Positions 1-37,239 of a DNA stretch of 37,239 bases are shown one piece after another. Positions within the stretch are counted from its first letter, which is position 1. Every line of letters starts with the position of its first letter. The notes beneath the pieces were generated by a model, which was given only the letters and a program-made list of their open reading frames with translations, did not search any database and had not been told where the DNA came from. The translations under genes and the position numbers were made by a program. Source of the DNA: a bacterium (GTDB taxonomy: Bacteria; Zhuqueibacterota; Zhuqueibacteria; Zhuqueibacterales; Geothermadaptataceae); contig JAJRYV010000082.1 of NCBI GenBank assembly GCA_024275575.1, forward strand, positions 1-37,239, given 5' to 3'.

Positions 1-101
1 ACGAGATGTGCTCACCCGCATCGCCGATCATCCCTTCAAAAAAACTCGATGAGCTCTTGCCGAATGTTTGGCAGACACTGCCCAGTTCCAACAAGCTATA
101 A
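1..101 (+). pseudogene. IS66-family transposase (TnpC-like), C-terminal fragment with frameshift
   Basis: Frame 2 reads DVLTRIADHPFKK and then stops at 50-52. Dropping one A from the seven-A run at 38-44 restores the continuation LDELLPNVW, ending at a TAA at 99-101. The joined sequence matches the typical end of IS66 transposases, where a DVLTRI...HP...RxDELLPxxW pattern precedes the stop. I infer a one-base insertion in the homopolymer, either a real mutation or a sequencing error. The catalytic DDE region lies upstream of the window. There is no sign of the small accessory ORFs tnpA/tnpB, which would also lie outside. Confidence 0.65.
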
Positions 102-139
102 TGCGGTGAAAAACAAGGTGTGCTCGGCCGAATGCTTAC
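1..139 (+). mobile_element. Right end of an IS66-family insertion sequence (partial, decayed)
   Basis: The window opens inside an insertion sequence. A transposase C-terminus of IS66 type (positions 2-101) is followed 38 bases later by GCTTAC at 134-139. This matches the outer end of IS66-type terminal repeats, which begin GTAAGC when read inward. The eight bases GTTGTGTG at 140-147 would be one copy of the 8-bp target duplication known for this family; the left end lies outside the window, so the duplication cannot be confirmed. The element is probably inactive because its transposase frame is broken. Family assignment rests on the C-terminal transposase motif plus the terminal GCTTAC. Confidence 0.6.
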
Positions 140-504
140 GTTGTGTGACGTCATCAAGATTGCCTGCTGGGCGGCAGAGCCGCCTTACATGCACTCCCGG
201 TCTGGAAAACGCAGCAGCGCTACCCCTAGAATTTCAACTTTACCAAAATTATCCCAATCCCTTTAACCCGCAAACCACCATTCGATTTGACATTTCCGAA
301 CCCGGCCAAACCAGGCTGGTGATTTATAATTCAACCGAACAGCAAGTCCGCCTTTTGTTTAATGGGAAATCGGCGCCCGGCGCTTATACGCTGAAGTGGC
401 GCGGCTAAAATGACCAGGGAGAAATACTGCCGAGCGGTATGTATTTCTATGAGCTCACCGCCTGCGCCTTGCATGCCCGGCGTAAGCTTTTGTTTTTGAA
501 ATAA
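140..504 (+). pseudogene. Remnant of a secreted-protein gene with C-terminal YPNPFNP sorting domain, internal stop
   Basis: From about 220 the plus strand encodes FQLYQNYPNPFNPQTTIRF, the start of the FlgD-like/type-IX-like C-terminal sorting domain common in Calditrichota, KSB1 and Ignavibacteria. The domain is cut by an in-frame TAA at 406-408, after ...YTLKWRG. It then continues in the same frame as NDQGEILPSGMYFYEL and finishes with RRKLLFLK and a TAA at 502-504. The downstream half carries all expected landmarks (SGxYxYxL and a basic terminal end), so the stop is most simply a nonsense mutation of a Lys, Gln or Glu codon. The 5' part of the gene is missing: the IS66 end abuts it at 139. 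The original product cannot be inferred from what remains. Confidence 0.75.
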
Positions 505-583
505 TGTGCGACGCACTTCTCGTGTTATATGCGAAGAATTTGTAAAGTGTTGCCACTCGCGTTTTCGGCAAGTGCGACGCACA
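505..583 (+). repeat. Two copies of TGCGACGCAC downstream of the sorting-domain remnant
   Basis: TGCGACGCAC occurs at 507-516, two bases after the stop of the sorting-domain remnant, and again at 573-582. The first copy extends to TGCGACGCACTTCTCGT (507-523). A 17-base sequence differing at one position occurs in the same relative place behind the amylase gene (28073-28089, minus strand). The function is unknown; it may be a 3'-UTR signal or a mobile-repeat scar. Confidence 0.55.
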
Positions 584-639
584 TTTACGTTGCAAAACCC
601 TGGAACGAAAAACAAAACAGCAAATAACTTGTCTGGTTA

Positions 640-1716
640 CTAATAATCCATATCGCCAAAATCAAACGAATCCCCGGCTGAATCGAACCAGCTTCCGGCG
701 TCATCACCGATGTCCATCTCCGGCATGTCGCTGCCGGAATCGATACCGGCCTGTTCGAATTCTGCATCGAAATCGTGACCGTTGAGGAACTCCACGTCGC
801 CGCCTTCCGGGGTTTCGAAAGCGGCTTCGGGGTTGAGCGTTTCCGTAGCGCCGGCGTCGAAGCCGGCATCACCGACGCTCATCATCGTCTGCCCCTGTTC
901 ATCGACCAAATCAAAATTATGACAATGAATGTGGCTGCTGTGCGCCATCGACGACCACAGCCAAGCGTAGAGAAAAAAATCACCAAACCCGGGATAGCCG
1001 TAATAAACCGGATCAGCGTTGCGGTTTTGCGGAATTTCCGACTGATGACGTACAGGCTTTTTCGGCCGCAACATTTTCAAACTGGTGTTTGTTTTAATAT
1101 CCTCGACGCGAATGCTGCGTCGCAGACTCTGCTCGAAACGCTCGACAAACTGCTCAAATACAGTCTGTTTTTCCCGTAAAAAAGAATCGTATTTTTCCTG
1201 TGATGAAAAAATCGATTTCATTTTTTGCGGCAAATCAGCACTGGATTTGTCACTTATTTTTAATTCGCTCAAGACGCCGTTTATCTTAATTTCGATGGGG
1301 TAAGCACCGACGCGGTGCCGCCGGTTGATGTTGATTTCGATCAAATATTTGATCAGGTCTTTTTCGTGTTCGAGAACTATAAAAATCTTGTCGAACAATT
1401 CCGACTCGTAGCGGTCGGTCTTGAGACGAAATTGCTCCAGCACCTGCCTGAGATCATCATCATCTTCCTCGGTATCGAGGAAGAAATCGATATCGTCTTT
1501 CGCCAGCCGCACGATGTTGTTTATGCCCAGATTTTGGCAGGCGAGATTGATTTGCTGCAATATGGCCACTGCAGTGAATGTTTCGATTTCTTCCTTTTTT
1601 GAAATCAGGCCACCGGTGAGCACCTGCAAAAATTGTCCGAAAGCATTTTCCGGCTTTTTAATCTCCATATTCGTCATTTGTGCCGGGTCGATGGTTAACG
1701 TGCCGTTGAAATACAT
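640..1716 (-). CDS. Hypothetical protein with acidic Asp/Gly-rich C-terminal tail
   Basis: This 358-residue protein matches no family that I recognise. Residues 1-220 are charged and mostly helical in character, with an acidic patch EEDDDDLRQVLEQF near 85-98. The region 225-265 holds an aromatic stretch (YYGYPGFGDFFLYAWLW) and a His-rich motif HSSHIHCHNF. The last ~90 residues are very acidic and rich in Gly, Asp and Phe, ending DFGDMDY. No signal peptide is visible. The ATG start is supported by GAGGA seven bases upstream. It is transcribed in the same direction as the rhomboid gene, with a 99-base gap. The His cluster and acidic tail could bind metal, but this is only a guess. The reading frame is real: long, with a proper ribosome site. 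Confidence 0.8.
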   Translation of the reverse strand: MYFNGTLTIDPAQMTNMEIKKPENAFGQFLQVLTGGLISKKEEIETFTAVAILQQINLACQNLGINNIVRLAKDDIDFFLDTEEDDDDLRQVLEQFRLKTDRYESELFDKIFIVLEHEKDLIKYLIEININRRHRVGAYPIEIKINGVLSELKISDKSSADLPQKMKSIFSSQEKYDSFLREKQTVFEQFVERFEQSLRRSIRVEDIKTNTSLKMLRPKKPVRHQSEIPQNRNADPVYYGYPGFGDFFLYAWLWSSMAHSSHIHCHNFDLVDEQGQTMMSVGDAGFDAGATETLNPEAAFETPEGGDVEFLNGHDFDAEFEQAGIDSGSDMPEMDIGDDAGSWFDSAGDSFDFGDMDY

Positions 1717-1815
1717 GATGGTATCCTCAAATTAGTTGATATATTTGTTTGCATCCCCGGTACCGGGATTTATTCGGGATTTTTCCATCTCTTTCAGGCT
1801 GAAAATTAGCGCCAG

Positions 1816-2499
1816 TCAATCGTAGTAATGATTATGATATTCGTAGGTGAGAACCCGATGCGCATCCTGAAAAAAACGCAGGAGAAGAAGTCCGAAAATA
1901 AATCCACCGATATGAGCGAACCATGCGATGCCGTCGTGTATGTTATTGCCCAAAACCCCGAGGCCGGAAAAAATTTGAAAAATGAACCAGATACCGAGTA
2001 CAGAAAATGCCGGGACACGTGTGGAATGCAGCAAGATCAGGATGGGAACGACCACCGAAATTTTAGCGCGCGGGAAACGAATCATGTATGCGCCGAGCAC
2101 GCCGGAAATCGCCCCACTGGCGCCGATCATCGGGATAACTGAATTCGGTTCGATGAAAATATGAGTCGCTGCTGCGCCCAGGCCGCAGAGATGATAGAAA
2201 ATGAAGAATTTTACCGGCCCCATGATATTTTCAACATTGTCGGCAAAAACCCAGAGATACAACATATTACCGGCAAGATGGAAAAAGCTGCCGTGCAAAT
2301 ACATCGCGGTAAAAAGCGACCAGCTACTTTCCCCGGCGAGAATGCGATCCGGAATTGCGCCAAAAGTGAGAATAAAGTTGGAAGCGTCGCTTTCCGGCAG
2401 GAAAATCTGAAAAAGATAAACACTGATATTCGCAGCCATGAGAATACAGGTAACGTATGGAAATTCCAGGCGTGGATTATCGTCGCGATATGGGATCAT
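1816..2499 (-). CDS. Rhomboid-family intramembrane serine protease
   Basis: This 227-residue polytopic membrane protein has the rhomboid signature: HLAGNMLYLWVF at residues 74-85 (oxyanion-region HxxxN), the catalytic serine in GASGAISG (Ser128), and the catalytic histidine in WFAHIGGF (His196). About six hydrophobic segments are visible and the length fits the short bacterial class. Family members cleave transmembrane segments of other membrane proteins. An active Ser/His pair suggests an active protease; its substrate is unknown. The insert between the first and second helices (Pro50-Trp60) resembles the L1 loop of the family. Its C-terminus is His/Tyr rich (EYHNHYYD). It lies between the acidic-tailed unknown and the M23 peptidase gene. 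Confidence 0.92.
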   Translation of the reverse strand: MIPYRDDNPRLEFPYVTCILMAANISVYLFQIFLPESDASNFILTFGAIPDRILAGESSWSLFTAMYLHGSFFHLAGNMLYLWVFADNVENIMGPVKFFIFYHLCGLGAAATHIFIEPNSVIPMIGASGAISGVLGAYMIRFPRAKISVVVPILILLHSTRVPAFSVLGIWFIFQIFSGLGVLGNNIHDGIAWFAHIGGFIFGLLLLRFFQDAHRVLTYEYHNHYYD

Positions 2500-2561
2500 C
2501 TGATTTCGTACAAAACTTGGATGTAACAGGTGCGGCTATCGATTAAAACCTAGTGCCGGGA

Positions 2562-4952
2562 TTATTTTATCTGAAATGAGCGGGAAATTTCCACCTGATT
2601 TCCCGAGCGATCGGTCGCTGTAAAACGAAATTCATGTCTGCCGGGTTTCATCGCCTGGCGCGGCTGATATTGCACCATTCCGGTTTCCGGGTCAAATTCG
2701 GCAATCATTTTTTTACCATCGATACGCATAACCAGTTTCTCTTCCGAGGCAAATCCAGATTGTTCATCTTTTGCACGCACCTTAAAGACTGGTCGGCGGG
2801 AAAGAATTTCACCCGCACGCGGGCTAAAAACGGTGACCGTAGGGGCGGTGTCATCTTTGCGTACGGCAAACTTTTCCAGACTAAAAACCCGGGCGGAAAT
2901 CAGTTTCTTCACCGTATCGATCTTGTTGTCGATAAATGCCCAGCGTTTCCGGGTTCGATAATACAAACCCAGTTTCTCCGGTGAGGAGAAATCAGCCGGG
3001 TAGTGCATGCGCACGACAACGCCTTTGTTCATCGGCACATCCTGCGGTTCGGCAATGTAAATATCGCTGACGGCATCTTTATCATAACGCGGAGGATTGC
3101 CCAACAAATAGACGCGCCCGAAGAGATCATCATACAGGGAATTGTGATTAAAATCAACTGTTATTTCTCCGTCGGGAGAGGAAAACGAGGCTTTTGTCTT
3201 ATGCCGGACATGAAAATTATCGAAACTCGAATCCGCCGAAATAAATTCACCGGTTACCGTTTCGCCGCTGGTGAGAAGACGAACATTGCCGCCGTTAAAA
3301 TCGAATAGTGAAACCGGCATGAGATATTCCATCTGGCCAGACTGCCAAATTTCCGGATAACGGGTACTGTGATCTCCGGTCGTCAACTCGACGAAAGGTT
3401 TTTTACGCAAAGGCTGAGTGCTGGTAATTTTAAAACGTACCCAGTGATCATAAAAATCCGATTCGATTTTCAGCACGGCCTGACCGTGCGACGTCTTGCC
3501 GGGGACACTCAAATAGGCAGGCCAGGTTTGCAGTCCGCTATCATCCGTTGCAACAAAGCGGAAAGATTGTTTTTTCAAGAGCGTATTTTTCTGAAACAGG
3601 TGCAATGGCAATGATGCTTCTACCCCATCGCCATCTCCATTGCTGCTCAGCGCTATCTTGTCGGCAAGAGACCAGTTTGTTCGCGTATTTCCGTTTGATT
3701 TCCAAAATTGCAGCACCGGTTTATTCATGGGGCCGATGCCTCCAATGCGGTCGAGAAAAACATTGCCATTGGTCACGAGGTATCGCGGAGCGATCTCCGC
3801 CTTTTTTCCGGCGATGATTTCACCGCTGACGACTGATTGATTGCCAAAAAAATCTTCGACAATCACCGTCATATAATGTTTGCCGCGGTTTAAAAATAAC
3901 GGTGTCGGAGCAATTTCTTCGTGCGAAATCAGGCCCGCCAAAGCCAACGAATCAGCACGCTGCAGGGTGATATCCTGCGGAATTGGCGATGATGCAAGTG
4001 CATCATAAATCAGACGGCCTTTTTCCTGGCCACGATAATGATAAAATGAAAGGGGGTTTGCTGGATCGAGAAACAGGCGGTAATATTTACCGTAGCCGCG
4101 ACGGCGCAAGCGGTATTCACGGTCGAGGTCCATAAAGCGGTTATACGCATAACTGAATTTGTCAAACTTGGAAGTGAAAAGATGCACTCCGTCGAGATAC
4201 AGGCTGAGCTTGTAAACGCCGAAAGCATTTCTGACGGTACCACTCCTGTCAAAAGCACGCACGGCGATACCCATTTCACCATCGAATGAAACAGGTCTTT
4301 CAAGGGTGAAACGGTTTTTCCCAACAACTTTCAGAGAGGCGATGTGAGTGATAAAATCATCATTGATGCGGGTATCGAATTTTAACGGGATAAAAGCGAT
4401 TTTTTTAATCGTCGGGGCACGCACGTCATCGATTTTATATCCTCGCAAAAATGGGTTGAAAGGGCGATTTTTAGCATCACGCATCTCGAAATGCAGATGC
4501 GGCACACCAATGCCGGTTTCGCCGGTATAGCCGAGAAAATCCCCTTTTTTTACCGGAAAAGCTGCTGCAGACAAATAGCGGTCAAGCCGGTATCGCTGGT
4601 TTTTCTGCTGCTCGTGATAGACAAAATCGGCAAGTGTTTTGTTAAAACCGCTCAAATGGGCATAGACGACGATTTCCCCGGTATCGAGTTTGAGATAGAT
4701 GGCTTTGCCATATCCCGATGGAGAAACACGCAGACGGGAGACATAACCATCGCGGACGGCAAAAATTTTATAGCCGGATTGCCCCCAGGTTTTGATATCG
4801 ATGGCAGCATGTAATCGCCGCGGGCGGTGCTCACCGAAAGCCGAAGTGATCCAGTGACTGGCATCCGTTGGCCAGAGGTATTCCTGAGCAAAACAATTGG
4901 CAGATTGGAGAAGAAATAAAATGGCGGATAAGATAGTAAAAAATATGCGCAC
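2562..4952 (-). CDS. Secreted M23 (LytM-type) metallopeptidase with Ig-like C-terminal domains
   Basis: The predicted protein has about 796 residues from a GTG start at 4952, which has AGGA six bases upstream and places a signal peptide (RIFFTILSAILFLLQSANCFA) at the N-terminus. A TTG further out (5027) also keeps the frame open but would bury the signal sequence. The M23 zinc site is complete: HAAID at 48-52, YAHL with His99, and PHLHFE with His152/His154. This family cuts peptidoglycan cross-links, or acts as an activator of amidases when inactive. After residue ~170 there are long beta-rich regions. The last ~100 residues (DTAPTVTVFSPRAG onward) look like a bacterial Ig-like domain. The protein probably acts in the periplasm or at the cell surface. 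Confidence 0.9.
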   Translation of the reverse strand: MRIFFTILSAILFLLQSANCFAQEYLWPTDASHWITSAFGEHRPRRLHAAIDIKTWGQSGYKIFAVRDGYVSRLRVSPSGYGKAIYLKLDTGEIVVYAHLSGFNKTLADFVYHEQQKNQRYRLDRYLSAAAFPVKKGDFLGYTGETGIGVPHLHFEMRDAKNRPFNPFLRGYKIDDVRAPTIKKIAFIPLKFDTRINDDFITHIASLKVVGKNRFTLERPVSFDGEMGIAVRAFDRSGTVRNAFGVYKLSLYLDGVHLFTSKFDKFSYAYNRFMDLDREYRLRRRGYGKYYRLFLDPANPLSFYHYRGQEKGRLIYDALASSPIPQDITLQRADSLALAGLISHEEIAPTPLFLNRGKHYMTVIVEDFFGNQSVVSGEIIAGKKAEIAPRYLVTNGNVFLDRIGGIGPMNKPVLQFWKSNGNTRTNWSLADKIALSSNGDGDGVEASLPLHLFQKNTLLKKQSFRFVATDDSGLQTWPAYLSVPGKTSHGQAVLKIESDFYDHWVRFKITSTQPLRKKPFVELTTGDHSTRYPEIWQSGQMEYLMPVSLFDFNGGNVRLLTSGETVTGEFISADSSFDNFHVRHKTKASFSSPDGEITVDFNHNSLYDDLFGRVYLLGNPPRYDKDAVSDIYIAEPQDVPMNKGVVVRMHYPADFSSPEKLGLYYRTRKRWAFIDNKIDTVKKLISARVFSLEKFAVRKDDTAPTVTVFSPRAGEILSRRPVFKVRAKDEQSGFASEEKLVMRIDGKKMIAEFDPETGMVQYQPRQAMKPGRHEFRFTATDRSGNQVEISRSFQIK

Positions 4953-5185
4953 AACAAATCCTGTTAATCTTACAGATTTTTCATCACCTGCTAAAACTAT
5001 CGAAATGAGGTAATTTTTCTTGATCAAAGTTCAGAAAATGCAACCCGTTCCATATTACGAACAGAAAAATCGAAAAAAGGGAGCTTTTTCAGCACATGAC
5101 CTAGCGCGGCAAATATAAACATTTTTCCGATCAGATGGAAGTAAAGGAATGTAATTCATCATTTTGTACAGAAAATTCAGATGCC

Positions 5186-5325
5186 CGCTTTCGATAAATA
5201 GAACGAAAGCGCCTTCGCTGAGTGCAAGACTCCCTGAACTTGAGGGGCATGCTATCGAGCCCCTGCGATTCCGTAGTACCGCTCCCGCTTCGGCAAGCTC
5301 AGCGCCCACCTGGTGCGCTGAACAG
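5186..5325 (-). repeat. Structured intergenic repeat, copy A
   Basis: The repeat contains three hairpins in series: CGCTTTCG at 5186-5193 pairs with CGAAAGCG at 5204-5211, AGGGGC pairs with GCCCCT around 5242-5263, and GCTTCGGCAAGC lies near 5287-5298. The last 50 bases (5276-5325), read on the minus strand, closely match copy B at 9350-9453 (shared CTGTTCAGC.CACCAGGTG and GAGCT.GCCGAAG) and copy C at 16796-16832 (shared GAGCGGTAC). All three copies are intergenic. The core GAGCTTGCCGAAG resembles the widespread bacterial repeats built on CTTCGnCAAGCTCAGG. Confidence 0.65.
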
Positions 5326-5380
5326 ATAAAATTCCGTATCAATTTACTCTAACCTACATTATTCACAATTTATTTAAATA

Positions 5381-5402
5381 GCTGCGGAATTCATTCCGCA
5401 GC
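5381..5402 (-). terminator. Palindrome, possible terminator of the glycosyltransferase operon
   Basis: A perfect 22-base palindrome with arms GCTGCGGAAT and ATTCCGCAGC lies 58 bases beyond the stop of the minus-strand glycosyltransferase. On the minus strand it is followed by TATTTAAATAAATT, which is only moderately T-rich. A weak intrinsic terminator is the simplest reading. Confidence 0.45.
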
Positions 5403-5459
5403 GGATGTTATATCACTGTTTTTCTTTGCGCCGCGGCGGTTCCCCGGCAATAATAAAAG

Positions 5460-6737
5460 CTAATTCGCTGCTGCACCATTGGTCACAGCAGCGAGAATCT
5501 TAACCAATTTTGCGGTTAGTTTCTTCCACTCAAATTCACATGTAAAGTGCAGATCTGCGTGATGCACTTGCCGTTCTAAATATTCTTTATAAAAAATACG
5601 CAGACCGGCATAAATTTTTTCAGTTTCATCTGCTGCAACCCATTTTGTCATGCCGCCTTCAAGCAGCAAACGGGTCCCTTCCACATCTTCCGCGATAGCT
5701 AAAACCGGGCGATTGGCAGCAAGATACTCAAAGGTTTTTCCGGGGATAAAACTTTTTGACGCGCCGCCACTGACGAGATAAATCAACAAATCTGCCTTTT
5801 GCAAAGCATGCACTGTTGTCTGGTGCGAGAGATAACCCGTGCTTTCGACGCTCGCAGCGAGCCCGGCCGCAGCGATTTTATCCTGTAATACTCCGGACAT
5901 ATCGGCACCGATGAAACGCATATGGAAAGTTTCATGGCCGAATTCTGTAGCAAATCTCTGTAGTGCACGCAATAATAAATCCGGATTGACGAAATTGCCA
6001 ATACTGCCCGAATGCACCAGTTCAAACTTGCTGGTCGGCTGATATTCGGCAGAAAAACAGGCATCATCATAGCCATTGGTAATCACCGTGACCGCTTGCG
6101 GTCTTTCAGCAGCTAAAATTTGCGCCAGTCCTTCGGAGACGACTGTGATATGAGTTGCAGCGCCTATTATTTTCTTTTGTAGCCGGCAGTCGAACCAACG
6201 ATGCGGCATGGATTGATTTCGCTGAAAATCACCACCGGCCCATCCATCGCGGAAATCGGCGATCCAGGGGATTTTGTGTTTTTGGGTAATTTTATACGCT
6301 AAAAGATGGCAAGAATGGGGTGGCCCGGAGCTGAGAATCAAATCAAATTTTTCACAACGAAACAAGCGGTTTACGGCCCGCAAGGCAAACGGCTGCCAGA
6401 GAATTTTGCTATCGGGAATGAGCAAATAGCTTATTAATCGGTAGATCAGTTTTTTGATTTTCCCGGCAGCGGCCGCATGGGCAGAATTGTTGCCGCCGCC
6501 CCGACTGAAGCGCGCCAGGAGCCGCGCGGGGTCCAGCGATTCCGTACGGGTAACATTTATTGCCGAGATTTCTTGCAAGAGTTGCGGATCGTGGGCATGG
6601 TAAACGATATCCTTGACGGTGACGACGTACGGCTGCCAGCCAAAACCCGGCAGCGATTTGGCAAAATTCATAATTCTCTGAGTACCGCCCATGCCCATGG
6701 GAGGGAAATAATAGCTGAGGATCAGAATTTTTTTCAA
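5460..6737 (-). CDS. Glycosyltransferase, GT4-like (GT-B fold)
   Basis: The enzyme is predicted to transfer a sugar from a nucleotide donor during synthesis of a surface polysaccharide. The N-terminus reads KKILILSYYFPPMGMGGTQR, the usual opening of GT4 enzymes with the glycine-rich acceptor-side loop. The middle contains ADFRDGW, VVSEGL and ITNGYDDACF, and the C-terminal half has the donor-side pattern GKTFEYLAANRPVLAI. The length of 425 residues is normal. I chose the TTG at 6737 because AGGA sits five bases upstream. A TTG at 6761 directly after the previous stop also keeps the frame open, but has no ribosome site. It is the last gene of the row epimerase-like/glycosyltransferase, 24 bases after the former, so the two are probably cotranscribed. 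Sugar and acceptor are unknown. Confidence 0.88.
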   Translation of the reverse strand: MKKILILSYYFPPMGMGGTQRIMNFAKSLPGFGWQPYVVTVKDIVYHAHDPQLLQEISAINVTRTESLDPARLLARFSRGGGNNSAHAAAAGKIKKLIYRLISYLLIPDSKILWQPFALRAVNRLFRCEKFDLILSSGPPHSCHLLAYKITQKHKIPWIADFRDGWAGGDFQRNQSMPHRWFDCRLQKKIIGAATHITVVSEGLAQILAAERPQAVTVITNGYDDACFSAEYQPTSKFELVHSGSIGNFVNPDLLLRALQRFATEFGHETFHMRFIGADMSGVLQDKIAAAGLAASVESTGYLSHQTTVHALQKADLLIYLVSGGASKSFIPGKTFEYLAANRPVLAIAEDVEGTRLLLEGGMTKWVAADETEKIYAGLRIFYKEYLERQVHHADLHFTCEFEWKKLTAKLVKILAAVTNGAAAN

Positions 6738-6761
6738 AGAATTCCTGCTGCTTCGTTCCAA

Positions 6762-7745
6762 TTATTTATTCACAGAGTAGACTTTGCGAAAACGAAAATC
6801 ATCCCAACGGGTGCGAAAAAAATAACGCAAAGCACTTATGTGCGTCGCATAGTTTTCCTGCCAGCATTTTGCCCGGTTGCTCAGTATCGTATCTTCACTG
6901 AGTTTTGCAAGAATATTCAACAACTTGACGATGGTTGCAACCTCGGTTTTGCCGGCCACGCGTTTTGAAGGGTGTAAATCTTTTAAAAGCCACTTTTTAA
7001 AACTATAACCTTCGATATTATTGACCAGCCCGGTGACCGCAGAATTAAAAACCGTTTCCTGGTTGCGGTCTTTAAAATAATGCGCCAGTTCGTAAATTCC
7101 GATGATGGCGAATATGTTGCCCATCAGTGGTAATGCCTGTTCTTTACCGGGAAAGCTTTCAAATACCAGACCGCCATCTTTAAAACGGCTGACAAAACCA
7201 CCGGCATCGCAAGAGACGAAGAAGAGCTTTGCCGCTTTAAGTGCAGTTTCTTCATAGCTGGCATCATTATTAAAAAAAGCGACACGCAAAAGCAAAGAAA
7301 TTGCCAGACCCTGAGTTTGGCAGCTCACCCACGGTTGACTGATGCCGTAAAAAGGTTCATCATATTCCAGGGGCCAGGCAAAAAAAAGTTCGCACCAATC
7401 CTGCAGATTCGCCTGCAGCCAGTCGGCCATGCGCAAAGCTGTGTAGCGTCGCAGAATGTCGCCATTGAGGAGAAACTGGTTGTGATTGTACAGACCGTAG
7501 GCAGCAATAAGCGTGGGGTCGTAATATTTTTTATCGAGTCCGGGGCGGTTGGCAAAGGGAATTTCACGATCATCGAATTCAATTTCTGCAAAAAAATCAT
7601 CCCACCAGTCAAAGGGATATTTAATTGAGATATCCCCTTTTATCGTGGCCGGTTTTTTCTCGTACTCGTTAAACACCTGCCACGAATTTGTTAAAACTTG
7701 TGGAACTGACGGCGATTTTCCTGAACAGTCCGGTTGATCACTCAT
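6762..7745 (-). CDS. D-glucuronyl C5-epimerase-like protein (C5-epim_C family)
   Basis: This 327-residue protein resembles the C-terminal catalytic part of heparosan/heparan-sulfate glucuronyl C5-epimerases. Supporting motifs are YDPTLIAAYGLYNHNQFL near the N-terminus, FYGISQPWVSCQTQGLAIS in the middle, and LPLMGNIFAIIGIYELA later. The PW(V/I)S...QG.(A/G)(I/L)S block is typical of the family. The likely role is epimerising uronic acids in an extracellular polysaccharide or trimming a related chain. The ATG at 7745 has AGGA eight bases upstream; a TTG at 7787 would add 14 residues without a ribosome site. No signal peptide is seen, so it would act in the cytoplasm, possibly on a lipid-linked precursor. 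Its neighbours (flippase, glycosyltransferase) support a polysaccharide role. Confidence 0.75.
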   Translation of the reverse strand: MSDQPDCSGKSPSVPQVLTNSWQVFNEYEKKPATIKGDISIKYPFDWWDDFFAEIEFDDREIPFANRPGLDKKYYDPTLIAAYGLYNHNQFLLNGDILRRYTALRMADWLQANLQDWCELFFAWPLEYDEPFYGISQPWVSCQTQGLAISLLLRVAFFNNDASYEETALKAAKLFFVSCDAGGFVSRFKDGGLVFESFPGKEQALPLMGNIFAIIGIYELAHYFKDRNQETVFNSAVTGLVNNIEGYSFKKWLLKDLHPSKRVAGKTEVATIVKLLNILAKLSEDTILSNRAKCWQENYATHISALRYFFRTRWDDFRFRKVYSVNK

Positions 7746-7820
7746 CAATATTTTCCTGTTAAAGGTTGAGAAATTCCCATAGTACAAAAGTCTGTGCGCG
7801 AAAACCCCAAAAAAATACGC

Positions 7821-9308
7821 TTAATGGATAGCCTGATTTCTCCATTGTTTAATCCGCGCAATCATGCCATCTCGCAGTTTACTCAAGAAAAGCAGTTCCC
7901 CGGCTTGCCAGAATTTGAGCAGATAGAGCCACAACGGCAAGCCGGCAATTAAAAATACTTTATACAATATCGCCAGTTGCAAACTACTATTTACGATATA
8001 AATGAACAAGACAATTATAATAATTTTCATTACCCGCAGAAATTCATATGGCGTCGGATAAACCTTCTGCGCAAGTATGTACAGCACAAAAGTCATGGTA
8101 GCGTAACTGAAAACCGTTGCCCAAGCAGCGCCCATCATGCCGAATTGAGGAATCAGCAACAAATTACCCACGATGTTCGTCAGCGCCCCGACAAAAGTTA
8201 TGCCCGGCAAATATTTCGTTTTTTTCTCAAGATGAAGGCCGACGACAAATATGGCATAAACACCGAAAAAGATATAGGCCAGCATGACCACCGGCACCAC
8301 CGCGGTGCTCTGCCAATAAGCTGCATCAAATAAATAAATATCGGCGAATTTGAGATGCACGATCGTATCGATAAAAAAGCTGAAAAACAGGTAAATAAAC
8401 GCGCAGACGAGCAAAAAATATGTCAACACACGGGCAAAAAACTGCTTGACGTCTTTTTGCCCGGCAATAGACAAAAAGAATGGATGCCAGGCAAAACGAA
8501 ACCCGGCGATGAGCAACGACATGATCATCGCCAGGCGATAACCGGCACTGTAAATGCCAACCTCGGCAGCGCCGCGAAATTGCAGCAAAAAAAAACGATC
8601 GATGAGCTCCATCAAAATGACGGCAAAAGTCGTCGGCAAGTATGGCAGCCCGAAAGCAAGGTGTTGTTTTAATTGTGATAAAGAGTATATCAGGCGCAAT
8701 ACCGGCAGCATAACCGGAATTGTCAGGCTAAAAGTCGCAATCGACGCCCCCAATTGTGCGTAAAACACCCCGGCAATGCCTTTATGCAGCCAAACGACGA
8801 AAACGATATTCAAAAAAACATTCAACACAACTGCGATGATTTTAATGCTAATAAAGCGAGCCGCCTGCTCGCGGGCGCGCAGCAGCAACAGCGGCAAATA
8901 GGACAGCGCATCAAAAGAAAGAATCGCCGGAGTAATTTTGATCAGAGAGGAAAAGTTCTCCGAACCGGTCAGGCTTGAGGCAATGAGCGGACTCGTCTGG
9001 TAAATAATCAGGGAAAAAACGAGGGATGAGGTGAGTATGGTCAAGTAACAAGTGGTAAATATTACTTTTTGTTCGACAGCTTCTTTTTCTCTGATATAAA
9101 AGCGCAGGAACGCAGAATCGAAACCGTAGATATAAAACAAATTCATCACGGCGAGAAATGCGGCGATCAACATGACGATGCCGAGTTCGGCCGGGGTAAA
9201 ATAGTTGGTGTAAAGGGGCAGCAGGATAAACGCCAAAGACCGTGTTAGAATATGACCCAGGCCATAAACTGCGGTTCCTTTGCTCAATTTTTTTAAATTT
9301 TCCCGCAT
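7821..9308 (-). CDS. Polysaccharide flippase (Wzx/PST family, MOP superfamily)
   Basis: This 495-residue integral membrane protein has roughly 12-14 hydrophobic segments. The opening KLSKGTAVYGLGHILTRSL...LPLYTNYFTPAELGIVMLI is the classic start of Wzx/PST polysaccharide transporters, where an amphipathic first helix is followed by LPLYTRxLxPxEYG. Family members flip lipid-linked oligosaccharides across the inner membrane. The ATG start is preceded by AGAGG at a rather long distance (about 11 bases). It heads a run with the epimerase-like and glycosyltransferase genes and is separated from the sigma-54 activator upstream by a terminator and a repeat. No Wzy polymerase or chain-length regulator is in the window, so the pathway is incomplete here. 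Confidence 0.9.
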   Translation of the reverse strand: MRENLKKLSKGTAVYGLGHILTRSLAFILLPLYTNYFTPAELGIVMLIAAFLAVMNLFYIYGFDSAFLRFYIREKEAVEQKVIFTTCYLTILTSSLVFSLIIYQTSPLIASSLTGSENFSSLIKITPAILSFDALSYLPLLLLRAREQAARFISIKIIAVVLNVFLNIVFVVWLHKGIAGVFYAQLGASIATFSLTIPVMLPVLRLIYSLSQLKQHLAFGLPYLPTTFAVILMELIDRFFLLQFRGAAEVGIYSAGYRLAMIMSLLIAGFRFAWHPFFLSIAGQKDVKQFFARVLTYFLLVCAFIYLFFSFFIDTIVHLKFADIYLFDAAYWQSTAVVPVVMLAYIFFGVYAIFVVGLHLEKKTKYLPGITFVGALTNIVGNLLLIPQFGMMGAAWATVFSYATMTFVLYILAQKVYPTPYEFLRVMKIIIIVLFIYIVNSSLQLAILYKVFLIAGLPLWLYLLKFWQAGELLFLSKLRDGMIARIKQWRNQAIH

Positions 9309-9349
9309 TAAAAAAACAACCTCTTTTCAGCCAATGTCAGGATTTTGTT

Positions 9350-9453
9350 CTGTTCAGCACACCAGGTGCACGCTGGGTCTATTTGTGCTGAGCTCGCCGA
9401 AGTATCGCAGCGGGAGCATTTTTTCGCTCTTTCTCCGGCAAGCTCAGGGAGCG
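9350..9453 (+). repeat. Structured intergenic repeat, copy B
   Basis: On the plus strand this copy starts CTGTTCAGCACACCAGGTG and includes GAGCTCGCCGAAG and CTCCGGCAAGCTCAGGGAGC. It matches copy A (5276-5325, opposite strand) over its first ~20 bases and the GAGCT.GCCGAAG core, with an extra inserted stretch between them. It lies between the flippase start and the terminator behind the sigma-54 activator. Confidence 0.6.
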
Positions 9454-9517
9454 TTTTTCTGGTGATGACAAATCAATAACCGGCAACAAGATAATATTTA
9501 GCGGATTAAAACGGAAT

Positions 9518-9547
9518 AAAAAAGGCGATCCGTGAATCGCCTTTTTT
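9518..9547 (-). terminator. Bidirectional intrinsic terminator
   Basis: A perfect 12-bp stem (AAAAAAGGCGAT paired with ATCGCCTTTTTT) with a six-base loop lies 18 bases after the stop of the sigma-54 activator gene. Runs of A and T on both sides allow termination on either strand. It separates the activator from the flippase operon. Confidence 0.9.
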
Positions 9548-9565
9548 ATTTGAGGCGGGTAGTTG

Positions 9566-10663
9566 CTATTCAGAATTTTTCTTCCAGGAAGAATGGCGGA
9601 TATTATGAAATTGAATTTTGTAATTGAGTGCCCGTGGCGAAATGCCCAATAATTCAGCTGCATCTTTTTGGACAAAGTTTTTCATTTCCAATGCCTTGAC
9701 AATCGCTTCTTTTTCAATTTGCGTCAAATTGAGCGTTTTGCAGGAAAACATGCCTTCATCGATGCCGCGCTGCCTTCTGTCTTTTCCACCGGCGGCAAAA
9801 TATTCCTTACCCGGCAGCGACAGATCGGAAGGCATGATGCTCTTTCCCTCTTCAGTAACGAGAATCGAGCGTTCGATTAAATTACGCAGTTCGCGAATAT
9901 TGCCGTGCCAGGAGTGGTTGGTCAAAAGTTCGAGTGTCTCCGGTGCAAAACCCAGGGTTTTTTTTCGTATTTCACGGGAGAATTTCAGGCGAAAAAACTC
10001 GGCGATTAACGGAATATCCTCACGCCGCTGGCGCAGAGGCGGAATAGTCAGCGAAACCACATTCAATCGGTAGTAGAGGTCGGCACGAAAATTTCCCGCT
10101 TCGATTTCTTCCCACAAATCCTTGTTCGTTGCAGCAATGATGCGCACATCGACTTTGATTGTGCGGTTTCCACCAAGCCGGGAAAAGGTTTTTTCCTGCA
10201 AAACGCGCAAGATTTTTGCCTGTGTCGTCAGGTGCATATCACCGATTTCATCGAGGAAAAGCGTGCCGCCATCGGCCTGCTCAAACTTTCCCTGCCGTGA
10301 CTGAAAGGCTCCGGTAAAAGCACCGCGCTCGTGACCGAACAACTCACTTTCCAGCAAATTTTCCGGTAAAGCGGCACAATTGACTTTTATAAAAGGTTTG
10401 TTGGCGCGATCGGAGATAAACTGCACCAAGCCGGCGATGAGTTCTTTGCCGGTTCCGGTTTCACCGGTAATCAAAATCGAAGCATTGCTTTTGGCAACCT
10501 TTTTGATCAGTGAGTATATCTCTTTGATTTCCGGGCTGCGACTGACCAAAGGATAATGATAATCAAAACCATAATTCTTGCCTGCGCCGGTTTGCAAAGC
10601 TTCCTTCGGAATCGTGGCTGCCTCAAATTGCTCAAATTCTTCTGTAGCTGTGATGTTTGTCAT
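9566..10663 (-). CDS. Sigma-54-dependent transcriptional activator (AAA+ / Fis HTH, no receiver domain)
   Basis: This is a bacterial enhancer-binding protein that hydrolyses ATP to open sigma-54 promoters. Walker A is GETGTGKE (67-74), the sigma-54 contact loop is intact GAFTGA (114-119), and Walker B is GGTLFLDEIGD. Arginine-finger-region motifs (FRADLYYRLNV, PPLRQRREDIP) and a Fis-type helix-turn-helix (AIVKALEMKNFVQKDAAELLGIS) follow. Only ~40 residues precede the AAA+ domain, so there is no receiver, PAS or GAF sensor; control may come from a partner protein or from expression level. I use the ATG at 10663; an upstream TTG at 10690 is possible. It lies upstream of the polysaccharide genes, but a strong terminator intervenes, so any control of them would be in trans. 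Confidence 0.93.
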   Translation of the reverse strand: MTNITATEEFEQFEAATIPKEALQTGAGKNYGFDYHYPLVSRSPEIKEIYSLIKKVAKSNASILITGETGTGKELIAGLVQFISDRANKPFIKVNCAALPENLLESELFGHERGAFTGAFQSRQGKFEQADGGTLFLDEIGDMHLTTQAKILRVLQEKTFSRLGGNRTIKVDVRIIAATNKDLWEEIEAGNFRADLYYRLNVVSLTIPPLRQRREDIPLIAEFFRLKFSREIRKKTLGFAPETLELLTNHSWHGNIRELRNLIERSILVTEEGKSIMPSDLSLPGKEYFAAGGKDRRQRGIDEGMFSCKTLNLTQIEKEAIVKALEMKNFVQKDAAELLGISPRALNYKIQFHNIRHSSWKKNSE

Positions 10664-11063
10664 GTTTGCCTGTTCTCCCGCTACTCTCAAATTCTATACT
10701 ATCAATCGACAATTTTTCATAGAGCTTTACATTTTCGTAATTACGAATTCTTGTCGTATAGAAACAGTTAAAACAAAATCGAAATGTATAAAAAACAACT
10801 CAGCGCCCGATTGCAAGGTTTATGCCACCAACTTACTATTTTGTCGCCAAAATATTTCAAAAGTGGCTTTCAAAATTGATGCATCACTGATCAGCCTGAA
10901 AACATATTTCAAATTACTTTATCGAAACGAATCAGCTTTTGAAAAAATCAAAAACAACGAGAACTACGATATCGTCATGGCGGCCAAATAATGTATCGCA
11001 GCTTCACAGCTACTTCATCACTGTTTCGCAATGGAACAACCGGCCATTTTTAAGATAAAAAAA
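10664..11063. other. Intergenic, AT-rich; nothing firm
   Basis: There are 400 bases between the sugar kinase stop and the sigma-54 activator start. The sequence is AT-rich with no clear hairpin or promoter. A plus-strand frame ending at 10989-10991 (...YFKLLYRNESAFEKI...) looks faintly protein-like but has no ribosome site or recognisable start. It might be a decayed gene end. Confidence 0.4.
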
Positions 11064-11978
11064 TCAGGATTTACGAGAAACCCGCATTTTAAGTGCGGCA
11101 ATTTTCCGCTTAATCGCAGGGGAATATTGGGGGACTGCGCCGGGTCGTCCGACCACAAATGCGGCAATTTGAGTGGCAAACTGGGCTGCATGCAGGGGAT
11201 CAAAACCTGAATAAAACGCATGCATAAAAGCGGCGCTGAAAGCATCTCCCGCACCGACGGTATCACACACCTGCACGGTTGCGGCAGGGATGAATTCCAA
11301 GCGGTCATTTTCGAAAACGTAAACGCCGTGGCTGCCGCAGGTGATCAGTTGAATGCCGACACCATAACTCTGCGCCAGCACCGGACATAAACCAACGAAC
11401 TCCAAATCGGCATTGAATAAATCGCGGGCGACAAACGCCGCTTCCAACGCATTCATTTTTAAAATTGAGCAATTTCGAATCGAGTTTTCAATCACTCCAC
11501 TGCTACAAAACGGCTGTCGCAAATTCAAATCACAAAAAACATGGCGCCAGTTACGGCCGGCCAACAAACGGCCTATAGTCTGCCGGTTTTCCGCGGAACG
11601 CTGCGCCAGGGTGCCAAAATATAGAATACCGCCGGGCGCGCTGCTGCCAATTTGAGCATCACACAATTGAATAAAATCCCAGGCAACATCAGTGTGAATC
11701 GTATAATCCGGTTGACCGTTGCGCAGTGAAACGGTGACCGTACCCGTTGGTCTGCTATGCGAGATGGTTACGTTTTCGGCCGTGACGCCCAATTTTTGCA
11801 TTTCCGTCAGGGCGCCCTCACCTAGTTCGTCATTTCCGATAGCGGAGATAAACTCAACACGATTGCCCAGTTGAACAAAATGAGCAGCAAAATTGAAGGG
11901 CGCCCCGCCGAGGTATTTTTCACCAGCAATCAAATCCCATAGGATTTCACCGAAAACAACTGCATGCAGATTTTTCAT
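11064..11978 (-). CDS. PfkB-family carbohydrate kinase (fructokinase-like)
   Basis: This 304-residue cytoplasmic sugar kinase of the ribokinase/PfkB family phosphorylates a sugar with ATP. The N-terminal motif is GEILWDLI...KYLGGAPFNFAAH, typical of fructokinase-type members where GG(A/T)PxNxA binds the sugar. The middle holds FCDLNLRQPF. The C-terminal PfkB signature DTVGAGDAFSAAF carries the catalytic Asp245. The length is normal. The start ATG has only a weak GGGTT upstream. It follows the ECF-type ATPase gene by 45 bases on the same strand and may be cotranscribed with it. Fructose is the best substrate guess from the N-terminal motif, but related sugars cannot be excluded. Confidence 0.88.
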   Translation of the reverse strand: MKNLHAVVFGEILWDLIAGEKYLGGAPFNFAAHFVQLGNRVEFISAIGNDELGEGALTEMQKLGVTAENVTISHSRPTGTVTVSLRNGQPDYTIHTDVAWDFIQLCDAQIGSSAPGGILYFGTLAQRSAENRQTIGRLLAGRNWRHVFCDLNLRQPFCSSGVIENSIRNCSILKMNALEAAFVARDLFNADLEFVGLCPVLAQSYGVGIQLITCGSHGVYVFENDRLEFIPAATVQVCDTVGAGDAFSAAFMHAFYSGFDPLHAAQFATQIAAFVVGRPGAVPQYSPAIKRKIAALKMRVSRKS

Positions 11979-12023
11979 AACCCATTGAATTGGTTTTCGA
12001 ATTTATAACACATTAAGCAGCGG

Positions 12024-12818
12024 CTATTCGGGCGCAGGCCAAGCGATCCCCATGGATGAAAGTTTCTTCTGCAAATAATACGAACGTGGAAGCTCGATAT
12101 AATCTTGCAAAATAGTGAAATCGATGGCAGCACGCGACATTGAATGCAGAAGGGAACCATGCTGCATAAGCCAAAGTTTATCAACAATTTGCAGCAAAAA
12201 CTCAAGATCGTGTGAGACAACAAGCATGCCTTTTCCCGGAGAAGTTGTATAGCGCCGCAGCAGGGATTTGACCATGCTGACGCCCTGTGCATCCAGGCCT
12301 GCCGTCGGTTCATCCAGCAACAGCACGCGTTTTTGCATGACGAGTATACCGGCGATAGCCACACGTCGCTTCTCCCCCTGGCTCAGGCTACGAAGCGGTT
12401 TATGGTAATAATCTATCGGATTTAATCCGACACTTGCCAGCGTCTCTTCAACGCGGGTGCGTTTTTCCTCCGCCCCGAGCGTTGAATGATGCAGACCGAA
12501 GGCAATATCGGCGCTGACTGTTTGCTCGAAGAGTTGCATTTCCGGAAATTGAAAACAGATGCCGAACTGATTCTGATATTTGAGTTTTAATCTCTTATTG
12601 TTGTTGATTTGCTCATCTCCGAAAAGGATCTGCCCAGAATCCGCTTCAAGCAAACCGGCGACAACCTGCAGCAATGTCGTTTTTCCCGAGCCGCTATGCC
12701 CGATGATTCCGATCTTTTCAGTGGAGGAAAACCGGCAGGAAACCCGAAGGCGTGTTTCTTTGATTTTACCGGAAATGGGGTCGGAAAGCAAACAGATATC
12801 TTTAAGTTCAAAATGCAT
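12024..12818 (-). CDS. ABC transporter ATPase, ECF type (EcfA/CbiO-like)
   Basis: This 264-residue ATP-binding cassette has Walker A GHSGSGKT (40-47), signature LSQGEKRRVAIAGIL, and Walker B VLLLDEPTAGLD with the switch histidine in VVSHD. The Q-loop region reads FQFPEMQLFEQTVSADIAFGL, which is nearly diagnostic of energy-coupling-factor ATPases that power vitamin or metal uptake. ECF systems normally need a second ATPase, an EcfT membrane protein and a substrate-binding S subunit; none is adjacent. The ATG begins immediately after the TAA of the dGTPase gene, so the two are tightly coupled. The transported substrate cannot be told from this gene. Confidence 0.88.
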   Translation of the reverse strand: MHFELKDICLLSDPISGKIKETRLRVSCRFSSTEKIGIIGHSGSGKTTLLQVVAGLLEADSGQILFGDEQINNNKRLKLKYQNQFGICFQFPEMQLFEQTVSADIAFGLHHSTLGAEEKRTRVEETLASVGLNPIDYYHKPLRSLSQGEKRRVAIAGILVMQKRVLLLDEPTAGLDAQGVSMVKSLLRRYTTSPGKGMLVVSHDLEFLLQIVDKLWLMQHGSLLHSMSRAAIDFTILQDYIELPRSYYLQKKLSSMGIAWPAPE

Positions 12819-14177
12819 TTATTGCTTAATCCACATAGGTTGGATGGAGTGAATATCGACTTCACGCGCGAGATGGCTTCGGCTTCTCAGATTATAGATT
12901 TGCTCGACGGCAAAATTATCCGTCATCCCGGCGATATGATCACAAATAAAACGTGCTGCCAACGCTTCAGAATCACATTTCATCACCATCTTGCGCGTAT
13001 TTTCAGGTAATGTTTCCGGATCTGATTTATAGATTTTAAACAAGCAGAGCACGAGTTGGGCTATTTGTTCATCAGCAGCCTGAACTGCCGGAATATAGAT
13101 GATATTTTTATAAATGAATTTATTAAGCTGATTTTGCAGCGGCATCATTGCAGCGCTGAAGTGAACGATCTGTTTTGTAATCGGATAATTTTGACAACCA
13201 CTTTCGTGATATTCTTTGAGGTTCAAAAGCGATTGATGAATGACATCGTTGACCAACACATCGACCAGGCGGGGAATGAGAATATTTCGATAATGGTATC
13301 GACTTGATGTTGTTTCTAAGTTCAATTTGCCGGAATTCTCAAGAAATTTGACGATATCAATTTGCTGAATTTCCTCCAGTCCGACAAAACCGGCACGAAT
13401 ACCATCTTCGAGATCATGGGTGCGTTGCGCAATCTCATCGGCGATCGCAACAATTTGGCCCTCGAGGGTTGTTGCATATTCCTGCTCGATAACCAAATGG
13501 TCGAGTTTTATTTCAGGGTAACGAATGAGGTTTTTCTTCAGCCGGGTGTGTTTTAATATACCTTCCCGCACCGGGCTGCTTAAGTTCAGGCCGGTGTAAT
13601 CATACTTTTGTTCGAGCAAATCGAGAACGCGCAGGGATTGGTAATTATGTTTAAATCCGCCATAATTTTCCGGTGGAAAATATTCTGTGCCGGCGAATTT
13701 TCCTCGTAAAATATCATCGAGCACAACTTCACCGAGATGGCCAAACGGTGTATGTCCGACATCGTGTCCGAGAGCGATGGCTTCGGTGAGGTCTTCATTT
13801 AAACACATCGCCCGGGCGATGGTCCGGCTGAGCTGAGCAACTTCCATGGTATGGGTAAGCCGGGTGCGGTAATGATCGCCAACATTGACTAAAAACACCT
13901 GACGTTTATGTTTCAGACGCCGGAAAGTGCGGGAATGGATAATCCTGTCACGGTCACGCTGCAGTGCCGTGCGATATGGGTGAAGGTCGATTTTTCGTGC
14001 GCGCAGATTTTCTGCCAGCCGGCCATCGAAAGCATAGTCGGCAAGCATCGCCTGTTCGATTTGATAACGCAGTTCACGGGAACAAATTTTGAACATCTGA
14101 ATTACCATTTTGGATTCTGCAACAGCAATAAAATACGAACAAATCTGTAAAATAAAAGGGATTTCCCGGACAGACAT
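12819..14177 (-). CDS. dgt: Deoxyguanosinetriphosphate triphosphohydrolase-like protein (HD domain)
   Basis: The enzyme is predicted to hydrolyse dNTPs to nucleoside and triphosphate, helping balance nucleotide pools. The family motif RTALQRDRDRIIHSRTFRRLKHKRQVF (split around residues 69-95) is followed by the HD metal site: RLTHTMEV with His109, then GHDVGHTPFGH with His138/Asp139. The C-terminal half is helical, as in bacterial dGTPases. The first ATG at 14177 gives 452 residues with a weak GAAG ribosome site and a hydrophobic N-terminus atypical for the family. ATGs at 14108 or 14096 would give the usual N-terminus (MFKICSREL...) and may be the true start. It is directly joined to the ECF-type ATPase gene. 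Confidence 0.9.
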   Translation of the reverse strand: MSVREIPFILQICSYFIAVAESKMVIQMFKICSRELRYQIEQAMLADYAFDGRLAENLRARKIDLHPYRTALQRDRDRIIHSRTFRRLKHKRQVFLVNVGDHYRTRLTHTMEVAQLSRTIARAMCLNEDLTEAIALGHDVGHTPFGHLGEVVLDDILRGKFAGTEYFPPENYGGFKHNYQSLRVLDLLEQKYDYTGLNLSSPVREGILKHTRLKKNLIRYPEIKLDHLVIEQEYATTLEGQIVAIADEIAQRTHDLEDGIRAGFVGLEEIQQIDIVKFLENSGKLNLETTSSRYHYRNILIPRLVDVLVNDVIHQSLLNLKEYHESGCQNYPITKQIVHFSAAMMPLQNQLNKFIYKNIIYIPAVQAADEQIAQLVLCLFKIYKSDPETLPENTRKMVMKCDSEALAARFICDHIAGMTDNFAVEQIYNLRSRSHLAREVDIHSIQPMWIKQ

Positions 14178-14218
14178 TCTTCATTTGGATGATTTGGAAA
14201 CTCATCGGGGATAAAAAA

Positions 14219-14632
14219 TCATGTGCGCGTCATATTCGATTGATTCTGTTTGAGGATTTTTTGCGCCTGCTGAACGAGATTTTCCAGTAAGAAGGGTTTG
14301 GTAATCAGTGTTATGCGTGGCAATTTCAAAGCATCGAGCAAGCGGTCTGAATCACGATAACCCGTGAGCAAAATCACCGGTATTTTCGCGTAACGTGTCT
14401 TTTCCCGCAGGTGATAGAGAAAATCGATACCATCCATAACCGGCATGACGACATCGAGAAAAATCAGATCCGGCTGCTTTTTTTCAAGTACGGCAAGTCC
14501 CTCCTGCCCGTTGCTCGCTTCGATAAAACGTAAATTTTTCATCTTGCGCAAAGCAGATCTGACTAAAAATCGGATTGATGCGTCATCATCGATGATGAGA
14601 ATTAAGCGAGGTTTTATTTTTTGTTTTGACAT
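14219..14632 (-). CDS. Single-domain response regulator (CheY-like receiver)
   Basis: This 137-residue protein consists of a receiver domain only. The acidic pocket is IIDDDASIR (Asp15-17), the phosphoacceptor is LIFLDVVMPVMDG (Asp60), and the switch and lysine residues are LLTGY (Thr88) and ITKPF (Lys110). There is no output domain, so it must act by protein contact, as CheY, Spo0F and DivK types do. No histidine kinase is adjacent; the degenerate kinase-like gene at 19120 is 4.5 kb away. The ATG at 14632 is used; a TTG at 14644 would add four residues. Upstream lies a pair of inverted repeats (14658-14743). Confidence 0.92.
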   Translation of the reverse strand: MSKQKIKPRLILIIDDDASIRFLVRSALRKMKNLRFIEASNGQEGLAVLEKKQPDLIFLDVVMPVMDGIDFLYHLREKTRYAKIPVILLTGYRDSDRLLDALKLPRITLITKPFLLENLVQQAQKILKQNQSNMTRT

Positions 14633-14657
14633 TCCGTTGCCCAAAATCCTGGATCAG

Positions 14658-14743
14658 ATAATTCGGGGTGAGCAGTTAACAATTCAATTTGTTAACAACA
14701 GATACGCTTTTGTTAAAATAAAAGTTCATTTCACCCGAATTAT
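14658..14743. promoter_or_regulatory. Nested inverted repeats upstream of the response regulator
   Basis: An inner palindrome GTTAACAA / TTGTTAAC (14675-14682 and 14689-14696, six-base loop) is enclosed by longer arms: ATAATTCGGGGTGA at 14658-14671 and TCACCCGAATTAT at 14731-14743, with one bulged base. TTGTTAA recurs at about 14710. Location between the FUN14 stop and the response-regulator start allows either an operator or a read-through/termination structure. No T-run follows, so an operator is slightly more likely. Confidence 0.4.
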
Positions 14744-14793
14744 TCAGGTTAAATCATGCGCCATTGCGGGTAGCAGGAGTCATTCAATAAAAA

Positions 14794-15123
14794 TCAGGAA
14801 ACTGATGGCAAACGTGATTTACGGATGCTGTAAACAAACGGCACCCAAAAAAAGGCATGTTCAGAAAGGCCGACGTGAGATAATCTGGTGTATGCCGTCT
14901 GCATGAAAAGTGCAATGGATTCATAATTTACAATAATTTTTATAAATCCCAAATATTGCAATCCGAGCACAAAGAAAAACAAAATTGCAAAAAAATAAAA
15001 GATTATTTTTGTCAGGAAGCGAAACATCTTGCCGACGATAAAACCGGTTGCAACTGTAATCAATAGAATTACAGCTTGTTTATCTCCCATAATTTGTTCA
15101 ATCAGTGCTGCCGAATTTTCCAT
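14794..15123 (-). CDS. FUN14-like small membrane protein
   Basis: This 109-residue protein has two or three hydrophobic segments. The region ATGFIVGKMFRFLTKIIFYF followed by FVLGLQYLGFIKIIVNYESI matches the pattern of bacterial FUN14-domain proteins (GFxxGxxxxxxxK... then LQYxGxIxxNxxxI). The bacterial members are uncharacterised; the eukaryotic FUNDC1 is a mitochondrial outer membrane receptor. The ATG start has GG-rich sequence upstream (GGTCTGGAAA). The C-terminal 40 residues include another hydrophobic stretch (HAFFWVPFVYSI) and a basic end. The family call is from the motif pattern alone. Confidence 0.65.
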   Translation of the reverse strand: MENSAALIEQIMGDKQAVILLITVATGFIVGKMFRFLTKIIFYFFAILFFFVLGLQYLGFIKIIVNYESIALFMQTAYTRLSHVGLSEHAFFWVPFVYSIRKSRLPSVS

Positions 15124-15191
15124 TTTCCAGACCTGTTAGAGATTGTTTCAAATGATTGAACACTATCTGCATTCTCTAAAGTGTCGGAATT

Positions 15192-15228
15192 TTTACAATG
15201 GTTGTTGTCGTCTTTACAACATTGTAAA
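15192..15228. promoter_or_regulatory. Inverted repeat upstream of the FUN14-like gene
   Basis: TTTACAATGGTTGT (15192-15205) pairs with ACAACATTGTAAA (15216-15228) with one bulged G, giving a 13-bp stem and a ten-base loop. It lies 69-105 bases before the FUN14-like start and about 100 bases after the flavoprotein stop. No T-run follows on the minus strand, so an operator or mRNA structure is more likely than a terminator. Confidence 0.4.
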
Positions 15229-15326
15229 TTAATTTGAAAAACAGATCTATGCTGGAATGAATCCATAAACTGATCCGGCAAAATCACGTCCGACGACAAC
15301 ATCCCTACAATCCGGGCAATTCATAT

Positions 15327-16013
15327 CTATTGCGGATTAACGATCATGATCTCTTCGAGTGGTTTTTTGTTCAATAGCGGCACTGTCGCTTTCGCTGCGG
15401 GATACCCCACCGGTAGCAGCATGAATGGTTTTTCGTTCTGCGGTCGTTTGAGAATTTCCTGCAAAAATTTCATCGGGCTGGGCGTATGAGTGACAGTGAC
15501 CAGGCCAGCATTATGAATAGCAGCGATCAACATGCCGGTGGCGATTCCGACGGATTCGTTAACGTAGTAATGTTTTGTTTTTTCGCCCATCTCATCGAGA
15601 CCATAATCAATCTTAAAAATAACGATGAGAACCGGCGCAGTTTCAAGATAGGGTTTGCGGAAAGTTGTGCCAAACTGTGTCAGATCATCCAGCCAACGCT
15701 GTGGAAAACGTTTTTCGTAATTCAGTTTTTCTTCTTTTTCGGCAGCGAGCCGGATGGCTTTTTTGATTTCAGGATTGGTCACGACGATAAAGCGCCAGGG
15801 TTGCATATTGGCGCCTGAGGGGGCGGTTCCTGCTGTGGCGATGAGGTTTTCGACGATTTTCATATCGACCGGGCGATTTGAAAAATCACGCACAGAGCGG
15901 CGTTTTTTTAAAAGTGCACAAAATGTGCTCGAACGCGCAGCCTGATCTTCGGCAGACAGTTCCTCGAAGATGAATTCTGTCCGGGGAGTTTTTTTGCCGG
16001 TATTATCGTCCAT
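15327..16013 (-). CDS. Nitroreductase-fold flavoprotein, iodotyrosine deiodinase-like
   Basis: This 228-residue FMN enzyme belongs to the nitroreductase superfamily. FMN-binding motifs are KKRRSVRDFS (36-45) and APSGANMQPW (64-73). It keeps the three lid residues that mark iodotyrosine deiodinases: Glu95 and Tyr99 in EEKLNY, and Lys120 in TTFRKPY, at the same spacing as Glu153/Tyr157/Lys178 of the mammalian enzyme. The C-terminal block AAIHNAGLVTVTHTPSPM...LLPVGYPA also follows this subfamily. The known activity is reductive removal of iodide or bromide from halotyrosines. The native substrate in bacteria is not settled. The ATG start is clear. It lies between FUN14-like and radC genes on the same strand. 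Confidence 0.9.
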   Translation of the reverse strand: MDDNTGKKTPRTEFIFEELSAEDQAARSSTFCALLKKRRSVRDFSNRPVDMKIVENLIATAGTAPSGANMQPWRFIVVTNPEIKKAIRLAAEKEEKLNYEKRFPQRWLDDLTQFGTTFRKPYLETAPVLIVIFKIDYGLDEMGEKTKHYYVNESVGIATGMLIAAIHNAGLVTVTHTPSPMKFLQEILKRPQNEKPFMLLPVGYPAAKATVPLLNKKPLEEIMIVNPQ

Positions 16014-16040
16014 TCTTTACCCTGTCATCAATTTTATTTA

Positions 16041-16727
16041 TCAAATCAAATGATCATCCGCGAAACTGTAAAAGACACCGTCACCGATAATGACATGATC
16101 GATCACCAGCACGTCCACTGTTTTGCAAGCGGCTACCAGCTTTTTGGTTATGGCATAATCTGCATCAGAAGGTGTAACTTCGCCGCTGGGGTGGTTATGC
16201 AGAAAGATAACACTTACTGCTCCATTTGCAAGAATTTCCCGGATCACCTCGCGTATGCTGACGAGGCTTTCGGCGACACTACCCTCAAACAAAACTTTTT
16301 CGCTGATAATTTTATGACGGGAAGTTAAAAAAATGACGCTGAAGTTTTCCCGTTTCAAATCACGGTATTTGAGATGATACAGATCGAAAATATCCTGGCT
16401 CGAAGTTATGCGTTCACCAAAATTATTGGTTTGCTGAGCCAGGCGTTTGCCGATGGCGATCGCCGCTTTAATTTGTGCTGCTTTGGCCTTGCCGATGCCT
16501 TTCACCGCTGTCATATCCTGCACATCCATTTTGGCAATACCACGGAATCCACCACATTCCTGTAAAATGTATCGCGCCAGATCGACTGCGCTTCTGTGCT
16601 GAATGCCGACACGCAAAATGATTGCCAGTAATTCTGCATCTGATAATGCATCCGTACCCAACGAAAACAATTTTTCACGCGGCCGGTCATCTAACGGCCA
16701 GTCAGCAATTCTCGTCTTGTATACCAC
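16041..16727 (-). CDS. radC: RadC-family JAMM-domain protein
   Basis: This roughly 229-residue protein has an N-terminal UPF0758 region (WPLDDRPREKLFSLGTDALSDAELLAIILR), a helix-hairpin-helix (MTAVKGIGKAKAAQI), and a C-terminal JAMM metalloprotease-like domain with HNHPSGEVTPSDAD, giving the zinc ligands His, His and Asp. The historical link to DNA repair is weak; the function of RadC is still uncertain. The GTG at 16727 is used, since GGGGGGTGGG lies just upstream; a TTG at 16739 also keeps the frame. The length is normal for the family. Confidence 0.93.
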   Translation of the reverse strand: MVYKTRIADWPLDDRPREKLFSLGTDALSDAELLAIILRVGIQHRSAVDLARYILQECGGFRGIAKMDVQDMTAVKGIGKAKAAQIKAAIAIGKRLAQQTNNFGERITSSQDIFDLYHLKYRDLKRENFSVIFLTSRHKIISEKVLFEGSVAESLVSIREVIREILANGAVSVIFLHNHPSGEVTPSDADYAITKKLVAACKTVDVLVIDHVIIGDGVFYSFADDHLI

Positions 16728-16795
16728 CCCACCCCCCAAATTTTAATTTGATGAATACTGGGTCATGCAGGAAAGTCTTTTTTGAAAATAGTCAT

Positions 16796-16832
16796 GGTAC
16801 CGCTCACGCTTCAGCAAGCCCAGCGTCATCCT
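16796..16832 (-). repeat. Structured intergenic repeat, copy C (short)
   Basis: Read on the minus strand this gives GACGCTGGGCTTGCTGAAG followed by CGTGAGCGGTACC. It aligns with copy A (5276-5325), where the same positions read GGCGCTGAGCTTGCCGAAG and CGGGAGCGGTACT. Only the core is kept. It lies in the gap between radC and the symporter gene. Confidence 0.55.
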
Positions 16833-16972
16833 ATTGATGTGAGATTGACCCCGATTTAATATTTGACTTTTAAAACAGAAAATCTGAACGCAATTATATC
16901 GTTTTGAATAGTCCCCCACAGAGTGCCGGACTAATCTATTAAATATGTAAACTAATTCTATAAAGTTCAATT

Positions 16973-17008
16973 AAAAAAGCCCCTGTCTGCAGACAGGGGC
17001 TTTTTTTT
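16973..17008 (-). terminator. Strong bidirectional terminator behind the symporter
   Basis: A perfect 22-base palindrome (16979-17000, arms GCCCCTGTCT and AGACAGGGGC) is flanked by six A on the left and eight T on the right. It lies 13 bases from the stop of the minus-strand symporter gene. Confidence 0.92.
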
Positions 17009-17020
17009 GAAATTATAAGA

Positions 17021-18820
17021 CTACTGTGGGACTTCCACTTCCGTAGACAGGTGCCGGTACCATTTAAAATAGAGACCGACCGAGAGTGCGATGAAAATCA
17101 GCAGGAGCCATGCAAATTGATCCCACCTTTGTGTCATCAGCGCCATTCCGCAAAGGAACAGCACAAGCTGCCACGGCACAGCCATGAAAGTTGAGATGAT
17201 ATCGCGTTTATTTTCAGCATTGATTTTCGACAAAACAGAGTCTGCAATCGATTGGCGCACGGGTTTCCAGAAACCGAACGGGCGTGTGCGGCGGTAGAAT
17301 TCGAGCAGTACGCTTTTATCGGTCGGCGCGGAGGCAAATGTACCGATAATCATGCCTGTCAGGGATGAGACCGTGGCGATTGTAAATGCATAGTATTCAG
17401 GAATATCCGGCAAGAAAGCACGCTGCAAAACAGCCGCAACCATGCCGGCGATCGTTCCGGCGGCGAAACCGTAACCGTTCATGCGCCACCAATACCAGCG
17501 GGCCAAAGTTGGCACGAGCAAACCAGCGCCCAGGCTTGAGGTAATCCAGCCCCAGATTTCGTTGATATTATCAATAAAAAGTGTGCAGCCCAGTCCGATG
17601 AGCACGATGGCAACAGAGGCGAAACGCCCGTGCATCATCAATTGACGACTGCTTGCCTGCGGGTTCAGGTAGGCCTGATAAATATCCTTCACCCAATAGG
17701 CCGCACCGGCGTTCACAGTGGAATCAAAAGTGGACATTCCGGCGGCCATGAGCCCGGCAACCAGCATACCTTTGATGCCAACAGGCACCATTTCATTGAT
17801 CACTCGCGGCAGCACCGCTTCGGGATCATCGATATTACCAAGGGATATGCCCAGGATAGCGATTGCCATGATAAACGGCCAGCGAAAGCCGAGCAAAACC
17901 GTCCACAAGAGTGAGAGTAAACCAGCTTCACGATCGCTGCGGGCGGCGAAAAAACGTTGAATCATATACTGACTGGTTCCGCCGCTGCCTTCGATGGTGA
18001 CTTTCAGCAAGTAAAAAAGGATGGCGACTCCGAAGAGATTATAGATAGAATAAGCTGAGCGTTCATCGAGATCGAGCGTCCAACTGGGAATCATGCTGGT
18101 CCAGGCATCACGTGTCGTTTGCACTGACATGAAACCGCCCTCGCGCAGCGGCATGGAAACATTAAAAGTTTCCGGCAGCGCATATCCACTCGCCAGAATA
18201 CAGATATAAATTATCGTACCGAAAATGAGCACACCCTGAAAGACGTCAGTCCAGACGACGCCATAGAGGCCGCTGGCGACAGTATAAACCATGGCCAAAA
18301 TGATCATGAGCGTTGCAGCCCAGAATTGCGGTTCGAGGCCTAAAAATCCGGGGATTTGCAAAAATTCCGCGACAAACTTGCCGGAACCGATGGCAAAATA
18401 AGTGATCATCGCGATAGTCACGATAAGAATTGAGATTGCAGCGATGAGGCGGGCAACATCGCCCTGTCTATCTTTGCCAAAACGAAAATGCATCCATTCT
18501 GCCAGAGTCATCACTTCGGCGCGACGATTCCATTTCCCCTGAAAAATCATCAAAAAAGCCATAATCAAGGTGACGCCGCCGCGGATTTCAATAAACATAC
18601 CGCAAGCACCGAGGGCAAAAATAAATGCCGTATTAATCATGGTACCGCTAATGTCCAAATTGGAGGCCATGCCGGAAGAACCGAGCACCCACCAGGGGAT
18701 TTTACGCCCGCCGAGAAAGTAGGAATCGATACCTGCCGAAGCCCGCTTCTGCATAACCAGGCCAACGATGACCATGGCCGCAATGTAAATGATAACGATG
18801 CCGAAATCTAAATACGACAT
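17021..18820 (-). CDS. Sodium:solute symporter family transporter
   Basis: This 599-residue inner-membrane protein has about 13-14 hydrophobic segments and should use the sodium gradient for uptake of a small solute. Family features include the opening DFGIVIIYIAAMVIVGLVMQKR, YFLGGRKIPWWVLGSSGMASN (typical of SSS proteins), TVASGLYGVVWTDVFQG, and LVAGLMAAGMSTFDSTVN, which corresponds to the conserved sodium-site helix. The substrate cannot be read from the sequence; sugars are plausible because the gene shares an upstream palindrome with the amylase gene. The start ATG has a strong ribosome site (GGGAGGA, six bases). It stands alone, bounded by a terminator on each side. Confidence 0.92.
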   Translation of the reverse strand: MSYLDFGIVIIYIAAMVIVGLVMQKRASAGIDSYFLGGRKIPWWVLGSSGMASNLDISGTMINTAFIFALGACGMFIEIRGGVTLIMAFLMIFQGKWNRRAEVMTLAEWMHFRFGKDRQGDVARLIAAISILIVTIAMITYFAIGSGKFVAEFLQIPGFLGLEPQFWAATLMIILAMVYTVASGLYGVVWTDVFQGVLIFGTIIYICILASGYALPETFNVSMPLREGGFMSVQTTRDAWTSMIPSWTLDLDERSAYSIYNLFGVAILFYLLKVTIEGSGGTSQYMIQRFFAARSDREAGLLSLLWTVLLGFRWPFIMAIAILGISLGNIDDPEAVLPRVINEMVPVGIKGMLVAGLMAAGMSTFDSTVNAGAAYWVKDIYQAYLNPQASSRQLMMHGRFASVAIVLIGLGCTLFIDNINEIWGWITSSLGAGLLVPTLARWYWWRMNGYGFAAGTIAGMVAAVLQRAFLPDIPEYYAFTIATVSSLTGMIIGTFASAPTDKSVLLEFYRRTRPFGFWKPVRQSIADSVLSKINAENKRDIISTFMAVPWQLVLFLCGMALMTQRWDQFAWLLLIFIALSVGLYFKWYRHLSTEVEVPQ

Positions 18821-18990
18821 AAATATCCTCCCGCTGAAAAACTGGATCGATTAATATTGGTTTAATTTTAAGAACAGATAATATCCCATCGGATCACAAA
18901 AACTGTCCGTGGCAAAAAAAGAAGAACTCCCTGCCGGAAACTATAATCTGTACTATGTATGCCTGTGGGTTTTCAGCACAATTTTCTGGC

Positions 18991-19004
18991 GGAAGTGCTT
19001 CCAT
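18991..19004 (-). promoter_or_regulatory. LacI-type operator-like palindrome upstream of the symporter
   Basis: The sequence GGAAGTGCTTCCAT contains the dyad GGAAG-TG-CTTCC, close to the LacI/GalR-family operator pattern (half sites around a central CG). It sits about 171 bases before the symporter start. An identical 14-mer lies upstream of the amylase gene at 30571-30584. The only genes downstream of these two sites in the window are the transporter and the amylase, which suggests a shared sugar regulator. Confidence 0.55.
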
Positions 19005-19012
19005 CGGCATAC

Positions 19013-19041
19013 AAAAAGAAACCGGCATGACATCCGGTTTC
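19013..19041 (-). terminator. Terminator of the envelope operon
   Basis: On the minus strand GAAACCGG, an eight-base loop, then CCGGTTTC is followed by TTTTTG. It lies about 80 bases past the stop of the kinase-like gene at 19120 and just before the operator of the symporter gene. Confidence 0.75.
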
Positions 19042-19119
19042 TCTCTCTTCGTGGGACGTAATATAATTTATAGTGCAGCGAATTGCAAGAATTATCAAAC
19101 ACGGTAAAGGATATGGGGT

Positions 19120-19833
19120 TTAGAATGATAAACGAAGAATTCTCTGATTCCCCCGATTCTCAACTCCAAGATTGATCGGGGTTTCTTTACAAAGGCGTTG
19201 CGATATTTGTAAAAAAACCAGACTGCTCGCAGGTAAAAATTCAGGTTGAAAAAAAGATTCCGTTTTGCCTGACCGGCGGGCTGAACGCATTTTTTCAGGA
19301 TAGGCGCTTATCGGGGCAACAAACTGTAATGCGGCTGGTTCCGTGGCGTGCTCTATTTTGATATTTATCGCAACAGCCTCTTCTTTGTTCTCTTTGTGTT
19401 GGTGCAGCAATTCCTGATGAAAAATCTCAAGTATGGTATAGATTAAAATTAAAAAATCCAGATTGGAAATTATTCCTCCAGTGAAAAAATCAATCTCAAA
19501 ATCTTCCAAAACCGTTTGAATACGGCGAAATTTAATTTGCAGAAGTTTTATGAGCGCCGCAATTTCCCTGTCGAGTTTTTGAGAATATTTATCATTCAAC
19601 GTCTGGATCAATGTGCTGCCAAAACCGCTTGTTTCCACAAGCCTGGCGCTAATTTCCCCAAGATCGGCGAGAAAATTCTCTCGCGGCAGGTTGCCTTTTG
19701 TCCGCGATGAAGCAGCGTAAATAAAGCCATAAGCCTGCAGTGCTGTAAGCGGATTGTTCAGCTCATGCAGAAGATATGGGAGGAGTTCACCCAGCATTTG
19801 AAAATAAGCTGCTTTTTTATCGGGTTTTTGCAT
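19120..19833 (-). CDS. Degenerate histidine-kinase-like protein
   Basis: About 237 residues. The N-terminus holds an H-box like that of sensor kinases: ELLPYLLHELNNPLTALQAY, with His25-Glu26 and the following NNP. In the rest I find no convincing N box, DxG or GxG ATP-lid motif; the expected N-box position (NLDFLILIYTILEIFHQEL) lacks the needed asparagine pattern, and the end (VENRGNQRILRLSF) resembles only the last strand of an HATPase domain. It may act as a phosphotransfer or dimerisation partner rather than a kinase. No membrane segment or sensor domain is seen. It is the last gene of the operon with PEGA and propeller proteins. The ATG at 19833 is used; a TTG lies two codons upstream. 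Confidence 0.7.
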   Translation of the reverse strand: MQKPDKKAAYFQMLGELLPYLLHELNNPLTALQAYGFIYAASSRTKGNLPRENFLADLGEISARLVETSGFGSTLIQTLNDKYSQKLDREIAALIKLLQIKFRRIQTVLEDFEIDFFTGGIISNLDFLILIYTILEIFHQELLHQHKENKEEAVAINIKIEHATEPAALQFVAPISAYPEKMRSARRSGKTESFFQPEFLPASSLVFLQISQRLCKETPINLGVENRGNQRILRLSF

Positions 19834-19862
19834 TGGCAAATAAAAAAAGTTGGTTGAGTGAT

Positions 19863-20687
19863 TTAATGATCTGAATTGCTCTTAACGAAGAAATACAAGC
19901 TGAATCCGAAGCTGACTTGCAAAGCGCCAAAAGCGACGATTGAAAGCCGGTCATACTGTTCGGCTTTATTGAATAATTCATCCATCTTTTCCGGGTCGAC
20001 TTCACGGTTGTAATCGTGATAAAATTTATCGGCGCGTTTCTTTAACCAGACCGCACCCACACCGGAGGCCAGGGTCAGCGCAGTGGATAAATACGTCATT
20101 TTTTTACGCCGGCTCATTTTTGTTTGCAATTTTTTCTGCAGAAGATCCTGTTCGATCCAATAATTATCATCGGCTTCGAGCACGACTTTCATCAAATGAT
20201 TGCCCATGGAGCGGCAATCGACAACCTGAGAAAAATAGCCGTCTTTCTCCAGAACCAGGCGGACACTCTCCGACTCATCATATTCCAAAACGAGCGGTGT
20301 TTCACCACAGTATTTTTCATTCTGATAAACATGTGCACCGTAGGGAATCGATTGGACATGATAAGTCAATCGGAATACGGGATTCAAGACCAGCGAATCC
20401 CCTGCATCCACGGTGACGGTTTCGCTCCAATCGGAGGCAAACCAACTCTGTTTGTTAAGACGCTGAACGGTAACTTTATGTTTTCCCACCGATACCGGAT
20501 GCGCAAAAATCGGCGTCGTGCCAACGCTATCATCATCGATGATGACCAGGCTGCCCATGATTTCACTCACGACCGTGATCGAAGGCTGTTTGCCTTCCTG
20601 CAGCGACTGTCCCCTCATTTCCGATGCCAGGAGCAATAAAACAATGCTAAGCCAGGCGCTGCAAGTCCACATCCTGTTGTATCTCAC
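19863..20687 (-). CDS. PEGA-domain envelope protein
   Basis: This 274-residue protein has a signal sequence (WLSIVLLLLASEMRG) and two PEGA-like repeats: one around SLVIIDDDSVGTTPIFAHPVSVGKHKVTV and one around YGAHVYQNEKYCGETPLVLEY. PEGA domains are small beta-folds in surface or periplasmic proteins. Two later hydrophobic segments (residues ~205-220 and ~250-270) around a charged coiled-coil-like stretch suggest C-terminal membrane anchoring. The GTG start overlaps the stop of the propeller gene by four bases (GTGA), so translation is probably coupled. Confidence 0.78.
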   Translation of the reverse strand: MRYNRMWTCSAWLSIVLLLLASEMRGQSLQEGKQPSITVVSEIMGSLVIIDDDSVGTTPIFAHPVSVGKHKVTVQRLNKQSWFASDWSETVTVDAGDSLVLNPVFRLTYHVQSIPYGAHVYQNEKYCGETPLVLEYDESESVRLVLEKDGYFSQVVDCRSMGNHLMKVVLEADDNYWIEQDLLQKKLQTKMSRRKKMTYLSTALTLASGVGAVWLKKRADKFYHDYNREVDPEKMDELFNKAEQYDRLSIVAFGALQVSFGFSLYFFVKSNSDH

Positions 20688-21829
20688 TTTTGGCTCCTTT
20701 CGCTTTCATGCTCAAAAACATAGATGTATTTATTCTCACTGCCGACCAACAGATAATCACCGTTGACGGTGGGATCGGTTCGCACCCTGCCCCTTAGTTC
20801 CGTTTGCCAGACAACATCTCCCGAGTATAGATCGAGGGCGTAAAGGTTGCGGTCGGCGCCGCCCAAATAGACCCGATCACCGACGATGATCGGGCTTGTA
20901 CCGACGGGGGTTTTGATCGAAAATTGCCAGTTGATGCTGCCGTCTGCAGTTTTAACCGAATAAATCAGGCCGCTTGAGGTGGCAACAATCAGGGTTTCAT
21001 TTTTAAGCGCCGGGGTTTTCCATATGCCGCCCTGAACTTTTTTCTGCCAAAGGATCTTCCCATTTTCAGGATTCAACGCTGTCAATTCATTAGCTACTGA
21101 GGTGATGAAAACAAGTTTGCCGTCAAAAACCGGTGCTGTGTAGATCGGGCCCTTCAAGCCGGTTTTCCAGGCTGTCTCCCCGGTCCGCCGTGTCAGGGCC
21201 AGAATTTGTCCGGCATCGGTGCCAAAAACCAGCAAATTATCGACGATTGCAGCCGTGGAGTGGGCAAAGCTGCCAATGCGCTTTCTCCACAAGCGCCTGC
21301 CGTTTGCCAGCGAATAACGTGAAGTGTGTTTGAACCGACTGACGACATAAACGGTCGAATCAGCGACCAGCGGTTTGGCGCCCTGCAATCCGGCGTTCAC
21401 TTTCCACAGATATTTCCCGCGAATGAGATCGTAGCAAAGCAGAGTTTTCTTTGCCAGTTTAAGCGCGATAATGAGGTAACGATCATTATAAAGGGTGGCA
21501 AATCCTTCAGAATTATTTTCCAGCTTCAATTTGCCGCGGATTTTCTTGCCTTTGATCAGTGAACCGTAAACTCTGCCGTTTTTCGTCACCATGACGACAG
21601 CATCGCCCAAGCTAAAGACATTTTCGATGGGCGCTGAGGTCAGCGAGAAGCGGTCGACGAGGCGCAGCGGTAAATCCGGCCCTTTATGATAATAATTAAA
21701 ATTGGGAATATCGAGATATTCCGGCGAACCAAAATCATCATCCGGTTTCGGCTTGACGACTTTAAATGAAACGCAGCCAACGATGAGAACACTCAATGCA
21801 ATGAGCGGCACGATATGATTCAGTTTCAT
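20684..21829 (-). CDS. PQQ-repeat beta-propeller lipoprotein (BamB-like)
   Basis: This 381-residue protein carries a lipobox (LIVGC, Cys19), so it is probably anchored to a membrane after export. From residue ~80 it has repeated PQQ-propeller blades with motifs such as GKYLWKVNAG, GRRLWRKRIG, GETAWKTGLKG, GKILWQKKVQG, GSINWQFSIKTPVG and GDVVWQTELRG. BamB, with this fold, helps assemble outer-membrane barrels; that is a reasonable analogy here, because the gene upstream encodes a protein with a C-terminal barrel. The ATG at 21829 has AAGGAA five bases upstream; an upstream ATG at 21847 lacks one. It lies 21 bases after the barrel fusion gene. Confidence 0.88.
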   Translation of the reverse strand: MKLNHIVPLIALSVLIVGCVSFKVVKPKPDDDFGSPEYLDIPNFNYYHKGPDLPLRLVDRFSLTSAPIENVFSLGDAVVMVTKNGRVYGSLIKGKKIRGKLKLENNSEGFATLYNDRYLIIALKLAKKTLLCYDLIRGKYLWKVNAGLQGAKPLVADSTVYVVSRFKHTSRYSLANGRRLWRKRIGSFAHSTAAIVDNLLVFGTDAGQILALTRRTGETAWKTGLKGPIYTAPVFDGKLVFITSVANELTALNPENGKILWQKKVQGGIWKTPALKNETLIVATSSGLIYSVKTADGSINWQFSIKTPVGTSPIIVGDRVYLGGADRNLYALDLYSGDVVWQTELRGRVRTDPTVNGDYLLVGSENKYIYVFEHESERSQK

Positions 21830-21850
21830 TAAATTCCTTATATTCAAAAT

Positions 21851-24754
21851 TTAAAAATCCCAGCCGAAAAAAAACTGTTTTCGCCACTTGTTGGGAAATG
21901 AGAAGGCGTCAGAACGTAATCCACCTTCCAGGTCATTGACGGCGAAGCGACGTCCGATATCATAGCGCAATACGAGAAAACCGCCGAGTCGCAAGCGCAT
22001 GCCGAAGCCGTAACTGCCGCGAATATTTTCCAGGGTATCATTCCAGGCATTGCCCGCATCGACAAAAAAAGCACCGCGAATAGAACTGAACCCCAGCCCA
22101 CCGAAGGGAAAAGAGACGGAGAGCCGGTCGATGAACGGCACACGTAATTCCTGGCTAACGAGAAAGAGTTTATGCCCCCAGATCGTCCAGCGTGGGTAGA
22201 GGCGTAAATCCCAACTACCGCCCATAAAAAAATCGAGTGCTTCCTTGCCCTGATTCATCGCAGCCCACAAGCGCACAGCGTAGGCGACACGATTTGAGAG
22301 GCGCTGATATTTGCGGTAATCTGCCATGATGGTATAAAAATTTACATTCGAATCACGGATATCAACCGTATTTCCCAAGGTGAAGGAAAAGCGTTCACCA
22401 TCAACAGGGCCGCTGGCTCCCCAGAGAGAATTGTCTTTAATCCAACTGACAAAATTTGAAACGAGTAAACCATTTATCTCTTCCGTGCCGAAACGGGTTT
22501 TATCCGATTGACGAATATTGATTGAAGCCTCGGCGCGTTGAAAAATCGAAAGCGGATAACTTAGCGAAGCGAAACCGCCATAACGCCGTTCATAGAAAAA
22601 ACTTTCCGAGCGGTTGTAGTAATTTCCAGCGAAATGATACGCACCATAAGCGTAGTTTAAACGATGACTGAGATCGATTTTCGTCACTGCGACATTAAAA
22701 CTCTTGAGCATCTCCGAGCTGGTTGTGGCGGTGTTATAGATGAGAAAATAGTATTTATGGTTGCCCAACATATCGCTCATGGCCAATTGCGCCCCGCCCG
22801 AAGTGCCGAATAGCGGGTCCTGCGTCACCTGGCTTTGGGCGATATCCAGCGAGAATTTTTTGCGATAAGCCAGATTGGATACCGCAGCGACAGCGGATAT
22901 TTTAGTCGGCTGCCAGCGGGTGGCAACTTTATGCAGCCGGTCGGCTTGCTGAACACCGGCTTTTTGCACCAGCGCATTGACATCATCAATTTTGCGCAGT
23001 TGAAATGAAAACCTTTCAAAGGCGGTAAAAATCAGAGCATTGTCTTCCATCCATTCCGGATCGAACGCTCCGGTGATAAAATTGGTGATTTTCTGTAATC
23101 GATGATCGCAATCGACAGCGCTGGGGAAAGGTGCATGCGGTAATTTGAAAACATCACCATTAGACAAGTTGGCCGCCAGTTTCAGGCTTTCCTGCGGGAT
23201 TTGCAGCAACCAGATATTGAATGCTCCGTCGCGGTCAGAGGTAAAAGCGATGGACATGCCATCGGGCGACCAAACCGGTGTCAGATCATTGGCAGGGCTG
23301 CTGGTGATGTAAGAGATATCGCCGTTTTGAGCATTATAGATAAAAATATCATACAATCCGTCCTCCCCTTCCGGAGCACGATCGGAACTGAAAGCAATGT
23401 ATTTGCCATCCGGCGACCAGGCCGGGTCGCGGTCATCATAAAAATCATTGGTCAGTTTTTGCAAATCCTGCGAGGCGAAATCATAGGTGTAAAGATCACT
23501 TTTGCCGCTGAAATCGACGGCGGTAAAAACGATGCTCTCATCGTCTGGATGCCAGTTTGGTGAAAGAATAGTGACGAGGTTGTCGAACTGTAACCGTTTT
23601 TGGATTTTGCCGTCATCGAGACGGCATTTGTAAAGCGCGTCCTTGCCATAGCTTTTGGCGACGAAAATCAACTCCCCATGCCGGTTCACATCGATTTTAC
23701 TTTTCAATAAATTAAACGCTTCGAACAGGCTCGAACGCTCACCTTTTACCACGACTTGCGGGTTTTTATCTTTCTGTTGCGCATCGGCATCGATGGAATA
23801 GATATTGGAATAACCGATGCGATTGGAAATAAAAACAATTTTTTCCTGATCGCCATATTTGCAGTAGGTTGGTTTTGTATTGATGCCTCTTGTCGTCAAT
23901 CGTTCGGTAACCATGCCGGGCATATCATTTTCATCGATGATGGGATATTTCGTTTTTTTGAGCGAATAGAGCCACAGCTCATCAAATTTCTTATAATCGA
24001 CGCCGAGGGTATATTTCATCACGTCGGAGAAACTTTCTCCCATCCAGGTATTCTGCATCAATTGTAATAACTTCTCTTCCCCGTATTTTTCGCTGATGAA
24101 ACGGCAGACAGCCTGCCCTTCTTTGTACATCAGAAAGGTGCCGAATATACGATACATTCGCGAAACCGGCACGATATATCCGCTGATTACCGCATCCCGC
24201 AAAAACATTTCGGCTTCGGTATCCCATCCCTCGGACCAATATTCCGCGATCCCCTCGGTAAACCACAACGGCAAACCCGGGTAGTTGGTTTTCCTGTGGT
24301 CTTTCAGAGTCCGGTTGACCAGGCTGTGGGTAAAAACATGCACCAGTTCATGATTGATGACATGTTTAAATTTATAGAGTGAGCCATCGGCCGGGATGAC
24401 GACACGGCCTTTCAGAAATTCGAAAAAACCACCCACACCGTGCGGGATGAGATTGGGAATGGTATTGGTTTGCTGAAAATGCAAATGGTTGGAATAAAAA
24501 ATCAAAGGAATGCGGCGGGGCACATTTTGATTGTATTTGACCATCAGCCGGGTGTAAGCAGCTTCAGCATAGGAAGCGCCGACTTCAGCCAGGTCCTTCA
24601 TCTCGGGATAATAATAGATATCAAAATGTTCGGTTTCTAAAATATGCCAATCAAAATTATCGTACTGGACTTTATTACGTCCAAAATAGTATTGTGCATT
24701 CAGATTGATCGTCATGCCAACGATCAGTAAAAACAACAAGAAAAAACGCCTCAT
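21851..24754 (-). CDS. Zinc peptidase / TolB-like propeller / outer-membrane barrel fusion protein
   Basis: This protein of about 967 residues has a signal peptide (RRFFLLFLLIVGMTINLNA). Part 1 (30-290) is a gluzincin-type peptidase: HELVH at 135-139 and LWFTEGIAEYWSEG with Glu168 as likely third ligand, as in peptidase-MA-like proteases. Part 2 (~300-560) has TolB/PD40 propeller blades, including PNWHPDDESIVFTA, PAWSPDGKYIAFSSDR and PVWSPDGMSIAFTSDR. Part 3 (~640-967) looks like an Omp85/surface-antigen-type barrel; its end has GLGFSSIRGAFFVDAGNAW and GFGMRLRLGGFLVLRYDIG. The order suggests a surface or periplasmic protease tethered to the outer membrane. The ATG at 24754 has GAGG seven bases upstream. 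It heads the operon with the propeller, PEGA and kinase-like genes. Confidence 0.88.
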   Translation of the reverse strand: MRRFFLLFLLIVGMTINLNAQYYFGRNKVQYDNFDWHILETEHFDIYYYPEMKDLAEVGASYAEAAYTRLMVKYNQNVPRRIPLIFYSNHLHFQQTNTIPNLIPHGVGGFFEFLKGRVVIPADGSLYKFKHVINHELVHVFTHSLVNRTLKDHRKTNYPGLPLWFTEGIAEYWSEGWDTEAEMFLRDAVISGYIVPVSRMYRIFGTFLMYKEGQAVCRFISEKYGEEKLLQLMQNTWMGESFSDVMKYTLGVDYKKFDELWLYSLKKTKYPIIDENDMPGMVTERLTTRGINTKPTYCKYGDQEKIVFISNRIGYSNIYSIDADAQQKDKNPQVVVKGERSSLFEAFNLLKSKIDVNRHGELIFVAKSYGKDALYKCRLDDGKIQKRLQFDNLVTILSPNWHPDDESIVFTAVDFSGKSDLYTYDFASQDLQKLTNDFYDDRDPAWSPDGKYIAFSSDRAPEGEDGLYDIFIYNAQNGDISYITSSPANDLTPVWSPDGMSIAFTSDRDGAFNIWLLQIPQESLKLAANLSNGDVFKLPHAPFPSAVDCDHRLQKITNFITGAFDPEWMEDNALIFTAFERFSFQLRKIDDVNALVQKAGVQQADRLHKVATRWQPTKISAVAAVSNLAYRKKFSLDIAQSQVTQDPLFGTSGGAQLAMSDMLGNHKYYFLIYNTATTSSEMLKSFNVAVTKIDLSHRLNYAYGAYHFAGNYYNRSESFFYERRYGGFASLSYPLSIFQRAEASINIRQSDKTRFGTEEINGLLVSNFVSWIKDNSLWGASGPVDGERFSFTLGNTVDIRDSNVNFYTIMADYRKYQRLSNRVAYAVRLWAAMNQGKEALDFFMGGSWDLRLYPRWTIWGHKLFLVSQELRVPFIDRLSVSFPFGGLGFSSIRGAFFVDAGNAWNDTLENIRGSYGFGMRLRLGGFLVLRYDIGRRFAVNDLEGGLRSDAFSFPNKWRKQFFFGWDF

Positions 24755-24951
24755 CGATTGCCTCGATTTTCTGTGTGCAACGAATTTGATGTTTAAAGAA
24801 TTTAAAAACAATTAAGCCGCGATCAAGTTAATTAATCATTGCTTACGTCGATAAATTCAGTATGATTTTCTTTGCCGGCGGGTGCTTATAATAACGGAAT
24901 TATGTTCATTACGCTCTTCAAATTTTTGAATCGACTCACAATTTTTAAAAC

Positions 24952-24986
24952 TTGACGTCCAGCGTAAAATAGTAAAATCTTATAAT
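24952..24986 (+). promoter_or_regulatory. Possible promoter of the GGDEF gene
   Basis: TTGACG (24952-24957) is followed by TAAAAT (24973-24978, 15-base spacer) and by TATAAT (24981-24986, 23-base spacer). Neither spacing is ideal for sigma-70, so the -10 choice is open. It lies 30-60 bases before the diguanylate cyclase start. Confidence 0.35.
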
Positions 24987-25013
24987 AATTAATCCAGATT
25001 TGCAATTAAGTTG

Positions 25014-26156
25014 ATGTTGAAAAAAACCTCTGCACAGACATTGATCGAAACGAATAAGGAGTTGACACAACACTTATTCGAACTGCACAACATCTTCAAA
25101 GTTTCGGCAGAGCTCACATCAATTATCGATGTACCAAAGCTAAAGTACACTTACCTTGTAAACGTCATTGGAATTTTGCGGGCCAGTGGTGCGATCCTGT
25201 TATTGCCGACGCATGCACGATCAAAAACACTGAAAGTCGCCCTCCACAGGGGGATTGAAAAATCGATAACAGATGCAATAAGTATACCCATTCTGCCGAT
25301 CTTGCAGAATTCACTGCAAGACGCCGGCAGCACTTATAATATCCTCGATATTGATAATAAAAATTCCCGCTTGATTCTGCAGGATTCTTATGAAACCCTG
25401 AAAAAAGCAGGGATAAAACTCGTTGCCCCACTCACCCATCTGGACCAGTTTCTCGGTATCATGCTTGTTAGTGAATCGATCAATCCAAACGGATTCAGGC
25501 CAACTGATTTTGATCTGTTTTCGATTTTGAACAATTTTTTCTCAACGGTTCATTCGCATGCGACACTCATCCATAAATTAAAAAATCTGAGCTCAACAGA
25601 CTACCTGACCACTCTTCTGAACAGACGCGCTTTCAACAGCGCCCTCGCAACCGAGATTTCACGCTCCAGCCGACACGGCCTGCAATTCAGCCTGGCATTA
25701 ATCGATATCGATCACTTCAAGCAGTACAATGACAACAACGGCCATCTCGCCGGCGATGCGCTGTTAAAAATATTCGCCCGGATTCTGCGGCAGTGTTCAC
25801 GCTCGAGTGATATCATCGCCCGGTTTGGCGGTGAAGAATTTGCCATCATTCTCATTGGAGTGGACAATGAGGGAACGCTGCTGTTTTGCAAACGATTGCT
25901 GAAAACGATTAAAAGCTATGCTTTCGAAAATGCTGAAGAGCAACCGCTGGGCTTTGTCAGCGCCAGTATCGGAACCGCCTGTTTCCCCGGAAATGCAAAA
26001 TCCGAAAAAGAACTCATCACTTGCGCGGACCTGGCGATGTATCAGGCAAAAAATGCAGGAAGAAATTGTGTCAGGCAATTCAAAAATGAAATTGATAACG
26101 AATCAGGCAAAGCGTTCAGCCGGTTTAAACGCCCCATTCGAAGAAAGGTTAAATGA
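25014..26156 (+). CDS. GAF-GGDEF diguanylate cyclase
   Basis: This 380-residue protein should make cyclic di-GMP from two GTP. Residues ~25-180 form a GAF-like sensor region (LHNIFKVSAELTSIID... LGIMLVSE). The GGDEF domain starts at STDYLTTLLNRRAF, with ALIDIDHFK for metal binding, active-site GGEEF (272-276), and an inhibitory I-site RSSD (263-266) exactly five residues upstream, implying product feedback. No membrane segment is present, so it is cytosolic. The ATG at 25014 is chosen; a TTG at 25011 precedes it and no strong ribosome site is seen. Its stop overlaps the start of the processing protease. Confidence 0.93.
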   Translation: MLKKTSAQTLIETNKELTQHLFELHNIFKVSAELTSIIDVPKLKYTYLVNVIGILRASGAILLLPTHARSKTLKVALHRGIEKSITDAISIPILPILQNSLQDAGSTYNILDIDNKNSRLILQDSYETLKKAGIKLVAPLTHLDQFLGIMLVSESINPNGFRPTDFDLFSILNNFFSTVHSHATLIHKLKNLSSTDYLTTLLNRRAFNSALATEISRSSRHGLQFSLALIDIDHFKQYNDNNGHLAGDALLKIFARILRQCSRSSDIIARFGGEEFAIILIGVDNEGTLLFCKRLLKTIKSYAFENAEEQPLGFVSASIGTACFPGNAKSEKELITCADLAMYQAKNAGRNCVRQFKNEIDNESGKAFSRFKRPIRRKVK

Positions 26157-27784
26157 TGAAAAAACTCCTGCTGACTTCTACGATCACGATCGCAGTCATC
26201 CTGACACTTGCGAGCTTTACCGGAGGGCGGCATACACAAAATGCGATGGCATTCGGCAACTCCATCAATGAAAAAATGGAAATTTTCAAACTCATCATGG
26301 AAACCGTACAACAACGCTATGTCGAAGAACATTCGGCAGAAGAGCTATTAGAATTTGCCATCGACGGCATGCTGGCCAAGCTCGATCCGCATACGGCATA
26401 TATGCCGGTGGACAATTTCAAACGCTGGAATAAAAATTTTGAAGGATTTCAGGGGATCGGCATTCATTATATTTTTATCGATGAAAAACCGACGATCACC
26501 GGATTTGTCAACGATTCACCAGCCCGCAATACCGGTCTGCTCGTGGGCGACAGGATAACCCGAATCGATGGCCGGGCAACCAGCGGATTGAGCCGATATG
26601 AAATTTCAAATCTGATCACCAATTCCCCTTATGCTAAGCTGAGAGTGAAGGTTTGGCGGCCCTCTTCCGAGCAGGAAATGGATTTCAACATCCGCCGGAC
26701 ACACCTGAATTTGAACAGCGTTTTAATAAAGACGATGGTTTCCCCTGATGTCGGTTATATTTTGCTCGATCGCTTTTGCAGCAATACGGCTTTTGAATTG
26801 GACTATGCTCTGGAATCACTTGCGCGCAAGGGCATGCGAGGGCTGATTCTCGATCTGCGCGATAACGGCGGCGGTTACCTTTCATCTGCGGTGGAAGTCG
26901 CCGGCCGGTTTTTACCTGCAGGCAAACTCATCGTCTATACGCTTGGAAAACATCCGGATTCGTATCAGGAATACCGGGCCTCACGCACTTCGGATTTTGC
27001 CAGTCTGCCTCTCACTATTTTAGTAAATCACGGTACTGCGAGCGCTGCGGAAATCGTTGCCGGCGCATTGCAGGATTGGGACCGCGCATTGATCGTCGGC
27101 GAAACCAGTTTCGGCAAGGGCCTGGTGCAGAGCCAGTACCGCTTCCGCGATGGCTCTGCCCTGCTCGTGACCACTGCCAAATATTACACACCCTTAGGCC
27201 GGCTGATACAGCGAAATTATTACAATCGCACCAAAGATGAATATTATTACGATGCTTATGATGAATACGCGCGGCAGCCCGAACACAACAAACTGGGGCA
27301 TAAAACATTCCTGACACCCCGCGGGCGAAAAGTCTATGGCGGTGGTGGAATTACGCCGGATTTATGGGTACGCAACACCGATGCTGGTCTTTCCGATGAT
27401 TTACTTGCACTTTACCTCAATCATAACGAGCAGGTTCTCGAATTTGTGCTGAACCTCGTGCAAAAACGGCGGCAAATTGCGGATTTGCCCATTGAAAAAA
27501 TAAACAGACAAATTATAATTTACGAAAATGAATTACAGGAATTCCGCCGACTCGCCGGCAGTCTTGGGGCACGTTTTTCCGCAGATTTCTTCAGAAAAAA
27601 CAGGGATGACATTTGTTTTTTACTGCGCCGTGAAATCGGTTATCTGACACACGGGCCCTTGGGGCGTTTCACCGTCGCTATGGTTCGTGACCACCAATTG
27701 AATTCTGCAATCAGCAGCCTCGACCAGGCCGATGATCTTGTGCAGTATCAACTCTCCCATGTAGCTAAAGAAAAAACGGAATAG
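26153..27784 (+). CDS. ctpA: C-terminal processing peptidase (S41 family, PDZ domain)
   Basis: This 543-residue exported serine protease of the CtpA/Prc type cleaves periplasmic proteins near their C-termini. It has a signal/anchor segment (LLLTSTITIAVILTLASF), then the N-terminal helical region and a PDZ domain (about 95-180, GFQGIGIHY...SPARNTGLLVGDRI). The catalytic dyad is Ser297 in GTASAAE and Lys322 in GKGLVQ, with Gln326; spacings of 25 and 4 fit the family. After the protease core there is a C-terminal helical extension of ~120 residues. Translation is coupled to the GGDEF gene: ATGATG overlaps its TGA, and AAAGG lies five bases upstream. Confidence 0.93.
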   Translation: MMKKLLLTSTITIAVILTLASFTGGRHTQNAMAFGNSINEKMEIFKLIMETVQQRYVEEHSAEELLEFAIDGMLAKLDPHTAYMPVDNFKRWNKNFEGFQGIGIHYIFIDEKPTITGFVNDSPARNTGLLVGDRITRIDGRATSGLSRYEISNLITNSPYAKLRVKVWRPSSEQEMDFNIRRTHLNLNSVLIKTMVSPDVGYILLDRFCSNTAFELDYALESLARKGMRGLILDLRDNGGGYLSSAVEVAGRFLPAGKLIVYTLGKHPDSYQEYRASRTSDFASLPLTILVNHGTASAAEIVAGALQDWDRALIVGETSFGKGLVQSQYRFRDGSALLVTTAKYYTPLGRLIQRNYYNRTKDEYYYDAYDEYARQPEHNKLGHKTFLTPRGRKVYGGGGITPDLWVRNTDAGLSDDLLALYLNHNEQVLEFVLNLVQKRRQIADLPIEKINRQIIIYENELQEFRRLAGSLGARFSADFFRKNRDDICFLLRREIGYLTHGPLGRFTVAMVRDHQLNSAISSLDQADDLVQYQLSHVAKEKTE

Positions 27785-28095
27785 GGCGCCGGTCTCAGGG
27801 TAAACTCAGCCGAGATGACTGATCTTAAATATTTGAGATAGCCACCCACCCCGGTACTGGTTAGGCAAAATATGCTCGTTGAGGATTTAAGCCCACATCC
27901 TGCCCCGTCAAGGAATCCCCGACGGAATCGATGGCTGGATTCTACGGGTGACCAGCGGGAAAAATCCTGCCAAGCAGGTATGGCTAAACAACTATCCGGC
28001 TTCGGCACTAAATTTATTAAAACAGCAAAAACATCCCCGGGTCGCACCTCCCACAAATGCATCGGAAGATAAACGAGAGGTGCGTCGCATATTCC
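27785..28095. other. Intergenic between convergent protease and amylase genes
   Basis: No gene is supported. The middle (27890-27975) is GC-rich and reads like repeat-type filler, with a small hairpin CCGTC / GACGG at 27905-27925. The right edge holds the 17-base repeat that follows sorting-domain genes (28073-28089). A minus-strand frame of about 100 codons here has no ribosome site and runs into the protease gene. Confidence 0.5.
28073..28089 (-). repeat. TGCGACGCAC repeat behind the amylase gene
   Basis: On the minus strand TGCGACGCACCTCTCGT starts six bases after the amylase stop. It differs at one position from 507-523, which follows the other sorting-domain gene by two bases. Confidence 0.55.
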
Positions 28096-30432
28096 TTATT
28101 TCAAAAGCAGTAATTTTTGCGTTTCAACCCGGCGATTCCAGCTTAACCTCAGATAATAGATGCCGCTAGGGGTATCCGATCCAGCCTGCCAGGTGAGCTC
28201 GTAATTCCCGGCAGCCCGTTTTTCGTTGATCAAAGTTGCTGTTTTTTGCCCGAGTGTATTGTAAATCACGGCATTGACAAAACCCGCAGCCGGCAGTGCA
28301 AAGCGAATATGAGTCGCCGGATTGAAAGGGTTGGGATAATTGGGAGAAACCGCGAAAGACTGCGGCAGCATCATTTTATCTTCAGCTTGCCCCACAGATC
28401 GCTTGCCGCTATAAGCGAGATAATCACTCTGCTTCACCCAAACAGCATATCCCCGACTCGGCGCCGAAATCCACACCCGGCCGTCAGAATAGACATAGGT
28501 CGTTTCACTGTTATCAAAGGCATTGACCAGCGTCGTATTGGCCCAATTGGAAAATCCTGAGGGCGAACTATCGACCCAGAGTCCTTTGGTCGAGGAATCA
28601 TGATTATTGATCGCCACGATGGCGCCGTCACGCGTGCCATTGCCTTGCCGCCGCGCAACGTACACATTGTAAGTATCGCCGGAGGGCCAGGGGTTGCCGA
28701 TTTCACTGAGAACAGTAAGGGATCCGCCGAGATAGTTTTTACGCACGTGAATCAACTTTTTGATATCGGTTTGCAGGCTGGCCGGCGCTGTTATCTGATA
28801 GCTGTTATCATGTGCATCGACCTGGGTTACGCCATAATAATGAGGATAAAAAATACACGGACGGCCCTCGTGGGTTAAAATATAGGCGTAGGCCATTTTA
28901 AAATCTTTGGTCAGCCATTTGTCACGTTCTTTTCCCGTATCGTGGTTATCGATAAAAGTCACGATCGATGTACCAGGCAAGCCGTTGCCGCTATTGTTGC
29001 GCACCATGCCGGCATGATTGAGCCAGGCCATATTAAAACTGCTCTGATCGCCGTTGGCCATATCTTTAAGAGTATTCTTGAGCGGAAAATCGAAGCCGTC
29101 GACATCGGCGCCACCGCTTGCCACATTGTTGACCCAGTCGCGGATGCGATAATCTGCACCCCAGTACTCCCCGACGATGAATCGTTGCGAGCCACCGAGT
29201 GTCGGCAGATTATTTACCCAGTCAGCGACGAACGACTCCTGAAATCCACGCACGAAATCGAGCCGAAATCCGTCGAAGCTAATCTGATTGGCCAGCCAGT
29301 AACCCCAATCTTTCAGGCGCGTTTGCACCGCTGTGCTGAATGTATTGAGATCATTGCCAAAAAATTTCGTATTGGTGATAATCTCATCAGAACCGGGAAA
29401 TCCGAGCCAGTCGTTATTGTCGACCGGATGAAAATCGGTGTAATTCCAGGTATAGTTTTGTTCGCCCGTTCCCGTATGGGTCACATAAGCGATGCCGGTA
29501 TTTGTATGCGCTTCCAGCGTGGAGCTTGCAAGGTTGCTGCCATTATGCCAAATGGCGCCGGGATAATAACTGTTGGTCTGATCGGCCCAGGCCCACTGCC
29601 AGCCGTTGCTGGTGTCTTCACGGCGGGCTATCAGACGAATTTCGATGTCATGCACCGAGCTCAGACTGATTTTGTATTCATCGATAGCTGAGGCATCCTC
29701 GATATGTCCGCGGACTGTGCGCCCGGAGCCGGGGAAAGCATTCCAGCTTCCACCACCATCATTCGGTTCACTCTCCCAGGTATCCGTACCGTTGGGTCCG
29801 ATACCGGTCCAATCGATCATCACATCGTAACCACGCTCGGTTTTGCTGGCGCTCCAGTTCAGAGTTGCACCAACAATCTGAATGTAATAATCACCGGCGG
29901 CAGCATTGGGGATGAGCCAGAGGATTTCATTGGTCGGATAAGACTGGTATTGCGTGCCGTTACGGTAAGCTTTATCGAAGACGTACTGTTTGACGGCGGG
30001 ATTGGATTCGTCTTCATCGCTGCTGGTATAGATATGATTGAGCACAACATCGGCGTAGACCTCAATTTTCGGACTGCTATGCATGCTGGAAATCATGTTT
30101 TCAAGTTCGGAACGGCTGCCAAAACGGGTTTCGCTAGTCCCTTTCTGGTTATAATTCCCCAGATCGTAATGATCGAAAATGCCGTAGCCCATATCGTAAA
30201 TACCAAAGTTCCCCTTGCATGGAACAGGCACCCAGATACCGGTAATACCGGCATTTTTGAGTTCCCCCGATTTGGCTGCGAGGCTATCCCACCACGTACC
30301 GTTTCCGGCAGTGTCATCCACCGGAACATCCCAGTAAAACGCCTGCATCATAGCGTCATTCTGAGCTAGAAGCGTCGGGCTGATCACCATCGACAGGGCG
30401 AGAAATAGCCAATATCGTTTTCTCATTTTCAT
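28096..30432 (-). CDS. Secreted GH13 alpha-amylase with C-terminal sorting domain
   Basis: This protein of about 778 residues hydrolyses alpha-1,4-glucans. Signal peptide: KMRKRYWLFLALSMVISPTLLA. GH13 regions are present in order: DVVLNH (128-133), the nucleophile in GFRLDFVRG (Asp392), the acid/base in IVGEYWG (Glu422) and FIDNHD (Asp498). Between domain A strand 3 and the second half lies an unusual insertion at about 150-330 with beta-rich, PPC-like features (WLIPNAAAGDYYIQI, WESEPNDGG). The last ~85 residues, from SPNYPNPFNPATHIRFALP to VETQKLLLLK, form a FlgD-like sorting domain, implying export across the outer membrane. The ATG at 30432 has GGAGG four bases upstream. An operator-like palindrome lies about 140 bases upstream. 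Confidence 0.95.
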   Translation of the reverse strand: MKMRKRYWLFLALSMVISPTLLAQNDAMMQAFYWDVPVDDTAGNGTWWDSLAAKSGELKNAGITGIWVPVPCKGNFGIYDMGYGIFDHYDLGNYNQKGTSETRFGSRSELENMISSMHSSPKIEVYADVVLNHIYTSSDEDESNPAVKQYVFDKAYRNGTQYQSYPTNEILWLIPNAAAGDYYIQIVGATLNWSASKTERGYDVMIDWTGIGPNGTDTWESEPNDGGGSWNAFPGSGRTVRGHIEDASAIDEYKISLSSVHDIEIRLIARREDTSNGWQWAWADQTNSYYPGAIWHNGSNLASSTLEAHTNTGIAYVTHTGTGEQNYTWNYTDFHPVDNNDWLGFPGSDEIITNTKFFGNDLNTFSTAVQTRLKDWGYWLANQISFDGFRLDFVRGFQESFVADWVNNLPTLGGSQRFIVGEYWGADYRIRDWVNNVASGGADVDGFDFPLKNTLKDMANGDQSSFNMAWLNHAGMVRNNSGNGLPGTSIVTFIDNHDTGKERDKWLTKDFKMAYAYILTHEGRPCIFYPHYYGVTQVDAHDNSYQITAPASLQTDIKKLIHVRKNYLGGSLTVLSEIGNPWPSGDTYNVYVARRQGNGTRDGAIVAINNHDSSTKGLWVDSSPSGFSNWANTTLVNAFDNSETTYVYSDGRVWISAPSRGYAVWVKQSDYLAYSGKRSVGQAEDKMMLPQSFAVSPNYPNPFNPATHIRFALPAAGFVNAVIYNTLGQKTATLINEKRAAGNYELTWQAGSDTPSGIYYLRLSWNRRVETQKLLLLK

Positions 30433-30570
30433 GAGTCCTCCATAAAAAAGTGAAAAAAAACGGGAAATTAAATAAATAAGAACAGCGCAAAGAGAAAAAG
30501 CATGAAACCATTTCCAGAAAAAATTCCTGCTCAATAGTTTTAGAAAATGGTTTATTTAGTGCAGATCAAG

Positions 30571-30584
30571 GGAAGTGCTTCCAT
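30571..30584 (-). promoter_or_regulatory. LacI-type operator-like palindrome upstream of the amylase
   Basis: GGAAGTGCTTCCAT is identical to 18991-19004. It lies about 140 bases before the amylase ATG, adjacent to a TTGATC that could serve as -35. The shared 14-mer suggests co-regulation of amylase and symporter by a LacI-family sugar repressor encoded elsewhere. Confidence 0.55.
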
Positions 30585-30763
30585 GTTAGAAGATTAATCT
30601 GTTAAAAACAAGGATTTTCCGACCAAAGTATTTAAAAAATTATTATTAATTGTTACCTATAACTACCCACGACGAAAATAACCGGTGGTTTTTATTGATC
30701 TTTCCGAAAAAAGAAGTAAATTACAGCAGAAAAGCACCAACTATTTATTTAGCCTTTATTGTT

Positions 30764-30843
30764 CTCGCGGAGACGCAGTAGCGCAGAGAAAAACAGCATA
30801 AAATATTTAAAAACAAAGCTCTGCGTCTCAGCGACTCGGCGAG
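30764..30843. repeat. Inverted repeat of the CTCTGCGTCTC type
   Basis: The left arm at 30764-30788 and right arm at 30819-30843 are 25-base imperfect inverted copies (CTCTGCG...CTC.GCGAG) separated by 30 AT-rich bases. Similar CTCTGCGTCTCnGCG sequences recur between genes in many unrelated bacteria. Function unknown. Confidence 0.55.
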
Positions 30844-30952
30844 ATGATTTTTTTTGATAAAAAATCAAGTTTCCAACTATGCTTTATAAGAACTACAATG
30901 AAATCAATTACCTATCAAGCCTCTTTAAAAATTTGTAAATAATGCAGGTTAG

Positions 30953-30966
30953 TGTCCGTTCGGTCA
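30953..30966 (+). promoter_or_regulatory. TetR-type palindrome upstream of the MeaB gene
   Basis: TGTCCGTTCGGTCA has the dyad TGnCCG-nn-CGGnCA, the form of many TetR-family operators. It is 75 bases upstream of the MeaB start. No regulator gene is nearby. Confidence 0.35.
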
Positions 30967-31040
30967 TCAATAAAGATATTCATCAATTTATGAATTGATC
31001 AGATTAAAAAGCGCTGCCGGGCAAAAGAAATGCCGTCCTG

Positions 31041-32246
31041 ATGAAATCCAAAAAAAAGAAAAACCCGAAGCCAACAAAGCCGGAATGGATTCCTGCAGCT
31101 AAAAAGCGGAGCACCGATTTCGCAACGCTCGTCCAGCCCGGTGTTGTGGGCCGCCACGATGGAATACCCGGGCAGATGGCTTCGGCAAAAACCTCGGTTG
31201 CGACGATTAAAAAAATGCCCGCATTAAAAACTGAAGATTTCATCGCCGGTATTCACGCCGGCGACCGGACAATCCTCGCACGGGCGATCACTCTCATCGA
31301 AAGCAATGCCGAGGCACATCAAAAGCAAGCACAGTCTGTACTCACAGCGCTCATGCCACTCAGCGGCAATGCTATTCGCATCGGTATAACCGGTGTACCC
31401 GGCGCCGGGAAAAGTACATTCATCGAAGCATTCGGTTTGTATCTCATCGGTCGGGGACATCGTGTTGCGGTTCTTGCCGTCGATCCCAGCAGCGCCATTA
31501 CCGGAGGCAGTATTTTAGGTGATAAAACGCGCATGGAAAAGCTGGCCGGCCATCCGGACAGCTTTATCCGCCCCTGCCCTTCCGGCGGTGCTTTGGGTGG
31601 CGTCGCACGAAAAACGCGGGAGACGATGCTGGTTTGCGAGGCAGCAGGCTTTGATATCATTCTCGTCGAAACAGTCGGTGTCGGCCAAAGCGAAATCAGC
31701 GTGCGCTCGATGGTGGATTTTTTCCTGCTGATACAAATCGCCGGTGGAGGCGATGAGCTGCAAGGCATCAAAAAGGGCGTCATGGAGATTTCCGACGCCA
31801 TCATCGTCAACAAAGCTGACGGTGAGAACCGCACAAAAGCTGAAGCAGCAAAGCAGGAATATGCCACAGCCTTGCATTACACCACGCCTCACACACGCGG
31901 ATGGCAGCCCCATGTTTTTACCTGCTCAGCTATTTCCGGAGCAGGTATTCCTGAGCTATGGCAGGTTATCGAAAAATTCATCCGCATCACCAAAGAGAAC
32001 AAGGTTTTTGCAGAACGCCGGCGCAATCAAGCGCGGCAGTGGATGCATGCGATGATCGAAGAATATTTACATTCTGTTTTTTTTAAAAATACCGGTATTC
32101 AGCAGGTCTTACCTCAAATTGAAAATGCTGTCCTTTCAGGAAAAATGCCCCCAACGATCGCAGCACAAAAACTGGCCGAGATATTTGAAGAGAATATCAA
32201 GCAACTAACCGATAAAAATAGTTTATCCGCCAGCAAACCCTGGTAA
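31041..32246 (+). CDS. meaB: Methylmalonyl-CoA mutase-associated GTPase (MeaB/ArgK family)
   Basis: This 401-residue G3E-type GTPase protects and reloads B12-dependent acyl-CoA mutases. Walker A is GVPGAGKS (118-125). Further motifs are AVDPSS, the MeaB-specific TRMEKL..HPDSFIRPCPSGG.LGGVARKTRE region, VETVGVGQSE (switch region), and the base-recognition motif NKADGEN. The family normally starts near residue 60 (MPALKTEDFIAGIHAGDRTILARAITLIES); here a basic extension of ~58 residues (KSKKKKNPKPTKPEW...) precedes it, and no start has a good ribosome site. An internal ATG (31215) may be the real start. No mutase gene is adjacent. Confidence 0.92.
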   Translation: MKSKKKKNPKPTKPEWIPAAKKRSTDFATLVQPGVVGRHDGIPGQMASAKTSVATIKKMPALKTEDFIAGIHAGDRTILARAITLIESNAEAHQKQAQSVLTALMPLSGNAIRIGITGVPGAGKSTFIEAFGLYLIGRGHRVAVLAVDPSSAITGGSILGDKTRMEKLAGHPDSFIRPCPSGGALGGVARKTRETMLVCEAAGFDIILVETVGVGQSEISVRSMVDFFLLIQIAGGGDELQGIKKGVMEISDAIIVNKADGENRTKAEAAKQEYATALHYTTPHTRGWQPHVFTCSAISGAGIPELWQVIEKFIRITKENKVFAERRRNQARQWMHAMIEEYLHSVFFKNTGIQQVLPQIENAVLSGKMPPTIAAQKLAEIFEENIKQLTDKNSLSASKPW

Positions 32247-32432
32247 GGAAAACATATCAAGCCCCCCCGGATCGTTGGATCAAGATGCTTTTTGCAGCTC
32301 TGGATACAAGCTCAAAATTAATCCTTTTTCATCCGGAGAGTTTTTTCGCAAAAAATGGAGATCTGCTTTATATATTGTACATCATTTAACGAGAGTATCC
32401 TATATAACAGGAATACAATGGGTTAGATTTGC

Positions 32433-32461
32433 TTGACATTCGTAAAATGATCGAATATATT
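32433..32461 (+). promoter_or_regulatory. Consensus sigma-70 promoter of the GTPase operon
   Basis: TTGACA (32433-32438) and TATATT (32456-32461) are separated by exactly 17 bases. The predicted start is about 25 bases before the first gene, leaving a short leader with AGGAAAGG four bases before the ATG. Confidence 0.8.
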
Positions 32462-32493
32462 CACTTCAGGAAAAAACTAACCAGGAAAGGCTT

Positions 32494-32892
32494 ATGAGCG
32501 AGAAAAAAGAAAAACATCCTGAAGAAACTATTTCATCTCCGTTGGGCAGCCTTGATCAAATCCGTGACATCATTCTTGGTGAACACATCGAAGAATGGGA
32601 AAAGCAATTTGCCAGGCTTGATGCTTCGATCGCAAAACTTCGAAATGATACCAGCGCCCAATTCAAAGAAGTGCAAGTAAAACTCAACGAAAATGCCAAT
32701 CAGGCCCAGGATGAAACCGGTAAGCTGGCTGAAAAATCTGAACAATCCGTCACCGAGCTGCGAGCGTTACTCAAGAAATTTCACCATGAACTCGGACAGC
32801 GAATCGAAGAACTGGATGAAAACAAAGTTGATAAAGATTCCATCGGGGAAGTTTTTATTCAATGGGGACAGCGGGTAAAATCAAAAACGTGA
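32494..32892 (+). CDS. Coiled-coil protein, first gene of the GTPase operon
   Basis: This 132-residue, highly charged protein is almost entirely helical and heptad-like from residue ~30 to 115 (FARLDASIAKLRNDTSAQF ... LLKKFHHELGQRIEELDENK). It has no signal peptide or membrane segment. The N-terminus contains GSLDQIRDIILGEHIEEWEKQF, reminiscent of the start of the downstream OmpA-domain protein (RLRTLILQEDINRVSKLQEEL), so the two may share a short N-terminal module built on an (I/L)(I/L)(L/Q).(E/H).I motif. The ATG has AGGAAAGG. It is followed after 19 bases by the ATG of the OmpA-domain gene. I do not recognise the family. Confidence 0.82.
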   Translation: MSEKKEKHPEETISSPLGSLDQIRDIILGEHIEEWEKQFARLDASIAKLRNDTSAQFKEVQVKLNENANQAQDETGKLAEKSEQSVTELRALLKKFHHELGQRIEELDENKVDKDSIGEVFIQWGQRVKSKT

Positions 32893-32911
32893 GCGGATGC
32901 GGAAATAACAC

Positions 32912-32995
32912 ATGAACCCGAACCAAATTGAATAACAAGCGGTAAAGCGTCTGCGTACGCTCATTTTACAGGAAGACATCAACCGCGTCTCGAAA
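32912..32995 (+). other. Likely original 5' end of the OmpA-domain gene, cut by a TAA
   Basis: An ATG at 32912 with GGAA eight bases upstream reads MNPNQIE, then TAA (32933-32935), then QAVKRLRTLILQEDINRVSK in the same frame, directly into the downstream protein. A single C-to-T change from CAA would give this stop. Translation today would need a start after it: TTG at 32996, or CTG at 32951. Confidence 0.6.
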
Positions 32996-34513
32996 TTGCA
33001 AGAGGAGCTCAACCAGCTCCGCGACCGGATCGACGATACCGATGAATGGCTCGACAAACTCGACCCGGTGATCGCAGACAGTCTTGCCCGAAAAATCAAT
33101 GACTCCAAAGAAGAAATGGCCGAAGCGCTGGCGCCGGTAATGGGCCCGGCAATCAAACACCAGATTGAAGAGGCGAAAGATGATATGGTGGATGCGCTTT
33201 ATCCGGTGATCGGCAGGACGATTCGCAAATCGATCGCAGAAGCGATGAAAACACTCGTGCAGAACGTGAATGAACGTGTTGACAAAGCACTGAGTTTTCA
33301 GCTTTTTTTCACCCGATTTAAAGCCAGAATGACCGGTGTGGATAAAGGTAAATTGATGCTCAGGGATGCCCTGCCATTCCAAGTTCAGGAAATTTTTCTG
33401 ATCCACAAGGAAAACGGATTGCTGCTCTCGCATGTCTCCCGCCAGCACAGTGACTCAGGTGCGGATCAGGAAATCATCAGTGGTATGCTCACAGCGATCA
33501 AGGATTTTGCTTCGACCGCATTTGCCCGGGGGCAAGCGCAGGAAATCAATGAAATTCAATACGAAGACTTGCAAATTTTTATCGAAGCAGGACGATGCGC
33601 TTATCTCGCCATCGTTTGCCGCGGCATTGCTCCGGAGTCATTTCTGCCAGCCGTCAAACGCCTCGAAGAAAAGCTGCATAACCAGTATCACCGTGATTTC
33701 CGCGCATTCACCGGCGACACTACAGCATTTAAAAGATGCAAAGCACAGCTCGGTAAATTTATCGACTTTTACACGCCGCAAAGCGAAAGAAAAAAAAACC
33801 AAAAAGTGTATCGCAAGCCATCGGTCGCTTCTTATGTTGTAACCACGCTGCTTTTTCTGATGCTCATTTGTGCAGGAATCTATTATGTCTGGGGCAATCC
33901 GCTGCACTGGTTTAAACTTGAACGGCAGACCCGTTTTTCCAACGAGCAACTCGGCAATTTGCAGCAGCAGTTTCGGGCCACACTCGATTTTCAGATCGAC
34001 CAACTCAAGCTCGTCAGCACAGGAAATACGCTCGAACTGAACGGCGCCGTTAAAAACGAAAGTCAAAAAATAATTGCCGGTCGCTCACTCGCCACTATGG
34101 TCAGCGCACAAGTTGTGCTCAACAGCCTCACTTTCTCCCGGGCTTTGCAGCCGAACTCTACAGACTTGCTGCAAATGATTGAACGCACTGTCTTCACTTT
34201 TGCACAAAACAGCGCTCGCCTTTCCCAGGTGGATTCGTTGCAACTGCTCACTCTTGTACCGCTAATCAGGACCGCATCATTTGATACGCTCAAAATTTAC
34301 GGCCATGCAGATACGCGCGGTGAAGATGCAGCGAATAAAACTATGTCCACTCGCAGGGCGTTAGCAGTCTATGATTTTCTGACAAAATTCAACATCGATC
34401 GCATGAAAATGAAAACGATCGCTGTGGGAACGGAACAGCCTGTCGCTCCCAATGATACAGAAGCCGGAAGGGCAAAAAACCGGCGAGTAGAATTGAGATT
34501 TTCGCGAAAATAA
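32996..34513 (+). CDS. OmpA-domain membrane protein with N-terminal helical/roadblock-like region
   Basis: 505 residues from the TTG at 32996. Residues 1-100 are coiled-coil/helical (RDRIDDTDEWLDKLDPV, ALAPVMGPAIKHQIEEAKDDM). Residues ~115-250 (ALPFQVQEIFLIHKENGLLLSHVS ... IFIEAGRCAYLAIVCRG) look like a roadblock/longin-type alpha-beta fold. A single membrane segment lies at 277-299. Residues ~395-505 form an OmpA peptidoglycan-binding domain (IYGHADTRG, STRRALAVYDFL, GRAKNRRVELRF). The long N-terminal part should be cytoplasmic and the OmpA domain periplasmic. Roadblock proteins are partners of small GTPases such as MglA, and such a GTPase follows four bases later. The original start at 32912 is interrupted by a stop, so expression level is in doubt. 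Confidence 0.82.
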   Translation: MQEELNQLRDRIDDTDEWLDKLDPVIADSLARKINDSKEEMAEALAPVMGPAIKHQIEEAKDDMVDALYPVIGRTIRKSIAEAMKTLVQNVNERVDKALSFQLFFTRFKARMTGVDKGKLMLRDALPFQVQEIFLIHKENGLLLSHVSRQHSDSGADQEIISGMLTAIKDFASTAFARGQAQEINEIQYEDLQIFIEAGRCAYLAIVCRGIAPESFLPAVKRLEEKLHNQYHRDFRAFTGDTTAFKRCKAQLGKFIDFYTPQSERKKNQKVYRKPSVASYVVTTLLFLMLICAGIYYVWGNPLHWFKLERQTRFSNEQLGNLQQQFRATLDFQIDQLKLVSTGNTLELNGAVKNESQKIIAGRSLATMVSAQVVLNSLTFSRALQPNSTDLLQMIERTVFTFAQNSARLSQVDSLQLLTLVPLIRTASFDTLKIYGHADTRGEDAANKTMSTRRALAVYDFLTKFNIDRMKMKTIAVGTEQPVAPNDTEAGRAKNRRVELRFSRK

Positions 34514-34517
34514 AAAA

Positions 34518-35033
34518 ATGACAAAAACAAAAATCAGCAAAAAAACATGTATGCTCGGTATGTTCGGCGTCGGTAAAACCAGCCTGGTTCACCGGTATGT
34601 CCATGGCCTGTTTGATGATAGTTACAAATCGACGGTTGGTGTTCATATCCTGCAAAAAACCGTACCGCTTTCTGCAGCCGGAAAAGTACTCAATCTCGTG
34701 CTTTGGGATTTGGCGAATATCGAAAAAATGTCCCACGCATTTGAAAACTATTTTCGTGGTTCAGCAGCCGCAATCGTGGTTTTTGATGTAAGCCGTCCGG
34801 CTTCATTTGAGATGCAACGCATTCATCTCGATGATTTTTTGCACATCAATTCAAATGCTTCCATCTTCTTTGCCGCAAACAAAGTCGATCTGCTCGAAAA
34901 TGAGAAAACCATGCCGGCCGCACTTGTGGAAATAGCACAAAAATATGACGCCCCGCTCGTTTTGACGAGCGCAAAAGAAAATCAGGGCGTGCCCGGTCTT
35001 TTCGATCTTATCGCCGCAAAACTGGGGAGTTGA
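34518..35033 (+). CDS. Rab/MglA-like small GTPase with altered switch II
   Basis: This 171-residue protein has the Ras-superfamily G domain: G1 GMFGVGKTS (14-22), switch I KSTVGV with Thr39, G4 NKVD (121-124) and G5 TSAKEN. G3 is unusual: WDLAN (63-67) has Asn instead of the invariant Gly of DxxG, followed by IEK rather than GQE, so the catalytic-Gln position is also lost. Slow or partner-dependent hydrolysis is expected. There is no C-terminal prenylation signal, as usual in bacteria. It lies between the OmpA/roadblock-like protein and the sigma-54 activator, with gaps of four and three bases, strongly suggesting one functional unit. The ribosome site is weak, so it is probably coupled. Confidence 0.9.
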   Translation: MTKTKISKKTCMLGMFGVGKTSLVHRYVHGLFDDSYKSTVGVHILQKTVPLSAAGKVLNLVLWDLANIEKMSHAFENYFRGSAAAIVVFDVSRPASFEMQRIHLDDFLHINSNASIFFAANKVDLLENEKTMPAALVEIAQKYDAPLVLTSAKENQGVPGLFDLIAAKLGS

Positions 35034-35036
35034 TGT

Positions 35037-36431
35037 GTGATTGACGATCGCCTGTTGCTGCAATCCATCACCCGGCAAACACGGATCGGCTATCTTGTTT
35101 TCGATACCGATTTTCACATCCGGGAGAAATACTTTCGTTTCACACGATTTTTTGAAAGCGGCGATAAACCGGAAGTGAACAGCGACATCCGCAACTGCAT
35201 TCCGGAAATACATGGTCTTGAACAAGTCTTGTTCGAGCTGCAGGATCAAACCGCTCGCCCGTTTAAAATAGCGCAAGTCAATAAAGTGGCTGCCAATGGC
35301 CAACTGCGCTATTTCGATCTCGTTTTCTCATCGCTCAAATCTCCCGGGGCTGACGGGCAGGCTTCTTATATTTGCATCATTGATGATATCTCTGAAACTG
35401 CTTCACTGCAACAGATTTTACGGCAACAACGATATGAGTTTGAACTTGCGAAAACCAACCTTGCCGCCAAATCCGAGTTTTTTACCGATGGCCTGCTCGG
35501 GCAATCTGCCGCCATTGAACAAGTACGTGGATTTCTCAGGAAAATCGCCGAGCACCGGCCGACGGTTTTAATTCAGGGTGAGAGTGGCACCGGCAAAAGC
35601 TTGATTGCCAAACTCATTCATAACACTTCACTAGGAACGAAAGCACCGTTTGTCGAAATCAACTGTGCTGCGATCCCTTCATCACTAATCGAATCAGAGC
35701 TCTTTGGCTATGAAAAAGGTGCTTTCACTAATGCCGTCACCAGTAAGAAAGGGCTTTTGGAAGAAGCTGACGGCGGCACTCTTTTCCTGGATGAAATCGG
35801 TGAACTGCCGATTTCAGTGCAAGCTAAACTGCTCAGCTTCCTCGAAAATCGTTCATTTCGCCGTCTGGGCTGCACGGAAGAAAAATTCGTACAGCTACAA
35901 CTCGTGGCCGCAACAAACAAAAATTTACAAAAAGCCGTACGAAATCAGGAATTCCGACAGGATTTATTTTACCGCATCCACGTAGTTTCTATAGATATGC
36001 CGGCGCTGCGTGAGCTGGGTGACGACATACTTCTGTTGGCGAATCATTTCATTCGAATTTTTTCTTTTGATTTCAAAAAACATGCGCGCGGACTTTCAAA
36101 AAAAGCGCGGCAAAAATTGCTCACTTACAGCTGGCCGGGCAACGTGCGCGAGCTACGCAATGTCATCGAGCGGGCGATGATTTTCTGCGATAGTAAAACG
36201 ATTGAAGATCATGATCTTGTGCTCTGGCCGGCCGCAGAATCACCAGATACGGGGCATGGTTTTTCACTGCACATTCCCGATGAGGGCCTGCGTCTTGAAG
36301 AAGTGGAACGCGAGCTACTCACCCGTGCGCTGGAAAAAACCAACGGTAACCAAAGCCGTGCCGCATCTCTCCTCGGATTATCGCTGGACACCTTCCGCTA
36401 CCGGATAAAGAAATTCGACATCACTTTTTAA
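35037..36431 (+). CDS. PAS-AAA-Fis sigma-54-dependent activator
   Basis: 464 residues. Residues 1-125 resemble a PAS sensor (IGYLVFDTDFHIREKYFRFTRFF ... YICIIDDISE), followed by a short coiled coil. The AAA+ domain has Walker A GESGTGKS (181-188) and Walker B GGTLFLDEIGE. The sigma-54 contact loop reads GAFTNA (228-233) instead of GAFTGA. A Fis-type helix-turn-helix ends the protein (LEKTNGNQSRAASLLGLSLDTFRYRI). The GTG start has GGGGAG seven to nine bases upstream and is three bases after the GTPase stop. A sigma-54-like promoter lies 126 bases beyond its stop codon, before the zinc-ribbon gene. PAS input plus the GTPase neighbours suggest control by signal state. Confidence 0.93.
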   Translation: MIDDRLLLQSITRQTRIGYLVFDTDFHIREKYFRFTRFFESGDKPEVNSDIRNCIPEIHGLEQVLFELQDQTARPFKIAQVNKVAANGQLRYFDLVFSSLKSPGADGQASYICIIDDISETASLQQILRQQRYEFELAKTNLAAKSEFFTDGLLGQSAAIEQVRGFLRKIAEHRPTVLIQGESGTGKSLIAKLIHNTSLGTKAPFVEINCAAIPSSLIESELFGYEKGAFTNAVTSKKGLLEEADGGTLFLDEIGELPISVQAKLLSFLENRSFRRLGCTEEKFVQLQLVAATNKNLQKAVRNQEFRQDLFYRIHVVSIDMPALRELGDDILLLANHFIRIFSFDFKKHARGLSKKARQKLLTYSWPGNVRELRNVIERAMIFCDSKTIEDHDLVLWPAAESPDTGHGFSLHIPDEGLRLEEVERELLTRALEKTNGNQSRAASLLGLSLDTFRYRIKKFDITF

Positions 36432-36557
36432 AATATGTCATTTGCCCGCATTTCTCGGTCATATCCCCATAATCAAAACTTTTTACTCTAAATTTAAAAA
36501 CACAATAAACAGATCTATTCCCATATAAAACAATAGGTTACTGTGTTTGATTGTTTT

Positions 36558-36574
36558 TTGGCGCAACATTTGTA
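36558..36574 (+). promoter_or_regulatory. Sigma-54-like (-24/-12) promoter
   Basis: TTGGCGCAACATTTGTA fits the consensus TTGGCACRNNNNTTGCW except at two positions (A to G in the -24 box, C to T in the -12 box). It lies just after a sigma-54 activator gene and about 41 bases before the zinc-ribbon ATG. The altered -12 GC lowers confidence. Confidence 0.5.
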
Positions 36575-36614
36575 TATCAAGGCGAAAACAAGACAACATG
36601 TGCTGGAAAACATC

Positions 36615-36719
36615 ATGTCCATCGACTACATCTGCCTCGACTGCATGTTCCGCAACCGATTCACTATCGATGATTTTATGGGCAATTATGTGCGATGCAA
36701 AAACTGTGGCACCATATAA
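36615..36719 (+). CDS. Very small zinc-ribbon protein
   Basis: 34 residues from the ATG: YICLDCMFRNRF ... NYVRCKNCGTI. Two CxxC knuckles separated by 17 residues make a zinc ribbon. In-frame GTG codons at 36600 and 36543 could extend the N-terminus; the sigma-54-like promoter at 36558-36574 would exclude the longest. GGAAAA about seven bases before the ATG is a fair ribosome site. It sits directly downstream of the sigma-54 activator and upstream of the structured leader. It could be a small regulator that binds DNA, RNA or a partner protein. It is too short for family assignment. Confidence 0.6.
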   Translation: MSIDYICLDCMFRNRFTIDDFMGNYVRCKNCGTI

Positions 36720-36795
36720 AAACTGCATGAATTACAACCGCAGGAATCCACTGAATCAATGGAAAAGACTCAAGGAATAGCGTCAGGAACGACAA

Positions 36796-36892
36796 CGGAA
36801 ATAAACAAGCAGCGGTGATCAACAGAGGTTTCCCAGTCATTGACCGGGATTGGAAAGTGCTATTTCATCTCTGTCACCGCTGCTTATTTCCG
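36796..36892 (+). ncRNA. Long structured RNA leader candidate upstream of the PAS gene
   Basis: A 97-base hairpin has three collinear stem parts: CGGAAAT/ATTTCCG (36796-36802 with 36886-36892), AAGCAGCGGTGA/TCACCGCTGCTT (36807-36818 with 36874-36885), and CAGAG/CTCTG (36823-36827 with 36869-36873). The bulges AAAC and TCAA are both on the 5' side. The 41-base apical part can form TTTCC/GGAAA and an inner CCAGTC/GACCGG-type stem. No T-run follows, so it is not a simple terminator. It ends 44 bases before the ATG of the next gene. I do not recognise a known riboswitch class in it. Confidence 0.5.
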
Positions 36893-36936
36893 AGGTCCTT
36901 TAGCCGGCTTGTTTAAAACTACTTTGAGGTGATAAC

Positions 36937-37239
36937 ATGTCTAAAAGCTCAGGGGCAGGCACGAAGTTTCAGCCTAAAAAACATGGTAAAGACACTCTTT
37001 TAAAGAATTGGGAGTATTTTGCGGCGATGACCGATGAGCTCGTTCTGCAGATGAACAGCGATGGTTTTATCGTTTCGAGCAATTTGACACCGGAGTGTCA
37101 GAATATTATCCTCACAGGGCGACATATTTCCACAATTTTCACACCAGGCTTGCATCAGGATTTGCATGAGGCACTGCAACTGGTTTTACGATTCGGAGTT
37201 AGCAGGCAAGTTGAATTGAATAGCGCACTCCCCCTGAAC
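36937..37239 (+). CDS. PAS-domain protein, 5' part (runs off the window)
   Basis: 101 codons are visible with no stop. GAGGTGAT lies about six bases before the ATG. Residues ~32-85 read like a PAS domain: MTDELVLQMNSDGFIVSSN, then GRHISTIFTPGLHQDLHEAL. Proteins starting this way are usually sensor kinases, GGDEF proteins or regulators, but the output domain lies beyond the end. It follows the structured leader and probably belongs to the same signalling locus. Confidence 0.75.
   Translation, partial: MSKSSGAGTKFQPKKHGKDTLLKNWEYFAAMTDELVLQMNSDGFIVSSNLTPECQNIILTGRHISTIFTPGLHQDLHEALQLVLRFGVSRQVELNSALPLN

Follow-up and report, generated by a model that had tools for sequence, protein, structure and literature searches.

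Among the Omp85 proteins, the WD40-Omp85 subfamily is the kind closest to the protein described here. It was defined by Heinz and Lithgow in 2014 by the presence of a TolB-like propeller, an arrangement "reminiscent of" a BamA-BamB fusion (PMC4104836), and the WD40-like Omp85 proteins were still described as not well characterised by Hanson et al. in 2024. As in our protein, the Omp85 barrel of the subfamily is preceded by a TolB-like propeller without POTRA domains; in this comparison, made by published description, the text (PMC4104836) mentions the propeller only, with neither a peptidase nor partner genes. The 'Metallo' Omp85 group of the same paper was ruled out as this family, because the domain that defines it, PF00149, is another one. 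No study of a peptidase-propeller-barrel architecture was found in the open-access literature.

Two other systems offer partial parallels. PlpD is an Omp85 protein with an N-terminal enzyme, and this enzyme domain has been shown to be periplasmic (PMC11116518). The protein studied here likewise has an N-terminal enzyme on an Omp85 barrel, whereas PlpD carries a lipase-like enzyme and one POTRA domain, and lacks the propeller. BepA, a periplasmic zinc peptidase, degrades outer-membrane proteins stalled on BAM (PMC13067283). The likeness to BepA, that of a periplasmic zinc peptidase tied to outer-membrane protein assembly, would be a functional analogy only; BepA is a separate M48 protein, in contrast to the Peptidase_MA fusion described below.

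The source bacterium belongs to the candidate KSB1 group, and the three-domain gene lies at 21851-24754 on the minus strand of the window (the whole stretch of DNA analysed, 37,239 nucleotides). The open reading frame spans 21851-24811 (minus strand), and its most plausible start is the ATG at 24754, from which all residue numbers are counted, giving a protein of 967 residues. Based on Pfam, AlphaFold and Foldseek, the same chain consists of a signal peptide (residues 1-21), a Peptidase_MA zinc peptidase domain (residues ~22-285, with H135, E136, H139 and E167), a TolB-like propeller (residues ~286-600, with about six blades as counted by sequence-motif inspection) and a 16-strand Omp85 barrel (residues 634-967 plus the stop codon; 21851-22855, minus strand). 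Three Pfam domains scored over their curated cut-offs: Peptidase_MA_2 (PF13485; 46.9 bits, cut-off 32.4), PD40 (PF07676; 89.9 bits, cut-off 20.9) and Omp85 (PF01103; 32.2 bits, cut-off 24). The NCBIfam models gave partial TolB-like and BamA/TamA-like matches below the equivalog cut-offs. The AlphaFold model, built from an input of 54 sequences, had a pLDDT of 82 and a pTM of 0.80; in it the peptidase domain covers residues 36-283. The first-pass annotation had proposed a fusion of peptidase, propeller and barrel in one protein; every domain was borne out by Pfam together with AlphaFold and Foldseek, and the reading frame, its coordinates and the length of 967 residues from ATG 24754 proved correct. 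The three-domain architecture and the gene set are well supported.

In the AlphaFold model, 16 long C-terminal strands occupy residues 634-965. The barrel bears the L6-type motif GGSWDLRxYPRW and the motif FVDAGNAW, and its sequence ends with FFFGWDF, leaving an aromatic residue at the C-terminus. In the Foldseek search with the whole model, the propeller matched TolB and the barrel matched TamA and BamA, the match to 8us4 (TamA barrel only) showing a TMt of 0.69; hits among viral proteins in a further Foldseek search were largely to generic propellers and were set aside. The C-terminal ~330 residues are thus predicted to fold as an Omp85 barrel, and the barrel assignment survived one of the two refutation tests set beforehand. 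The 16-strand barrel, the L6-type motif, the C-terminal aromatic residue and the Foldseek matches relate the protein to BamA and TamA. Unlike these proteins, which carry POTRA domains, the 967-residue protein gave no Pfam match to a POTRA domain, its N-terminal part being filled by the peptidase and the propeller; Pfam, AlphaFold and Foldseek agree that the TolB-type propeller stands directly before the barrel. The genome also encodes its own BamA-like protein, a separate protein of 803 residues (G000:C77) that is the best Omp85 match of the genome and has POTRA domains by sequence reading, not by profile.

The HELVH zinc-binding motif (residues 135-139; 24338-24352, minus strand) was read directly from the sequence; the motif PLWFTEGIAEY (residues 162-172; 24239-24271, minus strand) contains E167. 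We propose E167, 28 residues past H139, as the third zinc ligand; this spacing is presumably the same as in clostridial collagenase G, and we take it as a lead. Seven residues, H135, E136, H139, W164, E167, G168 and A170, were invariant in all 37 orthologues of the class, a set gathered by whole-protein similarity without use of the motif and hence unbiased for the zinc site. H135, E136 and H139 were also invariant among 54 named relatives, which agrees with the first set even though these were collected by peptidase motifs and are biased. When the peptidase domain was modelled alone, its best Foldseek matches were the peptidase domains of collagenases and M1 aminopeptidases, all of them weak, the best fold match being collagenase T (TMq 0.54, E 3e-3). 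The M9 collagenases and M1 aminopeptidases (gluzincins) thus resemble the domain in fold and in the HExxH motif with a distal Glu, but the match is weak and the domain has none of their accessory domains. A search of the peptidase profile against PDB sequences gave nothing significant, and Peptidase_M48 (PF01435) was absent from the 967-residue protein in the Pfam search; the two M48 proteins of the genome sit elsewhere, apart from the locus. The zinc peptidase appears to be intact.

Among the 37 class orthologues, mean conservation was 0.649 for the peptidase, 0.619 for the barrel, 0.451 for the propeller and 0.754 for the L6 region, and the L6 region and the first barrel strands match or exceed the peptidase average. 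Since the zinc site and the functional elements of the barrel are both conserved, selection has kept both. This pattern would fit an active enzyme joined to an Omp85 barrel that is functional and not just an anchor.

Two genes follow on the same strand. The first encodes a BamB-like PQQ propeller lipoprotein (20684-21829, minus strand; PF13360, 177 bits). Its probable start codon, the ATG at 21829, is preceded by AAGGA and comes almost directly after the stop codon of the barrel gene. Its lipobox is LIVGC with Cys25 (ORF numbering), and this lipid-bearing Cys is kept in 33 of 33 class homologues. In the propeller type and the conserved lipid Cys the protein resembles BamB; it differs in scoring below the equivalog cut-off of the BamB model (TIGR03300; 128.7 bits, cut-off 285.2) and in being linked to the barrel gene, not to bamA. 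The second gene (19863-20687, minus strand) begins with a GTG that overlaps the stop codon of the PQQ gene in the sequence GTGA, and it encodes a protein with a signal peptide and two PEGA domains (PF08308, 58.4 bits). A hydropathy scan and the alignment indicated hydrophobic stretches in its C-terminal part, a possible membrane anchor. Both proteins had been predicted by the first-pass annotation and were confirmed, including the GTGA overlap. It had also counted as a member of the set a kinase-like protein, which did not hold: the 239-residue product of the fourth gene (19120-19839, minus strand) has only a weak HisKA box (PF00512; 21.7 bits, below the cut-off of 26.9), and the gene was seen next to the set only in a genome of the same genus as the window (G001, 44%), so it was dropped as a partner. 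A scan for promoters and terminators gave results not far from the shuffle expectation.

On the other side lie divergent neighbours (25011-27784, plus strand), one gene for a GGDEF protein and one for a C-terminal-processing protease of the S41/PDZ kind. Several KSB1 genomes likewise have both genes, or just that of the protease, beside the barrel gene (L038, L039, L040, L045, L048, L051, L056 and L057). Further along, an 812-residue reading frame (28096-30534, minus strand) had no Pfam match at 1e-5.

Gene adjacency was examined for the best 80 of 493 confirmed named relatives, 79 of which could be scored and 71 of which had a same-strand gene downstream. Within 3 kb downstream, a PQQ homologue was present in at least 64 of these 71 testable loci and a PEGA homologue in at least 41, both counts being lower bounds as the ORF picker missed some genes found by profile searches. 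The gaps at L042 and L039 were such artefacts of longest-ORF picking, PQQ (G009) and PEGA (G003) genes being found directly downstream. Upstream genes of Ignavibacteria, for a polyprenyl synthase, a PTS enzyme I and a phosphoglucose isomerase-like protein, were rejected as partners because they are metabolic and lineage-limited.

Co-occurrence was then scored by PQQ and PEGA profile searches of 14 genomes with a window-type gene and 10 without. Of the 14 genomes carrying the barrel gene, 13 have a strong PQQ orthologue (above ~170 bits); of the 10 lacking it, one does. This sole exception, G052, has its PQQ orthologue beginning at base 5 of a contig, and the barrel gene may lie beyond the contig edge. 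The Fisher p value was 7e-5 with G052 and 1e-5 without, though the genomes are related and neither value is a clean probability. In two within-genus contrasts (G021 versus G016, and G036 versus G045), PQQ and PEGA were lost together with the barrel gene. In one genome (G078) the barrel gene occurs but the PQQ gene does not, and in two of Ignavibacteria type (G067 and G068) the PQQ and PEGA genes lie apart from the barrel gene, yet still as a pair. The second refutation test set beforehand, on the conservation of the partner genes, was thus survived through two of the three partners, PQQ and PEGA, which keep their position and are co-lost with the barrel gene; the kinase-like gene failed it.

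A family match was detected in all 60 relatives and in all 82 of the phylum's genomes that were searched, some genomes having the longer paralogue only. The named relatives belong to KSB1, Calditrichota, Ignavibacteriota, Kryptonia, Neomarinimicrobiota and MAGs of Rhodothermales (Rhodothermota). Genomes of these groups contain one window-type copy (~950 residues) and usually one longer paralogue (~1050 residues). In a maximum-likelihood tree of 45 proteins the two types are split by a 100/100 branch, and the window-type branch broadly tracks phylum lines, a pattern that fits an old duplication followed by largely vertical descent. The window-type gene has been lost in some lineages, indicating that it is not universally needed. 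HExxH is kept in all longer paralogues examined, and within KSB1 these often adjoin a gene for a GWxTD-domain protein. Two contigs of the source genome, G000:C118 (L069:11279-14380) and G000:C54 (L070:8665-11826), each carry a longer paralogue of ~1040 residues with HELTH and a GWxTD-domain gene directly after it; this pairing recurs across the class, but none of the other phyla sampled showed it. A third, divergent paralogue with HEYTH (G000:C15; L071:8409-11417) is followed by a DUF5683 gene, and upstream of it is encoded a protein bearing a type 9 secretion sorting tail. The gene is also present on a contig (L153) with the label SAR202 (Chloroflexota), where it clusters with a sequence from Neomarinimicrobiota with 100/100 support; this is probably a mislabelled or mis-binned MAG. 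The 1996-residue frame at L155 was rejected as a fusion, since the first ~1000 residues, rich in arginine, seem to result from a chance frame in high-GC DNA and were not taken as a domain.

The role of outer-membrane protease or of assembly or secretion device proposed by the first-pass annotation seems reasonable. Of the readings it covers, we tentatively favour a periplasm-facing machine that assembles some of the outer-membrane or surface proteins or controls their quality; we infer the location of the protein, its proteolytic activity, its clients and the insertion of proteins by the barrel itself. Because the bacterium also has a BamA-like protein of its own, the 967-residue protein is a second, specialised Omp85 protein. 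It would be a paralogue of insertases of the BamA/TamA type, carrying a TolB-like propeller and a seemingly intact zinc peptidase in place of their POTRA domains. Its barrel would span the outer membrane; the propeller and the peptidase, periplasmic to judge from the barrel topology, would hang below the barrel opening. The PQQ lipoprotein, BamB-like and presumably in the outer membrane, and the PEGA protein would probably serve as docking or positioning factors. Clients would be captured by the propellers at the barrel gate and cut by the peptidase when they stall or need processing, the outcome being assembly, maturation or disposal of some outer-membrane or surface proteins. In E. coli, BAM and the protease BepA are separate proteins; a single chain would here unite their functions.

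Several points count against this assembly reading. The insertases known to date use POTRA domains, none of which was detected here. The losses of the window-type gene in some lineages also count against it. Propellers of the PQQ and TolB kinds are widespread and promiscuous, which makes the label 'BamB-like' weak evidence of function, and the PQQ protein falls short of the BamB cut-off. PlpD is an example of an Omp85 barrel serving an enzyme without a known role in protein assembly. The protein might be built in the same way, its barrel being an anchor or a platform, lateral or lipid-contacting, that assembles nothing, while the enzyme processes certain envelope proteins or scavenges peptides. 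In agreement with such an anchored protease, no domain is more conserved than the peptidase, its fold resembles collagenase and M1 aminopeptidase domains, and the enzyme of PlpD, itself a POTRA-bearing Omp85 protein, stays in the periplasm (PMC11116518). The L6 region and the first strands are, however, conserved beyond what is expected of a passive anchor, and the conserved BamB-like lipoprotein suggests work related to assembly; we therefore rank the anchored protease as a possible but rather unlikely second to assembly and quality control.

Omp85 and TpsB barrels can translocate proteins, and the barrel could be imagined to export the peptidase-propeller part or a partner as a surface protease, in a type V-like manner; the type 9 sorting-tail protein beside a paralogue of the same genome is in line with such a view. 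This secretion reading is the least likely of all, because strand 1 of the even-stranded barrel comes after the N-terminal domains, which thus begin on the periplasmic side, the neighbourhoods examined contained no conserved gene for an exported partner, and the equivalent idea has been overturned for PlpD (PMC11116518). Hardly more probable is that the neighbours are merely co-transcribed and that the protein acts alone, or has a Tol-Pal-like envelope role through its propeller, which is closest to TolB. The PQQ-PEGA pair away from the barrel gene in one Ignavibacteria clade (L134 and L145) points in this direction, but the adjacency spans several phyla, the genes are co-lost within genera, and the separated genomes still keep the pair.

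On the boldest reading the protein would be an insertase with a built-in protease, a single chain that inserts outer-membrane proteins as well as cutting them. Such a machine might go back to the ancestor of much of the FCB group, an early duplication having given two parallel machines with their own partner sets (PQQ and PEGA for one, GWxTD proteins within KSB1 for the other); we regard this reading as speculative and on the whole doubtful. Both in 2014 and in 2024 the WD40-Omp85 proteins were flagged as conserved yet uncharacterised. The present analysis shows that the form found in KSB1, Ignavibacteriota, Calditrichota and their relatives has an apparently intact zinc peptidase together with a lipoprotein and a PEGA partner that are conserved and co-lost, and that two such proteins exist in the same genomes, turning an anonymous subfamily into a specific three-part system. 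Through relatives of the cultured genera Melioribacter, Ignavibacterium and Caldithrix, the system is open to experiment. The findings suggest that in these phyla the quality control of outer-membrane proteins may be built straight into a barrel protein.
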